Source: Balneolales bacterium (GTDB lineage Bacteria; Bacteroidota; Rhodothermia; Balneolales; Natronogracilivirgulaceae). Taken from it: DNA of 64,000 nt. The translations under genes were made by a program, and so were the position numbers. The notes beneath the pieces were generated by a model. That model saw only the letters and a list, made by a program, of their open reading frames with translations. It was not told the DNA's origin and made no database searches. Position 1 is the first letter of the stretch. Every line of letters begins with the position of its first letter. Location of the stretch: NCBI GenBank assembly GCA_007132495.1, contig SLOL01000033.1:1-64000 (forward strand), given 5' to 3'. Shown here one piece after another: positions 1 to 64,000 of this stretch.

Positions 1-23
1 CTTGAAACAAAAATTATAAACAC

Positions 24-725
24 ATGAAATTCATGAATATTCTGGTAATTGAAGACGACCGCATTGTTCGCACACTGGTCAAACATGTATTGGAAAAAGA
101 GGGACACGAGGTATCAATTGCAGAGCGGGGTGAGACGGGTGAGGATATGGCACTCAATGAAGATTTTGATATCATTATCCTCGACCTTGGATTGCCGGAC
201 AAAAGTGGACTTGAGGTTTGCAAGGTGCTGAGGGAACATAACCGGTCTACACCCATACTGATTCTTTCAGCCTATCAGAATACCGATACCAAAGTTACAG
301 GTCTGAATACCGGAGCAGACGACTATTTGACGAAACCTTTCGATAACAAAGAGCTGCTTGCAAGAATAGATGCCATTAACCGCCGTTCTCAAAAAAGCGG
401 GGAATCTAACAACACGTATGAATGCGGCGAGTTGAAAATCGATCTGGTCAACCGGGAATTCTATGTGAAGGATACAAAGGTTCTGTTGACCAACAACGAA
501 TTCAACCTGATGGCGTATTTCCTGAAAAACCCCAACCGGATTCTGGACAAAGATGAACTGACGAACAATGTCTGGGATATCAATTTTGATACCAATACCA
601 ATTTTCTGAACGTTTACATCAGTTATCTGAGAAAAAAAATAGAGGATATCACTCCGGTAAACTATATACAGACGATACGGAAAAAGGGTTTTATGTTGCA
701 GTGTGGTTCCGGGAGTGAGCAATAA
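24..725 (+). CDS. OmpR/PhoB-family response regulator
   Basis: This is a two-component response regulator that should bind DNA in the cytoplasm after phosphorylation. The N-terminal receiver domain (residues about 4-120) has the acidic pair D11/D12, the phosphoacceptor D54 in the ILDLGLPD segment, S82 and K104 in the TKPF motif. The C-terminal part (about 130-230) ends in YIQTIRKKGFML, which matches the wing of an OmpR-type winged helix. A second ATG three codons downstream (position 33) is an equally good start, and no clear ribosome-binding site separates them. No histidine kinase gene is present in the window; a partner may lie upstream of base 1. The target genes are unknown. trmH follows after 15 bases, so the two may be cotranscribed. 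Confidence 0.93.
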   Translation: MKFMNILVIEDDRIVRTLVKHVLEKEGHEVSIAERGETGEDMALNEDFDIIILDLGLPDKSGLEVCKVLREHNRSTPILILSAYQNTDTKVTGLNTGADDYLTKPFDNKELLARIDAINRRSQKSGESNNTYECGELKIDLVNREFYVKDTKVLLTNNEFNLMAYFLKNPNRILDKDELTNNVWDINFDTNTNFLNVYISYLRKKIEDITPVNYIQTIRKKGFMLQCGSGSEQ

Positions 726-740
726 ACCCTGATTTTAGCG

Positions 741-1439
741 ATGAAACCGATGAATCGGGGAAAACATCTTGAAGAAGAGATCGCCTTTTTCTCCGAATTT
801 GTGAGTGAGCATAAAAAAAATCTGTTCCGGAAAACGCTGGAAACGCGGACCCGTTTCTTAACAGTCGTTCTGGAAGATATCTATCAGGCACAAAATGCCT
901 CTGCTGTACTAAGAAGTTGCGACGGGTTCGGAATCCAGGATGTACATGTCATTGAAAACAGAAATGTTTTTGATGTGGACAAAGGCGTTACCATCGGTGC
1001 CGATAAGTGGCTGACGGTGCATCGATACAAAAAAAAGCATATCAACAATACCGAGCGTGCTTACCGGAACCTGCGGGAAAAAGGGTATCGCATAGTTGCC
1101 ACCACACCACATCAAAAACAGGTTTCCCTGCACGACTACCGTCCGGATCAGCCTGCAGCCCTGGTATTTGGTGCAGAGAAGTTGGGATTGACCGACTATG
1201 CCATTCAGAATGCCGATGAATGGCTCCATATTCCGATGTACGGTTTCAGCGAAAGTTTTAATATCTCTGTAAGTGTGGCTCTGTGCCTGTACCACATACG
1301 CCGCATTATGGATCAATCAGATCTGCCCTGGAAGCTGGAGGAACCGGAGCGGCAGTATATTTATCTGCAATGGCTGCGCAAAGCAGTCAGAAATCTCAAA
1401 GCGCTTGACCGGCGCTACCATGAGTTGAACAACCGGTAG
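741..1439 (+). CDS. trmH: TrmH-family (SPOUT) tRNA/rRNA 2'-O-methyltransferase
   Basis: This gene encodes a SPOUT-class RNA ribose methyltransferase that uses S-adenosylmethionine. The three SPOUT motifs are visible: NASAVLRSCDGFG (motif 1), ALVFGAEKLGLT (motif 2) and IPMYGFSESFNISVSVAL (motif 3, the knotted SAM site). The 232-residue length and the motif order fit TrmH, which makes Gm18 in tRNA, better than the longer rRNA enzyme RlmB. A C-terminal helical tail of about 45 residues also agrees with TrmH. The exact substrate is inferred from family likeness. A second ATG at position 750 is possible as the start. The gene ends 14 bases from the end of tex on the opposite strand. Confidence 0.85.
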   Translation: MKPMNRGKHLEEEIAFFSEFVSEHKKNLFRKTLETRTRFLTVVLEDIYQAQNASAVLRSCDGFGIQDVHVIENRNVFDVDKGVTIGADKWLTVHRYKKKHINNTERAYRNLREKGYRIVATTPHQKQVSLHDYRPDQPAALVFGAEKLGLTDYAIQNADEWLHIPMYGFSESFNISVSVALCLYHIRRIMDQSDLPWKLEEPERQYIYLQWLRKAVRNLKALDRRYHELNNR

Positions 1440-1453
1440 ACTCTCAGTCCTTG

Positions 1454-3637
1454 TTACTTATCATCCACAAGCTCCAGACCGATTCTTTCTCTTTGCTTGT
1501 CAAGAGAAGCAATTCTGACCCGTATAATGTCTCCGACGGCAACCACGTCGTGGGGATTTTTTACTTTCTTGCGACTGCTCATTTTTGAAATATGCAGCAG
1601 ACCATCCTGTTTGACACCGATATCGACAAAAGCTCCGAAATCCACAACATTCCGAACCGTACCTTCCAGTTCCTCATCTTCACGAAGGTCCTCCATGGAT
1701 CGGATTTCCTGTTTCAAGAGGGGCCTGGGCAATGATTCACGAGGGTCTCTTCCGGGTTTTTGAAGATTCTCGATAATCAGTTCAAGGGTGGGTATTCCAA
1801 TACCCATACTTTCAGCCGTTTTTTCAAGGTTCAGATTCCGGAATTTCAGAGGAAACAGGTCGGATTTTTCGGGAATCTGTTCTGTCTTTACGCCTGCGTA
1901 TTTGCAAAGCTCTTCGGCGGCTTTGTAGCTTTCCGGGTGTATCGCCGTATTATCAAGCGGATGAGGGGATTCCGGAATACGCAGGAACCCTGCGGCCTGC
2001 TGAAAACGGAACTCACCGACTCCGGCTACTTCCTTCAGTTCTTCACGTTTCCGGAACGGTCCCGTCTGATCCCGGTAGGAGACGATTTTTTCAGCAATAG
2101 TGCGGCTCAATCCGGAAACATAGGATAAAAGCGCTGAACTGGCTGTATTGAGATTGATGCCCACATTATTGACGCAGCTTTCTACAACATCATCCAGTTT
2201 TTTGGAGAGCCGGGGCTGACTTACATCGTGTTGATACAGGCCCACTCCGATCGATTTCGGATCTATTTTGACCAGTTCGGCCAGCGGGTCCTGAACACGC
2301 CGTGCAATGGAAATATTGCCGCGCATGGCGGCATCCAGGTCGGGAAACTCCTGTTTGGCAAGGGGCGAAGCGGAATAGACCGAGGCACCCGCCTCGTTGA
2401 CAATCAGATAGTGCAGCTCCTCCCCGGGATGTTTTTCTTTCCTTTCCGCAATCAGGTCGGCTACGACCATCTCGGTTTCCCTGCTTCCGGTGCCGTTTCC
2501 GATAGCAATCAGGGTGACATTGAATTGCGCTATCATGTCGTCAAGCGTTTTGATGGATTCCCTGATCTTCTTCTGTGGTGGCGTGGGGTAAATGGTTGTT
2601 CCGCCGAGATATTTTCCGGTGGGGTCGACTACCGCCACCTTACATCCGGTCCGGTATCCCGGGTCTATGCCCATAACGGTCCGGGCAGCCAACGGTGGCT
2701 GCAGCAGCAGGTTTTTCAGATTTTCGGCGAATGTCTGGATAGCATGTTCTTCCGCTTTTTCGGTAAGCTCTTTACGGGTTTCACGTTCCAGAGCCGGAAA
2801 AAGCAGTCGACGATAGCTGTCTTTCACGGCCTGTGCAAGTTGCTTTGTGAAAATGGAATCATGATTCGTAATGACATGATGCTCAATTCGTTGTATGGCT
2901 TTATCTTCCAATATTTCAAGATCTGCCGAAAGTATACCTTCCCGTTCGCCCCGATTGACGGCCAATACCTGATAGGGTTTAATCCAGGTGAGTTTGGCGC
3001 TAAACGCATAGTACTCCCGGAAAACTTCACGTTCATCAGGTTTATCGGTTTTGGTGACGTTCAGGATGCCGTTACGTTCTATTTGGGCGCGCAGGTTGTT
3101 GCGTACCTCGATTTCTTCATTAATCCACTCCGCACAGATATCCCGGGCACCCTGAAGAGCCTCGTCAGAGCTGTTGACGTCCTTGTCAGGGTCAATATAC
3201 TTTGAAGCAATCCGTCCGGGATCCCCCTGTTCGATCTCCTCCTCCCAAATCAGTTCGGCCAATGGCTCAAGCCCTTTCTCTTTGGCAACAGAGGCACGTG
3301 TTTTCCGTTTGGGTTTATAAGGCAGATAAAGGTCTTCAAGCTCCTTGAGTGAGGTGCATTGCCGGATTTCCGATTCCAGCTCTTCGGTCAGCTTGCCCTG
3401 TTCACGAATCGAGCCGAGAATAGTGACTTTGCGTTCACCAAGCAGGGTCAGGTATTCGAGTTGATCCCGAACGGCCCGAAGCTGCTCTTCATCCAGCCCT
3501 CCCGTGCGTTCCTGACGGTAACGGGCGATAAAAGGGATGGTAGCTCCCTCATTGATCATTTCAGAAACCGAGGCAACCTGTTTTGGAGCCAGCTGCAATT
3601 GTCGGGCGATGTCAGAAATAATTCTTTCAGAAGACAT
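1454..3637 (-). CDS. tex: Tex-family RNA-binding transcription accessory protein
   Basis: The 727-residue product is a full-length Tex protein, a nucleic-acid-binding factor of the bacterial transcription machinery related to eukaryotic Spt6. In order it shows an N-terminal helical Tex domain (about 1-190), a YqgF/RNase H-like domain starting near residue 320 with GIDPGYRTGCKVAVVD, tandem helix-hairpin-helix motifs (GINLNTASSALLSYVSGLS and the VAGVGEF region) and a C-terminal S1 RNA-binding domain (about 650-727, with TVRNVVDFGAFVDIGVKQDG). It is transcribed away from the HisN-like gene; the 160-bp gap between the two starts must hold both promoters. Large open frames on the other strand are shadows of this gene. 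Confidence 0.96.
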   Translation of the reverse strand: MSSERIISDIARQLQLAPKQVASVSEMINEGATIPFIARYRQERTGGLDEEQLRAVRDQLEYLTLLGERKVTILGSIREQGKLTEELESEIRQCTSLKELEDLYLPYKPKRKTRASVAKEKGLEPLAELIWEEEIEQGDPGRIASKYIDPDKDVNSSDEALQGARDICAEWINEEIEVRNNLRAQIERNGILNVTKTDKPDEREVFREYYAFSAKLTWIKPYQVLAVNRGEREGILSADLEILEDKAIQRIEHHVITNHDSIFTKQLAQAVKDSYRRLLFPALERETRKELTEKAEEHAIQTFAENLKNLLLQPPLAARTVMGIDPGYRTGCKVAVVDPTGKYLGGTTIYPTPPQKKIRESIKTLDDMIAQFNVTLIAIGNGTGSRETEMVVADLIAERKEKHPGEELHYLIVNEAGASVYSASPLAKQEFPDLDAAMRGNISIARRVQDPLAELVKIDPKSIGVGLYQHDVSQPRLSKKLDDVVESCVNNVGINLNTASSALLSYVSGLSRTIAEKIVSYRDQTGPFRKREELKEVAGVGEFRFQQAAGFLRIPESPHPLDNTAIHPESYKAAEELCKYAGVKTEQIPEKSDLFPLKFRNLNLEKTAESMGIGIPTLELIIENLQKPGRDPRESLPRPLLKQEIRSMEDLREDEELEGTVRNVVDFGAFVDIGVKQDGLLHISKMSSRKKVKNPHDVVAVGDIIRVRIASLDKQRERIGLELVDDK

Positions 3638-3797
3638 GTTTTTACTATTTTAGAAATTCATATGGCCGGTAAATATACGACTCTTGGAGGAATGACAAAC
3701 CATACCCGATGGAGTTTCGTTATAAAAATAAATCAGGGACCGGCGGTTTCTGAAGCCCGGTGACATGCCCGTATTTTGATACTGAAATTTATTTGAA

Positions 3798-4580
3798 ATG
3801 CAACGAACAAAAAAAGAAGAGCTGTTACAATTTGCCATTTATATTGCAAGATCTGCCGGTAAAAATACCCTTTCCCATTTCCGGAACGGAGTTCAGGTCG
3901 ACCGGAAAGCGGACGATTCCCCGGTTACTATTGCCGACCGGGAGGCCGAAAAATGGATGAGAGACCGGATCACAGAAACCTACCCTGAACATGGTATCAT
4001 CGGGGAAGAGTTCGGGATTCAGGGTGAAAACAGGTCGGTACAATGGATACTTGATCCTGTTGACGGAACCCACTCCTTCATTCATGGTGTACCGCTGTAC
4101 ACGACATTGGTAGGTGTGACGATTGATGGTGAACCCGAGATCGGGGTGATCTACGCACCTGTAACCGATGAACTTTGTGAAGCGGCACTGGAGCTTGGAG
4201 CCCGGTATAACGGACAGGACTGCCGGGTTGCCGATGTCCGGTCGCTATCGCGTGCAACACTTCTCAGCACCGATGTGACTACCATTCGTGAGCAAGGCTT
4301 GTTCGGAAAATTTGAAAACTTGCTGGATAGTTGCCGGCTCCATCGCACCTGGGGTGACGCGTACGGACATATGATGGTAGCTACCGGCCGCGCGGATATC
4401 ATGTTTGATCCTGTTCTTAACCTGTGGGACGCCGCACCACTGCTGCCCATACTTCAGGAGTCGGGAGGGGTGTTTCTGGACTTGAAGGGCAGAGCTAGCA
4501 TTGATGGCGGTAACGGTTTTTCTTCCAATGAAGTTCTGGCAGGTAATGTCATATCTGCCATGGAACCTTCCGGAAAATAG
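3798..4580 (+). CDS. hisN: Inositol-monophosphatase-family phosphatase, probably histidinol-phosphatase (HisN type)
   Basis: This is a metal-dependent phosphatase of the inositol monophosphatase fold, 260 residues. Metal-binding motifs are visible: GEEFG near residue 70, DPVDGTHSFIHG near residue 90 and LWDAAPL near residue 210. The FIHGVPLYTTLVGV segment and the RTWGDAYGHMMVATGRADIMFD segment resemble HisN histidinol-phosphatases more than true inositol phosphatases, so removal of phosphate from histidinol phosphate is the likeliest reaction. No other histidine gene is nearby, so the substrate remains an inference; other sugar or inositol phosphates are possible. It sits alone between the divergent tex gene and a 122-bp gap before the next gene. 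Confidence 0.85.
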   Translation: MQRTKKEELLQFAIYIARSAGKNTLSHFRNGVQVDRKADDSPVTIADREAEKWMRDRITETYPEHGIIGEEFGIQGENRSVQWILDPVDGTHSFIHGVPLYTTLVGVTIDGEPEIGVIYAPVTDELCEAALELGARYNGQDCRVADVRSLSRATLLSTDVTTIREQGLFGKFENLLDSCRLHRTWGDAYGHMMVATGRADIMFDPVLNLWDAAPLLPILQESGGVFLDLKGRASIDGGNGFSSNEVLAGNVISAMEPSGK

Positions 4581-4702
4581 CAAGCTGTCGAAGTGATTAG
4601 TAGCGAATAACACACCTGTATCATCCGGATCCCGGCCGGTTTGTGCTGTCGATCCGGCAGGGATACCGGCATCATGACCAAATTTAGCAGAGTTGTCAAG
4701 AC

Positions 4703-7045
4703 ATGTATTTTAACATTATGAGAATCATAGGATTAGCTTTTATATTAAAGTTTATTACCGTTCTTTCGGCAGGAGCAGAAGAAAATGGTTATGCTCTGAT
4801 AACATCCGACGGGGACTATTCACAGCGTCCGAGAATGGAAGTTTCCTATTCCGGACTGGAAGCCGAACTTGAAATCGGATTTGAGACGGGACTCATTCGC
4901 GGAGTGGCTTCCTATCATTTTACACCGCGGCATTCATCCGTAAACCGTTTGACATGGTCAGCGCCGAATATTGAAATCGAAAATATAACGCTGGATAATG
5001 GCGATGTGACCTGGGATAATATTCAAGACACCCTGCAGATCCGGTTCGATGATAACCTGGAATCAGACACCCGGACATCGCTGCAAATAGAATATGAAGC
5101 CCGTCCGGAGTTCGGAGTACATTACACTCCCAACGGGACCATTTTTTCATCAAATCTTCCCGGCGGGGTTGCACACTGGCTTCCGGGGCCCATTCATCCC
5201 AGAGCGGTCATGCCGGTACAATTGACATTCGAGGTGCCGGATGGGCAAAGGGCTGTGGCCAGTGGCGAATTGGACGGCCGGTGGGATTCGGACCGGGGAA
5301 ACTATTACCGCTGGGTAACAGAACATGCCATTCCTGTCTCCGATCTGGCCTTCTCTGTGGGTGATTTTGAGCTTTATGAGTCGTTCACCGGTACAAAAAA
5401 TGTACGGATCTATCATGAACAGGAGATCATGGAGGAATCAGACAGTCGTGAAATGCTGGAGCATACCGTAAGCCGGATACGTGATCTTGAACGATTGATG
5501 CGCCGCGAACTGCCATTCACTTCTTTTCAGATTGTCGTACTCTCCGATGACCGGTGGGAGACCCGGCCATATGCCTCCGGCAAAACCTATGTCTTTCAAC
5601 GTCATGATAATCAGGAACTGCAAGTTACCCGATCGCTTATAGCTCAATGGTTTGGGATTTCACTCAGGACGGAACAATGGGCCCATTCTGCATTTATTAC
5701 ATTGCTTCAGGCGCTGGTCGCTGAACAGGCCGGGCTGCCCGACTGGTTGGAATACGATGATCCGTTGAAAGAGGCGTTTAACATTCCTGAAACGTTATAT
5801 CAAACAGGCAGCATGGAGTATTGGCAATGGGCAAGAAGATATATCCGGGACCGTGATACGTCCCTGCTTGGGGCTACGCTATCATCCGGGCTTCGAGAAT
5901 TTTCCGGCATGGAGGGGACCTGGACCTCCGGGGATTTTTCCCGTCACCTGTATGATCTAACCGGAAAATGGATTCCGGAGCAGGATATTACCGCACCTGT
6001 TCGGGTGCCCGAGTACCAATTTCAGGTGCTGGTACAGGAGAACGGTGGTTCCGGGAACCTCCGGTTGGAGATTTCACCCCTTGCCGATATCACAGATGAC
6101 ATGTTTGAAGTGATCGCCGAATGGGAACGTGACGGGAGGATATTTCAAAATGAATTCACCTTCCACGGAGAAGGAGAAACCATTCAGATCGACACCGGCG
6201 GACAGGTCAACAATCTCCGTGTTAAAGAAGCGGATGTTGAGCATGTATCATTTGTCGTCGAAAAGCCGTTCTCTTTCTGGCTTCATCAGCTTCGCAGGGG
6301 GGAGGAGCCTGAACAGCGAAGGAAAGCTGCGGAAGCCCTGATCGCGTATTCATCCGATCCCGACTTGCAACTTGCCATTCAGGACGTTATGGCGCGGGAA
6401 GAGAACCCGGAAGTTAGAGCGGGATTATTTAAACTATTGGCTGCCATAACTTCAGGGGCCAGTGGTACCGAACGTCGTTTCCTGGAGGGATTGACCAGCA
6501 ACCACTCCGGGATACGGATGGTATCCATGCGGGCACTTCAGGCTTACAGCGGCAACGCTCAGGTGGAGGAGGAGGTTCTATCCATTATTCAAACTTCAGA
6601 TGACCTGGATCTGGTCAATGAGGCTATCCGGACCTACCGGGAGATCATTGATGATGAAGCATTCCGGAGTTTTGCACTGCGTTTCCTGGATGAGGACCGC
6701 GGCGATCTGCTGTTCACCGAAACGCTGCTGGAAGAGTTGTTTGAAGTGCCGGTGAACGAAGGATCCGTTGACGCTGCTATCGAGTACCTGCACGAAGGGT
6801 ACCCATTTGACTTACGCTGGTTAAGCTATCGGCAACTTCGCCTTCACGCCGCCGGCAGCGACTGGGAGTATGACTTTTTGAACAACTATCATGATGACCG
6901 GGATCCCCGGATTCGGTTTTTAACCCTTTTCTCGCTTTCGGAACTGGAACAGGAAGAAAGAGGACCTTTTTTGGAAGAAATGATGTTGATGGAGTATGAT
7001 ATTCGTATATTAAAGCGAATAGAAGATCTGCATCCTATCGAATGA
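4703..7045 (+). CDS. M1-peptidase-like exported protein with HEAT-like repeats, zinc site missing
   Basis: The 780-residue product begins with a hydrophobic signal-like segment ending near SAGAEE, so export is expected. Residues about 45-230 read like the N-terminal beta-domain of M1 aminopeptidases. The catalytic region can be aligned through the conserved QWFG at residues 315-318, but the zinc motif HExxH is replaced by R310-S311-L-I-A314. The downstream zinc-ligand glutamate of NEGFA is S329 in HSAFI, and the GAMEN motif is replaced by ASGKTYV. It should therefore have no M1 peptidase activity. The C-terminal third (about 515-770) is made of HEAT-like helical repeats. It may be a binding or scaffold protein. 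A second ATG at 4718 could also be the start. Confidence 0.8.
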   Translation: MYFNIMRIIGLAFILKFITVLSAGAEENGYALITSDGDYSQRPRMEVSYSGLEAELEIGFETGLIRGVASYHFTPRHSSVNRLTWSAPNIEIENITLDNGDVTWDNIQDTLQIRFDDNLESDTRTSLQIEYEARPEFGVHYTPNGTIFSSNLPGGVAHWLPGPIHPRAVMPVQLTFEVPDGQRAVASGELDGRWDSDRGNYYRWVTEHAIPVSDLAFSVGDFELYESFTGTKNVRIYHEQEIMEESDSREMLEHTVSRIRDLERLMRRELPFTSFQIVVLSDDRWETRPYASGKTYVFQRHDNQELQVTRSLIAQWFGISLRTEQWAHSAFITLLQALVAEQAGLPDWLEYDDPLKEAFNIPETLYQTGSMEYWQWARRYIRDRDTSLLGATLSSGLREFSGMEGTWTSGDFSRHLYDLTGKWIPEQDITAPVRVPEYQFQVLVQENGGSGNLRLEISPLADITDDMFEVIAEWERDGRIFQNEFTFHGEGETIQIDTGGQVNNLRVKEADVEHVSFVVEKPFSFWLHQLRRGEEPEQRRKAAEALIAYSSDPDLQLAIQDVMAREENPEVRAGLFKLLAAITSGASGTERRFLEGLTSNHSGIRMVSMRALQAYSGNAQVEEEVLSIIQTSDDLDLVNEAIRTYREIIDDEAFRSFALRFLDEDRGDLLFTETLLEELFEVPVNEGSVDAAIEYLHEGYPFDLRWLSYRQLRLHAAGSDWEYDFLNNYHDDRDPRIRFLTLFSLSELEQEERGPFLEEMMLMEYDIRILKRIEDLHPIE

Positions 7046-7066
7046 CACCTGTAAGTTTCTCCTGTT

Positions 7067-7330
7067 ATGAATTATATCATTAAATTACCGCCAAAATCAA
7101 AACGGGACGACATTATTGAAGCGTGGGTCAATGATGTCCTGAATGATCACGACTATCGCAAATTCCATTCAACGATGAACGATCTCATCGAGAGTGGATT
7201 TAACAGGGACGGTGTCATGTTCATGTTTCTGCATCGTACAACACATGAAATCGCCCGAAAGCGAATTGTACAGCAATCGCACTACGAACTTGCGGATATT
7301 GCATTCAGCAATCCCATCAGCCTCAACTGA
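7067..7330 (+). CDS. Small hypothetical protein
   Basis: This 87-residue open frame starts 21 bases after the M1-like gene and probably shares its transcript. I do not recognise the family. The product is soluble and mixed in charge, with no signal peptide or membrane segment, and the predicted helices include DDIIEAWVNDVLN and THEIARKRIVQQ. Codon use looks like that of its neighbours, and no competing frame covers the space, so it is probably real. No function can be given. The next gene converges on it after 34 bases. Confidence 0.6.
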   Translation: MNYIIKLPPKSKRDDIIEAWVNDVLNDHDYRKFHSTMNDLIESGFNRDGVMFMFLHRTTHEIARKRIVQQSHYELADIAFSNPISLN

Positions 7331-7364
7331 CAGACGTTAGATAGGCCTTCACCGGGTAATCACT

Positions 7365-8636
7365 TCAGTCCTGACGCACCCACCTGTAGAGTTCGGCAAA
7401 GCTCGCCTTTTTCCCGTACATCAATATGCCGATGCGATAGATCCGTGAACTGAGCCACATCAGTACGACGAAAGTGAGCACCATCAAAAGGATGGTGCCA
7501 CCGAGCTGCCAGAAGGGGACTGATATCACCGACATCCGGACCGGCATCAAAATGGGGGCAAAGAAAGGGATCATGGACAAACTCACCGACAAGGTGGAAG
7601 CGGGATTGTCGGATACGGTCATCAGGAATAGCAATGGAACAATAATGAGCATGATTATCGGCATTTGCAGCTGCTGACTGTCCGATTCCTGTTCAATGGC
7701 CGATCCGACAGCGGCAAACAGGGAGCTGTAGATCAGGAATCCGAGGAGGAAGAAAAGTACAAAGCCGACCCAAACCACAGGTCCGATAACCGGCATGGTG
7801 ACGGCTGTTTCAGCACCAGCCGCCGCAGGCTCAGCACCACCACCGGCCAAAATGGTAAGAACAGGACCGGCAGCAAAAAGGAGCAGTGCCCCTGCCACCG
7901 CCCATATAATGAACTGGGTAAGTCCGAGCATGGCCACTCCGATCACCTTCCCCATGAGGAGTTCAAAAGGTCGAACCGAAGAGGCGATGATTTCAACAAC
8001 CCGTGTTGTTTTTTCCTCCATAACACTTCTCATGATAATCGCTCCGTAGCCGAACATGGCTCCGTAGATGATGAAACCCATGATAAAGCCGACCAGGGCA
8101 GAATAACCGGAGTCGGCCGCCTCCGCGCCATCATCGGATATAATGAAGTTGTCTACACTGATTTCCTCGTTCATGACCGCCTTCATCTCCTCGCTGATTT
8201 CAAGCCTCTCCAGCCTTATTTGTTGTACATGCTGTCGAATGTCGGAACGTATTCGGGATGAGACGGACATACCGGCACTTCCGTCATGGTAAAATGCCGA
8301 ACTTCCCAATCCATCCAGCAATTCGTGCGGAATAACAATAAAACCATGGATCTCGCCATTTTGGAGCTGCGTCCGCAACCGGGTAGGATCCGACTCCGAC
8401 AGCCGGTAGGACGAGGAGTCGCCTTGTACCATTTTTTCACCGACAACACCTGTTTCATCATATATGGGGAACTGACGTGTGGTATCACCGGACAGGGTAT
8501 GGATCAGAGCCGGAAGAATCACCAGTGCAATCATGATAATGGGTGCAAGAACGGTGGTAACAATGAAGATTTTACTTTTAAAGCGAACCCAGAATTCACG
8601 TTGGACAATCAGCAGCAGTTTTTCTTTATGGATCAT
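7365..8636 (-). CDS. ABC-2 type transporter permease (NatB-like)
   Basis: This is the membrane half of an ABC exporter of the ABC-2 / NatB group, 423 residues. A first transmembrane segment (about 20-45) is followed by a large periplasmic domain (about 50-175) and then five or more membrane segments in the C-terminal half. The segment EEKTTRVVEIIASSVRPFELLMGKV is typical of NatB-like permeases. It is encoded 12 bases downstream of the matching ATPase and the two should assemble in the inner membrane. Sodium or drug export is known for some relatives, but the substrate cannot be read from this sequence. Confidence 0.9.
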   Translation of the reverse strand: MIHKEKLLLIVQREFWVRFKSKIFIVTTVLAPIIMIALVILPALIHTLSGDTTRQFPIYDETGVVGEKMVQGDSSSYRLSESDPTRLRTQLQNGEIHGFIVIPHELLDGLGSSAFYHDGSAGMSVSSRIRSDIRQHVQQIRLERLEISEEMKAVMNEEISVDNFIISDDGAEAADSGYSALVGFIMGFIIYGAMFGYGAIIMRSVMEEKTTRVVEIIASSVRPFELLMGKVIGVAMLGLTQFIIWAVAGALLLFAAGPVLTILAGGGAEPAAAGAETAVTMPVIGPVVWVGFVLFFLLGFLIYSSLFAAVGSAIEQESDSQQLQMPIIMLIIVPLLFLMTVSDNPASTLSVSLSMIPFFAPILMPVRMSVISVPFWQLGGTILLMVLTFVVLMWLSSRIYRIGILMYGKKASFAELYRWVRQD

Positions 8637-8648
8637 GCAATCTACCTT

Positions 8649-9557
8649 TTATTTTGAAACAGCATCAATGAATATTTCCTGTAACCCGGGCTCTGTCAAT
8701 TCAAATGCCTGAATGCGGCAATGCTTCTGGGCCTCCCTGAGTATGGCCTGATCGTCGGAGCCTTCAAGCAGGCGTATTTCGGCATAATGCACCGACCTGT
8801 TATTGATCCGCACATGCTTGAGATTATCCAGAAACGAATTGTCACCGGTAAATCGGAGGGTGACGGTATTTTTACCATAGGACGAGCGAATTTGAGAAAG
8901 GTCGCCGCTTAAAACAAGCTTTCCGTTATTAAACAGGGCGATGTCGTCACACAGTTGCTCAACCTGCTCCATACGGTGTGTGGCAAAAAAGATGGTTTTT
9001 CCCTTATCCCGGAGCTCGAGAATGATCTCTTTGAGTGTTTCGCTGTTGATCGGATCCAGCCCGCTGAACGGTTCATCAAATATGAGACACGGCGGATTGT
9101 GAGCAAGCGTTGCTACGAATTGTATTTTCTGTTGCATGCCCTTGGAAAGCTCACCGACCTCTTTATGGATCCAGCTTTCGGCTTCAAAACGTGCCAGCCA
9201 ATACCGGATGCTTTCAATGGCGGCCGGTTTGGAAAGTCCATGCAGGCGACTCAGGTAGATGAGCTGTTCACCAACTTTCATTTTTTTATACAGTCCCCGT
9301 TCCTCGGGCAGATATCCAAGCAATTTCTGTGTTTCGGATCCGACAGGCTGACCGAACAGTTGAATAGATCCGGAATCGGGAACCAGGATGTGTGTAAGCA
9401 TGCGAATGCTCGTCGTCTTGCCTGCTCCATTGGGGCCCAGAAGCCCGAAAATACGTCCTTTTTTAACTTCAAATGAGACCTCATCCACAGCTCTCTGATC
9501 ACCAAAGATCTTGGTCACATTTTCAAAGCTCACGATGGAATCATTCATACGGGCCAT
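8649..9557 (-). CDS. ABC transporter ATP-binding protein (NatA-like)
   Basis: This is the ATPase partner of the downstream permease. Visible motifs are Walker A GLLGPNGAGKTT (near residue 40), the signature LSKGMQQKIQFVATL, Walker B CLIFDEPFSGLDP and the switch histidine in FFATHRMEQVE. The C-terminal 70 residues form the extra domain common in NatA-like ATPases. The product is 302 residues, or 299 if translation starts at the ATG three codons downstream. It is the first gene of a two-gene operon whose promoter must lie in the 192-bp gap shared with the divergent glgA gene. Confidence 0.92.
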   Translation of the reverse strand: MARMNDSIVSFENVTKIFGDQRAVDEVSFEVKKGRIFGLLGPNGAGKTTSIRMLTHILVPDSGSIQLFGQPVGSETQKLLGYLPEERGLYKKMKVGEQLIYLSRLHGLSKPAAIESIRYWLARFEAESWIHKEVGELSKGMQQKIQFVATLAHNPPCLIFDEPFSGLDPINSETLKEIILELRDKGKTIFFATHRMEQVEQLCDDIALFNNGKLVLSGDLSQIRSSYGKNTVTLRFTGDNSFLDNLKHVRINNRSVHYAEIRLLEGSDDQAILREAQKHCRIQAFELTEPGLQEIFIDAVSK

Positions 9558-9749
9558 CCGGTTTTATATATATGGTTCAAAAATTTTCAAACTGAAAAAA
9601 AGGGGTTGTAAGATAGGTTTCTAAATCCTTATATACCTGTACAAGTTTATCGTTATTGTTGATATCCATGACAGGCAAAAAACATCGCATTACACCCCCG
9701 AACGCAGAGATTTCAAAATACTTACGAAAATAGCGCAGGATAGTTACAA
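9558..9749. other. Divergent intergenic region between natA-like and glgA genes
   Basis: This 192-bp stretch separates two outward-facing genes and should hold both promoters. It is AT-rich near the natA-like gene, with an alternating TA run at about 9566-9573 and several A-runs. I found no convincing TTTG / TAnnTTTG pair, no strong hairpin and no tRNA-like structure, so no exact promoter is called. Confidence 0.5.
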
Positions 9750-11198
9750 ATGCAGGTAATTCATATCAGTTTTGAGTGTTACCCGGTCGCAAAAGCCGGA
9801 GGTCTGGCAGACGTCGTCGGTGCGCTGCCCAAATATATGCAACGGTTTGATGTAAATTCCCGGGTGGTCATACCCCACTTTGATATTCAGTGGGTAAGGA
9901 ATCATCAACTTGAACAGGTTCATGAAGGTATTGCCCGCCTGGGTAACGAGCGTTTTAAATATCGCATCATGCATGAGCAGGGGGATGTTCTTGGCTTTCC
10001 GGTCTATCTGGTGGATATTCCGGGGAGACTGGACCGGCCCGGGATCTATATCGACCCGAACAGTGATTTTCCATACTGGGACGAATACGAGCGATTTGTA
10101 TCGTTTCAGATAGCTGTACTTGACTGGATGAAGTCATTCAGCAGCAAACCCGACATAATTCACTGTCATGATCACCATACGGCCCTGATTCCGTTTTTGA
10201 TGACCAGTTCACCGGTTTTTCACGAGTTTGCCGATATTCCCACCGTCCTTACGATTCACAATGGCCATTATCAGGGGTGGTATGATCCTGAAAAAAAATC
10301 CCTGCTTCCGAAAATAAATCCGGAGCGGGAGGGATTTTTATACTGGAACGGCCGGCTCAATGCTCTTTCGGCCGGATTACGCACCGCCTGGCGTATTACA
10401 ACCGTATCCAACAGCTATCTGGAGGAGCTGCAATCTGCAAGCAAGGGCCTGGAGCCTCTGTTGAGTTTTGAAAGCGGAAAGTCATTGGGAATTCTGAACG
10501 GAATAGACAGTGATGTCTGGAATCCATCAACGGATCCGCTGATAGCAAAGAATTATACCCCGGACACTTTTATCGAGGGGAAAAAGAAAAACAAGGAGTG
10601 GCTTTGCAAAAAATTTAATCTGAATCCGGATCTGCCTCTGTTTATCTTTATCGGCAGGTTGGTCGCTGAAAAGGGAGCCGACCTGCTACCGGATCTGATC
10701 ACCCGGTTTCTCGAGACCGGCCTGAAGGGCAACTTTCTGATCCTGGGTACCGGAGACCCCTTTCTGCATCAGCGTTTTAATGAACTGAAAGGGCGGTATG
10801 TGGACTATTTTGATGCATCTCTCAGTTACAATGAAGAGCTCGCCCATCGAATGTATGCGGGCAGCGACTTCCTATTGATGCCGTCACGTGTGGAACCCTG
10901 CGGACTCAATCAGCTGTATGCATTGCGCTACGGTTCATTGCCCATTGTCCGGAATATCGGGGGTCTGCGTGATACTGTTGTGGATTATTCCCGGCCGGAA
11001 GGATACGGTATTCTGTTCGATCTATTTAATTTGGACGACGCCTACATAGCGCTTCAGCGGGCCACTACCATATTTTCAGACGAGCATCTGAAGACAGCGT
11101 TACAAAAGAGGGCAATGTCGAAGGATTTTTCCTGGTATAATTCAGCAAAACAGTATAAGACGATGTACCAATCACTAATCAAGATGGAGGGGGCATAA
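9750..11198 (+). CDS. glgA: Glycogen synthase (ADP-glucose type)
   Basis: GlgA is a GT5 glycosyltransferase that lengthens alpha-1,4-glucan using ADP-glucose. The 482-residue product has the N-terminal substrate motif KAGGLADVVGALP near residue 15, the acceptor-side HCHDHHT segment, the C-terminal nucleotide-sugar region with FIGRLVAEKGADL, and the catalytic SRVEPCGLNQLYALRYG segment followed by NIGGLRDTV. Its TAA stop overlaps the glgC ATG by one base, so the two genes are translationally linked and act in sequence: GlgC makes ADP-glucose and GlgA consumes it. Branching and breakdown enzymes are not in the window. Confidence 0.96.
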   Translation: MQVIHISFECYPVAKAGGLADVVGALPKYMQRFDVNSRVVIPHFDIQWVRNHQLEQVHEGIARLGNERFKYRIMHEQGDVLGFPVYLVDIPGRLDRPGIYIDPNSDFPYWDEYERFVSFQIAVLDWMKSFSSKPDIIHCHDHHTALIPFLMTSSPVFHEFADIPTVLTIHNGHYQGWYDPEKKSLLPKINPEREGFLYWNGRLNALSAGLRTAWRITTVSNSYLEELQSASKGLEPLLSFESGKSLGILNGIDSDVWNPSTDPLIAKNYTPDTFIEGKKKNKEWLCKKFNLNPDLPLFIFIGRLVAEKGADLLPDLITRFLETGLKGNFLILGTGDPFLHQRFNELKGRYVDYFDASLSYNEELAHRMYAGSDFLLMPSRVEPCGLNQLYALRYGSLPIVRNIGGLRDTVVDYSRPEGYGILFDLFNLDDAYIALQRATTIFSDEHLKTALQKRAMSKDFSWYNSAKQYKTMYQSLIKMEGA

Positions 11199-12469
11199 TG
11201 GATTCAACTGTAGCGGTTATTTTAGGCGGCGGCGCCGGCACCCGGCTGTATCCTCTAACCAAAAGCAGATCCAAACCGGCTGTGCCGGTGGGAGGCAAGT
11301 ACCGGCTTGTGGATATTCCCATATCCAACTGTCTGCACTCTGATCTTCGGCAAATATATGTATTGACCCAGTTCAATTCGGCTTCGCTGAACACGCATAT
11401 TAAAAATACATTCAGCTTTGACGCCTTTTCTACCGGGTTCGTGGATATCCTGGCCGCCGAACAAACACCGAGTTCACAGCAGTGGTTTCAGGGAACCGCT
11501 GATGCGGTGAGGCAGACCTTCGGCTATCTGCAGAATCACAGGGCAGAACACATTCTCATTCTCTCCGGTGATCAATTGTATCAAATGGATTACCGGGAAA
11601 TGATGAAGGTACACAGGGCGTCTAATGCCCAACTGACGATTGCCACCATTCCGGTAACGGCCGAGGACGCCACCGGCTTTGGCATCATGAAAACCGACCC
11701 TGATGGTCTCATCACCGATTTCATCGAGAAACCGTCAATGGAAGAACTCCCGAACTGGAAATCCGAGGTATCCGATGAGCTCAAGGCGCAAGGAAAAGAG
11801 TATCTGGCCTCCATGGGGATCTATATCTTTGAGAATGATGAGCTGAAAAATATGATCGACAGCATTCCGGAAGCGCTGGATTTCGGCAAGGAGATCATCC
11901 CCAGGGCCATTGATTCTGATGTCACGGTGGCAAGCTATGAATACACGGGCTACTGGACGGATATCGGTACCATTCGATCCTTTTTTGACGCCAATCTGGA
12001 GCTCACCGAACCGCTGCCCGAGTTCGATCTCTATGCTGCAGGCAAACGCATATTCACCCGGCCGCGTCTGTTGCCTCCGACAAAGGTCTCCGGAAGCAGA
12101 CTCGACAGGGTGCTCGTTGCTGAAGGGGCTTTTGTGGAAGCGGGAAGCATAGAACATTCGGTGATCGGGATACGCTCCCGAATCGGCCGGGAGTCGGTTA
12201 TCAAGGATGCCATTGTGATGGGGAACGATTTTTATCCCACACTCTCCGAAATGGAGGAGGACTCCGAAAGGAATGTACCTTCACCCGGTATCGGAGATCA
12301 TTGCCATATCGAAAGGGCCATCATTGATAAAAATGCCCGGATCGGTAACAATGTCCGGATCACCGGTGGGGATCACCTTGAAAACGGACATTACGACAAT
12401 TATTCCATTATTGACGGTATCGTAGTGGTCGAAAAGAATAGTATCATCGAGGATGGGACGGTGATATGA
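11198..12469 (+). CDS. glgC: Glucose-1-phosphate adenylyltransferase
   Basis: GlgC makes ADP-glucose from ATP and glucose 1-phosphate and is the committed step to glycogen. The 423-residue product has the nucleotidyltransferase loop GGGAGTRLYPLTKSRSKPA (residues about 9-28), the PVGGKYRLVDIPISNC segment, the FIEKPS sugar-phosphate motif, and a C-terminal left-handed beta-helix domain with hexapeptide-like repeats (about 290-420). The start overlaps the glgA stop, and the gene's own stop overlaps the ATG of the next gene (ATGA), so all three are probably one transcript. The allosteric effectors cannot be told from sequence alone. Confidence 0.96.
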   Translation: MDSTVAVILGGGAGTRLYPLTKSRSKPAVPVGGKYRLVDIPISNCLHSDLRQIYVLTQFNSASLNTHIKNTFSFDAFSTGFVDILAAEQTPSSQQWFQGTADAVRQTFGYLQNHRAEHILILSGDQLYQMDYREMMKVHRASNAQLTIATIPVTAEDATGFGIMKTDPDGLITDFIEKPSMEELPNWKSEVSDELKAQGKEYLASMGIYIFENDELKNMIDSIPEALDFGKEIIPRAIDSDVTVASYEYTGYWTDIGTIRSFFDANLELTEPLPEFDLYAAGKRIFTRPRLLPPTKVSGSRLDRVLVAEGAFVEAGSIEHSVIGIRSRIGRESVIKDAIVMGNDFYPTLSEMEEDSERNVPSPGIGDHCHIERAIIDKNARIGNNVRITGGDHLENGHYDNYSIIDGIVVVEKNSIIEDGTVI

Positions 12470-14172
12470 CCACATTGCAATTTCGTAATGCAGATAACAG
12501 GATTTTTGCGGTGTTACTGTTCTTCATTTCGGTTTTTGCGATCAGCTGTACCGGATCTGTCCCGATCGGTGACGAGAAGGAGGCCCATGTTGCCGCTCAA
12601 GATACACTGGAGGTGGTTATTATGGCAACAACCGATGTCCATGGCAGAGTACGGGCATGGGACTATTACCGGGACCGTGAGCAGTCCGGGTATGCGTTGT
12701 CCAAGGTGGCTACACTGGTTGACTCCATCCGGTCGGTGCATGACCATCATCTGCTTTTGGATGCCGGTGACTGGTTGCAGGGCAACCCGTTTGCTGAATA
12801 TTTCGCGCTTCATGATACAAAGGAGCGTCAATACCCTTTTCTGACCGTAGTTGACCACATGGAATACGACGCAGTGGTGATCGGGAACCATGAATTCAAC
12901 TTCGGTCTGGCGTATCTGAACCGGCAGATCGATATGACCGATACACCCATTATTGGTGCAAATATCTATCATCACGGTACCCGGGATCCTGCCTATCCTC
13001 CCTATATCATGGTTGAGGTAGCCGATATGAATATCGCGGTGGTCGGTTTAACCACCCCGGGTTCGGCCGTGTGGGACCGATCGCGGGTAGAGGGGGTACT
13101 GGATTTTGGAGACGGTGTGGAGGCCGCAGCCCGGTTTGTCCGCAAAGTGAAGGAACGTGAAAATGCTGATGTTGTCATCATCCTGGCCCATACCGGTCTG
13201 GATGGCGGATCCGGCTATGAACGCGATGACCTCGGAGAAGAGAATTTCGGGCGGGCGGTCGTCGAACAGGTATCCGGTGTCGATCTGATGGTACTTGGTC
13301 ATACCCACCGGACGGTTGACGGTATGGTACTGAAGGGGGTGGATGGTCAGCCTGTTGGAGTGGTACAGCCCGGTCGGTGGGCATCCCATCTGGGTGTGGC
13401 AACACTGCATATTGCAAGGGAGGACGATGGTGAGGTGAGCGTAGTAGGTCAAAACACCAGGAATCTGTCGGTTTCCGGGGTGGATGAAGATCCCGAAATA
13501 CTGGAAATGACCGACAAGGTCCATAACAGGGTGGTGGAATTTGTTACCGAACCTGTGGCTCATACCGATGACCACTGGTCAGCTGAAATGGCCCGGATTC
13601 AGGACACTCCCATCACAGACCTTATTCAGACCGTTCAGAAAAAGGCCACGGGGGCACAACTGTCGGCAGCGTCCGCTTTCAATACCTCTGTATCATTCGG
13701 TCCCGGATCCATAACAAGAGGGGATATCGCCCGGCTCTATCCCTATCACAATACATTGTACAAACTTGAGGTCACAGGACTGCAGCTTCGGGAATATCTG
13801 GAATACGGCTCACGATATTTTCTCACCGGTGCTGATGAACACGGAATGCCGAGGATTAACCGGGAATGGCCCGGTTTCAATTTTGACATGTTGGCGGGCG
13901 TTGAATATGTACTGGATATCAGGCGTCCGGTCGGGGAACGTGTGACACGCCTCATGTATGAGGGACGGCCGGTTGCCGATGATGACCGGTTTTCGCTTGC
14001 CGTCAACTCCTACAGGGCTGAAGGCGGCGGAGGTTTTGACATGCTGGAGAATGCGCCGGTACTGGAGAACATCGACCGGTCGGTTTCCGACATGATCCTT
14101 GAATATCTCCGTGAACAAGCGGAAATAGAGCATAATGATGTTTTTGAAGAAAACTGGCACCTTGTTTATTGA
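12466..14172 (+). CDS. Lipoprotein 5'-nucleotidase / metallophosphoesterase
   Basis: This is a periplasm-facing two-domain nucleotidase of the UshA / CpdB group, 568 residues. The N-terminus has a signal peptide with a lipobox-like FAISC, so the mature protein should be lipid-anchored at about C29. Metallophosphoesterase motifs follow in order: TTDVHG, DAGDWLQGN, GNHEFN, LAHTG and LGHTHR. The C-terminal 5'-nucleotidase domain (about 350-560) contains FNTSVSFGPGSITRGDIARLYPY and SYRAEGGGGFDML. The likely role is dephosphorylation of nucleotides or cyclic nucleotides for salvage. The start overlaps the glgC stop by four bases; the functional link to glycogen is unclear. Confidence 0.9.
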   Translation: MTTLQFRNADNRIFAVLLFFISVFAISCTGSVPIGDEKEAHVAAQDTLEVVIMATTDVHGRVRAWDYYRDREQSGYALSKVATLVDSIRSVHDHHLLLDAGDWLQGNPFAEYFALHDTKERQYPFLTVVDHMEYDAVVIGNHEFNFGLAYLNRQIDMTDTPIIGANIYHHGTRDPAYPPYIMVEVADMNIAVVGLTTPGSAVWDRSRVEGVLDFGDGVEAAARFVRKVKERENADVVIILAHTGLDGGSGYERDDLGEENFGRAVVEQVSGVDLMVLGHTHRTVDGMVLKGVDGQPVGVVQPGRWASHLGVATLHIAREDDGEVSVVGQNTRNLSVSGVDEDPEILEMTDKVHNRVVEFVTEPVAHTDDHWSAEMARIQDTPITDLIQTVQKKATGAQLSAASAFNTSVSFGPGSITRGDIARLYPYHNTLYKLEVTGLQLREYLEYGSRYFLTGADEHGMPRINREWPGFNFDMLAGVEYVLDIRRPVGERVTRLMYEGRPVADDDRFSLAVNSYRAEGGGGFDMLENAPVLENIDRSVSDMILEYLREQAEIEHNDVFEENWHLVY

Positions 14173-14178
14173 GTTTTC

Positions 14179-15324
14179 ATGAATATTCTTCTGGTAGAGC
14201 CATTTCTGGGCGGATCCCACCGTGTTTTTATAAACGGCTTGCAGCGTTATTCCAGGCACCGCGTCTTTTCAGTGACCATGAAAGGGAGCCACTGGAAATG
14301 GAGAATGAGTGGGGGTTCTGTCACGCTGGCCGAAAAAACAAAGCAAATTGAAGAGCCGATCGACCTGGTACTGGCCAGCAGTATGACCAATCTCCCTGCA
14401 TTTATCGCTTTGACCAATCCCCGTTTTGCCAATGTTCCGATTGTTCTCTACATGCATGAAAACCAGCTTACACAGCCGGTCCCGGGTGATGAAGAGCGTG
14501 ACATTACCTATTGCTATATCAACTACCTCAGCATACTGGCCGCCGATGTGGTTTATTTCAACTCAGCTTTTCATAAAAAAAATTTCCTGGATGCATTACC
14601 CGGCTTTCTGGCAAAGTTTCCTGATTATCAGCAGTCGGAGTCGATCGCAAGAATAGCTGACCGTTCCAAAATACTTTACCCGGGCCTGGATTTGAAAGTG
14701 CTTGACCCGGCGGTGGAAAAACGAAAAACGAGAACAGCTAACGAAAAACCGGTTGTGGTATGGAACCAGCGCTGGTCTTTTGACAAGGATCCGGATAAAT
14801 TTTTCCGCGTCATTGAGAAACTGGATGATGCCGAATGCCGGTTCGATCTGATATTGGCCGGTGATCAGGAACATGATCAGTCTGAGCTGTTTGAAGAGGC
14901 GTGGAAGCGATATGGAAGCCGTATTCTGCACTATGGATTTGTTGAAAACAGTGAACAGTATGGCAACCTGCTTCAGCGGGGGGATTTCGTGGTATCCACG
15001 GCCAAGCATGAATTCTTTTGCACCGCCATTATGGAAGCCATCTACTGCGGCTGTCATCCGGTATTGCCCAGAAGTCTGACCTACCCGGAACTGATCCCGA
15101 AATCGCTGCAGGAACCGCTTTTACATGGACCCGTTTTTTACGATGATGAGACCGATCTTTTCCGGAAGATGAAAAAACTGCTCGACGGGACCCATAAAAA
15201 GCTGCCATTGTCCACGCTTCAGGCGGTCAATCGGCATCTGGACTGGAGTGCCATCATCCAGGAGTACGATGACACGCTTGAACAGATTAAAACGGACTAT
15301 CCTCATCTTCGGGGGGAGGCGTAA
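14179..15324 (+). CDS. DUF3524 / QTMAN-type glycosyltransferase
   Basis: The 381-residue product is a GT-B fold glycosyltransferase with the N-terminal DUF3524 domain. Recognisable segments are EPFLGGSHRVFINGL at the start, the SHWKWRMSGGS segment, LASSMTNLPAF, VLYMHENQLTQPV, and a C-terminal donor-side region with ISTAKHEFF-like VVSTAKHEFFCTAIMEAIYCGCHPVLP split over residues about 270-300. The animal member of this family attaches mannose to queuosine in tRNA-Asp, so a tRNA modification role is possible, but the bacterial substrate is not known to me. It starts six bases after the nucleotidase gene and overlaps the 3' end of dnaB on the other strand by 38 bp. Confidence 0.85.
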   Translation: MNILLVEPFLGGSHRVFINGLQRYSRHRVFSVTMKGSHWKWRMSGGSVTLAEKTKQIEEPIDLVLASSMTNLPAFIALTNPRFANVPIVLYMHENQLTQPVPGDEERDITYCYINYLSILAADVVYFNSAFHKKNFLDALPGFLAKFPDYQQSESIARIADRSKILYPGLDLKVLDPAVEKRKTRTANEKPVVVWNQRWSFDKDPDKFFRVIEKLDDAECRFDLILAGDQEHDQSELFEEAWKRYGSRILHYGFVENSEQYGNLLQRGDFVVSTAKHEFFCTAIMEAIYCGCHPVLPRSLTYPELIPKSLQEPLLHGPVFYDDETDLFRKMKKLLDGTHKKLPLSTLQAVNRHLDWSAIIQEYDDTLEQIKTDYPHLRGEA

Positions 15325-16840
15325 AACCGGTCTTGCGCGCACGTTTTTCACTGGTTTCTGTCGATTTGATGTTGTCATCCGACAGCGATTCGACAGGCGG
15401 TTCCTGCCCGGGGGGCAGGTAACTGCTGTCCTGATATGATTTGGCCAGATTTTCAAACCGGGCGTAATTTTTCACAAAGTGTAGACTCACGGTACCCACG
15501 GGACCGTTTCGCTGCTTGCCGACAATCAGTTCCGCAACACCTTCGGTAGAGTTCCCCTGTTCATCGGTAGTAATTTTGTAGTACTCCGGCCGGTAGAGAA
15601 AGCAGACGACATCGGCATCCTGCTCAATAGAGCCTGATTCCCGCAAGTCACTGAGTTGTGGACGTTTATCGCCGCCACGCTGTTCTACGGCCCTGCTCAG
15701 CTGGGAGAGGGCTATCACCGGGACATCCAGCTCTTTGGCCAGGGCTTTCAAGCCACGAGAGATACCTGCAATCTCCTGTTCCCTGTTTTGCCGGTCGTTC
15801 TGCATGCCTGTCATAAGCTGCAGATAATCGATTATTACCAGGCCGATTCCGTGTTCGTTCTTTAGTCGACGACATTTTGAGCGCATCTCCATGATACTGA
15901 TCGAAGGAGTATCGTCAATATATATGGGTGCGGTATGCAGTCTTCCTGCTCCTTCGATCAGATTCTTGAACTCACTGTCCTCGAGTTTCCCGGTTCGCGC
16001 TTTTTGTGCATCCACCCGGGCCTCCATGGTCAGCAGCCGCTGAACGAGCGCCTGATCCGACATCTCCAGACTGAATACCGCGACCGGGGTCCGTTTTTCG
16101 GAATCGGGATTCAACGCCGCGTTACGGGCTACGGTAAGGGTAAAGGCTGTTTTCCCCATAGAGGGGCGTGCGGCTATAATGACCAAATCCCCTTTCTGCC
16201 ATCCGGCCGTAAGATTATCGACATCCAGACCGGTGGGAATACCGGTTATTCCCTGTTTCTTGCCGCGAATCTCCTCGAGATAGGAAAGAGTATGCTTCAG
16301 GATTTCACTCAGTGACTGGCTGCCGCCCAGGGCTTTGGCATTCGTGATTTCATAAATGCGTTGTTCGGCCTGATCAAGTACTTCAAAGGAGTCTGTTGTG
16401 GTGTCGTAAGCTTCCTGGATAATATCCGAACAACTTAGGATCAGGTTCCTTTTAAGTGCTTTCTCGGCAACAATCTGGCAATGGTACTCAATATTGGCCG
16501 CAGAACTCACGGCACGTGTGAGATCCGACAGGTAACCGCTGCCACCTACGGCTTCCAGCAGTTCCTGATCCCGCAGTTCACTCTCTACCGTGAGCAGATC
16601 AAGCGGATTGTTTCGTTCAAACAACTTACTTAATACTTCAAAAATATGGCGATGGGCCGGTTTGTAGAAATCATCCACCTGGAGCATCTCGAGAGCTGTT
16701 GATGCGGCCTGCTCCTCGATGAGCATGCTTCCCAGAATGGCCTCTTCAATTTCGATGGCCTGGGGGGGGATGCGGCCCTGCGATTCAAGCAGCGCATAGG
16801 GATCTGTCTTTTTTTCTTTGCTTTGTGATGATTTCGCCAT
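15287..16840 (-). CDS. dnaB: Replicative DNA helicase DnaB
   Basis: DnaB is the hexameric 5'-3' helicase of the replication fork. The 517-residue product has the N-terminal DnaB domain (about 15-130, with PPQAIEIEEAILGSML) and the RecA-like C-terminal domain with GDLVIIAARPSMGKTAFTL (Walker A), IIDYLQLM (Walker B) and QLSRAVEQRGGDKRPQLSDLRESGSIEQ split over residues about 380-405. I chose the ATG at 16840 (MAKSSQSKEK) because homologs align from here; an ATG at 16867 and a TTG at 16888 in the same frame give longer, less likely forms. No intein is present. The 3' end overlaps the DUF3524 gene. Confidence 0.95.
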   Translation of the reverse strand: MAKSSQSKEKKTDPYALLESQGRIPPQAIEIEEAILGSMLIEEQAASTALEMLQVDDFYKPAHRHIFEVLSKLFERNNPLDLLTVESELRDQELLEAVGGSGYLSDLTRAVSSAANIEYHCQIVAEKALKRNLILSCSDIIQEAYDTTTDSFEVLDQAEQRIYEITNAKALGGSQSLSEILKHTLSYLEEIRGKKQGITGIPTGLDVDNLTAGWQKGDLVIIAARPSMGKTAFTLTVARNAALNPDSEKRTPVAVFSLEMSDQALVQRLLTMEARVDAQKARTGKLEDSEFKNLIEGAGRLHTAPIYIDDTPSISIMEMRSKCRRLKNEHGIGLVIIDYLQLMTGMQNDRQNREQEIAGISRGLKALAKELDVPVIALSQLSRAVEQRGGDKRPQLSDLRESGSIEQDADVVCFLYRPEYYKITTDEQGNSTEGVAELIVGKQRNGPVGTVSLHFVKNYARFENLAKSYQDSSYLPPGQEPPVESLSDDNIKSTETSEKRARKTGFTPPPEDEDSPF

Positions 16841-16985
16841 ATGATCAACAGTAGTCGTTATAAGCATTCTTAATGGTGCAAGTTGCAACCTCCGGGATCA
16901 TGAACAACCGGTCTTCCAGCAACTCCCCTGCCTGCTCAAAAGGTAAAAAATAATCAAACAGTTCGCTTCCGATATATTGTGAAAA

Positions 16986-17762
16986 TCAGCGGTTCTCACC
17001 GTTCTTTTCATCGTATCGCTTGCGAAGCATTTTCACATCCTCCCAGGTATCCCGTTTCCAGGCCGGATTTCTGAGAAGGGCGGCAGGATGGAAGGTGACC
17101 ATTAGATCAATATCATTCCGGAATGGATGGAAACGGCCTCTCAGCGCTTTCATGGGTTGATTGGTGTCGAGGAGTGTCTGTGCCGAAACCCTGCCGAGGC
17201 AGACGATGAATTGCGGGCGAATCAAATCAATCTGCCGGTACAGGTAGGGGAGGCTTCGCCGGCGCTCCTCTGGCAAGGGATCGCGATTATTGGGTGGCCT
17301 GTGCTTGAGTATATTGGCGATATAAACCTCTTCACGGCGGAAAGAAATGGCCTCCAGGATCTTGTTCAACAACTGTCCGGCACGCCCCACAAAAGGTTCT
17401 CCCTGCTTGTCTTCTTGTGACCCGGGAGCCTCACCGATCAACATCACCTTTGCATCAGGGTTGCCGATCCCGAATACCAGATTGGTGTTTTCCAGATCGG
17501 TATGCAGTTCACTGGCGTTAAGACAAAGCTCGCGCAACTCCTCCAGTGTTTTTGCCTGTTCGACTCTCTTCACGTTATCAAGGCCGGCATCCGCCGGTTC
17601 TGCATGCCCTGAACCTTCCAGCTTGCCGATGTTCGTTTTGGTTTGCCCTGAACTTTCCGGCTTGCCGATGTCCGGGAGTTGAAACGGGCCATAGGTGTCC
17701 TCTTCCTGTTTGAGAAAATCCCGAACGGTCTGAAGGATCTTGTGGCTTTCCTTATCAGGCAT
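16986..17762 (-). CDS. Uracil-DNA glycosylase, family 4-like, without iron-sulfur cysteines
   Basis: This base-excision enzyme should remove uracil from DNA. Catalytic-core motifs of family 4 are present: [33 protein letters not shown] and [11 protein letters not shown]. Family 4 enzymes bind a 4Fe-4S cluster with four cysteines, but only two cysteines occur in all 258 residues. The usual Cys in NxxKCRPP is His, the Cys near the next helix is Ser (RRRSLPYL), and the N-terminal CxxC is reduced to one Cys (LCLNASEL). A cluster is therefore unlikely. An N-terminal extension of about 70 residues holds a 13-residue duplication. The start overlaps the mtaB stop by eight bases, so both are likely cotranscribed. 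Confidence 0.88.
17606..17684 (-). repeat. Imperfect 39-bp tandem duplication inside the uracil-DNA glycosylase gene
   Basis: Two near-identical copies begin at 17606 and 17645 (period 39 bp, 13 codons), each containing TGCCCTGAAC and GCTTGCCGATGT on the plus strand. They encode the related peptides [13 protein letters not shown] and [13 protein letters not shown] in the non-catalytic N-terminal extension. This looks like a small in-frame duplication in a flexible linker. Confidence 0.75.
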
Positions 17763-19134
17763 AGACTACCTCCGGGGATAGTATATGAGAGACAATAGTA
17801 CCGGTGATTTTGCCGGGTTCGGCGTGCGACTCCAGCCGGCAGTTGGCGATCTGATTAGTCAGACGGGCATCATAAGGGACTGTCACCCTGATATAATTAT
17901 CGGTCCATCCGGCCATTTGCTGGTTTTGCATGTCTTTTTCAAACAGAACCGGTCTTTCAGAACCGATAAAGCGGGTGTCATAATCGTACCGTTTCATGTC
18001 GGAGAGGCGTCTCAGTTTGTGCGTTCTGACTTTCCGCTCCTCTTTCGGGATGGTGTCGGCAATGTCCGGTGCAGCCGTATTGGGCCGTTCGGAATAGGTA
18101 AACACATGGAGGTAGCTGACATCCAGATCCTGAATGAACTTAAGCGTTTCCAGGAAATGGACATCGGTCTCTCCGGGATGGCCTGTGATTACATCCACAC
18201 CGATACAGGCATCCGGCATGAGAGCACGAATGGAATCCACCCGGCTTCTGTACAGGTCGGTCCGGTAGCGGCGTTTCATCAACTGAAGCATCTCGTCAGA
18301 ACCGCTCTGAAGCGGTATATGAAAGTGGGGCTGGATGCACCGGGAGCCGGCAACGAATGCTATGATCTCTTCGGTGAGCAGGTTGGGCTCGATGGATGAA
18401 ATGCGAATGCGCTGAAGCCCGGAGAGGCGGTCGAGAGATCTCAACAGATTCAAAAACGACTCACCGGTCTGTTTGCCGAAATCACCGACATTAACTCCGG
18501 TGAGAACAATTTCACGGTAGCCCTGATCTATGACTTTCCGTGCCTTTTCCACGACCTGATCAACCGATGGACTGCGGCTTTTTCCCCTGGCCAGCGGGAT
18601 GGTGCAAAAACTGCATTTGTAGTCACATCCGTCCTGGACTTTCAGGAAAGCACGGGTTCGGTCATTGGAAGAGAAGGCGTGATGAAAATCAACAGCTTCG
18701 TTGACATCGGTACGATGGACAATGGTCTCATCGGGTTTCTCGAAGCTACCGGCCAAATCCAGAATATCGAACTTGTCTCTGGCGCCGACTACAAGGTCCA
18801 CACCGTCAATGGCGGCAATCTGTTCCGGTTCGAGCTGTGCGTAGCAACCGGTGACCACGATAAAGGCCTGCGGATTCCGGCGCCGGGCACGCCGGACCAC
18901 TTTACGGCAGTCGCGATTGGCATCCCGGGTAACCGAACAAGTGTTGATTACATAGACATCCGCCGTAGACTGAAACGGTCTGATCTCAAATTGTTCGCCC
19001 ATGAAATGACGCTTCAGTGTGGACGTTTCGGCAAAATTCAGTTTGCAGCCGAGGGTATAGAAAGCAACACGTTTAGGCGGTGTTTTTGAGGACGAAGTGA
19101 TATCGAAGCCGTTTGGATGTTTGGACATAGTCAT
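17755..19134 (-). CDS. mtaB: MtaB-type tRNA t6A37 methylthiotransferase
   Basis: This radical-SAM enzyme adds a methylthio group to t6A at position 37 of ANN-decoding tRNAs. The 459-residue product has the N-terminal methylthiotransferase domain (GCKLNFAET, NTCSVTRDANRDC and VVTGCYAQ, giving the three cysteines of the auxiliary cluster), the radical-SAM motif CDYKCSFCTIPLARG, and a C-terminal TRAM region (about 385-455). The GCKLN/NTCSVT form and overall spacing fit MtaB rather than MiaB or RimO. It follows nuoH by 84 bases on the same strand, and the glycosylase gene overlaps its end. Start ATGs at 19134 and 19128 are equivalent. Confidence 0.92.
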   Translation of the reverse strand: MTMSKHPNGFDITSSSKTPPKRVAFYTLGCKLNFAETSTLKRHFMGEQFEIRPFQSTADVYVINTCSVTRDANRDCRKVVRRARRRNPQAFIVVTGCYAQLEPEQIAAIDGVDLVVGARDKFDILDLAGSFEKPDETIVHRTDVNEAVDFHHAFSSNDRTRAFLKVQDGCDYKCSFCTIPLARGKSRSPSVDQVVEKARKVIDQGYREIVLTGVNVGDFGKQTGESFLNLLRSLDRLSGLQRIRISSIEPNLLTEEIIAFVAGSRCIQPHFHIPLQSGSDEMLQLMKRRYRTDLYRSRVDSIRALMPDACIGVDVITGHPGETDVHFLETLKFIQDLDVSYLHVFTYSERPNTAAPDIADTIPKEERKVRTHKLRRLSDMKRYDYDTRFIGSERPVLFEKDMQNQQMAGWTDNYIRVTVPYDARLTNQIANCRLESHAEPGKITGTIVSHILSPEVVYA

Positions 19135-19218
19135 GGTGAGACGGAAAAGAAAATGGCATCTGAAATAATTCGGCCGTTACGCCTGTCAGGCAATCAGAGG
19201 TTATACACCGGAAAGATG

Positions 19219-20214
<996 letters not shown>

Positions 20215-21957
20215 TTATACCGTATTAACTTCCGTATTTTGTTTCAATTCCAGTTGAATGCCGTTTTCATCATCCATCCGGTCATACGAAACCTCTTTGA
20301 AGCGGGAGATGCGGCCGGCGATTTCCTCCATGATTTCACGGGAGGAGTGGTATGCAGGTGTCGTCTGTTCATCACCGAGTCGCGTAAAAAACTCCCATGC
20401 AGGGATGCAGTCGACTCTGTTGGCATCGGTCACCCAGTTATCGAACTTGGTTCCGTAATGATCCAGCCGGCTCATGGACATCTCAAGGTTCAGGCGACGG
20501 TTGGTGTAGAGGGTCTCCTTGGCCGGGATTGTCCGCTGGATACGGCCGTCGACATTGACGTAAGATGCGGCATGTTCAGCGGCGCAGGTGATGGGTATGA
20601 CAAGATTCGCACTGAGACTGGTTTCATTGTGATTTGTACCCAGAACTACCGTAAACGATCCGGAGAACTCTTTTGCGGTCAGGCCGGTACGTTCGAGGAT
20701 ATCGTCATCCAGGATGGCAATGATGGATGTTTTTTTCGATTTGATCAGTTTCTTCAGGCCGGCTTCATCCGTTTCCCGGAAACCAAGGGCATTAACCCCG
20801 TTGGTATTGGGGGCCTGGTCGTCAGAGAGCAGCAAGTCATCACCGGATCCCGGAATGATATGCGGCAGGTAGAAAAACTCGTTGACCCCCTTTTCCTCAA
20901 AGAATTTCCGGAACGAATAATTATCCTCCACCGAGGCGTGCGGACTGCCAAGAACCAGAATTTGGGATGGTGATACTTTGTCGAGTTCTTCACGGAAGGT
21001 GAGTTCGGCGTTATTCCATGAAGTAGGAACCTGTTCATCTCTATCCAGACGGATCTGTGGCCGGGATATGCGGTTCTCGTTAAACCGGCTGTAGGAGAGG
21101 CGCGCTTCGTCCGGCATCCAGTGATCGTTCACCGATTCGTTAAACCGGGGTGTAATACGCAATATGAGATTATCACGGGTCCATAGCCAGGTATTGCAAC
21201 CTTTTCCGTTACTCATATCGATACCCGGTGTCTGGTTCATCTCCCATACACGTGCCTTGAAACGGAAATCGGCTGAAGTGAGAGCACCCACCGGACAGAT
21301 ATCCACGGTATTGAGAGAGTAGGGGTCATCAAACTCCTCACCATCGGCGGTCATCGGATAGTTTTTATCACCGCGGGAGACGATGGTAAGCTGATGGGTT
21401 TTGCTGATCTCATCGGTAAAACGCACACATCGCGTGCAGTTGATGCAACGCTCCGCGTCAAGAATTACCCGGGGGCCGAGCTGGACCGCTTTCGGCTTAT
21501 GTACTTTTTTGTGCTCAAAACGACTTCCTTCCGGACCGTATTTGTAGGTGAGAATCTGGAGCGGACACTCACCGGCCTGATCACATATCGGACAGTCAAG
21601 CGGGTGATTGATGAGAATAAATTCCAGATTATCGGCCTGGGCCTGTTTGACCAGTTCATCAGAGTGGTGTGTATGTATAACCATGCCGTCCGCCAAATCG
21701 AGACTGCATGCCGTCATCAATTTCGGGAAATAGCGGATTTTCCGATTGCCCTCTTCGTCAATTTCATAGGTCCCTTTATCTCTGTTGAAGATCGGCATGC
21801 CGGCCTTGACCATGCATTGACGGCAGTTGGCCGGTATTGACAGAGAAGGGTGATAACAGAAAAAGGGGAGGTCCAGTCCGTTATCCAGCATGAACTGGAG
21901 CACCTTACCCGGTGTTTCGTATTCGTATCGGATATTATCAATAAAAATTTCTGGCAT
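20215..21957 (-). CDS. nuoG: NADH-quinone oxidoreductase subunit G (short form)
   Basis: NuoG carries electrons from NuoF through its iron-sulfur clusters. The 580-residue product has a 2Fe-2S ligand set (CYHPSLSIPANCRQC and the C of TACSLD), the N5 set HPLDCPICDQAGEC and the N4 set CINCTRC plus ICPVGAL. The segment that carries the extra N7 cluster in E. coli has lost its cysteines (GIDMSNGKGCNTWLW). The C-terminal molybdopterin-enzyme-like domain is much shorter than in the roughly 900-residue E. coli protein. It lies between nuoF and nuoH without gaps that suggest an internal promoter. Confidence 0.94.
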   Translation of the reverse strand: MPEIFIDNIRYEYETPGKVLQFMLDNGLDLPFFCYHPSLSIPANCRQCMVKAGMPIFNRDKGTYEIDEEGNRKIRYFPKLMTACSLDLADGMVIHTHHSDELVKQAQADNLEFILINHPLDCPICDQAGECPLQILTYKYGPEGSRFEHKKVHKPKAVQLGPRVILDAERCINCTRCVRFTDEISKTHQLTIVSRGDKNYPMTADGEEFDDPYSLNTVDICPVGALTSADFRFKARVWEMNQTPGIDMSNGKGCNTWLWTRDNLILRITPRFNESVNDHWMPDEARLSYSRFNENRISRPQIRLDRDEQVPTSWNNAELTFREELDKVSPSQILVLGSPHASVEDNYSFRKFFEEKGVNEFFYLPHIIPGSGDDLLLSDDQAPNTNGVNALGFRETDEAGLKKLIKSKKTSIIAILDDDILERTGLTAKEFSGSFTVVLGTNHNETSLSANLVIPITCAAEHAASYVNVDGRIQRTIPAKETLYTNRRLNLEMSMSRLDHYGTKFDNWVTDANRVDCIPAWEFFTRLGDEQTTPAYHSSREIMEEIAGRISRFKEVSYDRMDDENGIQLELKQNTEVNTV

Positions 21958-21978
21958 AACTGATTTTATGGTTATTCA

Positions 21979-23268
21979 TCAGGCCACGGCATATACCGTT
22001 TTCTTGCATTTCTTTTCAAATTCATCCCGGAAGCGATCTATGGAGTAACGCACCGGCCATGCGGCTGCATCAGCCAGTGCACAGATGGTCCGTCCTTCCA
22101 TACGGTTGCAGATGGCCAGCAGCAAATCCAGGTCACGTATTTCACCATCGCCGCTGTTGATTTTGTGCAATGTTTTTTCCAGCCATCCGGTCCCTTCCCG
22201 GCAGGGGGTGCATTGTCCACAGGATTCGTGGTGGTAGAAGACCGAAATTCGCCAGATCAGGTCCACCATGTCGGTATCTTCATCAAGCACCACCATTCCG
22301 GCGGTTCCCATCATGGAACCGACCTCTCTGAGTGAGTCGGCATCCATGGTTACACCGTCCAGCATGTCGGCCCGCAGCGGTGGAGTGGATGATCCGCCCG
22401 GAATCAGGGCTTTGAGTTTCTTGCCGTTGCGAATGCCGCCGGTCACTTCGTTGATCAGCGTCATGATATTCATACCGGCGGGGTATTCATAGACACCCGG
22501 CCGGTTCACATGCCCGGAGATTCCGTAAAGAACAGGGCCGGGGTGAGTGTCAGGGCCGATCGTCTTAAACCATGAGGCCCCGTTTTTGATAACCATCGGA
22601 ACATTGGCCAGGGTCTCGATATTGTTGATCGTGGTTGGTCGGCCCCACAAACCCCGTTGAGCCGGAAACGGCGGTTTGACTCGTGGGTAGCCCCGCTTGC
22701 CTTCGAGGGATTCCATCAGTGATGATTCCTCCCCGCAAATATAGGCGCCGGCCCCCATGTGGGTGTACATCTCCACACTGAAATCCGATCCCTGGATATT
22801 CTTGCCCAGGTAATTTTTTTCGTAAGCCTGATCTATGGCCTGTTGTAGTTTATGCACCCAGGGCCGGTATTCACCGCGAATATAGACATAGATGGCATCA
22901 ACCTGCATGGCATAAGCCGCAATGATGGCTCCTTCAATAAACAGATGCGGGTTATATTCGAAAATTTTCCGGTCTTTGAATGTTCCCGGTTCCGATTCAT
23001 CTCCATTGCAGGCCAGATACCGGGGTTTACCGTCCGGTTCCGGCATGAAAGACCACTTAAGGCCGGCGTTGAAACCGGCCCCGCCGCGCCCCCGGATATT
23101 TGCATCCTTGACTTCTTCAATTACATTTTCGGGACTCCATTTCTTGCGGTCGGAAAGAATGCTCTTTAAGGCCTGGTACCCGTCGTTCTTTTCGTATACG
23201 GATATTTCGTGCAGATCCCTGATTGCAGGAATAAGGAGAGGTTGGTATGATTTCCAGTCGTTTGACAT
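21979..23268 (-). CDS. nuoF: NADH-quinone oxidoreductase subunit F
   Basis: NuoF binds NADH and FMN and is the electron entry point of complex I. The 429-residue product shows the NADH/FMN glycine-rich segment RGRGGAGFNAGLKW (residues about 54-67), CNGDESEPGTFKDR, the GAYICGEESSLMESLEGKRG segment and the N3 cluster motif ESCGQCTPCREGTGWL with a later Cys in the TICALAD segment. It is translated immediately after nuoE (one-base gap), as usual for these paired subunits. A catalytically complete protein is expected. Confidence 0.97.
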   Translation of the reverse strand: MSNDWKSYQPLLIPAIRDLHEISVYEKNDGYQALKSILSDRKKWSPENVIEEVKDANIRGRGGAGFNAGLKWSFMPEPDGKPRYLACNGDESEPGTFKDRKIFEYNPHLFIEGAIIAAYAMQVDAIYVYIRGEYRPWVHKLQQAIDQAYEKNYLGKNIQGSDFSVEMYTHMGAGAYICGEESSLMESLEGKRGYPRVKPPFPAQRGLWGRPTTINNIETLANVPMVIKNGASWFKTIGPDTHPGPVLYGISGHVNRPGVYEYPAGMNIMTLINEVTGGIRNGKKLKALIPGGSSTPPLRADMLDGVTMDADSLREVGSMMGTAGMVVLDEDTDMVDLIWRISVFYHHESCGQCTPCREGTGWLEKTLHKINSGDGEIRDLDLLLAICNRMEGRTICALADAAAWPVRYSIDRFRDEFEKKCKKTVYAVA

Positions 23269-23269
23269 G

Positions 23270-23815
23270 TTATTTGTCAGATCCGTTAACGTGTTGAGGC
23301 ATTTTCATGGATTCAAACTCCGGTTTTTTGCCGGCTTTGAGATCCTCGATCAATTTGTCCACTTTTTCGCGTGTCAGGTGATTGACATATTTGTCATTGG
23401 TGACCTGCAGCATGGGGGCATACCCGCAGGCACCCAGACATTCGACCGACTGTATGGAAAACTGTCCGTCTGGAGTGGTTTCACCGGCCTTGATCCCCAG
23501 TTTCTCCTCCATGTAGTGAAGCATGTCATACCCGCCGCAAACCTGGCAGCTCAGGCAGGTGCAGACATCCAGCACATGCTTGCCCATCGGTTTCTCGTAA
23601 AACTGAGTGTAAAAGGTGACGACTCCATGGATATGCGCTTCGGGGATGTCCATGGTTTCGGCGACCAGCTTCTGCACAGAGGAATCGGTATGGCCGAATT
23701 TATCCTGTGCGTACCAGAGCACAGGCAGTACAGCGGCCTGTTTCTCCGGGTATTTGGCAATAATGTTCTCGATCTCTTTAAGATCTTTTGTATCAAAAGT
23801 GTAGGTATCTGACAT
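23270..23815 (-). CDS. nuoE: NADH-quinone oxidoreductase subunit E
   Basis: NuoE is a thioredoxin-fold protein that binds the N1a 2Fe-2S cluster beside NuoF. In the 181-residue product the ligand cysteines sit in the CTCLSCQVCGG segment (residues about 87-97) and in VECLGACGYAPML (about 130-142). The N-terminal helical part (IENIIAKYPEKQAAVLPVLWYAQDKFG) is typical. The gene is two bases downstream of nuoD and one base before nuoF. The last 30 residues form a charged tail. Confidence 0.96.
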   Translation of the reverse strand: MSDTYTFDTKDLKEIENIIAKYPEKQAAVLPVLWYAQDKFGHTDSSVQKLVAETMDIPEAHIHGVVTFYTQFYEKPMGKHVLDVCTCLSCQVCGGYDMLHYMEEKLGIKAGETTPDGQFSIQSVECLGACGYAPMLQVTNDKYVNHLTREKVDKLIEDLKAGKKPEFESMKMPQHVNGSDK

Positions 23816-23817
23816 AA

Positions 23818-25110
23818 TTACTTATCCGAATCTCCCATTACCGGATCCATGCCGCCGATAATGACTACGGTATCGGCAACCATTTCCCCGTCAAGTACGG
23901 TTTCCAGTCCCTGAAGATTACTGAATGATGGTGATTTGATTTTCAAACGCCACGGGTGACCTGTTCCGTCGCTCTGGATGTAGAAGCCGAGTTCACCCTT
24001 CGGTGCCTCGACGGCATGATAGGCTTCCGCTCCTTCCGGCGGACAGACCCCGGTGTCGGTCATTAAGAAATCGTGGATGAGTCCTTCCATGGAGTAGTAG
24101 ACTTCGTCCTTGGAGGGGTAGGCCTTTTTCGCATCATCAACGCGGACGGGGCCGCTTTTGGGCATTTTATCGAAACATTGTTCGATGATGCGGATGGATT
24201 CTGCCATCTCCTCCATCCGGCAGTAGTAGCGGGCCAGGTTGTCGCCCTCGGTACGGGTCGGCACTTCAAAGTCGATTTGGTCGTAGTGCAGATAAGGCTC
24301 GAATTTCCGGATGTCGTAGGCGATGCCCGTAGCCCTGAGAGCGGGTCCGGTCAGTCCGATATCAATAGCATCTTCATGGCCGATGGCACCGACTCCGTCG
24401 TTGCGGTCTACAAATATTCTGTTGCGATCGAGTAACTTGTGCCACCCTTTCAGTTCATCCGGAAACTCACGGATGAACTTGCGGATCTTTTCAACGGCAA
24501 CAGGTGTCAGATCATTGTTAATACCGCCTATACGGGAGTGGGAGACGGTGAAACGGTGCCCTGCCACCTCGTCGAAGATATCGTAGATCTTCTCACGCTC
24601 CCGGAAGGTCCAAATAAAGAAGGATATCGCACCGGCGTCCATAATCATGGTCCCGAGCCATAAAAGATGTGAAGATATGCGGGATAACTCACTGCATATC
24701 ATGCGAATATAGTTGGCTCGCTCCGGACTTTCAATTTTTGCGATACGTTCTACCGCCAGACAAAGAGCCACATTGTTGCTGTACGGGGAGAGGTAGTCCA
24801 TGCGATCGGTGTAAGGCATGAACTCCTGATAGGTTTTGTTTTCAGCCATTTTTTCAATACCGCGATGCAGATAGCCGGTATCGAGGCGGCACTTGGTGAT
24901 AGACTCACCGTCTAATTCCATCAATACACGTAGAACGCCGTGAGTGGCGGGGTGCTGCGGACCCATATTCAGGGTCATGCGAGTGGAGAGCGGGTCGGAT
25001 TTGTCGACCTCGACCGTTGCGTGTTTATCTTCCAGGCTTTTATAGATCGCCTCCTGGTGATCCGGGAAGAATGATGGCCTTTTCTTGGAAATAAAATGTT
25101 CAGTGTCCAT
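23818..25110 (-). CDS. nuoD: NADH-quinone oxidoreductase subunit D
   Basis: NuoD forms much of the quinone-binding cavity of complex I. The 430-residue product has the N-terminal MTLNMGPQHPATHGVLRV segment (about 46-63) with the quinone-site histidine, GYLHRGIEKMAE, the PYTDRMDYL segment with the conserved quinone tyrosine region, and a C-terminal PKGELGFYIQSDG plus DPVMGDSDK end close to the usual DxVxGExDR terminus. NuoC and NuoD are separate genes here, unlike the fused form in E. coli. It follows nuoC by five bases. Confidence 0.97.
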   Translation of the reverse strand: MDTEHFISKKRPSFFPDHQEAIYKSLEDKHATVEVDKSDPLSTRMTLNMGPQHPATHGVLRVLMELDGESITKCRLDTGYLHRGIEKMAENKTYQEFMPYTDRMDYLSPYSNNVALCLAVERIAKIESPERANYIRMICSELSRISSHLLWLGTMIMDAGAISFFIWTFREREKIYDIFDEVAGHRFTVSHSRIGGINNDLTPVAVEKIRKFIREFPDELKGWHKLLDRNRIFVDRNDGVGAIGHEDAIDIGLTGPALRATGIAYDIRKFEPYLHYDQIDFEVPTRTEGDNLARYYCRMEEMAESIRIIEQCFDKMPKSGPVRVDDAKKAYPSKDEVYYSMEGLIHDFLMTDTGVCPPEGAEAYHAVEAPKGELGFYIQSDGTGHPWRLKIKSPSFSNLQGLETVLDGEMVADTVVIIGGMDPVMGDSDK

Positions 25111-25115
25111 AAAAA

Positions 25116-25619
25116 TCAGTCATGATCAGGTATAGAGCTTGGCAATTCAAGGGAGCCTGGAACCCCGAGCAGCGGGAATTCTTTTCTGAGAGGATAGTAT
25201 TTGAAATCTTCCGGCAGGAATATGCGCCTTGGATCCGGATGCCCTTCAAATTGAATTCCGAACATGTCAAAAACCTCCCGTTCGTTCCAGTTGGCACTTT
25301 TCCAGATATCACTTACGGTGGGCAATACCGGATTTTCCTCATCGACATAGACTTTCAGGAACAATCTCTGCTGTTCCCGAAGTGACAACATGTGATAGAT
25401 CACTTCAAACCGGTCAACAGAGGTAAAACGATCGGTGCCGAAGACATCATTCAGATAAATAAAGTGCAGTTCATCCTTCAGGAACCGGCAGGTTTCATGA
25501 AGACGTTCCCGGTTGATCCGTAACAGGGGATAGGCGTATTCTTCATAAACCGAGTGCAGGTCATCGCCAAGCTTCTCCCGGATTTTTTGCAATATCGTAT
25601 TTCTAATTTCAGAATCCAT
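25116..25619 (-). CDS. nuoC: NADH-quinone oxidoreductase subunit C
   Basis: NuoC is a small peripheral-arm subunit that packs against NuoD. The 167-residue product contains the typical FEVIYHMLSLREQQRLFLKVYVDEE stretch and the C-terminal signature NWNEREVFDMFGIQFEGHPDPRRI followed by the LPEDFKYYPLRKEFPL segment. It carries no cofactor. The gene is the third of the nuo cluster, 13 bases after nuoB. Confidence 0.96.
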   Translation of the reverse strand: MDSEIRNTILQKIREKLGDDLHSVYEEYAYPLLRINRERLHETCRFLKDELHFIYLNDVFGTDRFTSVDRFEVIYHMLSLREQQRLFLKVYVDEENPVLPTVSDIWKSANWNEREVFDMFGIQFEGHPDPRRIFLPEDFKYYPLRKEFPLLGVPGSLELPSSIPDHD

Positions 25620-25632
25620 ATTCAGATGGTTG

Positions 25633-26115
25633 TTAACCGTCGAGTTTAATCGACTGCTCTTCGTTATTTTTGTCCTGGATCTTCAATATGGCATTGATGA
25701 CCGATTCGGGGCGGGGCGGACAGCCGGATATATAGGCATCCACAGGCAGAAAATTGTCAACACCCTGGACAACTCCGTAACAACGGTGCATCCCTCCGGT
25801 AGAGGCACAGGCTCCCATGGCGATACACCATTTGGGATCCGGCATCTGATCCCAAATGCGGCGAATGGCGTGAGACATCTTGTAGGTGCACCAACCGGCA
25901 ACGATCATGACATCACTCTGCCTCGGGGAAAACCGAAGTACCTCTGAGCCGAACCGGGCGGCATCATATTTCGGACCGGCAAAAGCCATCATTTCAATGG
26001 CGCAGCAGGCCAGACCCATCGGCATCGGCCATATGGAATTGGATCGCCCCCATTTTGTAAGTGCATCTATTGATGTGGTGAAGAACCCTTCACCCATAAC
26101 ACGATCTAAACTCAT
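25633..26115 (-). CDS. nuoB: NADH-quinone oxidoreductase subunit B
   Basis: NuoB carries cluster N2, the last iron-sulfur cluster before quinone. The 160-residue product shows the adjacent cysteine pair in [11 protein letters not shown] (residues about 34-44), a third Cys in [15 protein letters not shown] and a fourth in ISGCPPRPE. The N-terminal [17 protein letters not shown]-like segment reads [20 protein letters not shown]. It lies 13 bases after nuoA and completes the quinone-module set with nuoC and nuoD. Confidence 0.97.
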
Positions 26116-26128
26116 ATTTCAGAAGGGA

Positions 26129-26518
26129 TTATAAACGTGGTTTCCTGGTTGCGGTATGTTCGGTGTCCCAGTCAAAGGAACCCTTTTTCAGGGTATAGAT
26201 CAGTCCAAGGAACAGTATGAAAATAAATAACATCATTGCCCATAGCGTTCCTTCTCCGAACTCCTGATATCGTACAGCCCAGGGATATATAAATATCACC
26301 TCAAGGTCGAAAACGATAAATTCCATGGCAATGATATAGAAACTGACCGAGTAACGGTCTCTGGCCTGTCCAATGGGATCCATTCCGCTTTCATAGGCAC
26401 CCAGTTTATTGGATGCGGGACGATTCGGGCCAAGCAGCCGGGAGAGCAGGATAAATGCGATAGCCAGTATGATGGCCAGTTCTACAAGAATTAAAACCGG
26501 TAAGTATTGTTCTAGCAT
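26129..26518 (-). CDS. nuoA: NADH-quinone oxidoreductase subunit A
   Basis: NuoA is a three-helix membrane subunit at the foot of the complex I membrane arm. The 129-residue product has a first helix at about 6-30, the conserved loop YESGMDPIGQARDRYSVSFY (residues about 43-62, with the acidic E and D typical of the family), and two further helices. It is the first gene of nuoABCDEFGH, so the operon promoter should lie in the 290-bp region upstream. Confidence 0.95.
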   Translation of the reverse strand: MLEQYLPVLILVELAIILAIAFILLSRLLGPNRPASNKLGAYESGMDPIGQARDRYSVSFYIIAMEFIVFDLEVIFIYPWAVRYQEFGEGTLWAMMLFIFILFLGLIYTLKKGSFDWDTEHTATRKPRL

Positions 26519-26808
26519 TTCTGGATATTTATGAGGGCTTTCATTCGGGTCTAAAATTACTTCCGTTACAGGCTAATGTCAATCGAAACAGCCTGTCTGA
26601 ATTTTGAATACCTGAAAAAAAATAAACAATTAGAAAACAGGGATCCGTCATGAATGGCACGCATGCAAGAATTGTTTACCAAGAGGTGAAAAAATGGTTA
26701 CCTTTAATATTTAAGTAACAAGCGACTTTTTATCTGCGTTGTCCATAGTACATGGGGTCAGCGCATCTTTGGCGGGTAACATATTAACTAAAAAAGGCAG
26801 AAGCGGTT
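26519..26808. promoter_or_regulatory. Divergent intergenic region between nuoA and the bifunctional nuclease gene
   Basis: This 290-bp stretch carries no gene and must drive both nuoA (left) and the nuclease gene (right). Two dyads are visible. ACAGGCT at 26568-26574 pairs perfectly with AGCCTGT at 26590-26596 and lies 50-80 bp before the nuoA start, in its likely 5' untranslated region or operator. GTTACCTT at 26697-26704 pairs with AAGTAAC at 26713-26719 with one bulged base. No strict TTTG / TAnnTTTG promoter match was found. Confidence 0.45.
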
Positions 26809-27423
26809 TTGAACAAGATTCAAATGGACATATTAGGACTGTCTACCAGTCCCAGCAGCGGAGGGGCATATGCCCTTATTCTCAACGAAACGGATGGAAA
26901 ACGCAGGCTTCCGATAATCATCGGTACGTTCGAGGCACAGGCCATTGCCCTGGAACTGGAAAATATCAAGCCGCCGCGTCCGATGACCCATGACCTGATG
27001 CGCAATATCATCCAGAGTTTTAATACCGTGGTCAAGGAAGTCTACATCAACGAACTGAAGGAGGGAACGTTTTATGCTCAAATAGCATACGATAATAACG
27101 GAGAATCTCTCACGCAGGATTCAAGACCCAGTGACGCCATTGCACTGGCCATTCGATTCAATGCACCCATTTTCGTGTCGGATCATATTATTGAAGAAGC
27201 GGGCATAGAATCCGACCCGCAAACCGAAGAGGAGTCTGAAGAACAGGAAACGCCGATTTCCAGTCCTCAAAGTTCACCCGAATCTTCGGAGGAGACGCCT
27301 CCCGCCTCCAGTAAAGAAAGTCGTATCAAGATGCTTGAGAAAAATCTTACGTCGGCTATAGCGGAAGAGGATTATGAAAAAGCAGCGAAAATCAGAGATG
27401 AACTGAATCGCCTGAAAGGATAA
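26809..27423 (+). CDS. DUF151 bifunctional nuclease-family protein with C-terminal UVR motif
   Basis: The 204-residue product has an N-terminal DUF151 domain (about 1-135; SPSSGGAYALILNE, LPIIIGTFEAQAIALELE and RPSDAIALAIRF are typical), an acidic Ser/Glu/Pro-rich linker (about 140-170) and a C-terminal UVR-like helix pair (LTSAIAEEDYEKAAKIRDEL). Some relatives have DNase and RNase activity; activity here is inferred. I prefer the TTG at 26809 over the ATG at 26824 because family members usually begin five or so residues before the LGLS segment. bshC follows after five bases. Confidence 0.85.
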   Translation: MNKIQMDILGLSTSPSSGGAYALILNETDGKRRLPIIIGTFEAQAIALELENIKPPRPMTHDLMRNIIQSFNTVVKEVYINELKEGTFYAQIAYDNNGESLTQDSRPSDAIALAIRFNAPIFVSDHIIEEAGIESDPQTEEESEEQETPISSPQSSPESSEETPPASSKESRIKMLEKNLTSAIAEEDYEKAAKIRDELNRLKG

Positions 27424-27428
27424 TTATT

Positions 27429-29051
27429 TTGGATATTATAAAAGAGGATTTTCGGAAATTGCCGTTCTCCCGGCTCTTTTGCGATTATATTGAAAAGTCG
27501 GAACAGACCATCCCTTTCTATAATGGATACCACTCCTATGAGGTGCTAAGGGAGGTCGTTTCCGGATATCGATTCCAGGGCGATCGCAAAGCTGCCGCAG
27601 AGATTCTTGCCGGATTCAATGCCTCTTTCAGTCTGGATGCCAAAGCCAGGGAGAACCTGACGGCACTCGCCGATGACGATACGGTCACGATTACAACGGG
27701 ACAGCAGGTCAATCTCGTTGGGGGACCGCTCTATACGGTTTTCAAAACACTTAGCGTCATCCAACTGGCCAAAGTCCTCTCCCGGGATACCGGTAGAAAT
27801 GTCGTTCCTGTTTTCTGGCTGGCCGACGAAGATCATGATTACGATGAAATAGCTGTTGCCACACTTCCGGGAAAGAAAAAACCATTAAAGGTAACATTGC
27901 CGTGTGATGATTGCGCCCGCCACGCCGCCGGCAGTTTACAGGTGGATGATAAGCGGTTTGAGACATTCCGGAAAGAGGTATATGAACTCCTGCCGGACAC
28001 CGACTTCCATCATGAGCTCACGAAGCTTCTGAATGACTGCTATCGCGTCGGTAACAGTTTCCGAGACGCTTTCGGACAGATGCTGGCTCATCTATTTTCC
28101 GGACACGGGTTGATTTTTGCGGGGAGCAACTTTCCTGAAGCCAAAAAACTGACCACAGGCAAGATCCGAACGGCGATTGTGAAGGCGGATGCCGTCAAAG
28201 AGGAGTTGACCAAGCAATCGGAACAGATTGCGGCTAACTACCACCAGCAGGCGCATGTATCCGACAGCCTGCTTTTCTGGCACGATGATACGCATGGGCG
28301 GGTTCGACTTAAACATGATGACGGAGTATGGAGCCGTGAACCGAACGTCACACTGACAACTGATGAGCTACTCGAAAAGCTGCAGGCAGAGCCCGAGCGG
28401 TTTTCGCCTAATGTGTATTTGAGACCCGTTATTCAGGATGCCCTGCTGCCCAATGCGGCCTATGTGGGTGGTCCGGCTGAAATCGCCTATTACGGTCAAA
28501 TGAAGGGGTTGTACAGACTGTTTGAACAGGAGATGCCGTTTTTGGCGGCCCGCCTGTCGGCCACCCTGGTCGAGCCGTCGGTGTACCGTCTGCTGAAAGA
28601 CCTTCCTTACGAATACTCCGACTATGTACGGCGATTTGAAGATCTTGAGCAGCACTATCTGCGCAACTATGGCGATCCCGAACTGGATGCTCACTTTGAG
28701 AAATGGAAGCAGGAAGTGGAGGAGCTGACCAGACAGAAGACGACAGAAATCGGTATCGAGGATCCCGGTTTGAAAAAGCACAGCCAGGCCATTACAAAAG
28801 AGCATATCAAAGCTATTGACAAGCTGCGAAAAAAGGTTGTCAACGCCGTACGCCAGAAGGAAGAGGTGCAGATCAACCGCCTGAAAAAAGTTAAATCAGC
28901 GCTGTTCCCGGATGATCGCCTCCAGGAGCGGGAAATTTCATTTATCTATTTCATGAACAAATACGGACCGGATATCTGGAACCAGATTCTGGAGCAGCTG
29001 GATACCGATTCACCGTCACTGTTTACCCGGCACTTATATATTCACCTTTAG
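27429..29051 (+). CDS. bshC: BshC, putative cysteine-adding enzyme of bacillithiol synthesis
   Basis: BshC is thought to add cysteine to GlcN-malate as the last step of bacillithiol synthesis. The 540-residue product is of normal length and has the family segments TITTGQQVNLVGGPLYTVFK (residues about 89-108), VPVFWLADEDHDYDEI, RPVIQDALLPNAAYVGGPAEIAYY split over about 336-360, and a long coiled-coil-like region at about 410-500. The start codon is TTG, since no in-frame ATG exists near the N-terminus and the frame begins right after the preceding stop. bshA and bshB are not in the window, so they must lie elsewhere if the pathway is complete. Confidence 0.92.
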   Translation: MDIIKEDFRKLPFSRLFCDYIEKSEQTIPFYNGYHSYEVLREVVSGYRFQGDRKAAAEILAGFNASFSLDAKARENLTALADDDTVTITTGQQVNLVGGPLYTVFKTLSVIQLAKVLSRDTGRNVVPVFWLADEDHDYDEIAVATLPGKKKPLKVTLPCDDCARHAAGSLQVDDKRFETFRKEVYELLPDTDFHHELTKLLNDCYRVGNSFRDAFGQMLAHLFSGHGLIFAGSNFPEAKKLTTGKIRTAIVKADAVKEELTKQSEQIAANYHQQAHVSDSLLFWHDDTHGRVRLKHDDGVWSREPNVTLTTDELLEKLQAEPERFSPNVYLRPVIQDALLPNAAYVGGPAEIAYYGQMKGLYRLFEQEMPFLAARLSATLVEPSVYRLLKDLPYEYSDYVRRFEDLEQHYLRNYGDPELDAHFEKWKQEVEELTRQKTTEIGIEDPGLKKHSQAITKEHIKAIDKLRKKVVNAVRQKEEVQINRLKKVKSALFPDDRLQEREISFIYFMNKYGPDIWNQILEQLDTDSPSLFTRHLYIHL

Positions 29052-29073
29052 CAATATAATCCAATCGGGAACC

Positions 29074-29646
29074 ATGGATCGGGAGTCGTTACGAAATCGG
29101 ATGCTCAGCGAGCGCAGGCAGTACACCCGCACCAGGCTCGAGGAGATCGGCATGTGGATTACTCGTCGAATTGTCCAATCCGACGCTTACCGTCATGCGA
29201 ACGTTATTCACTGTTTTTCAGGGGCCACGGGGAAAGGGGAGATATCCACCAGACCGATCCTGCTGGACATTATCGACTCCGGCAAGAAACTTGTCATGCC
29301 CAGGGTCGGAGAGGATCCAGGAATGCTTGAACACTATCCGGTTACCGATATTACCACCCTGAGAACCAATGCATGGGGGATCCATGAACCGATGAATGGA
29401 GTCCAGGTTTCGCCGCAAGATCTTGACCTTGTACTGGTGCCGGGGCTGGCGGTAGACCGGGAGGGAAACAGAATCGGATATGGTAAAGGGTATTATGACC
29501 GGTTTCTTGCCCGGACATCGGCGATTAAGCTCATACTTGTCCCTGATGCTTTTCTGCTGGACCGGATTTCGGCACTTCCACATGACATTCCCATGGATGC
29601 AGCAGCCACGGAAAAACGGTGGCTTAATTTTCATGGAAACATTTGA
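29074..29646 (+). CDS. 5-formyltetrahydrofolate cyclo-ligase
   Basis: This enzyme converts 5-formyl-tetrahydrofolate to 5,10-methenyl-tetrahydrofolate with ATP. The 190-residue product has the N-terminal RNRMLSERR helix that contacts ATP, the GKGEISTRPIL segment, LVMPRV, and the C-terminal family signature DLVLVPGLAVDREGNRIGYG followed by KGYYDRFLA. The length and motif order are normal. It begins 22 bases after bshC and is probably in the same transcript. The name fau or ygfA is used for homologs; I give no symbol. Confidence 0.92.
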   Translation: MDRESLRNRMLSERRQYTRTRLEEIGMWITRRIVQSDAYRHANVIHCFSGATGKGEISTRPILLDIIDSGKKLVMPRVGEDPGMLEHYPVTDITTLRTNAWGIHEPMNGVQVSPQDLDLVLVPGLAVDREGNRIGYGKGYYDRFLARTSAIKLILVPDAFLLDRISALPHDIPMDAAATEKRWLNFHGNI

Positions 29647-29755
29647 TTCCACTTTCCGTAAAAGTCAAATAGCAGACTTCTCCTTTGGGGAATGCAATTG
29701 AAAAGACCTGGAACAGGCGGTTTTTCAGAATCGGATATCGTTAAATTCAAATACC

Positions 29756-30430
29756 ATGGCACCGAAAGAACCCGGACACCGAAACCTCCGAAACAATCTG
29801 AATGACTTCGATCTCAGTGATGACGAGTTCGAAGATTTGCGCTCGGAATACGAATACGAGTACAGCGGTAAACGCAAACCCGGTAAAGCGGCACGTATCG
29901 CTAAAATTGCGGGAATAGTGTTTCTGACACTGGCATCCTTGTTCATCATCCAGCAGTTTTTCTTTCCATACGGTCCGGATATCACCACGATATTGAGATT
30001 TGTTCCGGCCAGTGGAACCATACTTGTAATTCTGATCGGTCTCGGACTGCTGACAAGAGCCCGCAGCAGAAAAAGCCGGAAAGAGAACAGTCATTACACA
30101 CAAGACAGCTATTCACAAGACTCCTGCACACAGGAAAACAAGTCCCGGTCAGATACATCAGAACCCGGTCCGAACCCGGCACATTCCGGCCCCGCCGATG
30201 CTTCGGAGTTTGATTCTTTTGCCTATGCGAATCGGAAACGTTGGTACCGGTCACGAAGAGAGAAGATGATATTCGGAGTTTGCGGAGGCATAGGGGAGCG
30301 TTTTCAGATCGATCCGACGATAATACGCGCCCTGTTCGTACTGGCATTTTTCAGCTATGGTTTCAGCTTATTTATTTATATTGTAATGGCTATTGTGATG
30401 CCGAAAGTGCCTGTACAATCGATGACCTGA
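29756..30430 (+). CDS. PspC-domain membrane protein
   Basis: The 224-residue product has an acidic N-terminus (about 1-40), two transmembrane segments (about 45-68 and 78-98), a hydrophilic Ser/Asp/Glu-rich linker (about 100-155) and a C-terminal PspC domain with REKMIFGVCGGIGERFQIDPT followed by a membrane helix (about 190-218). PspC domains occur in phage-shock and envelope-stress proteins; no pspA or other psp gene is nearby, so a stress role is only inferred. The linker contains short YTQDSYSQDSCTQE-like repeats. It lies between the cyclo-ligase and tmk genes. Confidence 0.82.
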   Translation: MAPKEPGHRNLRNNLNDFDLSDDEFEDLRSEYEYEYSGKRKPGKAARIAKIAGIVFLTLASLFIIQQFFFPYGPDITTILRFVPASGTILVILIGLGLLTRARSRKSRKENSHYTQDSYSQDSCTQENKSRSDTSEPGPNPAHSGPADASEFDSFAYANRKRWYRSRREKMIFGVCGGIGERFQIDPTIIRALFVLAFFSYGFSLFIYIVMAIVMPKVPVQSMT

Positions 30431-30459
30431 CTCATTAACGCTGAAATTGATATTGTGCC

Positions 30460-31074
30460 GTGCTGATTTCATTTGAAGGAATTGACGGATGCGGGAAATC
30501 GACCCAAATCCGGATGCTGAAAGAGCATTTATCCAATCATGGTTACCATGTGCGAATTTTCCGGGAGCCGGGTGGAACCCCGGTTTCCGAGCAGATCAGA
30601 GAGATACTTCTGAACAGCGGGGAGGATATCCACCCACTGGCCGAAACACTGCTCTTTTCCGCTGCCCGGGCCCAGCTGGTTGCCGCTGAAATCCAGCCCC
30701 TGCTTGCGACCGGAAACGTGGTGATCCTGGACCGGTTTTATGATTCGACAACAGCTTATCAGGGATACGGTCGCGGGGTGATGCCGGTGTATGACATTGA
30801 AAAACTCAATGCCCTGGCAACCTCCGGATTGCAACCTGATATAACATTCTACCTGAAAATTGATCCGGATAAAGCGTATCGGCGGCGCAGAAAAAACGAA
30901 GTGGAGGACCGGATGGAACGTTCGGGCCGGGAGTTTTATCTACGGGTGAGCGAGGGCTTTGACAAGATGGCCGCCCGGATGGAGCGCATGGTGACACTGG
31001 ATGCTTCACAGGATCCGGAGACGATTTTCCACTCATTAATCGCGCATCTCCGCCATAAATTAACGCGATTGTAA
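30460..31074 (+). CDS. tmk: Thymidylate kinase
   Basis: Tmk phosphorylates dTMP to dTDP for DNA synthesis. The 204-residue product has the P-loop FEGIDGCGKSTQ (residues 5-16), the substrate motif DRFYDSTTAYQGYGR near residue 90 and the LID region YRRRRKNEVEDRMER near residue 140. Translation starts at a GTG (position 30460), because the P-loop lies only a few residues in and no ATG is available. The upstream PspC gene ends 29 bases before. The transcript appears to end somewhere in the following 351-bp gap. Confidence 0.95.
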   Translation: MLISFEGIDGCGKSTQIRMLKEHLSNHGYHVRIFREPGGTPVSEQIREILLNSGEDIHPLAETLLFSAARAQLVAAEIQPLLATGNVVILDRFYDSTTAYQGYGRGVMPVYDIEKLNALATSGLQPDITFYLKIDPDKAYRRRRKNEVEDRMERSGREFYLRVSEGFDKMAARMERMVTLDASQDPETIFHSLIAHLRHKLTRL

Positions 31075-31289
31075 CGGATCGGACCCTCTTTTCGGCTCAT
31101 TTTTGATATAATAATACGGTCCGTTGAAGATTTGACCTGCAAAAATCCCAAACAAAAAACCGTGTGACCGGCAGTAACGCCGACACCGGATGCGCACTGA
31201 AGACAGAAAGGAATACCGCTATTGATTGAAAAAAACGCTTTTTTACATTTCTCCTGCTGAAGATTATTCTTTCATATGTAAATTTTCAA

Positions 31290-31319
31290 TTGCTGAATTC
31301 GAGAAATATGCTTATTTTG
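31290..31319 (+). promoter_or_regulatory. Candidate promoter of the SRPBCC gene
   Basis: A TTG at 31290-31292 is followed after 20 bases by TATTTTG at 31313-31319, close to the TTTG / TAnnTTTG pattern of Bacteroidota-type promoters but one base short of the -7 consensus. If used, transcription would begin near 31325, at the start of the hairpin described next. Confidence 0.35.
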
Positions 31320-31322
31320 GGA

Positions 31323-31375
31323 ATATTGTATGAATCTTACCATCTCGGTATTCACACAATATAAATGGTGATACC
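31323..31375 (+). promoter_or_regulatory. Competing hairpins in the leader of the SRPBCC gene
   Basis: ATATTGT (31323-31329), TGAA (31331-31334) and TACC (31338-31341) pair in order with ACAATAT (31356-31362), TTCA (31351-31354) and GGTA (31347-31350), leaving a five-base loop, one mismatch and a three-base bulge. The right arm GGTATTCAC (31347-31355) can instead pair with GTGATACC (31368-31375). The two folds exclude each other, as in regulatory leaders. The element ends 50 bases before the ATG. Its function is unknown. Confidence 0.5.
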
Positions 31376-31425
31376 AGCCACAAATCACACGAACCATTCA
31401 ACTTTAGGAAGTATAAAAGTATATT

Positions 31426-31908
31426 ATGGCGCATCAAAGAATCGAAGTTGACCTGCCTCTTGCCAAAGTTTACGAATTGATGAGTTGTCCGACCGATTTT
31501 CCGAAATTCATCTCCTCTCTGAAGGAAGTGAATAAAATCAATTCGCAAACTTTTGAATATGTAACTGAAATTGGTGGAGAAGAATATCGTTGGACCACCA
31601 ACATCATCGATGATCTGAGGAATACCCGCTTTGCCTGGATCACCATTAATGGCAATCTGAACCAAACCGGAACCATTCGTTTTACACCGCTGAACAATGG
31701 CACCCGGACAAGAGTGGATTTCAGTCTGGATTATCGCACGTTTTTTGGTGAACCTTCCCAGGAAATGGCAAAATTCATCGAAGAGCTTCCGGATCAGCTT
31801 GCCGGGGATTTGGAGAAGTTCAAGAACCTGGCGGAAAGTGGCAACTTCAAGGATGATGAAGAAAAAGAGGAAGCAACTTCCGACAAAAAAGAAGAAGTCA
31901 CAGCCTGA
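31426..31908 (+). CDS. SRPBCC / START-like domain protein
   Basis: The 160-residue product is a small helix-grip (SRPBCC, polyketide cyclase-like) protein. The first strand and helix MAHQRIEVDLPLAKVYELMS, the PTDFPKFISSLKEV segment, the central strands with YRWTTNIIDD and the long C-terminal helix PSQEMAKFIEELPDQLAGDLEKF are typical. The last 25 residues are a charged Lys/Glu tail. Members bind hydrophobic ligands or act in membrane or ubiquinone metabolism; no ligand can be named here. The gene stands alone, with a 351-bp upstream region and a strong terminator 21 bases after its stop. Confidence 0.85.
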   Translation: MAHQRIEVDLPLAKVYELMSCPTDFPKFISSLKEVNKINSQTFEYVTEIGGEEYRWTTNIIDDLRNTRFAWITINGNLNQTGTIRFTPLNNGTRTRVDFSLDYRTFFGEPSQEMAKFIEELPDQLAGDLEKFKNLAESGNFKDDEEKEEATSDKKEEVTA

Positions 31909-31928
31909 TCACTAATACCATGAATCTA

Positions 31929-31957
31929 AAAAGGGGCTATCAAGCCCCTTTTTTTTT
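31929..31957 (+). terminator. Rho-independent terminator after the SRPBCC gene
   Basis: GGGGCT (31933-31938) and AGCCCC (31943-31948) form a six-base stem with the loop ATCA, preceded by an A-run and followed by nine Ts. This is a textbook factor-independent terminator. It ends only 25 bases before the likely aroE start. Confidence 0.93.
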
Positions 31958-31982
31958 GTCGATACCATATGGGAATGCCCGA

Positions 31983-32879
31983 ATGAGAATCACCGAGTTT
32001 CTGAAATCATTCCAAACGCATCGGCCATTTGTTGTGGTTCTCGGGCATCCGGTGGGCCACAGTCTTTCGCCACAGATACATAATCTGGCGGCTCGTCACC
32101 ACAATCTCAATGTCATCTATCATGCCGTGGACTGCCATCCGGATGATTGGGGTTATATTCCCGACCTTCTTGCCCATTCCCATTTTCGGGGAGGCAATGT
32201 CACTATTCCGCTGAAAAAGAAGATCATCGATAATCTGGATGCTATTGATGAATCAGCTCTTGAAATAGGAGCGGTTAATACCATTGTTCCTGAACCAGGC
32301 GGTTCATCCGGTACCCGCCGTTTGTTGAAGGGGTATAATACCGATGCATTTGGATTTATGAAGCCGTTGGAGGGAATATCAGACATTAAAAATGTAACGG
32401 TGCTTGGCTCCGGTGGAGCCTTCAATGCTGTGCGATATGTCTTGAACCGTATCGGTGCCGAAAAGATTTTTTTGATCCGTCGCACCCTCCGTAATGGCAA
32501 AGAGTCCGGGAAAAGAGATTATGGAATTCCAGTTGAAACGCTAACCTATGCTGATATTGAAAAAGCGGTCACCGCATCGGATCTGATCGTGAATACGACA
32601 CCGGTTGGAATGTATCCCGATACTGATGGCAATCCGCTCCCGGAAGCTGTACACGAACACCTAAAGGGGAAAATATGTTATGATATCATATATAACCCAT
32701 TGGTTACCAATTTTTTAAAAGTCGCAAAAGAAAACGGAGCTAAAACCATTGGTGGTCTGGATATGTTTGTTCACCAGGCAGCACGGGCGTTTGAACTTTG
32801 GTTTTCACTTCCCATGCCGGTCGATAAGGTACGGAAGCTTGTTGTTGATACAATCCATTCCGGTAAGCAATCGGAATAA
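31983..32879 (+). CDS. aroE: Shikimate dehydrogenase
   Basis: AroE reduces 3-dehydroshikimate to shikimate with NADPH in the chorismate pathway that feeds tryptophan synthesis. The 298-residue product has the substrate motif GHPVGHSLSPQIHN, NVTIPLKKK with the catalytic lysine, KGYNTDAFGF, the nucleotide loop LGSGGAFNAV, NTTPVGMYPD and the C-terminal GGLDMFVHQAARAFELW. An ATG at 31920 in the same frame would give 21 extra residues encoded by the terminator hairpin, so I reject it and use the ATG at 31983. The gene must have its own promoter inside or after the terminator, or depend on read-through. Confidence 0.93.
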   Translation: MRITEFLKSFQTHRPFVVVLGHPVGHSLSPQIHNLAARHHNLNVIYHAVDCHPDDWGYIPDLLAHSHFRGGNVTIPLKKKIIDNLDAIDESALEIGAVNTIVPEPGGSSGTRRLLKGYNTDAFGFMKPLEGISDIKNVTVLGSGGAFNAVRYVLNRIGAEKIFLIRRTLRNGKESGKRDYGIPVETLTYADIEKAVTASDLIVNTTPVGMYPDTDGNPLPEAVHEHLKGKICYDIIYNPLVTNFLKVAKENGAKTIGGLDMFVHQAARAFELWFSLPMPVDKVRKLVVDTIHSGKQSE

Positions 32880-32890
32880 ACGGTTCCCTT

Positions 32891-33610
32891 ATGTCTGAAA
32901 TATGGTACGAAAATAAAAGTATCCGAGCCGCTTTTCTGACTCGCGAAGCTGAACGGGAGGGATACCGGGTGTGTTCGGTCACTGATTTGCCGGCTCAATA
33001 TGATCTAATGCAAGCACTTGAGCATAATAGGACGGTCCTGTCTGAATTTTTTAACTGGCCGGATCTCCAGCTGAGTATGGGGAAACAGGTCCACGAAACC
33101 CGGGTGTCATATTGTTCGGGGCCCGGAATCCATGATAATACAGATGCGCTGGTAACCGACAAGCCCGGTTTGGCTCTGGCCGTCCTGGTCGCCGATTGTG
33201 CAGCTGTATTGATCGCCGATCCGGTGCACAAAGTGGTCTCCGCTATACATGCAGGTTGGAGAGGAGCTGTGGGAGGAATTCTACCCGGCGCCGTCAGTAC
33301 CATGATGCGGTTCGGTGCCGAACCCGATGTAATGCAGGCCTATATCAGTTCTTGCATATCCCGTGAATCATTTGAGGTGGGCGAGGAGGTTGCAAACCGG
33401 TTTCCCGAAAAGTTCGTGGATCGGACAAAGGAGAAACCGCATGTAGATCTCGGCGCGTTTGTTCAACAGGAACTGCGCAAATCCGGTATTCCTGCTGACA
33501 GTATCATGATGGATGACCGGTGCACTGTCCGACATCCCCGGAGTCTGCACTCGTACCGGAGAGATGGGGAAGTAAGCGGGCGGATGATGGCGGCCATTGC
33601 TTTAACCTGA
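32891..33610 (+). CDS. pgeF: PgeF/YfiH-family laccase-domain protein
   Basis: The 239-residue product belongs to the YfiH / PgeF family, whose members act as purine nucleoside phosphorylases or adenosine deaminases and help peptidoglycan quality control. The metal-site residues are visible in KQVHETRV (His), LVADCAAVL (Cys) and SAIHAGWRGAVGG (His). The N-terminal and C-terminal segments (MMDDRCTVRHPRSLHSYRRDG) are also typical. It begins 11 bases after aroE and probably shares its transcript. The precise activity is inferred. Confidence 0.9.
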   Translation: MSEIWYENKSIRAAFLTREAEREGYRVCSVTDLPAQYDLMQALEHNRTVLSEFFNWPDLQLSMGKQVHETRVSYCSGPGIHDNTDALVTDKPGLALAVLVADCAAVLIADPVHKVVSAIHAGWRGAVGGILPGAVSTMMRFGAEPDVMQAYISSCISRESFEVGEEVANRFPEKFVDRTKEKPHVDLGAFVQQELRKSGIPADSIMMDDRCTVRHPRSLHSYRRDGEVSGRMMAAIALT

Positions 33611-33611
33611 C

Positions 33612-33660
33612 TACAGAATACAGAAGACAGAACCCGGATTACAGAAATCAGAATACAGAG
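33612..33660 (+). repeat. Heptamer tandem repeat before dxr
   Basis: Seven contiguous 7-base units fill the gap between pgeF and dxr: TACAGAA, TACAGAA, GACAGAA, CCCGGAT, TACAGAA, ATCAGAA and TACAGAG. Six of seven fit the consensus TACAGAA with at most two changes; the fourth is degenerate. The last base of the array is the first base of the dxr GTG start codon, so repeat number could alter the dxr ribosome-binding region. Confidence 0.75.
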
Positions 33661-34808
33661 TGAAGAAGCAACAGCTGTTTATACTTGGATCAACCGGTTC
33701 TATCGGAACACAGACACTCGACATTGTTCGGTGCCAGCCCGGTGAGCTTCATATCATCGGTTTGAGTGCGAACAGTAATTGGGTATTGCTGGCTGAGCAG
33801 GTTAACGAATTCAAACCGAAATACGCGGTTATACGTGAAAGTGGCAACTTCAGTGAATTCAAAAAGGCCGTCACCCACCGGGAAACCACATTACTGTGTG
33901 GCGATGAACATGTTGAGGAGCTGATTTGCCTGGATGAGGTTGACACGGTGGTGAACAGTCTTGTCGGATTTTCGGGTTTTCGTCCAACTGCTGCAGCTCT
34001 GGCAAGCGGCAAGAAAGTGGCTCTTGCCAACAAGGAGTCGCTTGTGGTTGGGGGGGCGCTGCTCCAACCTTATCTGAACGGCAATTATGACCGTCTGATT
34101 CCAATCGATTCCGAACACAGCGCCATTTTGCAATGCCTGACCGGAGAAGATATTGCGAATATTAAGAAATTGATCATTACAGCCAGTGGCGGTCCGTTTC
34201 GAACCTGGCCGGTCGAAAAAATCGAAAGGGTGACGGTCCGGGATGCCCTGAGACATCCTAACTGGGAGATGGGGGCAAAAATCACCATCGATTCCGCCAC
34301 CATGATGAACAAGGGGCTGGAGATGATCGAAGCACACTGGCTGTTCGGTCTGCCCATAGAACAGATCGAAGCGGTGGTGCATCCTCAGAGTGTTATCCAT
34401 TCCATGGTATTATTCCGGGATGGATCCATTAAATCACAGATGGGTTTGCCGGACATGCGTCTGCCCATTCAGTATGCATTGTCATATCCTGATCGCTGGA
34501 CGCTCGAATCGAAGCAAATTGACTGGATGCAGCGACAGCAATTAACCTTTGAACCGGTAGACAACCGAAAATTTCCGTGCTTTGATCTGGCTATCGAGGC
34601 TATTAAATCGGGAAATTATGCACCGGCGGTTCTCAACGCTTCAAATGAGGTTGCAGTAGAGCGATTTCTGAATGAAGAAATTTCTTATATTCAGATCTTC
34701 GAGATTGTCGCTAAAAGCATATCTCATATTACAAGTTTCGATACGTTATCAGTGGAGTCGCTGGAAGCGGTCGACCGGGAGGCGCGAGCCTTTGCCCGTA
34801 CCATTTGA
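33660..34808 (+). CDS. dxr: 1-deoxy-D-xylulose 5-phosphate reductoisomerase
   Basis: Dxr makes 2-C-methyl-D-erythritol 4-phosphate, the committed step of the MEP isoprenoid pathway. The 382-residue product has the NADPH loop LGSTGSIGTQTLD (residues 9-21), ALANKESLVVGG, the metal and substrate motif IPIDSEHSAILQCL, TASGGPF, HPNWEMGAKITIDSATMMNKGLE split over about 199-221 and the C-terminal LNASNEVAVE. It starts with GTG, immediately after the heptamer repeat, and is followed by rseP after 17 bases. Confidence 0.96.
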   Translation: MKKQQLFILGSTGSIGTQTLDIVRCQPGELHIIGLSANSNWVLLAEQVNEFKPKYAVIRESGNFSEFKKAVTHRETTLLCGDEHVEELICLDEVDTVVNSLVGFSGFRPTAAALASGKKVALANKESLVVGGALLQPYLNGNYDRLIPIDSEHSAILQCLTGEDIANIKKLIITASGGPFRTWPVEKIERVTVRDALRHPNWEMGAKITIDSATMMNKGLEMIEAHWLFGLPIEQIEAVVHPQSVIHSMVLFRDGSIKSQMGLPDMRLPIQYALSYPDRWTLESKQIDWMQRQQLTFEPVDNRKFPCFDLAIEAIKSGNYAPAVLNASNEVAVERFLNEEISYIQIFEIVAKSISHITSFDTLSVESLEAVDREARAFARTI

Positions 34809-34825
34809 TATAAAACAATGTTTAC

Positions 34826-36178
34826 ATGGAAGTTATACTGGGTATACTGCAGACCATTCTCATTTTCGTCGCAGCGATTTTTATCCTTGTGTTGGTTCAT
34901 GAGCTGGGTCATTTTTTAGCTGCCAAGCTTTTTGGCATGCGTGTTGAACGTTTTTCGATCGGTTTTCCGCCCCGCCTGTTAGGTATAAAAAGGGGGGATA
35001 CCGATTACTGTGTTTCGGCACTGCCTTTGGGAGGATATGTCAAGATTTCGGGCATGGTGGACGAAAGTATGGATGACAGTTTTACGGCGACCGAGCCCAA
35101 ACCGTACGAATATCGCAGTAAACCCGTTTGGCAACGGATGATTGTGATATCGGCAGGGGTCATCTTCAATATGTTTTTGGCATATGCCATTTTTACGGCT
35201 ATTACCTATTCACACGGGGTCAACCAGATACCGGCGGAGAACATCAGCGGGATGTATATACCCGAAAGTTCCACTGCCGCGGAAATCGGTTTTCAGACGG
35301 GTGACCGGCTTGTTGCCGTAAATGACGAAGAGATCGAATTTATTCGCAGAGGTCAGTTCTTTTCGATGAGCGAGATTACCAGTCAAGAACTCAGCTTTAC
35401 TGTTGAAAGGAATGGAGAGATGGTTACAATCATACCACCAACCGATTTTCTCGACCATCTTGCCCGGAACCCGGAATTCATTGAACTGCAGAATACTCTG
35501 CCGAGCCGCGTTGGAAGGGTGGCGGAAGGAACACCGGCAGAAGAGGCGGGTCTGCAACAGGGCGACGAGATCGTTGCAATTGATGGTGAACCGGTCGGTT
35601 ACTGGCTCCAAATGGTCAATAAAATTCAGGCAGGTGGCGATGAAATGGAGTTTAGCATACAGCGCGATGGCCAAACCATGGATGTTACGATACAACCGGA
35701 TCCGGAACGCAGGATTATCGGTATTACCATAGTCGATCCGCAGGAATATTTTGGATATGAAACCATCCATTACGGATTACTGGGATCATTTCGGGAGGGA
35801 GTCCGGCAATCGCATGACACGCTGCGGGGCATTATTAACGGGTTCAGGCAGCTGCTGACCGGTGCCATTTCGGTACGGGAAAATCTCGGAGGACCTGTTG
35901 CCATTGCTTCGGTAACAGCAGAGGTCACTGAACGGGGAGGAGCGCTCGGGTTCTGGAACTTCACGGCTTTTTTAAGTATTACACTCGCGCTGATGAACAT
36001 TCTTCCCATACCGATGCTTGACGGTGGACATCTGATGTTTTTGATTTACGAAGCTGTTACCAGAAGAGAACCATCGGTGAAAGTACGGATGGCGCTGCAA
36101 CAGATCGGATTCATTCTTCTGATCTCCCTGATGGTATTTGTAACATTCAATGATATTCTCCGACACGTAGTCAACTAA
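34826..36178 (+). CDS. rseP: RseP-family site-2 membrane protease
   Basis: RseP is an intramembrane zinc metalloprotease that cuts anti-sigma factors and leftover signal peptides. The 450-residue product has the zinc motif HELGH in a first transmembrane helix (residues about 25-29), the conserved ALPLGGYVKISG loop, one or two PDZ-like domains in the periplasmic middle (about 140-300; GRVAEGTPAEEAGLQQGDEI is clear), and the third zinc-ligand motif PIPMLDGGHL near residue 400, followed by a last helix. It lies between dxr and psd, a common neighbourhood for lipid and isoprenoid genes. Confidence 0.94.
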   Translation: MEVILGILQTILIFVAAIFILVLVHELGHFLAAKLFGMRVERFSIGFPPRLLGIKRGDTDYCVSALPLGGYVKISGMVDESMDDSFTATEPKPYEYRSKPVWQRMIVISAGVIFNMFLAYAIFTAITYSHGVNQIPAENISGMYIPESSTAAEIGFQTGDRLVAVNDEEIEFIRRGQFFSMSEITSQELSFTVERNGEMVTIIPPTDFLDHLARNPEFIELQNTLPSRVGRVAEGTPAEEAGLQQGDEIVAIDGEPVGYWLQMVNKIQAGGDEMEFSIQRDGQTMDVTIQPDPERRIIGITIVDPQEYFGYETIHYGLLGSFREGVRQSHDTLRGIINGFRQLLTGAISVRENLGGPVAIASVTAEVTERGGALGFWNFTAFLSITLALMNILPIPMLDGGHLMFLIYEAVTRREPSVKVRMALQQIGFILLISLMVFVTFNDILRHVVN

Positions 36179-36181
36179 CCC

Positions 36182-36841
36182 ATGAGATTTGCCAAAGACG
36201 GTGTTCCGATCATTATTGCCGTACTGTTTCTTTCGTTGATCATTATCGTTGTCGGATGGATAATGAACAACTCCTTTTCCTACCTTTTGTACCTTGTCGC
36301 TATCGGGATGGGGGGATTTACGCTCTTTTTCTTCCGGGATCCGGAGCGGGTAACACCGCCCCTGGAGGCCGTTATTGCTCCCGCTGACGGTAAAGTGATA
36401 TCTGTGGATACGGTTCGTGAGGATACCTATCTGGGGGAAAGTGCCACACAGGTGAGTATTTTTTTATCACTCTGGGACGTTCATGTCAACCGGTACCCTG
36501 TTTCCGGTGAGGTGGAACATGTATCCTATTTTCCGGGCAAGTATCTGGTGGCCTGGCATCCGAAAGCTTCGGAATTAAACGAACGTGCGGAGTTTGGCAT
36601 AAAACACACTTCGGGTGTTCGACTCTTTTACAGGCAAATAACCGGTTTTGTCGCCCGGCGCATTGTATTTTACACCAAAGTCGGCGACAGGGTTTCTGCA
36701 GGTGAGCGTTTCGGTATGATGAAGTTCGGATCCCGGATGGATGTCCTGGTTCCGGGGAACAGGGAACTCCTGGTTAAAAAAGGGGATCGTACGGTGGCCG
36801 GGGAAACGGTCATTGCGCGTCTGGAGCAGCCGAGTACATAA
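36182..36841 (+). CDS. psd: Phosphatidylserine decarboxylase proenzyme
   Basis: Psd makes phosphatidylethanolamine from phosphatidylserine and works together with the next gene product. The 219-residue product is the short form: two N-terminal membrane segments (about 8-45), FFRDPERVTPP, APADGKV, the WDVHVNRYPVSG segment, and the self-cleavage site in MMKFGSRMDV (cleavage between Gly and Ser gives the pyruvoyl cofactor). It begins three bases after rseP and five bases before pssA, indicating one operon. Confidence 0.94.
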   Translation: MRFAKDGVPIIIAVLFLSLIIIVVGWIMNNSFSYLLYLVAIGMGGFTLFFFRDPERVTPPLEAVIAPADGKVISVDTVREDTYLGESATQVSIFLSLWDVHVNRYPVSGEVEHVSYFPGKYLVAWHPKASELNERAEFGIKHTSGVRLFYRQITGFVARRIVFYTKVGDRVSAGERFGMMKFGSRMDVLVPGNRELLVKKGDRTVAGETVIARLEQPST

Positions 36842-36846
36842 TTGTT

Positions 36847-37647
36847 ATGAACCCTGATAACCGAAAATTACGCCGCCAGCTACGCAACGATCACCTCCGG
36901 AGGAAGTTTAACAAACCGATCCCGAGAACCGTAGTACCCAGTTTTTTCACATTGATGAATCTGTTCTGTGGCTTGATAGCTCTGATGCAGGTATATGAAG
37001 GAAAGCTTGAGTTTGGCGCCTGGCTCATTGTCTTTGCAGCCGTATTCGACATGATGGACGGTTTTATGGCAAGAATTGCCAATGCGAATACGGAATTTGG
37101 CATTGAACTGGATTCATTGAGCGATATCGTCTCTTTTGGTGTGGCCCCGGCCTTTCTCTTATACAGCCACTCGCTGCATGAGATGATGATCATTGGAATC
37201 ATTATTACGGCATTTCCGGCGCTTTGCGGTGCGGTGCGACTTGCCCGGTTCAATGTGGATGCCAGAGTCGAAGACCGGGATTACTTCAAGGGACTTCCCA
37301 TACCGGCCCTTGCCATGATGCTGGTTGCCCTGTTTCTTATTTTTCACCAAAGTCCTGAGTTGTTTGAAAGTTTCAAATACGGATTCAACAGCATTCTGAT
37401 TCCCGTTATCCTGTTGTTGTCGTTGTTGATGGTCAGTACCGTACCATTTGACAAAATCCCACGGTTTAAGAAGGAGCATTTACGCAAAAACCGTGGCAGG
37501 GTCTATCTTTTCCTGTTCTATTTTGTTGCTGTCGTGACTTTACAGGAATACGGACTGATTCTTGTCTTCAGTATATTCATCGCCAAAGGGGTGTTAATGG
37601 CACTGATCCGGTTTTGGAGAGAGATCCACCAGGAGCCGTTATCGTAA
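36847..37647 (+). CDS. pssA: CDP-diacylglycerol--serine O-phosphatidyltransferase
   Basis: PssA makes phosphatidylserine from CDP-diacylglycerol and serine in the inner membrane. The 266-residue product has the full CDP-alcohol phosphatidyltransferase motif, seen in MMDGFMARIANANTEFGIEL followed by DSLSD (residues about 75-100; D-G-x2-A-R-x8-G-x3-D-x3-D), and about seven transmembrane segments. It directly supplies the substrate of the preceding Psd. It ends the plus-strand operon and converges on the PorV/PorQ-like genes. Confidence 0.95.
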   Translation: MNPDNRKLRRQLRNDHLRRKFNKPIPRTVVPSFFTLMNLFCGLIALMQVYEGKLEFGAWLIVFAAVFDMMDGFMARIANANTEFGIELDSLSDIVSFGVAPAFLLYSHSLHEMMIIGIIITAFPALCGAVRLARFNVDARVEDRDYFKGLPIPALAMMLVALFLIFHQSPELFESFKYGFNSILIPVILLLSLLMVSTVPFDKIPRFKKEHLRKNRGRVYLFLFYFVAVVTLQEYGLILVFSIFIAKGVLMALIRFWREIHQEPLS

Positions 37648-37650
37648 AAC

Positions 37651-37669
37651 CGCCTGTTATGGTCAGGCG
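37651..37669. terminator. Terminator-like hairpin between convergent operons
   Basis: CGCCTG (37651-37656) pairs with CAGGCG (37664-37669) around a seven-base loop, in the 56-bp gap between pssA and the opposing PorV-like gene. On the minus strand it is followed by four Ts; on the plus strand there is no T-run. It may end the minus-strand transcript. Confidence 0.4.
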
Positions 37670-37703
37670 ATCCTTATAGCCATCAAAATTCTTGAAGGCC
37701 GGT

Positions 37704-38672
37704 TCAGAAGTAGTATTGTAAACTGACAGCATGGGCTGTGCCGAAACCGGTTTGAAAGGGCATAAAAGCGTAGTTGAAGTAGAACTCGTTGACCAACAGT
37801 CCGGCGCCGAAACCGAATCTTCGCTGCGTATCACCGGTGCGATATCCCGCCCGCAGATCGATGATTTCAGAAATATTGAGTTCCAGGCCGATATTGGCAT
37901 AACCGTCGCTCTGTGGATCGATGGTCTCGTCAGCGACGTCGACTTCGTTCAGGGGTACATTGTAATCGGCAACCAGAGACAACAGCAGTGGAATTTCATC
38001 TTCAATGGCTGTTGTGGAAAACTGAAGCAGCCGGATGTCGGTGCCGACACTCACGAGTGTGGGCAGATTGGTGGATGTTTCGGCAAGATCATCCATAGCC
38101 CCTATGTTTCTGAGGGAAGCCCCCAGCCGCATCCGGTTTTCCAATAAATTCAATGCGGCACCGGCATTGAGTCCATATCCTGAGGCGTTGTGCTGAAAGA
38201 ACTGTTCATAAAGATACATGCCTGTCAATCCAAACGAAAGCGGACCGGCACTCCGGGAGTAGGAGGCCGCCAGAGAGAAATAGCGAATGGCAAAAAGTCC
38301 GTCCGGGTCGGGTGTAGGCCCGCTTCGAAAGGGGATATCATCAACGAGCGACGAGAGAAGGGCGATCCCGAATGCATCATTGTCACGATGAAAAACAGCT
38401 CCCGCAAAGCTGTTCCGGGTATCGGTGGCCGGCCAATACATAAAAGATGCGGTGGCGCTGCTCTGTTCTTCCATCGATAACAATGCCGGATTGATGTAGA
38501 TGGCACTGGAGCCGGTCAACGATGCCGTATGGCCATCGGAAATGCCCATATTATGGGCTGATGGCCCCATGAGCAGAAATTGCATTCCTGCTGATTGGCC
38601 GTTGTCAGCTGAAACCTGATTCCATAACGGCAAAATAATCAGGAGGGTTGATATGGCTAATGTTTTTTTCAT
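37704..38672 (-). CDS. PorV/PorQ-family outer-membrane beta-barrel protein
   Basis: The 322-residue product begins with a signal peptide (cleavage probably after QVSA) and continues as alternating beta-strands ending in an aromatic residue (VSLQYYF), as expected for an outer-membrane barrel. The N-terminal MGPSAHNMGISDGHTASLTGSSAIYINPALL region, split over residues about 32-65, matches the PorV/PorQ family linked to type IX secretion. Many members of this family have no proven role. It is the last gene of a four-gene minus-strand cassette, 26 bases after a related barrel gene. Confidence 0.82.
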   Translation of the reverse strand: MKKTLAISTLLIILPLWNQVSADNGQSAGMQFLLMGPSAHNMGISDGHTASLTGSSAIYINPALLSMEEQSSATASFMYWPATDTRNSFAGAVFHRDNDAFGIALLSSLVDDIPFRSGPTPDPDGLFAIRYFSLAASYSRSAGPLSFGLTGMYLYEQFFQHNASGYGLNAGAALNLLENRMRLGASLRNIGAMDDLAETSTNLPTLVSVGTDIRLLQFSTTAIEDEIPLLLSLVADYNVPLNEVDVADETIDPQSDGYANIGLELNISEIIDLRAGYRTGDTQRRFGFGAGLLVNEFYFNYAFMPFQTGFGTAHAVSLQYYF

Positions 38673-38698
38673 CTGTATTATAAGATATCAGATTCTCG

Positions 38699-39739
38699 CT
38701 AAAGTTTTAACCTGATGGCAAGTACATGTATGCCCGAAATACCCATCGGTTCCCGGACATAGGTGTAGTCAATTGATGGACTCATGGCATCGTAGGGCAA
38801 GTGGACCGAAACACCTGCACTGATTTTTTGGGTTTCTTCCACAAACTCCAGATCCATTATCTCCCAACCACCCCGCAGTGTCAGACGTTCATGTGCGGAC
38901 CAGGAGACTCCTGCCCGATAGAGCAGACTGCTGGTTAGTACGTCCTCACTGCTCGTGATGCTTTCTGGGGGTAACGCTCCGTCGGACACCTGCCTGCGCT
39001 GGTACTCGGCGCTCTGTCGTTGTATTTCGAATTCCGAGCTGAGCAGAAGTCCCTGTTCCGGGAAGACGTAGGATGTACTGAACCGGAACCGGGTCGGTAT
39101 AGGATCATTTCGGGAGCGCCCACCCTGGGTACCGTACATATCCGTGGTGTTCCACGAGTACTGGGAGATCATGTCCTGGGCCGTAAAACCCAGCCGCCAG
39201 TTGGGGGTGGCCCGGTAGATGATTCCAGCATCAAAGCCGGCGCCTGTGGCGTTCCCTGTATCCTCGTGAAAATTGGCCAGGTGCAGTTTTACCGAAGCCC
39301 CGATTCTGATCTTAGGATTTATGCGAATTCCGAAGGCTGCAAAAAACTGAAATTCATGGGTGGACAGATATTCCGTATGGTATCCGCTCGAGGTTCTGCC
39401 ATCGATATCGACAACATTGGCATTGAGGAGCCCTATGTTGAGTCCGGCATTGGGTGGCAGGGGGAATGTAGCATTGATCGAATGGAGGCTTCGGTCGAAT
39501 GACATCAGGGCGGTGCTCATATCTACCTGGTTGCCATCTATGAAACCGGCCAGCGCCGGGTTATAGTGTGCGTAAACCCCTTCCTGTGTAACGGTGCCCA
39601 TTGCATTGCCCATGGCCATGCCACGCGGACCGAATCCCATTCTTGTAAAAGCACCGCTAAAACCACCACTTTGTGCCACGGCATCCGTGACCGGAATCAT
39701 GATCATCAGCGCTACAATCCAGAATGAATGGACTTTCAT
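38699..39739 (-). CDS. PorV/PorQ-family outer-membrane beta-barrel protein
   Basis: This 346-residue protein is a second member of the same barrel family. The signal peptide ends near DAVAQ, followed by the family segment FGPRGMAMGNAMGTVTQEGVYAHYNPALAG (about residues 35-65). The rest is predicted as beta-strands and ends in LAIRLKL. I use the ATG at 39739 because the signal peptide starts there; a TTG at 39781 would add 14 poorly fitting residues. It follows the secreted beta-propeller gene and precedes the other barrel, suggesting that the products work together at the outer membrane. Confidence 0.82.
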   Translation of the reverse strand: MKVHSFWIVALMIMIPVTDAVAQSGGFSGAFTRMGFGPRGMAMGNAMGTVTQEGVYAHYNPALAGFIDGNQVDMSTALMSFDRSLHSINATFPLPPNAGLNIGLLNANVVDIDGRTSSGYHTEYLSTHEFQFFAAFGIRINPKIRIGASVKLHLANFHEDTGNATGAGFDAGIIYRATPNWRLGFTAQDMISQYSWNTTDMYGTQGGRSRNDPIPTRFRFSTSYVFPEQGLLLSSEFEIQRQSAEYQRRQVSDGALPPESITSSEDVLTSSLLYRAGVSWSAHERLTLRGGWEIMDLEFVEETQKISAGVSVHLPYDAMSPSIDYTYVREPMGISGIHVLAIRLKL

Positions 39740-39845
39740 AAGCTTGCCGGTGCGTCGACACCAATTTTTGTGCGTTTTCAAGACTTTACAATGTTTTCAG
39801 ATAACATACATGTGTCCGTTGTTCAATGAATCATTCAGATTGCCA

Positions 39846-41408
39846 CTATTCAAGCAGAAGGATCTTGCCGATAGTGCGTTTGCTGCCGGTATCCACTTCG
39901 TAAAAAACCGTACCGTTTGCCACTTTGCGGCCTTGCTGATCGGTTCCATCCCAGACCGCTTCATAGGTGCCGGCCTCCAGTGCCTGTTGCTGATCCAGTA
40001 TACGGATCAGATTCATTGCAAAGTCATACAGCCGTATTGTTACATCGGAGTGCTCTTCGTTTCTGAATTTGATACGTACGATATCATGCTGACGTGGTGA
40101 ATAGGGGTTCGGATATGCGTATGTGTCCACATTCGGGGCGTCGGCTTGATGCTGGTTTTGACCATCCAGCGGGAAATTAACCCTTGTAATATCCCAGGTT
40201 GCTCCGTCATCAACGGTGGAGGCCAGTCCGTCACTGGTTCCAATCCAAACCCGTTCATGGGCTGTAGCGACCGAGTAGTAGGTGGTATTGGGTTTGGTAG
40301 CGGTGTTGGCGCTGTGAATTCTTTTTTGCTGTTCCCAGGTTACTCCGTTGTCCGGGCTGATAAACACACCATTATTGCCCACAGCAAAGATGGTACTGCC
40401 ACGGAACCCGATGTCATAAATACGCTCGCCCACCAGGTGGTGCTCAAAACTGTCGCCGCCATCCCGGGTAACAACGATTCCTTCCCGATCTTCACCGCTG
40501 ATCGCTACCCAGTTGGTCATCCAAACCGCCCGGTCGGAGGGGTTTTTCCGTATGGAGGTGATCCAGTTGCCCAGAAGGCCGCGCGGCGCGGAAGCCCGGC
40601 GGATATGACGCCAGCGAATACTGTCTGCCGGAGCGTAAAGGGCATTGTCGGAGATATTCAGTCCGCCGGCGGTCCCGGCATATACGGTGCCGTCATGGCC
40701 AATCAGAACAGAAAACCCCATGAAATTGAGATAGTCGTTGGACTCACCATCACCCCGCGGATCAATAGTGAACTCGTAATTCTGTTCAGGATCCAGCTCA
40801 TCCAGACGGAATGGCGGGAGGACAATTCGCTCCCATGATTGCCCGAAATCGCTGCTTCGCCGGATTCCGGATGCCCAACCGGCAAAAAACATAACATCGC
40901 CTTTGAAGTCAACCATAAACGGCGGCGACTGTTGAGGTACAATAACGGGAACCGTTTCGAGGTCCTGTCCGCCATAGCGGATGGTAGTGTCTGCTGGTTG
41001 ATCCAAAGTACGGGAGGTATCGCTCATCTCCCAGGTCAAACCGCCGTCGGTGGAAATATAAATACCCATCTGGGCCTGAACCGATTCATCACCCATGGTA
41101 TCGTTATATCCGATTCCGGCTACTATGGTATCCTGCGCAAGCGCGATGGAAAACATTCTTCCTCGCCCGTCAACCACAGAATCGGCTTGTTCCGGAATAT
41201 GCCAGTCCAGTTCATTGGCCACATTGTAATTCATTCCGGGCCCGATCCACAGCGTGTCGCCATACGCCCCCATATTGGAGACGGAGTTTTGCTGTATGGA
41301 TTGGTATGGTGACGGCACCTGACCGGGATAGATTTGACCGATCAGGGGCTGAACAAAAAAAGACAGGCCCGCACAGAAGACAGCAATGGTGGTTATGAAA
41401 ATTTTCAT
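39846..41408 (-). CDS. Secreted BNR/sialidase-like beta-propeller protein with FlgD-like C-terminal domain
   Basis: The 520-residue product has a signal peptide (cleavage near LIGQ), a central beta-propeller with at least five Asp-box-like motifs (STDGGLTWE, SSDFGQSWE, TRDGGDSFE, SPDNGVTWE, TVDDGATWD), and a C-terminal domain of about 90 residues with AYPNPYSPRQ, LEAGTYEAVWDGTDQQGR and VANGTVFYEV. This last domain resembles FlgD-Ig / type IX secretion C-terminal domains. Sialidase catalytic residues are not evident, so binding rather than hydrolysis is likely. It overlaps the upstream lipoprotein gene by four bases. Confidence 0.82.
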   Translation of the reverse strand: MKIFITTIAVFCAGLSFFVQPLIGQIYPGQVPSPYQSIQQNSVSNMGAYGDTLWIGPGMNYNVANELDWHIPEQADSVVDGRGRMFSIALAQDTIVAGIGYNDTMGDESVQAQMGIYISTDGGLTWEMSDTSRTLDQPADTTIRYGGQDLETVPVIVPQQSPPFMVDFKGDVMFFAGWASGIRRSSDFGQSWERIVLPPFRLDELDPEQNYEFTIDPRGDGESNDYLNFMGFSVLIGHDGTVYAGTAGGLNISDNALYAPADSIRWRHIRRASAPRGLLGNWITSIRKNPSDRAVWMTNWVAISGEDREGIVVTRDGGDSFEHHLVGERIYDIGFRGSTIFAVGNNGVFISPDNGVTWEQQKRIHSANTATKPNTTYYSVATAHERVWIGTSDGLASTVDDGATWDITRVNFPLDGQNQHQADAPNVDTYAYPNPYSPRQHDIVRIKFRNEEHSDVTIRLYDFAMNLIRILDQQQALEAGTYEAVWDGTDQQGRKVANGTVFYEVDTGSKRTIGKILLLE

Positions 41409-42238
41409 CTGACAAATTCAAAGGTTGACTGCAGGGTGTCGCTGGAAGTACCGGCGATATCGACAGCGTGAATTCTTACGGTATAAGTGCCGGGGGAATT
41501 TCCGGAATTTACACTGAAACCCTGAACATACAGATCATCATCCGGAGTGGTTCCGTAGCCCTCATGTTCATCGGTCATTATATAAGGAAGATCGTTGATC
41601 CGGTTTTCTTCTTCATCATACAGATTCAGATTGACATTATCGATCAGGTCGATTGAGACAGAGTGCCCGACTCTGGCAGCAACAAAAAACTGCTCTTCCG
41701 GCTCACCGGAAGCGGGGATGGTGATTTGATCAGGATTCATGATTTCCACGATTTCCGGGTTACCGGTATCTGACCAGATGACCGAAATGACCGTTTCTGC
41801 CCGGCCTCCCGTTCGGTTTTGCGTTCCGACCGGAGTGACATAGAGAACCATGTTTGCGAAACGGGTAGTCGATTGTGCGACGGTAATACTGGCATGGTAT
41901 TTATCAGCTTCCTCCTCAACAGGATTGAGCGTGACCGATGCGATTGGCTCCCCGTCCCGGGCGTTGGCCATTTGTGCTTCCAGGGAGTAGTTTTCGGTCA
42001 GATCACTGCGGGCGGCGATCTCAAAAGTGATCACGGTATCTTTAACACCATCGGCACCGGTAAAGTGTATTTCTGACGGTTCAATGGACAGTTGGCGGAC
42101 ACGCGGCTCTTCATGAATAATGTTGAAGGGTCCATCTGCATTGTCACAGGCTGAGATAATCAGAAAAGCTGACAGCAGGAGAAGGGGAGAACAGCGTTGC
42201 TTGTGTATCAAGGATTTAAAATGAAATATTGATAGCAT
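41405..42238 (-). CDS. Putative lipoprotein with Ig-like domains
   Basis: The 277-residue product has a signal peptide with the lipobox IISAC at about residue 30, so it is probably lipid-anchored. The remainder is rich in beta-strands with a pattern suggesting two Ig-like domains (about 45-150 and 160-275). I do not recognise a named family. The ATG at 42238 is preferred to a GTG three codons upstream. It is the first gene of the envelope cassette and its stop overlaps the beta-propeller start (ATGA), so the two are translationally coupled. Confidence 0.75.
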   Translation of the reverse strand: MLSIFHFKSLIHKQRCSPLLLLSAFLIISACDNADGPFNIIHEEPRVRQLSIEPSEIHFTGADGVKDTVITFEIAARSDLTENYSLEAQMANARDGEPIASVTLNPVEEEADKYHASITVAQSTTRFANMVLYVTPVGTQNRTGGRAETVISVIWSDTGNPEIVEIMNPDQITIPASGEPEEQFFVAARVGHSVSIDLIDNVNLNLYDEEENRINDLPYIMTDEHEGYGTTPDDDLYVQGFSVNSGNSPGTYTVRIHAVDIAGTSSDTLQSTFEFVR

Positions 42239-42294
42239 CGGTGACACGGTAGCAAAGATAGCGCAAATTGTGTAATAACGCTAACCCGAAAACA

Positions 42295-42323
42295 TTTGGT
42301 ACCCTGTTAAATTTATAAATTTG
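42295..42323 (+). promoter_or_regulatory. Candidate promoter of the trp operon
   Basis: TTTG at 42295-42298 is followed after 17 bases by TAAATTTG at 42316-42323, an exact match to the TTTG / TAnnTTTG promoter form known in Bacteroidota. Transcription would begin near 42330, about 35 bases before the trp leader peptide. Position, spacing and the attenuator downstream all support it. Confidence 0.65.
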
Positions 42324-42364
42324 TTTATTGCATGAAGCTGTTCATATGTGTAAATTATCATCTT

Positions 42365-42415
42365 ATGATACATGGTAACGCACATATCAACAACTGGTGG
42401 TGGCACATCTGCTGA
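42365..42415 (+). CDS. trpL: trp operon leader peptide
   Basis: A 16-codon open frame reads MIHGNAHINNWWWHIC and stops with TGA at 42413-42415. Three Trp codons in a row (42395-42403) sit near its end, just as in known trp leader peptides. The peptide itself has no expected function; ribosome stalling at the Trp codons would sense charged tRNA-Trp. The start ATG has no strong Shine-Dalgarno site, which is usual in this window. It lies between the promoter and the terminator before trpE. Confidence 0.85.
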   Translation: MIHGNAHINNWWWHIC

Positions 42416-42498
42416 AAGCGGAGTGATGCCGGTATGTGCCGTACCATTTGAAGAGTATACAACCCGCTTTCAGACAATCTGGAAGCGGGTTTTTTTTG
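42396..42498 (+). promoter_or_regulatory. trp transcription attenuator
   Basis: Three alternative pairings can be drawn. First, GGCACAT (42402-42408) with ATGTGCC (42434-42440). Second, the antiterminator GAAAGCGG (42414-42421), which overlaps the leader stop codon, with CCGCTTTC (42464-42471). Third, the terminator stem at 42461-42491. A ribosome stalled on the Trp codons leaves the antiterminator free; one that reaches the stop codon covers it, so the terminator forms. This is the logic of classical ribosome-mediated attenuation. Confidence 0.82.
42461..42498 (+). terminator. Attenuator terminator before trpE
   Basis: ACCCGCTTTCAG (42462-42473) pairs with CTGGAAGCGGGT (42479-42490) around the five-base loop ACAAT, with one G-U pair, and is followed by a run of eight Ts. 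The stem is long and GC-rich, so this is a strong factor-independent terminator placed 83 bases before the trpE start. Confidence 0.95.
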
Positions 42499-42580
42499 TG
42501 CGCCCGGCAGGGCGCATCCGCTTGGGTAACAGGGTCTATTCACCCGGAAGTGACGAAATCCTCCCGCAACAAAATTATGT

Positions 42581-44095
42581 ATGAAACGAAGTACCTTTAA
42601 GGAGCTGGCAGAAACCTATACGGCGATTCCGGTACATCGCGTATTAATGGCCGATACGGTGACACCTGTTTCGCTTTTTCTGAAAATCAGGAAGCATGGT
42701 GAGTTACCGTTTTTATTGGAATCCGTTGAGGGTGGAGAACATATGGCCAGATACTCTTTTCTGGGAAGGAATCCGTATCAGATCCTGACGTTTCAGGATG
42801 GCCGGGTGACCCTCACGGAAAAGCGGAAGCTTAATACAATGGGGACAAACGGTTCCGGTGACAAGTCGGCTACTCCTGAGAATGTGCGGGTACTGGAAGA
42901 GCCCTATTTTGATGCACTGAACCGATTGTGCATGACCTATAAGGAGCCACAAATACCGGATATGCCCCGGCTTACCGGTGGGGCTGTTGGATATTCGGCC
43001 TATGATACCGTCAGGCAGGTTGAAGAACTTCCCGACGTGCCGGATGATGACCTGCACCTTCCGGAAGCGATCTGGGCTTTTTATGATGAAATCTTTGCCT
43101 TTGACCATGTGAAACATCGTGTCATTCTGATTAAAACGGTATTCACGGATCCGGATGCCGGTCACGATCAGCAATATGATGAGGCGCTACACACCCTGGA
43201 TCGAATGGAAAGGGTCTTTTATGATCAGGTGACCGCCCCTGATGGTTACCGGAAAACCACCGAATTTCTTCAGAGTAACACAGAAAGGTCGGAGTTTCAT
43301 GCCCATGTTGAGAAGGCGAAGAAGTATGTACATGCCGGTGACATTTTTCAGGTGGTATTGTCCCAGCGTTTCCGCAGCTCATTCGAAGGTGACCGGTTCA
43401 TGCTTTACAGAGCTTTGCGGATGGTAAATCCCTCACCATATCTGTTTTATCTGGATTTCGGATCATTTGCCCTGGTAGGGTCTTCACCGGAAGTTCTGGT
43501 GCAGGTTCAGGAGGAAAAGGTGCGGCTGCTGCCTATAGCCGGAACCCGTCCCCGGGGAAGCACAACAGAGGAGGATGTTGCTTTTGAAAACGATCTTATG
43601 GCCGATCCGAAAGAGCTGGCGGAACACATCATGCTTGTGGATCTGGGACGGAATGACCTTTCGCGGGTTTGTGATCCCGATACCGTTACCCTGACCCGCG
43701 ACCGTGTTGTTGAGAGATACTCTCATGTTATGCATATCGTGTCAGATATCACCGGTACGCTGATGAAGGGGAAGTCGGCCGTAGATGCTTTGAAAAACTG
43801 TTTTCCGGCCGGTACGGTTTCGGGCGCACCCAAAGTGAGGGCGATGGAGATCATCGATGAGATGGAGCCCACGAAAAGAGGACCTTATGCCGGAGCAGTC
43901 GGGTATTTTGATTTTTCGGGAAATATGGATACCTGTATTGCCATCCGGACCATGGTAGTATCCGGCAATGATATCTATATACAGGCGGGAGCCGGCATTG
44001 TAGCCGACAGCAACCCCGACCACGAATATGATGAAACGGTTAACAAAGCCAGGGCGTTGGTTGAGGCGCTTGACATCGCCCTGAAACTGGATTAA
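42581..44095 (+). CDS. trpE: Anthranilate synthase component I
   Basis: TrpE makes anthranilate from chorismate with ammonia supplied by TrpG. The 504-residue product has the N-terminal regulatory segment LPFLLESVEGGEHMARYSFLG, in which the LLES motif binds tryptophan for feedback inhibition in relatives, and the chorismate-binding core with FQVVLSQRF, LLPIAGTRPRG, DLGRNDLSRVC and FPAGTVSGAPKVRAMEII. It is the first structural gene after the attenuator. A plain ATG start is used. Expression should rise when charged tRNA-Trp is low. Confidence 0.97.
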   Translation: MKRSTFKELAETYTAIPVHRVLMADTVTPVSLFLKIRKHGELPFLLESVEGGEHMARYSFLGRNPYQILTFQDGRVTLTEKRKLNTMGTNGSGDKSATPENVRVLEEPYFDALNRLCMTYKEPQIPDMPRLTGGAVGYSAYDTVRQVEELPDVPDDDLHLPEAIWAFYDEIFAFDHVKHRVILIKTVFTDPDAGHDQQYDEALHTLDRMERVFYDQVTAPDGYRKTTEFLQSNTERSEFHAHVEKAKKYVHAGDIFQVVLSQRFRSSFEGDRFMLYRALRMVNPSPYLFYLDFGSFALVGSSPEVLVQVQEEKVRLLPIAGTRPRGSTTEEDVAFENDLMADPKELAEHIMLVDLGRNDLSRVCDPDTVTLTRDRVVERYSHVMHIVSDITGTLMKGKSAVDALKNCFPAGTVSGAPKVRAMEIIDEMEPTKRGPYAGAVGYFDFSGNMDTCIAIRTMVVSGNDIYIQAGAGIVADSNPDHEYDETVNKARALVEALDIALKLD

Positions 44096-44132
44096 AAACA
44101 GACGATTAACGCGATATACGAACAACAGACGA

Positions 44133-45134
44133 ATGAACAATCAGAAAAAAACCATTCTTTCCGGAATTCAACCTTCCGGCAGGCTGCATCTGGGAAATTA
44201 TTTTGGGGCTATACACCAGCATCTCGATTTTCAGCACAAAGGTGACGCGTTCTATTTCATTGCAAATTACCATTCACTAACCTCACTGCAGGATGGTGAG
44301 AAGTTGAGGCAATACACCTATGAAGTGGCCCTGGACTATCTGGCTCTGGGTATGGATCCGAATAAATGCACCTTTTTTGCACAAAGTGATGTGCCCCAGG
44401 TTCTGGAACTCACCTGGATTCTGGGTACGCTGACTCCCGTCAGTCTGATGGAAAAGGGAGTCTCTTATAAAGACAAGGTGGCTCAGGGGATGCAGCCCAA
44501 CATTGGTCTGTTCACCTATCCGGTCCTGCAGGCGGCCGATATTCTGATCTATCACTCCGATATTGTTCCGGTTGGAGCCGACCAGAAACAGAATATTGAG
44601 ATTTCGCGGGATCTGGCCGCCCGTTTCAACTACACCTACAAAGGGGATTATCTGCGAATTCCGGAGCCCCATATTGTAGAATCGGTGGCTACGGTTCCGG
44701 GTGTTGATGGCCGGAAAATGAGCAAATCGTATGATAATACCATTGATATTTTCGACAAAGGTAAGGCTTTGAAGAAGAAAGTGATGTCGATCAAAACAAA
44801 TTCCACCCCCATGGAGGATCCCAAAGATCCCGATGCCTGCAATGTGTTTGCACTGATCCGTCTGTTTGCTTCAAAAGACAAAGTTGAAGAGATAGCTGAT
44901 AAGTACAATAAAGGAGGGTATGGTTACGGCCATGCAAAAAAGGAGTTGCTGGCATTGATCCAGGATTATTTCGGAGAAGCCCATGAACGGAGACAGGAGC
45001 TCTCCGGAAATCCCGATATGGTTTGGGACATGCTGCGGGACGGGGGCAGAAAAGCCCGGGAAAGGGCAGAGTCGGTTATGGCCGATATTCGTGATGTTAC
45101 CGGCATTGTTAAAAATCATACAACCCGAATTTAA
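44133..45134 (+). CDS. trpS: Tryptophanyl-tRNA synthetase
   Basis: TrpS charges tRNA-Trp with tryptophan. The 333-residue product has the class I HIGH-like motif PSGRLHLGNYFGA (residues about 11-23), the Trp-pocket segment ending in SDVPQVLEL, GADQKQNIEI, and the KMSKS motif in GRKMSKSYDN near residue 195. It is inserted between trpE and trpG in the trp operon. Since the operon appears to be attenuated through charged tRNA-Trp, this enzyme would be raised when charging is low, closing a feedback loop. Length and motifs are normal. Confidence 0.97.
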   Translation: MNNQKKTILSGIQPSGRLHLGNYFGAIHQHLDFQHKGDAFYFIANYHSLTSLQDGEKLRQYTYEVALDYLALGMDPNKCTFFAQSDVPQVLELTWILGTLTPVSLMEKGVSYKDKVAQGMQPNIGLFTYPVLQAADILIYHSDIVPVGADQKQNIEISRDLAARFNYTYKGDYLRIPEPHIVESVATVPGVDGRKMSKSYDNTIDIFDKGKALKKKVMSIKTNSTPMEDPKDPDACNVFALIRLFASKDKVEEIADKYNKGGYGYGHAKKELLALIQDYFGEAHERRQELSGNPDMVWDMLRDGGRKARERAESVMADIRDVTGIVKNHTTRI

Positions 45135-45181
45135 ATTTTAGACAGTAAATCCAATACCGGCATTCCCTCCGGTTATTCAAT

Positions 45182-45751
45182 ATGGTACTGATCATTGACA
45201 ACTACGACTCCTTCACATATAACCTGGTCCATCTGGTTGCCAGGCACAGTGATGAGTACACGGTTATACGTAATGACAAAATTACCGTGCAGGAGATCCG
45301 TCGGCTTGATCCGGACAGGATTATGATCTCGCCGGGACCGGGTCGACCTGAAAACGCCGGTATTACCGAGGAGGTTATACGGGAACTGGGTGCCGACATA
45401 CCTATTCTTGGAGTGTGTCTGGGACATCAGGCAATAGGGCATGTACATGGTGCCACCGTTATATCCGCACCTTCATTAATGCACGGAAAGACGTCTTTGA
45501 TTCTGCACGACTCCTCATCTCTGTATAAAGGAGTACCACAGTCATTTACAGCAACCCGCTATCATTCGCTGGTGCTGGATGAAGAGACAATTCCGGATGA
45601 TTTCACCATTACCTCCCGGTCGCAGGACGGGATTGTGATGGGCATCCGGCATAAAAGCTTACCGCTGGAAGGTATTCAGTTTCACCCGGAAAGCATTCTG
45701 ACGGTTGAAGGTCCGCGAATCATTGAAAACTGGATGAATCAACAATTGTAA
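45182..45751 (+). CDS. trpG: Anthranilate synthase component II (glutamine amidotransferase)
   Basis: TrpG releases ammonia from glutamine and passes it to TrpE. The 189-residue product is a class I glutamine amidotransferase with IDNYDSFTYNLVH at the start, the oxyanion segment MISPGPGRPENAG, the nucleophile Cys in GVCLGHQAIG and the His/Glu pair in GIQFHPESIL. It is a separate gene, not fused to trpE or trpD. In some bacteria such a protein also serves p-aminobenzoate synthesis; the operon position supports the tryptophan role. Confidence 0.96.
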   Translation: MVLIIDNYDSFTYNLVHLVARHSDEYTVIRNDKITVQEIRRLDPDRIMISPGPGRPENAGITEEVIRELGADIPILGVCLGHQAIGHVHGATVISAPSLMHGKTSLILHDSSSLYKGVPQSFTATRYHSLVLDEETIPDDFTITSRSQDGIVMGIRHKSLPLEGIQFHPESILTVEGPRIIENWMNQQL

Positions 45752-45778
45752 ATAGACAACAGCTGGGATACTGACACT

Positions 45779-46819
45779 ATGAATGATTTTTTACAAATAC
45801 TGGATCTGGTAAACCGGCGCAGGGATCTGACATTGGAACAGGCGCGGTACGCCATGCAGGAGATCATCGCCGGCAAAGTTAATTTGTCCCGTACAGCTGC
45901 GTTTTTATTCGGGATGAGCTGCAAGAATGAGACGGTTGAAGAGTTGACTGCTCTTGTGGAAGTGATGCGTGAAGCTTCCATTAAAATGGAGGTCGAAACC
46001 GATCATGCCGTTGATTTGTGCGGTACGGGCGGGGACAAATCCAACACTTTCAATATTTCGACAGCATCCATGTTCGTTGTGGCTGGTGCAGAGGTGCCTG
46101 TGCTGAAACATGGCAACTCCGGAGTTTCCAGTAAAAGCGGCAGTTTTGATGTTTTAAAAAGTTTGGGTGTGCAGCCGGATCTGGAGAAAGAGCATGCCGA
46201 AACCTGTTTCCGGGAGACCGGGATGGCCTTTATGTACGCTCCGCGTTTCCATCCCGCCATGGCCTACGTGATGCCGGCCCGCAAGGAGCTGGGAATCAGG
46301 ACGTTTTTCAATATCATGGGTCCCATGCTGAATCCGGCAGGTGTGAAACGGCAGGTAATTGGTGCCTACAATAGTGAGACCGCACGAAACATCATTCAAA
46401 TACTTGCCAATCTCGGGACGGATTTTGCATATACGGTACATGCAGACGACGGCCTTGATGAATTATCCACGACAACATATACCCGTGTTTTCCAGTTAAT
46501 GGATGGTGACATATCGGAGAATGACCGGTTTGATCCGAGACATCTGGGGCTTTCCCTGACCAGTCCGGAGCTGCTGAAAGGAGGCGATCCTGATGTCAAC
46601 GCCGAAATCATACGGGGTGTTCTGGATGATCATGCCACCGAGGCACAGCGTGAAATTGTTCTGCTGAACGCAACGTTTGCAATACATGCATCGGGTTTGT
46701 ATACCGATATCCAGGAGGCTTATCTGGAGGCACAGGAGAGCCTCGAATCGGGTGCCGCCCGCAGTGCGCTGGAACAATTTGCAGAATGTACCTCGGATCT
46801 GAAATCGTCCGGAGTTTGA
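45779..46819 (+). CDS. trpD: Anthranilate phosphoribosyltransferase
   Basis: TrpD joins anthranilate to phosphoribosyl pyrophosphate. The 346-residue product has the PRPP/metal motifs DLCGTGGDKSNTFNIST (residues about 80-96) and KHGNSGVSSKSGSFDVLKSLG split over about 110-130, the FMYAPRFHPAMAYVMPARKELGIRTFFNIMGPMLNPA region (about 155-190), and HADDGLDELS near residue 222. It lies 27 bases after trpG and is a complete, normal-length enzyme. Confidence 0.97.
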   Translation: MNDFLQILDLVNRRRDLTLEQARYAMQEIIAGKVNLSRTAAFLFGMSCKNETVEELTALVEVMREASIKMEVETDHAVDLCGTGGDKSNTFNISTASMFVVAGAEVPVLKHGNSGVSSKSGSFDVLKSLGVQPDLEKEHAETCFRETGMAFMYAPRFHPAMAYVMPARKELGIRTFFNIMGPMLNPAGVKRQVIGAYNSETARNIIQILANLGTDFAYTVHADDGLDELSTTTYTRVFQLMDGDISENDRFDPRHLGLSLTSPELLKGGDPDVNAEIIRGVLDDHATEAQREIVLLNATFAIHASGLYTDIQEAYLEAQESLESGAARSALEQFAECTSDLKSSGV

Positions 46820-46882
46820 GACGAAGGTATGGGTACAGTCATGTCGGCATAACATGGAAATCAAACATGAGGTAACTTACCG

Positions 46883-47689
46883 GTGAGCAGTATACTTGAA
46901 AAGATTGTAGAACAGACCCGCGAGGATATTTCCAGAAAACGCAGGAAGATTGCAATTGATGATTTTAATGGCTTCGGGGAATATCACCGAACGAGAAGGG
47001 ATTTTGCCAAAGCCCTGGTCTCCCGTAACGGAATCTCGGTCATTGCAGAGCTGAAAAAGGCTTCTCCGTCCAAAGGTGTGATCAGGGACTCTTTCAATCC
47101 GGGGGGAATTGCACAGTCCTATGAAAATAATGGGGCGGCAGCATTGTCGGTGCTGACCGACGAGCCCTTTTTCAAGGGTGCACTTACGTATCTTCAGGAA
47201 GCATCCTCCATCGTCTCAATCCCGGTATTGCGAAAGGATTTTATCATCGACTTCTACCAGATTGAAGAGGCTCGGGCCTGGGGCGCTGATGCCGTGCTTC
47301 TTATCGTAAAAATTACCGATGGCCAGCAATTATATGAACTGCATGATGCAGCAAAAGAAGCCGGACTGCAGACATTGGTAGAATGTTACGACGAGGATGA
47401 CTGGGAGCGTCTTGATTTCAATCGATTTTCCATTGTCGGGGTGAATAATCGGAACCTCGACACTTTTGAAACGGATCTGCACCGGGGAGTTCATTTACTC
47501 CGGCAGGCTCCCAAAGGGGTCATCAGGGTTTCGGAAAGCGGACTGAATCAACCCGAAGATCTGGTCATGCTTTCGGAAAACGGCATCCCGTGCTGCCTGA
47601 TCGGTGAGCATCTTATGCGAGCCGAAGACCCCGGAGCGGAACTGGCTCGTTTAATAGCCCCTTTTTCATCAGATGGCAACCATTCTTGA
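46883..47689 (+). CDS. trpC: Indole-3-glycerol-phosphate synthase
   Basis: TrpC closes the indole ring to make indole-3-glycerol phosphate. The 268-residue TIM barrel has the family signature VIAELKKASPSKGVI (residues about 53-67, with the catalytic lysine and glutamate), VLTDEPFFKGALTYL, VLRKDFIIDFYQIEEARAWGADAVLLI split over about 115-142, and NNRNLDTFETDL plus SESGL. Translation starts at GTG, because no in-frame ATG lies near the N-terminus. TrpC and TrpF are separate proteins here. A 146-base gap with two direct repeats separates this gene from the trpF start. Confidence 0.96.
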   Translation: MSSILEKIVEQTREDISRKRRKIAIDDFNGFGEYHRTRRDFAKALVSRNGISVIAELKKASPSKGVIRDSFNPGGIAQSYENNGAAALSVLTDEPFFKGALTYLQEASSIVSIPVLRKDFIIDFYQIEEARAWGADAVLLIVKITDGQQLYELHDAAKEAGLQTLVECYDEDDWERLDFNRFSIVGVNNRNLDTFETDLHRGVHLLRQAPKGVIRVSESGLNQPEDLVMLSENGIPCCLIGEHLMRAEDPGAELARLIAPFSSDGNHS

Positions 47690-47697
47690 TGCTAAAA

Positions 47698-47740
47698 TCA
47701 CATGTATAAAAAATTTTGTTTCACAATGTCACATGTATAA
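47698..47740 (+). repeat. 12-bp direct repeats between trpC and trpF
   Basis: TCACATGTATAA occurs at 47698-47709 and again at 47729-47740, exactly 31 bases apart, about three helical turns. Each copy contains the palindrome ACATGT. Same-face spacing in the only sizable gap of the operon suggests binding sites or an internal promoter, but no factor is known. Confidence 0.6.
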
Positions 47741-47835
47741 TACCATGACCGAATTTAATTATGCGCCTGTGTGTCCGGCGTCAGCCCGGTCATGGGTGTT
47801 TCATTATTGATAACGCAGCAGGTAATCAGGAAAAC

Positions 47836-48489
47836 ATGACACAACAACAAACGCGATTGAAAATATGTGGAATCACCAACCTGGAAGACGCCCGTTATGC
47901 GGCAGGAGCCATGGTTGACTATCTTGGTTTCATCTTTTATCCCGGCAGCTCCAGATATGTGCGGCCGCGTGAAGCCGCTGAGATAATTGGGTGGATTGAA
48001 GGGATTGAGAAAGTGGGGGTATTTGTCAATCAATCCTCTGATGAGATCAACCGGGTTATCGAACGTACCGGAATCGACCTGGTGCAGCTTCATGGTGATG
48101 AGGAGCCCGGAGATGCCGTTAAGATCGCCAAACCCGTAATAAAGTCATTCCGGATTTCAGAAAATGAAGATACCGGACAACTGATCGAAAAAATCAGGCT
48201 ATGGGATAGCGTCGCGGCTTACTTTCTTTTTGACGCCTTTGATGAAAACAGGTATGGAGGAACCGGCAAATCATGGGACTGGTCGATTCTTTCAGATATC
48301 CCGTCTGACGCACCGGTATTTCTGGCAGGTGGAATTTCCAGTAAGAATGTCGAACAGGCCGTATCCCGGGTCCGTCCATTTGCCGTTGACCTTTCAAGCA
48401 GCATCGAAAGTGAACCCGGAATCAAGGACTTCGACAAGATGCAGGTCTTTCTGGATCGCTGGAACGAAGTTCTGGAAATCAATTCGTAG
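47836..48489 (+). CDS. trpF: Phosphoribosylanthranilate isomerase
   Basis: TrpF isomerises phosphoribosylanthranilate for TrpC. The 217-residue barrel has the start [16 protein letters not shown] with the catalytic Cys, [33 protein letters not shown], the [20 protein letters not shown] segment and [16 protein letters not shown] chose the ATG at 47836 because it is preceded by AGGA and homologs start just before KICGI. An ATG at 47761 in the same frame would add 25 residues (MRLCVRRQPG...) that do not fit the family. Confidence 0.95.
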
Positions 48490-48515
48490 TTAATTGTAAT
48501 TATCATTCTCATTCA

Positions 48516-49730
48516 ATGAACTCCATGACAACGCAACAAAAAAAGGCGTCACTTCCCGATCAAAGGGGTTTTTTCGGTCAATATGGCGGGCGGTTTGTTC
48601 CGGAAATACTTGTTCCGGCTCTTGATAACCTGAATAACGCCTTTGAAAAAGCCCTGCAAGATGAAAATTTCCGACAGGAGTACGACACCCTGTTAAAAGA
48701 ATATGTAGGCAGAGAGACTCCACTTACCTATGCAGGTCGGCTGACTGCCCACTACGGCAAAGCGAAAATCTATCTGAAAAGGGAGGATCTTTGTCACACC
48801 GGCGCCCATAAAATCAATAATGCCATCGGGCAGGTGCTTTTGGCCCGAAAGATGGGCAAAACCCGTATTATAGCCGAAACCGGCGCGGGTCAGCACGGTG
48901 TTGCAACCGCCACGGTCTGTGCTTATTTCGGGATGAAATGCATTATATATATGGGGGCTGAAGATATAAGGCGCCAAAAACTTAATGTCGATCGTATCAG
49001 CCTCCTCGGTGCTGAAGTACGGCCGGTGGAATCCGGTGCAAAGACCCTTAGCAACGCCATAAACGAGGCTATTCGGGATTGGGTCAGCAATGTGGAAGAC
49101 ACCTTTTACATTATCGGATCCGCCGTGGGACCGCATCCTTATCCACGGATGGTCAGGGAGTTTCAGTCGGTAATAGGTAAGGAGACCATTGATCAGTGCC
49201 TGGAGGCCGAAGCTTGTCTTCCGCATCATGTTGTGGCATGTGTCGGCGGCGGATCCAATGCCATCGGAATGTTTTCTCCCATGCTGGAATTTGAGGATGT
49301 TAAACTGTACGGCGTCGAAGCGGCCGGAGAAGGGATCCAAACCAGTCGCCATGCAGCTACACTTACAGGGGGAGATCCCGGTGTGCTGCATGGCTCGTTG
49401 AGCTATCTGCTGCAGACAGCGCACGGCCAGATCGCGGAAGCTCATTCGATAAGTGCCGGACTCGATTACCCGGGAGTCGGCCCCGAACACTCCTGGCTGC
49501 GGGATACCGGGCGGGTGGCCTATTCTTCGATTACCGACCAGGAGGCCATAGACGGGGTCAAACTGCTGTCAGCATTGGAGGGTATTATTCCGGCCCTGGA
49601 GACGGCACACACGATCGCTTATCTCGAAAAACTGATGCCTGAAACCGACACCGATGAAATTGTAGTCGTCAACTGTTCCGGGCGGGGAGACAAGGACATG
49701 GAGACCATTTCTAAATATATGCCGTCATGA
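48516..49730 (+). CDS. trpB: Tryptophan synthase beta chain
   Basis: TrpB condenses indole with serine using pyridoxal phosphate. The 404-residue product has the N-terminal [11 protein letters not shown], the PLP lysine in [17 protein letters not shown] (residues about 88-104), [15 protein letters not shown], the phosphate-binding [12 protein letters not shown] and the C-terminal [12 protein letters not shown]. Its last four bases overlap the trpA start, so the two subunits of the synthase are made in coupled amounts. The N-terminus may start at either of two close ATGs (48516 or 48525). Confidence 0.97.
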
Positions 49731-50551
49731 GCAAAAACAACCGTATTCAGCAGCTTTTTCAACAACGCGATCCGGATCACAAGATCATGAGCCTGTTTAT
49801 AACGGCAGGGTATCCGGACCCGGCTCAAACCGTTGCATTGATCCGGGAGCTCGAATCATCGGGCGCCGATATGATTGAACTTGGAATGCCGTTCAGTGAC
49901 CCCCTCGCTGACGGTCCGACCATACAGAATGCCAGCAAGGTAGCCCTGGAACAGGGAGTACACATGGATAGTATCTTCGGGATGGTCCGGGAATTGCGCC
50001 GATATTCAGAAATTCCGATTGTACTGATGGGGTACATCAATCCGGTTTTGCGGTATGGTCTTGAAAAATTCTTTCAGACCGCTTCTGAGTCAGGGGTGGA
50101 TGGGGTCATTATACCCGATGTGCCGCCCGGAGAGCTTCCCGAGCTTACCGGATTGACCGATACCTGCGGGATCGATCCGATCTACCTGGTGGCACCCAAC
50201 ACTTCTGATGAGCGAATGAAAACCATTGACGAATACAGCAGGGGTTTTATTTACTGCGTCTCTGTTACCGGTGTAACCGGTGCCAGGGACGGAGAGGAAG
50301 TTGACCGATCTGTACGAAAATTCATCCAACGGGTGCGCACCAATGTTACGAAAAATCCGGTTCTGATCGGTTTCGGTATTCGATCCCATAAAGATGCCAT
50401 GAACATATCAAAAGAAGTGGAGGGTTTTATTGTCGGAAGCGCCCTCATTGATGTCATTGATAAGTACTACCCGCATGAGGACTGGATCGCTCGGGCCGGC
50501 TCCTTTGTGAAGGCATTGCGATCCGGAGAAAAGACGGAAATAGCTGAATAA
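49727..50551 (+). CDS. trpA: Tryptophan synthase alpha chain
   Basis: TrpA cleaves indole-3-glycerol phosphate and channels indole to TrpB. The 274-residue product has the catalytic glutamate and aspartate segments [20 protein letters not shown] (residues about 46-65) and [34 protein letters not shown] and [10 protein letters not shown]. It is the last trp gene. A 95-base gap with a T-run but no clear hairpin separates it from the DUF4837 lipoprotein gene, which may or may not share the transcript. Confidence 0.96.
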
Positions 50552-50646
50552 CATTGGCTATCACAAAATTGTTTTTTTATCGTTATTACAGATCATATGT
50601 TGCTCAAGGTTCCTTTGTAAAATACTAACCGAACACCCATGCGTAC

Positions 50647-51747
50647 ATGAGCCGATATACTATATTCATTTTAATAATTTCCGGACTCTTTGTCTGGGCT
50701 TCCTGCGATGGTGATTACCGCAGATCCGCTCAAGGGGGATTTTCTGAAGTGTTGGTTGTTATGGATTCCACAGAGTGGGACAGTCCGACTGCCGATGCCA
50801 TCAGGGAGACTTTTGGCCGGGAAATCATGACATTCCCCAGGCCGGAGCCCAAATATGATCTGCGGTTCAGAGATCTGCGCACAAACCGGGACCTCGAATT
50901 CGCAAAAAACTTTAAAAACACCATATTTGCGGCACCCATTGATGAGCAATCCAATGTCGGATCATTCATTCGGGCTGTCATGAGCGAAGATATCAGACAG
51001 CGGATAATAGAAGACAGGAACTTTGCTTTTCCATTGAAAGACCGTTGGTATCAGGATCAATGGACGCTGTTTTTGTCAGGACCGGATCATGAGACGCTGG
51101 CTCAAAGGATCCGGAATTCGGAAGAGTCACTGGTGGGTTACCTTGACGAGGTGGAGCGGGATCGATGGACCCGGGAGATATACCGAAGGGGAGAGCAGAA
51201 AAATCTGGCCGACAGTCTGATGGAGAATCACGGATTCAGTATTCGGGTTCAGCATGATTACCGGATTGGTGTAGATACCACAGAATTTGTCTCCCTGCGC
51301 CGCTATTTGAACGACAATGACCGATGGATCTGGTTGTCCTATGAAGATGATGTCGATTTCGAAAGTATTGACGAAATCGAAACTCAGTGGATCCATGCGG
51401 TTCGTGACAGTCTGAATGAAAAATTCATTCGCGGGACTCGTGATGAATCCTATGTCACCACAGACTATCGCAGGCCGCATAATACAAAACAAATCACATT
51501 GAACGGTATGCCGGCCCTGGAGACAAGAGGATTATGGCAAATGACCGGTGATATCATGGGTGGGCCGTTTCTGCACTATACCATTTATGATGAGCGAACC
51601 GGCCGGCTCTATATGATGGAATTCGGCCAGTTTGCCCCGAGACACAATAAACGCCGTTTTATGAATCAGTTTGAGGCGATGGCACATACTTTTCAAACAC
51701 GAGCCGGGGAGGAGGAGTCCGATGTGATCGCCAGGTCCGATCAATAA
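50647..51747 (+). CDS. DUF4837-family lipoprotein
   Basis: The 366-residue product has a signal peptide and the lipobox-like VWASC (Cys about residue 20), so it should be lipid-anchored in the cell envelope. The rest matches DUF4837, a family typical of Bacteroidota and relatives, with SEVLVVMDSTEWDSPTADAIRE at the N-terminus, RDLRTNRDLEFAKNFKNTI, and the C-terminal TGDIMGGPFLHYTIYDERTGRLYMMEFGQFAPRHNKRRFM stretch (about 300-345). No function is known for the family. It sits between the trp and cyd operons without an obvious link to either. Confidence 0.82.
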   Translation: MSRYTIFILIISGLFVWASCDGDYRRSAQGGFSEVLVVMDSTEWDSPTADAIRETFGREIMTFPRPEPKYDLRFRDLRTNRDLEFAKNFKNTIFAAPIDEQSNVGSFIRAVMSEDIRQRIIEDRNFAFPLKDRWYQDQWTLFLSGPDHETLAQRIRNSEESLVGYLDEVERDRWTREIYRRGEQKNLADSLMENHGFSIRVQHDYRIGVDTTEFVSLRRYLNDNDRWIWLSYEDDVDFESIDEIETQWIHAVRDSLNEKFIRGTRDESYVTTDYRRPHNTKQITLNGMPALETRGLWQMTGDIMGGPFLHYTIYDERTGRLYMMEFGQFAPRHNKRRFMNQFEAMAHTFQTRAGEEESDVIARSDQ

Positions 51748-51770
51748 ACAGAATTCGGGAGAGCGAATGC

Positions 51771-51794
51771 GGCAGCGCCGGGCGGCTGTTTATT
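51771..51794 (+). terminator. Weak terminator-like hairpin after the DUF4837 gene
   Basis: CAGC (51773-51776) and C at 51778 pair with GGCTG (51784-51788) around a CGGGC-type loop with one bulged G, followed by TTTATT. The stem is short, so this is a tentative transcript end before the cyd promoter region. The following 120 bases are AT-rich and should hold the cydA promoter. Confidence 0.35.
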
Positions 51795-51917
51795 CATGCT
51801 GTATATGGGAGATCTACGGTAATATTGATTTCTTTATATAATATTCAAACTCAAGTGATTATTTCTTATATATAGCATGATATTATACCCATTATTCCGT
51901 ATTTCACTCTTTCGCTT

Positions 51918-53288
51918 ATGGAAGCTCTGGAACTGGCCCGGTGGCAATTCGGGATCACCACTGTTTACCACTTCATTTTTGTTCCACTGACACTTGGACT
52001 ATCTGTCCTGGTTGCTATACTGCAGACCTTTTATTACCGGACCGGTGATCTTCACTACAAAAGACTTACCAAATATTTCGGCAAGCTTTTTGTAATCGTT
52101 TTTACGCTTGGTATCGTTACCGGTATCGTCCAGGAGTTCCAGTTCGGAATGAACTGGTCGGAATATTCGCGGTTTGTAGGGGATATTTTCGGTATTCCGC
52201 TGGCCATTGAAGCGTTGATGGCCTTTTTTATTGAATCGACTTTTCTCGGTCTCTGGATTTTCGGCTGGACCCGCCTTCCCAAAGCGGTTCATCTGGCCTG
52301 TATCTGGCTTGTTGCCATTGCATCCAACCTTTCGGCGATATGGATCCTGATGGCTAATGCATGGATGCAGGTACCGGTGGGATACGAACTGGTCGGGGGC
52401 CGGGCCGAACTTACCGATTTTATCGCCATTCTTTTGAACGAACGTCTGCTGGTACAGATGCCCCACACTATACTGGGCGGATTCATCACCGGCGGTATGT
52501 TTGTCCTCGGTATGAGCGGATGGATGATTCTGCGTAACAAACAACCGGAAATCTTTCTGAAATCGGCAAAAATTGCACTGGTCTTCACAGCCGTCGCAAG
52601 TCTGTTGACCGCCACGACCGGCCATGATCAAGCCCAGGACACCGTTCAGTTCCAGCCCATGAAAATGGCTGCCATGGAGGGACTTTGGGAGACAGAGCAA
52701 CCGGCAGGCTTTTCTCTTTTTGCCTTGATTGATCAGGATGAGCGAACCAGCGTGCGTGAAGTGCGGCTGCCATACATGCTTTCAGTGCTGTCGCACAACA
52801 ACCTGACCAGCGAAGTCCGGGGACTGAACGATCTCCAGGCTGAAATGGAGGAGAAGCACGGGCCGGGCGACTACATGCCACCGGTGATGGTTATATACTG
52901 GAGTTTCCGCATTATGGTCGGACTCGGATTTCTGTTCATCATTGTGGCTTTCTGGGGTTTGTGGCTCTGGTGGAAAGACAAATTGCAAAAACATGCCCTG
53001 TATCTAAAAACAGCGATCGTTATGATGTTTCTGACCTTTGTTGCAAATACAGCCGGATGGATTGTGGCCGAAATGGGACGGCAGCCCTGGGTGGTGTATG
53101 AGCTGCTGCTGACAGCCGACGGTGTCTCACCATCCGTTTTAGAGAGCTCTGTCTGGATCAGTATTACCGCATTTACACTGGTCTATGGCATACTGGCGGT
53201 TGCCGCTTTCTATCTTGTATGGTATTTCGGAAAACAGGGTGCCCCTGAAGAAGAGGAAGGGGTGGAGACCAACCTTCATACCTACTAA
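51918..53288 (+). CDS. cydA: Cytochrome bd ubiquinol/menaquinol oxidase subunit I
   Basis: CydA is the main heme subunit of the bd-type terminal oxidase, which reduces oxygen with quinol at low oxygen levels. The 456-residue membrane protein has the heme ligand His18 in TTVYHFIFVPLTLG, a second heme His in QMPHTILGG (about 186), and the conserved EMGRQPWVVYE near residue 390. It is shorter than the E. coli protein (522 residues), consistent with the short Q-loop class. cydB follows after 15 bases. The 170-bp upstream gap is very AT-rich. Confidence 0.96.
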   Translation: MEALELARWQFGITTVYHFIFVPLTLGLSVLVAILQTFYYRTGDLHYKRLTKYFGKLFVIVFTLGIVTGIVQEFQFGMNWSEYSRFVGDIFGIPLAIEALMAFFIESTFLGLWIFGWTRLPKAVHLACIWLVAIASNLSAIWILMANAWMQVPVGYELVGGRAELTDFIAILLNERLLVQMPHTILGGFITGGMFVLGMSGWMILRNKQPEIFLKSAKIALVFTAVASLLTATTGHDQAQDTVQFQPMKMAAMEGLWETEQPAGFSLFALIDQDERTSVREVRLPYMLSVLSHNNLTSEVRGLNDLQAEMEEKHGPGDYMPPVMVIYWSFRIMVGLGFLFIIVAFWGLWLWWKDKLQKHALYLKTAIVMMFLTFVANTAGWIVAEMGRQPWVVYELLLTADGVSPSVLESSVWISITAFTLVYGILAVAAFYLVWYFGKQGAPEEEEGVETNLHTY

Positions 53289-53303
53289 TACTCCCTGCGG
53301 ATT

Positions 53304-54317
53304 ATGGATTTACAAACACTATGGTTTATTCTCATTGCCGTTCTTTTTATCGGCTATTTCTTTCTCGAAGGCTTTGATTTCGGGGTAGGTATTCTGATGC
53401 CCTTCGTAAGCAGGGACGAGATCGATCGACGCGTAACGATCAATACCATCGGCCCTTTCTGGGATGCCAATGAAGTCTGGCTCATTACTGCCGGCGGTGC
53501 CATGTTTGCCGCTTTTCCTCACTGGTACGCAACGCTTTTCAGTGGCTTTTATCTGCCGTTGCTGCTCATACTGCTGGCATTAATTGTCAGGGCCGCAGGC
53601 TTTGAGTTCCGAAGCAAGTTGAAAGAGACGTGGTGGCGCAAGACCGCCGACCATTTTATTTTTTGGGGCAGCGTACTGCCGGCCTTTTTGTGGGGAGTTG
53701 CATTGACCAACATCGTTATTGGAATGCCGATCGGTCAGGATATGAATTTTACAGGTACTCCCGGGGTTTTGCTCCAGCCCTATGCATTGCTGGGTGGACT
53801 GGCGTCCCTGCTCATGTTTACCTTGCACGGGGCGATTTTTCTGAGTCTGCGAACCACCGGAGAGTTGCGACAACGTGTCGAGCGGCTTGCACGGTTGATG
53901 TGGGTGCCGGCCGGTGCACTTCTGCTTGCATTTGCACTTCTGGGATACCGCCATACCATTTTATTTGAAGAGCTCGGACTTGTACCCGGTACACTGCCCA
54001 TGATTGCCATAGTGGCATTCATGGCAGTCATTGTTTTCATGAAAATTGACAGATACGGATGGGCTTTTGTCGCTACCGGTACGACCATAATCTTCGGTAC
54101 AGTGGTCGTATTTCAGGGTATGTTTCCGGTGGTGATGCCGTCGAGCCTGTCAGATGAGTTTCATCTGACCGTTTACAGCGCCTCCTCCAGTGATCTGACC
54201 CTGACGATCATGTCTGTGGTAGCACTGATATTTGTACCTGTCATCCTCGCTTATCAGGGATGGAGCTACTGGGTGTTCCGTGAACGCGTAACGCGGGAAG
54301 CGATACCCCGAAACTGA
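53304..54317 (+). CDS. cydB: Cytochrome bd oxidase subunit II
   Basis: CydB pairs with CydA in the inner membrane and helps form the proton and oxygen paths. The 337-residue product has about eight to nine transmembrane helices and the start MDLQTLWFILIAVLFIGYFF followed by LEGFDFGVGIL. The segment FWDANEVWLITAGGAMFAAFPHWYA near residue 52 is strongly conserved in the family. It lies between cydA and cydD. No CydX-like small gene is visible in the 22-base gap downstream. Confidence 0.96.
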   Translation: MDLQTLWFILIAVLFIGYFFLEGFDFGVGILMPFVSRDEIDRRVTINTIGPFWDANEVWLITAGGAMFAAFPHWYATLFSGFYLPLLLILLALIVRAAGFEFRSKLKETWWRKTADHFIFWGSVLPAFLWGVALTNIVIGMPIGQDMNFTGTPGVLLQPYALLGGLASLLMFTLHGAIFLSLRTTGELRQRVERLARLMWVPAGALLLAFALLGYRHTILFEELGLVPGTLPMIAIVAFMAVIVFMKIDRYGWAFVATGTTIIFGTVVVFQGMFPVVMPSSLSDEFHLTVYSASSSDLTLTIMSVVALIFVPVILAYQGWSYWVFRERVTREAIPRN

Positions 54318-54339
54318 TTCCGAGGCACTGTTTTATCCA

Positions 54340-56094
54340 ATGACCGAATACAACAGGAATCATAAGCGCTTATTCCGGTTTGCACTGACGGTGCGCGCGT
54401 CCTGGCTGATCATCGGTATTCTCAGTCTGCTGTCGGCCGGATCGATTATCGTGTTGATGTACGGGCTCAGCACGGCCGTAGACCGGGTATTCATGCAGAA
54501 AATATCGCTATCAGATAGTACATCGGTACTATTAGTGATCATTTCAGCCATGATGATCCGCAGCATGCTGTTCTGGTTTACTGAAGTCACCGGACAACGA
54601 GCGGCATCAACATTGAAAGAGCGTCTCAGGAACCGGCTTTTTCGCCGTATTCAACAATTGGGACCGGCCTGGGCCGAGCGTCAAAGCAGCGGAGAGTTGT
54701 CCACCACGGCATCCGGGGGGATTGATAAATTAAATGCCTATTATGCGAAGTTCCTGCCTTCTGCCATACAGATGGCCGTGGTTCCGGCTGTGTTGGCACT
54801 CTTTGTTCTGTGGCTTGACTGGCTCAGCGGCCTTATTCTGATCATAACAGGTCCGCTTATACCGGTATTTATGTCATTGATCGGCATGCGTGCACAGACG
54901 CAAACCCAAAAACAGTGGAAAACCCTCAGATACTTAAGCAGTCATTTTCTGGACACGGTACAAGGACTGCGGACGCTGAAAATTTTCAACCGGACCCGTG
55001 ACAAGCAGCGTGAGGTGGAACTGATAAGCAACCGGTTTCGGAAAACTACCATGGGAGTACTTAAAATTGCATTCCTGTCCGGTCTTATACTCGAATTATT
55101 TGCTTCCATAGCAACGGCGCTGGTAGCCGTCCAAATAGGCGTCCGTTTAATCGAAGGATATATCGGATTTCAGGCCGGACTGTTTATTCTGTTACTGGCC
55201 CCCGAATATTATCTGCCGTTTCGTTCTTTCGGTGCACAGCATCACTCCGGCATGGAAGCAACGGAGGCAGCCGGACGACTGTTCGAGATACTGGACACTC
55301 CGCATGCCAATCAGGCATCCCGTGTAACTGCAACCGTAGTGGCTCCCGAACCCCCTTACGGACTCCGGTTTGAGAACGTCGGTTTCACATACACCGGAAA
55401 TACTTCGCCCGCACTGGAACATTGTACGTTTACCATTGAACCGGGTCACATAACAGCGATGGTGGGTCGAAGCGGATCGGGTAAATCCACAGTGACTCGT
55501 TTAATTTCCCGGCAGATTCTTCCGGACTCGGGGCAGATAACCGTCAACGGCATCTCCTGGGATATGCTGGATGAAACACAATGGCTTGAGCAAATTGCGA
55601 TAGTGAATCAACATGTCTGGCTGTTTGATGATACCATTCTGGCCAACATCCGGGCAGCCGGACATAACGCCCCCTTTGAAAAAGTCGTTGATGCAGCTAA
55701 ACGTGCCGAGGCCCATGACTTTATTTCTCAAATGCCCAACGGATATCAGACCGGTGTCGGTGAAATGGGAGCAAGGCTCAGTGGAGGAGAGCGTCAACGG
55801 ATCGCACTGGCAAGGGCGTTTCTCAGAGATGCTCCATTGGTAATTCTCGATGAGCCGTCTTCAGCGTTAGATCCGGAAAGTGAGCAGAAGATATCCAAAG
55901 CAATACACCGGCTTTTACAAACCCCCAGAACCGTACTCATCATTGCCCATCGTCTGTCAACCGTACGTGAAGCTGACCGGATCCTGGTAATGAAAGAGGG
56001 GAGCGTTACATGTGAGGGGACGCACAACGATCTTGTGAGAACCGACAATCTGTATCGCGAGATGGTAGAACCGTTTAATACCGGCATTAGATGA
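54340..56094 (+). CDS. cydD: CydD-type ABC transporter (thiol exporter subunit)
   Basis: CydD is half of the CydDC ABC exporter needed to assemble cytochrome bd; in E. coli it moves cysteine and glutathione to the periplasm. The 584-residue product has an N-terminal six-helix membrane domain (about 20-310) and a C-terminal ATPase with Walker A GRSGSGKST (near 378), signature ARLSGGERQRIALARA, Walker B PLVILDEPSSALDPESE and the switch His in IIAHRLSTV. Its last four bases overlap cydC, so the two half-transporters are coupled. In this organism the cargo might be another thiol, for example one related to bacillithiol. Confidence 0.93.
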   Translation: MTEYNRNHKRLFRFALTVRASWLIIGILSLLSAGSIIVLMYGLSTAVDRVFMQKISLSDSTSVLLVIISAMMIRSMLFWFTEVTGQRAASTLKERLRNRLFRRIQQLGPAWAERQSSGELSTTASGGIDKLNAYYAKFLPSAIQMAVVPAVLALFVLWLDWLSGLILIITGPLIPVFMSLIGMRAQTQTQKQWKTLRYLSSHFLDTVQGLRTLKIFNRTRDKQREVELISNRFRKTTMGVLKIAFLSGLILELFASIATALVAVQIGVRLIEGYIGFQAGLFILLLAPEYYLPFRSFGAQHHSGMEATEAAGRLFEILDTPHANQASRVTATVVAPEPPYGLRFENVGFTYTGNTSPALEHCTFTIEPGHITAMVGRSGSGKSTVTRLISRQILPDSGQITVNGISWDMLDETQWLEQIAIVNQHVWLFDDTILANIRAAGHNAPFEKVVDAAKRAEAHDFISQMPNGYQTGVGEMGARLSGGERQRIALARAFLRDAPLVILDEPSSALDPESEQKISKAIHRLLQTPRTVLIIAHRLSTVREADRILVMKEGSVTCEGTHNDLVRTDNLYREMVEPFNTGIR

Positions 56095-57866
56095 ACACCA
56101 TTCTGCAACTTAGCGGATATCTGAAGCCTCACCTGTGGCGGGCAACAGGTGCGGTAATACTGGCGGTCGGCACTATACTAACCGGTGTGGGATTGCTTGC
56201 AAGCTCGGGCTACCTTATATCCGCGGCAGCACTCCAACCCCCGATACTGGATCTGATGGTCGTTATTGTGGCAGTCCGGTTTTTCGGTATTAGCCGTGCT
56301 GTTATACGTTACAGTGAACGGTTGTTATCGCACGATGTCACATTTCGTCTGTTGATGCATCTTCGCAGCCGTTTTTTTTACCTTGTACGTTCCCTGCCCG
56401 CTTCAAAACTTTCGGGCTATCGGTCCGGTTCACTACTGTCGTCGATAACTACTGATGTGGACGAGTTGCAGAACTACTACATCCGTGTATTCATACCGGT
56501 AATTACCGCATTTCTGGCGTCTGCGGCCGCTGTGATTTTTCTGTACGGATACAGCCCGGCGGCAGCTCTGATCACCCTGTTACTGCTATTGGTCAACGGT
56601 TTCGGGGTTCCCGTTATAGTACGGCGACTATCACGCGGATTGGGGAACAGACAAATCACATTACGCAGCAAGGTGCATCAACTTTTTGTGGAACAATCCC
56701 AGGGCATGGCAGAAATCCGCCTGTTTGGCCTGCAAGATCGTAAATATCTGTATACACGCCGCCTTAACAAAGAGATAGCCCGGCTTGAACGGCGTCAATC
56801 CCGCATCACCGGACTGCAGGATACCCTTTTTTACCTTTTTATGTATACTGCCGTCGTTATGGCTTTGCTGACAACAGTACCACTGATCCTGGAAGGGGAT
56901 TTGTCAGGGGTGTTTCTGGCACTTGTGCTTCTGTCGATTATGGCTTCGTTTGAATCCGTACAAAATCTGGGGACGGCATTTCAATACCTCGAGTCCAGTG
57001 AAAAGGCAGCCGATCACATTCAAAATCTGGAGGATCAACAAGAGAGCACCAAAGGTCAGAGTGTCAGGATGAGTACAACCGGAGATGATTTGCAGATAGC
57101 CTTAGGTTCCGGTAATGATATCGTATTCAGTGATGTCGTATTTGGGTATGAGCAAGAGCCGGTGCTGGATGGGTTTAGTGCTGTTTTCAAATCAGGCGAA
57201 CACACGGCAGTCACAGGGCCCACCGGATGTGGAAAAAGTACACTGGTCCATTTACTGCTGAAGTTTTACCAACCGGATAAGGGGGCCATCCATATTGGCA
57301 ACCACAACCTGGCCGATATAGACGATGAAGAGCTTCGATCTAACATTTCGGTGGTTGACCAGTACACCTATATATTCAATGACACACTTCGGAACAATCT
57401 CAAGATTGCTTCACCGGTGGCGGATGACTCCGAACTCATACAATCTCTTGAAAACGTCAATTTGCAGCACTGGTATCATAAATTGCCTCAAGGTCTTGAT
57501 ACCGTTATTGGTGAACACGGAAAGACGATGAGCGGTGGCGAGCGTCAACGTCTGGCCCTTGCCCGCGGACTCCTGAAAAATACAGGCCTTTGGATTCTGG
57601 ATGAACCTACGGCCAACCTGGATACGATAACAGAGAAGGAATTGACCGGAACGATCCGGAATCAGACACAGGCCAGCACCGTTTTGTGGATTACGCACAG
57701 ACTCATAGATATGGACCAATTTGACCAGATCCTGGTCATGCAACAAGGGCAAGTGACAGAGCGAGGTACCCATCACACCCTGTCAGATAGGGATGGATGG
57801 TACGCGGCGATGGTTGGATTGCAGAATGATCTGCTGCCGTATAGCGGCAATCAATCCATGGAATAG
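56091..57866 (+). CDS. cydC: CydC-type ABC transporter (thiol exporter subunit)
   Basis: CydC is the second half of the exporter. The 591-residue product has six membrane helices (about 15-310) and an ATPase domain with Walker A TGPTGCGKSTL (near 383), signature TMSGGERQRLALARG, Walker B GLWILDEPTANLDTITE and WITHRL. The ARFFGISRAVIRYSERLLSHD-like segment reads AVRFFGISRAVIRYSERLLSHD split over residues about 62-83 and is typical of CydC. It ends the cyd operon and its stop overlaps the opposing M23 peptidase gene by 16 bases. Confidence 0.93.
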   Translation: MNTILQLSGYLKPHLWRATGAVILAVGTILTGVGLLASSGYLISAAALQPPILDLMVVIVAVRFFGISRAVIRYSERLLSHDVTFRLLMHLRSRFFYLVRSLPASKLSGYRSGSLLSSITTDVDELQNYYIRVFIPVITAFLASAAAVIFLYGYSPAAALITLLLLLVNGFGVPVIVRRLSRGLGNRQITLRSKVHQLFVEQSQGMAEIRLFGLQDRKYLYTRRLNKEIARLERRQSRITGLQDTLFYLFMYTAVVMALLTTVPLILEGDLSGVFLALVLLSIMASFESVQNLGTAFQYLESSEKAADHIQNLEDQQESTKGQSVRMSTTGDDLQIALGSGNDIVFSDVVFGYEQEPVLDGFSAVFKSGEHTAVTGPTGCGKSTLVHLLLKFYQPDKGAIHIGNHNLADIDDEELRSNISVVDQYTYIFNDTLRNNLKIASPVADDSELIQSLENVNLQHWYHKLPQGLDTVIGEHGKTMSGGERQRLALARGLLKNTGLWILDEPTANLDTITEKELTGTIRNQTQASTVLWITHRLIDMDQFDQILVMQQGQVTERGTHHTLSDRDGWYAAMVGLQNDLLPYSGNQSME

Positions 57867-58819
57867 GGATTGCTGTCCGCGATACGCTGGTATTCAATGT
57901 ACTCGTCAGGAGTCAAATCGGCAAACATATAATTGAGCGGATCTACAGCCCTGCCGTTCTGGCGGACTTCATAGTGCAAGTGGGGGCCGCTTGTCACACC
58001 GGAATTTCCGCTTTTGGCTATGAGCTGTCCACGTTTCACTTCTACTCCCGGTTCTATACCATCTTCAAATTCCGACAAATGCGCATAGCGTGTTTCATAA
58101 CCGTGTCCGTGGTCAATAATGAGCATGAGTCCGTAGGTACTCTGTCTTCTGGCCGATTTGACTACACCATCCCCCGTAGCATAAACCGGTGAACCAATTC
58201 TTGCCCGGAAATCCACGCCTTCATGCATTCGGTTGTACCTGAGGACAGGGTGACGCCGCATTCCGAATCCACTCAGAATAATACCGGAAAGGGGACGGAT
58301 AGCCGGAATATTGCTCATCAACTCCTGGTTTTCGTTATAATGCGCTTTTATCTCTTCAAAGCTCACCCTTTGAATATTGATGCGACGCTCCATGCTTTCC
58401 AGATTACTGGTCGTCCATCTGAGGAGTTCCGAGGCTTCGGCGCTGTAGGCATCATATTCAGCATACATATCGGCGCCACCGACACCGGCCTGCCGCTCAT
58501 CTTCCGGAATGGGTTCAATACCGAGAACGGTTCGGTACATTTCGTTGTCGGTCTCGGCGATAGCGGAAATTTGCTGATCAAGCTGCTCAATAGTGGACCT
58601 GGTCTCATGCAGTTTGTCATAAAGTGCTTTGTTTTCCGCTTTTAGCGCCATTTCGGCAGGAGATCCCACCACAAATGCAAGCACGGAAAGTGACAGAGCG
58701 CTTATCACAGTGCCGCACAGAACCCATAAGCTGAGAGTATAAATGACTTTTTCCGGAGTGCGATATTCAATCGGAACAAATTCACACTCCCTGTCATCGT
58801 AAAAATAATAATTATTCAA
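57851..58819 (-). CDS. Membrane-anchored M23 (LytM-type) peptidase
   Basis: The 322-residue product has one N-terminal transmembrane segment (about 27-50), a coiled coil (about 55-95), a linker with helices, and a C-terminal M23 domain (about 195-300) with the zinc residues in HEGVDFRA and HLHYEVRQ. Such proteins cut peptidoglycan cross-links or regulate cell-wall enzymes. Translation appears to start at TTG (58819): the first residues NNYYFYDDRECEF match the usual start of this family, and no in-frame ATG is close. It lies 147 bases downstream of hprK and may be the last gene of that operon. Confidence 0.88.
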   Translation of the reverse strand: MNNYYFYDDRECEFVPIEYRTPEKVIYTLSLWVLCGTVISALSLSVLAFVVGSPAEMALKAENKALYDKLHETRSTIEQLDQQISAIAETDNEMYRTVLGIEPIPEDERQAGVGGADMYAEYDAYSAEASELLRWTTSNLESMERRINIQRVSFEEIKAHYNENQELMSNIPAIRPLSGIILSGFGMRRHPVLRYNRMHEGVDFRARIGSPVYATGDGVVKSARRQSTYGLMLIIDHGHGYETRYAHLSEFEDGIEPGVEVKRGQLIAKSGNSGVTSGPHLHYEVRQNGRAVDPLNYMFADLTPDEYIEYQRIADSNPYSMD

Positions 58820-58930
58820 AACACACGATTTTTATTCCTTTTTTCTGCAATGACTGTAATCAGATCATCTGCATTTTTAAAGTATTTCAAATTCTGTTAC
58901 AGGAACACCTCATGAAAAAAAAATGAATTA

Positions 58931-58944
58931 TGTAAAAATTTACA
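58931..58944. promoter_or_regulatory. TGTAAA-TTTACA inverted repeat upstream of the M23 gene
   Basis: A perfect inverted repeat of six-base arms with a two-base spacer (TGTAAAAATTTACA) lies between hprK and the M23 gene, in a very AT-rich 147-bp gap. It could be an operator or chance in AT-rich DNA. It is about 110 bases upstream of the M23 start. Confidence 0.35.
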
Positions 58945-58966
58945 AATTATTTAATATAAAAGCCAT

Positions 58967-59995
58967 TTACTCAAGGTCACCTTCAAAGTAGTCCACAGCC
59001 CGTTGGATGACAGGGCTTTGTGTCTTTTTATCGGCAATTTTTTTCTGAATTTTATTTTGAAAAGCTTTTGCCGAATCATAGCCATAGTGTGACAACAAAT
59101 GGTTCATGGCAATTACTTCGGCTATAACCGTGATATTTTTCCCGGGTGTGATTGGCAGATTGATAGTAGGGATATCGATGCCCAGAACCGATACGTTTTC
59201 CCGGTTGAGACCGGTTCGGTCTATGTGCTGGGAGTCGTCCCACAGGTTCAGTTCCATGATAACTTCAACCCTTTTTTGGTATCGTATTGAACGTATACCG
59301 AACATGGAAAGGACATCAATAATTCCAAGTCCCCGGATTTCCATAAAATGCTTATTCATTTCCGTAGGAGAGGCGATGAGAATATTATTCTTCTTTGTCA
59401 AAATGATGACATCATCAGAGACCACCCGGTGCCCGCGCTCCACAAGATCCAGGGCCACTTCGCTTTTTCCGATTCCTGATTTTCCCGAGATCATAATTCC
59501 CACGCCATAAACATCAACCATGGAGCCGTGCACCATAGTCTGTATCGCAAACTGATCTTCCAGGTAATCCCTGACCAGAAACATGAATTTGGTGGTTTCC
59601 ATGGGCGTCTGAAAAACCGGAATGGCGGCTTCTTCGGCCATTTTCAAATATGATTCCGGCAGTTCGTTGTTATCGGTCAGGAAGATAGCCGGGATGGGGA
59701 ATTTTGTGATTTCCCGGAAAGAATCCTTGCAGGCTTCTTCGCCGCAATGTTCGATATACTGGCTCTCACTATTTCCTATTACCTGAAGTCTGTGGTGCGT
59801 AAAAAGATCCACATATCCAGCCAATGCCAATCCCGGACGATGGAGATCGGTATCGGTCACCAACCTGTCATCGCAGGCCGATTCTGACGCACAGGATTGG
59901 ATTTCAAGTTTAAGATGGCTTTTCAGGTGGCTCACCAAATAGGAAACGGTGATATACTCCTTTCTGGGTATTGTTTCTATATCTTTAAACGGCAT
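58967..59995 (-). CDS. hprK: HPr kinase/phosphorylase
   Basis: HprK phosphorylates or dephosphorylates HPr on serine in response to metabolic state. The 342-residue product has the N-terminal DRTGG-like domain (about 1-130), the catalytic His in MVHGSMVDVYG (about residue 156), the P-loop GKSGIGKS (171-178) and the C-terminal signature MEIRGLGIIDVLSMFG. I use the ATG at 59995; a TTG at 60025 would start inside the terminator-like hairpin and adds ten residues that do not fit. No PTS sugar gene is nearby, so in this lineage HprK probably acts in a non-transport regulatory circuit. Confidence 0.93.
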   Translation of the reverse strand: MPFKDIETIPRKEYITVSYLVSHLKSHLKLEIQSCASESACDDRLVTDTDLHRPGLALAGYVDLFTHHRLQVIGNSESQYIEHCGEEACKDSFREITKFPIPAIFLTDNNELPESYLKMAEEAAIPVFQTPMETTKFMFLVRDYLEDQFAIQTMVHGSMVDVYGVGIMISGKSGIGKSEVALDLVERGHRVVSDDVIILTKKNNILIASPTEMNKHFMEIRGLGIIDVLSMFGIRSIRYQKRVEVIMELNLWDDSQHIDRTGLNRENVSVLGIDIPTINLPITPGKNITVIAEVIAMNHLLSHYGYDSAKAFQNKIQKKIADKKTQSPVIQRAVDYFEGDLE

Positions 59996-60013
59996 AGTGT
60001 TATATGAAAAGAA

Positions 60014-60043
60014 TAACCCCGGCAATAAAAAGTACCGGGGTTA
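60014..60043 (-). terminator. Hairpin between hpf and hprK
   Basis: TAACCCCGG (60014-60022) pairs with CCGGGGTTA (60035-60043), a nine-base GC-rich stem with a 12-base loop, immediately after the hpf stop and 19 bases before the hprK start. On the minus strand it is followed by TTCTTTTC, a broken T-run. It may end part of the transcripts and lower hprK expression relative to hpf. Confidence 0.6.
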
Positions 60044-60050
60044 CAATGGA

Positions 60051-60350
60051 TTAATTGCGTGAAAAACGTTTGTCCTTGTATTTGATAAGCTGACGTCTCA
60101 TGTTGTCCACAGCCGATCGAATGGCCTGCTCGTATGCGGGACCGGCTTCTGTCGCATTCAACAGATCCTGTTTCACCTTGACCATCAATTCGGCTCTGGC
60201 GGGTTCGTCGTTGTCGGGAGTGGGTTCCAGCAGGATATCGCACGATATAATGTCGTCATAAAACCGGGTCAACTTTTTGACTTCTTCAATTGCAAAGTCC
60301 TGGAGCTGTTGGCTGGCATCAAATTTTCTAGCGGTGAAATTGGTGTTCAT
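60051..60350 (-). CDS. hpf: Ribosome hibernation-promoting factor (HPF/RaiA family, short form)
   Basis: This 99-residue protein binds the 30S subunit and stabilises idle ribosomes in slow growth. It has the beta-alpha-beta-beta-beta-alpha pattern of the short HPF/YfiA family, with ARKFDASQQLQDFAIEEVKKL at the start and LNATEAGPAYEQAIRSAVDNMRRQLIKYKDKR at the end (about 65-97). It lacks the C-terminal dimerisation domain of long HPF. It lies 60 bases downstream of the Xer gene and is followed by a strong hairpin. Confidence 0.9.
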   Translation of the reverse strand: MNTNFTARKFDASQQLQDFAIEEVKKLTRFYDDIISCDILLEPTPDNDEPARAELMVKVKQDLLNATEAGPAYEQAIRSAVDNMRRQLIKYKDKRFSRN

Positions 60351-60410
60351 TATTACCTTTGTTTGGGTTCATAATTATCAGAAATGCGGAAAAAGTAAAA
60401 GTTAAGCTTT

Positions 60411-61352
60411 TTACTCATCTTCTCCCGTGGCAGACGCTCTGGGATGTGCTTTTTTATATGCATCACGCAAATGTTCGATGCTGGTACCGGCATATATCTG
60501 GGTTGCAGACAAATCGGCATGTCCGAGCAGATCCTTTATCACCCGGATACCGGCACCTCTGTCAAGTAAATGGGTTGCAAAACTGTGCCGCAGCACATGA
60601 GGGCTCTTTTGTGTTACTTCACTGACTCTGGTCAAATAATGGGCCACTTTTCTTTGTACGAGACGGGGGTAGATACGTTTGCCCTTGTCTGTGAGAAACA
60701 GTGCACTGCGATCATTCATTCCGCTATCCGGAGTTATCAAAGTAATTCGTTCAGAGAGATATCGGGATAAAGCATCTTTGGCACGTGATCCAAAGGGTAT
60801 AATTCGCTCTTTGGACCCTTTACCCTGAACTTTGACCCGGTTGTGCTGCAGGTCAACATCAGCACAGTTCAAAGATGTCAATTCGGATAACCGCATTCCG
60901 GTGCTGTATAACAACTCCAACAAGGCGAGATCGCGAATGCCCTCGACGGTGTCGGTTTCCACCGACTCCATCATTACATCCAGATGTGCTGCCTGAACTG
61001 TTTGAGGAAGTCTGTGATCCTTTTTGGGAATCATCAATAACACAGCCGGATTGTGATAAATAATCCCCCGTTTGTAGCAGAACTTCAGAAAAGAACGCAC
61101 CGATGCCGTTTTTCGTGCGAGGGTGGATTTGGCAAGTTTGGATTGCATTAGTGAGCCAAGCCACATACGAATCGTAAGACGGTCAATTCGTTTATAATCT
61201 ATCCCATCATCGCAATCCAATTCCCAATGCTTACAACAGAAGTTCAGAAACTGAGTAATATCACGTTGATAGGCCTCGAGCGTTCTGGGAGAGGCATTGC
61301 GCTCGATTTCAAGATACCGGATAAACCGATGTAACAAGGATAACTCGGTCAT
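60411..61352 (-). CDS. Xer-type tyrosine recombinase (XerC/XerD)
   Basis: This 313-residue site-specific recombinase probably resolves chromosome dimers. The N-terminal SAM-like core-binding domain (about 1-100) is followed by the catalytic domain with Arg in LYSTGMRLSELTSL, Lys in VQGKGSKERIIP, the HxxR box in PHVLRHSFATHLL, His in LLGHADLSATQIY and the nucleophile Tyr in TQIYAGTSIEHL. XerC and XerD cannot be told apart here. I use the ATG at 61352 (MTELSLLHRFI); a longer frame from 61412 adds 20 residues without family support. It is the first gene of the Xer-hpf-hprK group. Confidence 0.92.
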   Translation of the reverse strand: MTELSLLHRFIRYLEIERNASPRTLEAYQRDITQFLNFCCKHWELDCDDGIDYKRIDRLTIRMWLGSLMQSKLAKSTLARKTASVRSFLKFCYKRGIIYHNPAVLLMIPKKDHRLPQTVQAAHLDVMMESVETDTVEGIRDLALLELLYSTGMRLSELTSLNCADVDLQHNRVKVQGKGSKERIIPFGSRAKDALSRYLSERITLITPDSGMNDRSALFLTDKGKRIYPRLVQRKVAHYLTRVSEVTQKSPHVLRHSFATHLLDRGAGIRVIKDLLGHADLSATQIYAGTSIEHLRDAYKKAHPRASATGEDE

Positions 61353-61483
61353 ATATGATAAAATTTCATTGCTAAGGGTAATATAGTAAAGCCGCAGCTG
61401 CCAATACAACATCCGGATTCTATAAAATGCCGGAATATTTTTTTTTAATTAATTATGTAAGGATTGTACGGGTTCCTGATCTT

Positions 61484-61497
61484 ATTAAGTGCTTAAT
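61484..61497. promoter_or_regulatory. ATTAAG-CTTAAT inverted repeat upstream of the AraC-type gene
   Basis: ATTAAG (61484-61489) and CTTAAT (61492-61497) are inverted arms with a two-base spacer, 44-57 bases upstream of the AraC-type gene start and in the region shared with the divergent Xer gene. It may be an operator, perhaps for autoregulation; this is a guess from position. Confidence 0.35.
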
Positions 61498-61540
61498 CTT
61501 GTATGACTTATTGAAAACAAAATTTAGTGAGGACTGAGAT

Positions 61541-62023
61541 ATGAGTTCAATACACGATCCAAAATCTTCATTCAACTATCGTCAATTGGATTTGGCCGTT
61601 GATACCCTTTTAAAAAACATCATCCAGATCCGCAGCGTGAATGACTGGGCACAACATGTTGGTTATTCACGTGCTCATTTCTGCAGGAAGTTTACAGAGA
61701 AGTTTGGAGAGAATCCCAAAACAGTTCTTCGCAGAATGAAATACCGCAAGATATGCCGGGTTATACAATCAGACTGGTCGGCAACGGCCTACAAGGTGGC
61801 ACTGGACTCCGGGCTTCACAATGAGAAAGCCCTGCACAAGTTCCTGAACAGAAACTTTCAAACAGGATTTGTTACACTCAAGGATACTCTGAAACGGGAT
61901 GCGTTCAGAGCAAGGAACTATCTGTCAAAAGTAGCAGAAGAACCGTTGATGTATCTGCAGAACCCGAAGGATCAACAACCGTCAAAGGGCTCTTCCTTTC
62001 CAGGTAACACGGGTACCGACTAG
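61541..62023 (+). CDS. Short AraC-family helix-turn-helix protein
   Basis: The 160-residue product is essentially a stand-alone AraC-type DNA-binding domain. The two helix-turn-helix units are visible in VNDWAQHVGYSRAHFCRKFTEKFGENPK (about residues 36-63) and AYKVALDSGLHNEKALHKFLNRNFQTG (about 88-114). It lacks the usual N-terminal sensing domain, so the signal is unknown. A ribosome-binding site AGGA lies 8 bases before the ATG. The last 42 bases overlap the end of the opposing glycosyltransferase gene. Target genes cannot be named. Confidence 0.82.
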   Translation: MSSIHDPKSSFNYRQLDLAVDTLLKNIIQIRSVNDWAQHVGYSRAHFCRKFTEKFGENPKTVLRRMKYRKICRVIQSDWSATAYKVALDSGLHNEKALHKFLNRNFQTGFVTLKDTLKRDAFRARNYLSKVAEEPLMYLQNPKDQQPSKGSSFPGNTGTD

Positions 62024-63166
62024 ATAGTCGTATATGACCACAGCCGCAAGCATCTGAAACCACAAGATGCCGGGAAGGTGAAGTAATGCGGTGATCCATG
62101 GCCATTTCAAAAACCGGCAAACCCATAGGCGCTGTAGAAAGGGGAGAACTGTTGCTGCAACGGCTAAACCCGTATACATGGACCGGTCGGCAACATCTGC
62201 TATACCGGCCATCAATAGTACAAGCAGGACGGGCGGAACAAGATAAACCAGAATATGCAGCACCCATGCTGCAATAAACGGCAGAAATCGATTCCCGAAT
62301 CCTGCAAAAAAGTTTTTCCGTAAACCTGAAAATATTTCGGTGTGGGAGTGGTACATCCGGCACCACAATTGATCGGTTCCATGGAACATACGCATGGTTA
62401 ATCCTGCTCCCGCGATTTTTCGGGATAACATAACATCTTCCACGATCTCTTTCTTTACGGATTCATGCCCGCCGATAACAGAGTAGGCATGGCTTGTAAA
62501 GGCCAGGCACTGCCCGCATGCGCCGGCAAACATCGGCCTGGTTTTCTCTCTCAGTGAACGAAAAGGGATCCATCGGGGTGCACGGTAGCTGTATTCTGTC
62601 GGGAGATAGGTAACTATGGTAGCGTATACGACCGGGAGTACCGTTCTTTCAGATATGGATTCCATGATCTGATGGGGCCAAACGGTTGTAAAATGAAGAT
62701 TGTACTGTTGCATCCTGCCAACGGTGCTGCTAATACAACTATCTGTCATCCAGGTATCTGCATCCAGAAATATGAGAACTTTTCCATTGGCGCGTATCGA
62801 TAACTGATGACACGCCCAGTTTTTTCCCAGCCAGTCGTCCGGTTTCTTTTTACCGGTATGGACACAAACCGGATGAACCGAACCGCGGCCATGCCATTCT
62901 GCAATTTCCCGGGTACGGTCTTCGGAACCGTCATCCAGGATAAAAATCTCCATATTTGGATAATCCTGCCGTTTCAGGCTGTCAAGCAGTTTGCCAATAT
63001 TGTCCTCTTCATTTCTTGCAGGTATCAGAATTGATACGAGGGGAGTAGTTGAGAGGTCCGGAACAGGTAGCAAGCCCTGAAAATACTTTCGGTTATGAAG
63101 AATAATCAGAGTTGTTACAAAAAAGAAAAAAAGGGCAATCAGCAGGGGGACAAGTACCGGGTACAT
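61982..63166 (-). CDS. Family 2 glycosyltransferase, membrane-associated
   Basis: The 394-residue product has an N-terminal membrane helix (about 3-25), a GT-A domain with VSILIPARNEEDNIGKLLDSL, IFILDDGSEDRT, LIFLDADTWM (the DxD motif) and IVEDVMLSRK, and three or more C-terminal membrane helices (about 290-370). The layout resembles glycosyltransferases such as CrtQ and HpnB that act on carotenoid or hopanoid lipids, but no such genes are nearby, so the acceptor is unknown. It starts five bases after the Smg-family gene, in one operon with ybeY. Confidence 0.85.
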   Translation of the reverse strand: MYPVLVPLLIALFFFFVTTLIILHNRKYFQGLLPVPDLSTTPLVSILIPARNEEDNIGKLLDSLKRQDYPNMEIFILDDGSEDRTREIAEWHGRGSVHPVCVHTGKKKPDDWLGKNWACHQLSIRANGKVLIFLDADTWMTDSCISSTVGRMQQYNLHFTTVWPHQIMESISERTVLPVVYATIVTYLPTEYSYRAPRWIPFRSLREKTRPMFAGACGQCLAFTSHAYSVIGGHESVKKEIVEDVMLSRKIAGAGLTMRMFHGTDQLWCRMYHSHTEIFSGLRKNFFAGFGNRFLPFIAAWVLHILVYLVPPVLLVLLMAGIADVADRSMYTGLAVAATVLPFLQRLWVCRFLKWPWITALLHLPGILWFQMLAAVVIYDYLVGTRVTWKGRAL

Positions 63167-63171
63167 TCCAT

Positions 63172-63621
63172 TCAGTTGATTGTTTCATTGCCTTTCAGCG
63201 ACATGGAGACATTGTTTTGTGCTTGTTCACTATCAAAAATGACGGCAGCGACCCAGTCCTTGATATCCGAGGTATCGGTAACCCCTTCAGACCGAAACAC
63301 GGAATACTCGATCAAGCGCTCCATGTGTGAAGCATCGATGATTCCGAGATAGTAGAGTTCCAACAGGTATCCATACACATCCGGTGCTATCAGGTTTTTT
63401 TCGGAAGGGTGGAGTACACGGGGTGCTGGTCTGTTAAGGACCGACCTTTTTTCCTCCGGATATTCATCTGCATCGTACCGCTGTATCAGCCATGAATACG
63501 CGGCACTGATTTCCGATTTGTTGTATCCCCGGAATTTTTCCAGATTAATGTCTTTAAGACGCACACCAATGTGCATGCTTTTTACCAGATAGATAATCAG
63601 ATCAATTACATTATTTCTCAT
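63172..63621 (-). CDS. Smg / DUF494-family protein
   Basis: The 149-residue product resembles the Smg (DUF494) family. It begins with VIDLIIYLVKSMHIG, has the middle segment SAAYSWLIQRYD, and ends with RVLHPSEKNLIAPDVYGYLLELYYLGIIDASHMERLIEYSV (about 70-110) and DIKDWVAAVIFD, matching the family's order. Its role is unknown; in gammaproteobacteria it sits near peptide deformylase and topoisomerase genes. Here its ATG directly follows the ybeY stop, suggesting coupled translation. Confidence 0.78.
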   Translation of the reverse strand: MRNNVIDLIIYLVKSMHIGVRLKDINLEKFRGYNKSEISAAYSWLIQRYDADEYPEEKRSVLNRPAPRVLHPSEKNLIAPDVYGYLLELYYLGIIDASHMERLIEYSVFRSEGVTDTSDIKDWVAAVIFDSEQAQNNVSMSLKGNETIN

Positions 63622-64000
63622 TCAGCTGTCCCGATATAGTCTGAGATATTTGTTTTCCCGATTCCTCATGGTGGTACGATCTGCTTCGTTTTGGTCATCG
63701 TAACCAACCAAATGCAATAATCCGTGAATCAATACGCGTAGCGTTTCATTTTCATAGGTTACACCATATTCTATCGATTGCTGCCTGATTTGTGTTGCAC
63801 AACAAAAAAGTGTTCCTTCAATTTGTTCATTTGACTCCTCGTAGGGAAAAGTGATGATATCTGTGACATAATCATGACCCAGGTAGGTGTTGTTGATCCG
63901 CAGGATTTCATCATTGTCCACATATACGACTTCCACCAGGTGAAAGCGGCAGGATTCTCCTTCTTCCAGGTGGCCAATGACTGTTTTTAAACCGGCTTTA
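63622..64000 (-). CDS. ybeY: YbeY-type endoribonuclease, cut by the window edge
   Basis: YbeY is a metal-dependent endoribonuclease that matures 16S rRNA and helps ribosome quality control. The visible part has LRINNTYLGHDYVTDIITFPYEE and the zinc region VLIHGLLHLVGYDDQNEAD, with two His; the usual third His (GYDH) is Asp, as also seen in some Bacteroidota-type members. The frame stays open to base 64000 and reads like the normal N-terminal part (KTVIGHLEEGESC...), so the start lies beyond the window; a GTG at 63936 is not the true start. It leads the ybeY-smg-glycosyltransferase operon. Confidence 0.9.
   Translation of the reverse strand, partial: KAGLKTVIGHLEEGESCRFHLVEVVYVDNDEILRINNTYLGHDYVTDIITFPYEESNEQIEGTLFCCATQIRQQSIEYGVTYENETLRVLIHGLLHLVGYDDQNEADRTTMRNRENKYLRLYRDS

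Follow-up and report, generated by a model that had tools for sequence, protein, structure and literature searches.

In the trp attenuator of Escherichia coli, a leader peptide with two Trp codons precedes trpE, and the leader RNA can form a protector (1:2), an antiterminator (2:3) or a terminator (3:4). A leaderless counterpart has been described in Sinorhizobium meliloti, where the 5' end of the trpL (rnTrpL) transcript coincides with the ATG of the leader and transcription start is not repressed; rnTrpL and peTrpL also have roles in trans (PMC7298713). The classical leaders of Corynebacterium and Streptomyces carry two or three UGG codons, and trpS2 of S. avermitilis lies under a candidate attenuator (PMC1262725). 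Before its own his leaders in Firmicutes, a 2010 survey was aware of no demonstrated case beyond Proteobacteria and Actinobacteria (PMC2965389), and a 2013 survey suggested a gamma-proteobacterial origin with few transfers for the amino-acid attenuator motifs then in Rfam (PMC3766115). For Balneolota, Rhodothermota or Bacteroidota, no report of a trp attenuator was found in the searchable literature, outside which part of the subscription work lies; the first-pass annotation of the DNA studied here had likewise been aware of no described example in this lineage.

We analysed a 64,000-nt stretch of a Balneolales genome (contig SLOL01000033.1; hereafter the window), in which the region 42328-42581 reads, 5' to 3', as a promoter, a 16-codon ORF, a set of alternative stems, a terminator and then trpE. 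The closest relatives with names are metagenome assemblies of Balneolales and Balneolaceae bacterium ANBcel3, which places the window in Balneolales; the wider class is probably Rhodothermia of GTDB. Profile matches in the window give the operon order trpE-trpS-trpG-trpD-trpC-trpF-trpB-trpA, and we are highly confident that a classical ribosome-mediated transcription attenuator controls all eight genes. Its parts and the genes behind it are the following.

42328..42356, + strand: promoter TTGCAT-N17-TAAATT (TTGCAT at 42328-42333, TAAATT at 42351-42356), conserved; predicted transcription start at 42363-42365
42365..42415, + strand: leader peptide ORF, MIHGNAHINNWWWHIC followed by the stop, 16 codons, on a predicted leaderless mRNA
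42380..42386, + strand: 5' arm of the clamp helix, GCACATA, leader codons 6-8; pairs with 42433-42439, with compensatory changes at 3 pairs
42395..42403, + strand: three consecutive Trp codons, the predicted stalling site, read from the sequence and from invariant columns in alignment A1
42408..42422, + strand: protector hairpin TCTGCT-GAA-AGCGGA, which conceals region 2 in the absence of a ribosome, according to the folds
42412..42421, + strand: region 2, the antiterminator 5' arm CTGAAAGCGG, overlapping the leader stop; 10-bp pairing with region 3
42433..42439, + strand: 3' arm of the clamp helix, TATGTGC, partner of 42380-42386
42461..42497, + strand: intrinsic terminator (regions 3:4), with a 14-pair stem at 42461-42491 and T8 at 42490-42497
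42464..42473, + strand: region 3, CCGCTTTCAG, common to antiterminator and terminator, from pairing and covariation
42581..44095, + strand: trpE, first structural gene (TIGR00564, 551 bits against a cut-off of 517.7)
44133..45134, + strand: trpS, second gene of the operon (TIGR00233, above cut-off)
45182..50551, + strand: trpG, trpD, trpC, trpF, trpB and trpA (NCBIfam matches, several above cut-off)

The locus thus shares with E. coli its Trp-codon leader, the three pairings and the position before trpE, and differs in having three Trp codons, no predicted 5' UTR, trpS within the operon and no detected TrpR. With S. meliloti trpL it shares consecutive Trp codons and a leaderless mRNA, the leaderless start being a prediction in the window; the S. 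meliloti attenuator, in contrast, controls only trpE(G) and belongs to another phylum. A related rhizobial leader, MNIVSKNIANWWWSSFLRP of Agrobacterium, has three Trp codons, as in the window. Actinobacteria use separate attenuators for the trp operon and the synthetase gene, whereas here a single one stands before trpE-trpS and hence before the sole synthetase gene detected. The kind of attenuator is a known one; the leaderless start and the placement of trpS are features of the lineage whose components have precedents (PMC7298713, PMC1262725). Being conserved and covarying, the attenuator would extend the reported range of leader-peptide attenuation of amino acid operons, mainly Proteobacteria and Actinobacteria, to an order of another phylum. 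The Rfam Trp_leader model (RF00513), which the first-pass annotation had named as a check, gave a weak match that spans the whole model (1-100) but scores 23.9 bits, below the gathering threshold of 41, and this model misses leaders of the Balneolales type.

The 16-codon leader with three Trp codons, reported earlier at 42365-42415, is present, and Trp-run leaders recur in relatives. The search for TrpE covered 20 genomes at family level, 129 in the order and 245 in the class, and the upstream regions were retrieved. Among 110 usable Balneolales regions, 97 hold a leader ORF whose Trp codons stand two to four in a row ahead of a terminator, and three more have a Trp-X-Trp leader, which brings the total to 100 (including a doubtful one, L124, with a divergent TrpE), so that the conserved Trp-rich leader to be looked for in related genomes was indeed found. 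The Trp codons of these leaders are conserved and the remaining peptide residues are not; the residue after the Trp run can be P, H, S, L, Y, C or N, and WWWP occurs in many relatives. Three loci of the window's family (L003, L009 and L014) have four Trp codons in a row instead of three, an in-frame TGG expansion.

The ten regions without a Trp leader belong to nine genomes of one genus (g28, which includes Balneola sp. SP292 and UBA2956; loci L111, L113-L116, L119 and L121-L123) and to G122 (L049), and in each of them trpE-trpS and a terminator are kept. In one leader-less genome, G102, a TrpR gene scores above the Pfam cut-off, possibly a regulator swap in which TrpR took the place of the leader. 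Beyond the order, 13 of 19 loci from elsewhere in the class have at least two adjacent Trp codons; so do 2 of 62 regions upstream of trpE in other phyla. One of the latter two, L197 on a Syntrophaceae contig (UBA4767), carries the trpE leader ORF MMQTALLNNWWWQIQEEGFVRC and looks like a separate, true trp attenuator.

The sequence marks of a classical attenuator are found together at the locus: an ORF with a run of Trp codons, a terminator between this ORF and trpE, and an antiterminator that excludes the terminator, region 3 being used by both and both helices covarying in another family of the order. The strong terminator with its T-run before trpE, noted at first reading, was recovered in full, and the antiterminator arm given there, GAAAGCGG, does overlap the TGA stop at 42413-42415, with the full pairing extending to 10 bp. 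This 10-bp antiterminator was matched in 0 of 200 shuffles of the intervening sequence (p = 0.005). The leader fold has a z of -4.4 against dinucleotide shuffles, 0 of 200 being as stable. A 5' stem seen in a fold begun upstream of the predicted transcript start was discarded, as it uses sequence that is probably untranscribed, and the leader was refolded from 42364.

Regions 2 and 3 are nearly invariant in the window's family and hence uninformative there, so the covariation of 2:3 comes from the other large family of the order (f2), where the arm pairs differ from those of the window (GGCAGTGG/CCACTGC, AACAGCGGG/CCCGCTGTT and CGGCAGTGG/CCGCTGCCG). In f2, 87.7% of cells in the antiterminator are paired and 17 are altered on both sides, against 5.8 in shuffles, and the terminator (3:4) has 89 double-changed cells against 32; in the window's family the clamp helix, which encloses the Trp codons and was recovered independently by RNAalifold, covaries at 3 pairs (5 cells against 0.6), all of these being pair counts that the relatedness of the sequences inflates, so that independent events are overstated. 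The covarying stems that the first reading had called for in relatives are accordingly the antiterminator and terminator in f2 and the clamp in the window's family. The protector hairpin is invariant in the 14 loci of that family and therefore carries no covariation information.

A covariance model was built from these 14 loci, the window sequence among them, and the window scores 146.5 bits with this partly self-trained model. The model detects the element in the other families of the order, mostly at E < 1e-3. It gave no significant match in the other orders of the class (best E 0.02), where per-sequence antiterminator tests are weak as well, and nothing better than E 0.04 on a set of other-phylum loci and loci of the leader-less genus. 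These data bear on the reading in which regulation has decayed in the lineage and the leader is a relic, leaving a constitutive partial terminator. Loss does occur, as the leader-less genus and G122 illustrate, and in the window a group II intron fragment lies just past the T-run; against this, every element of the window is intact and matches its relatives, down to the score just given, and we regard decay at this locus as very unlikely.

With a working attenuator as the preferred reading, its promoter becomes a question of where the leader RNA begins. A promoter placed at 42295-42323 by the first-pass annotation was dropped: nothing corresponding to it can be seen in the sequences of the relatives, and the 5' UTR of about 40 nt that it implies is probably absent. 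The conserved element is instead that at 42328-42356, whose few consensus matches keep it off the list of a generic sigma-70 scan. The leader ATG lies 8 nt past its TAAATT. Across loci, 101 of 112 show the pattern TTGnnn-N17-TAnnTT with an in-frame start codon 5-10 nt further on, where shuffles lead one to expect 0.21, in a comparison whose anchoring is wrong for L110 and for some loci of other orders. A similar promoter-to-start arrangement is found at 1 of 76 window ORFs of at least 150 codons. The composite of promoter, start and three TGG codons has a single match in the whole 3.37-Mb genome, the trp leader itself, and is found once each in 35 of 396 genomes of the phylum, of which 34 belong to the window's class. 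Given the usual distance from a -10 element to the start, the 5' end of the transcript would fall within about 3 nt of the ATG. Because the promoter-like element so consistently precedes the ATG at this distance, we infer a leaderless leader mRNA, with the ATG predicted about 2-3 nt from the transcript start; the fixed spacing predicts leaderless initiation on an attenuator.

We then considered how such an RNA would switch. Folding with a masked ribosome, before region 4 is made, leaves region 2 hidden when no ribosome is present. A masked stall at Trp codon 1 or 2 gives the 10-bp antiterminator and one at codon 3 gives 7 bp, and a masked ribosome at the leader stop gives no antiterminator. 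Once region 4 is included, the minimum-energy fold is always the terminator, even with a stalled ribosome, from which we infer that the switch must be kinetic, 2:3 forming before region 4. We envision that transcription would start on the leader ATG or no more than about 3 nt from it, and that a ribosome would load on the 5' end of the transcript. When charged tRNA-Trp is plentiful, the ribosome would reach the stop and cover region 2, region 3 would pair with region 4, and transcription would be terminated. When it is scarce, the ribosome would halt at the run of three TGG codons, where it would cover the protector arms and leave region 2 free, and the 2:3 pairing, preceding the synthesis of region 4, would allow the operon to be transcribed. 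If translation is absent, the protector structure would conceal region 2, again with termination as the predicted outcome. The switch logic first proposed, in which the overlap of antiterminator and stop codon decides the outcome, fits the masked-ribosome folding; as a general rule it does not hold, since the overlap is largely specific to the window's family and in most of f2 the antiterminator arm lies 15-20 nt short of the stop codon, still within the ORF. Judged by these sequences, the stop-codon overlap is one solution among several within the order.

T-box, TRAP and TrpR are known routes of trp gene control. A different sensing class of this sort (a T-box, a TRAP-type leader or TrpR) could in principle govern the terminator, with the small ORF incidental, as an intrinsic terminator does close the leader and TrpR scores above cut-off in 7 of 245 class genomes, one of which belongs to the order. 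However, the T-box covariance model has no match in the window, TRAP (PF02081) was found in 0 of 245 class genomes by a search that detects the B. subtilis control, TrpR was not detected in this genome (93% complete), and the Trp codons of the ORF are kept where its other residues vary; we consider this alternative extremely improbable. The notion that the leader is an arrest peptide sensing free tryptophan in the manner of TnaC, rather than codon starvation, has the Trp-rich peptide and the frequent WWWP of relatives to recommend it and is hardly credible all the same, since the residues flanking the Trp run vary freely where an arrest peptide requires fixed ones, and three adjacent cognate codons with a covarying antiterminator are the signature of attenuation.

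For the attenuator, what remains to be considered is the reach of its control, which is set by the second gene of the operon. In Balneolales, trpS directly follows trpE in 111 of 113 loci, the contigs of the other two ending first; elsewhere in the class 18 of 20 loci share the arrangement, and in other phyla 0 of 64 do. A second TrpRS was not detected in the window's genome, where the sole other match is weak (37% identity over about 100 residues) and is probably a tyrosyl-tRNA synthetase. Nearly all genomes of the class have one trpS, and five have two matches, partial in at least some cases. Since trpS is the sole detected copy and lies in the operon, the attenuator is predicted to control the only TrpRS of the cell, and the switch should sense a failure of charging as well as a shortage of tryptophan. 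Charging of the tRNA is hence predicted, from gene order, to feed back on its own enzyme, the synthetase responding to its own charging level. We lean, if only slightly, towards a class-wide version of this arrangement, in which a leaderless trp attenuator governs the only TrpRS together with tryptophan synthesis, and the charging level of tRNA-Trp would set, through one switch, the supply of the amino acid and that of the enzyme.

A separate observation concerns the sequence GTGCGCCCGGCAGGGCGCATCCGCTTGGG, found at 42498-42526 of the window directly after the T-run of the trp terminator. About ten partial copies are present in the genome, among them G000:C191:169, C104:4410, C147:3162, C186:34300, C210:43 and C45:35104. 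Each of the seven copies examined lies just 3' of a hairpin resembling an intrinsic terminator, and the copies diverge past about 30 nt. The sequence is identical to that with which a group II intron on a P. putida plasmid (NZ_MN310372) begins at its 5' end, with Rfam RF02001 85 nt further on; a plasmid blastn match next to the trp terminator is accordingly not the attenuator and looks instead like the terminus of such an intron. A reverse transcriptase (PF00078) was sought in this genome and not found, so that the copies have the look of 5' ends orphaned from a terminator-targeting (class C) group II intron.
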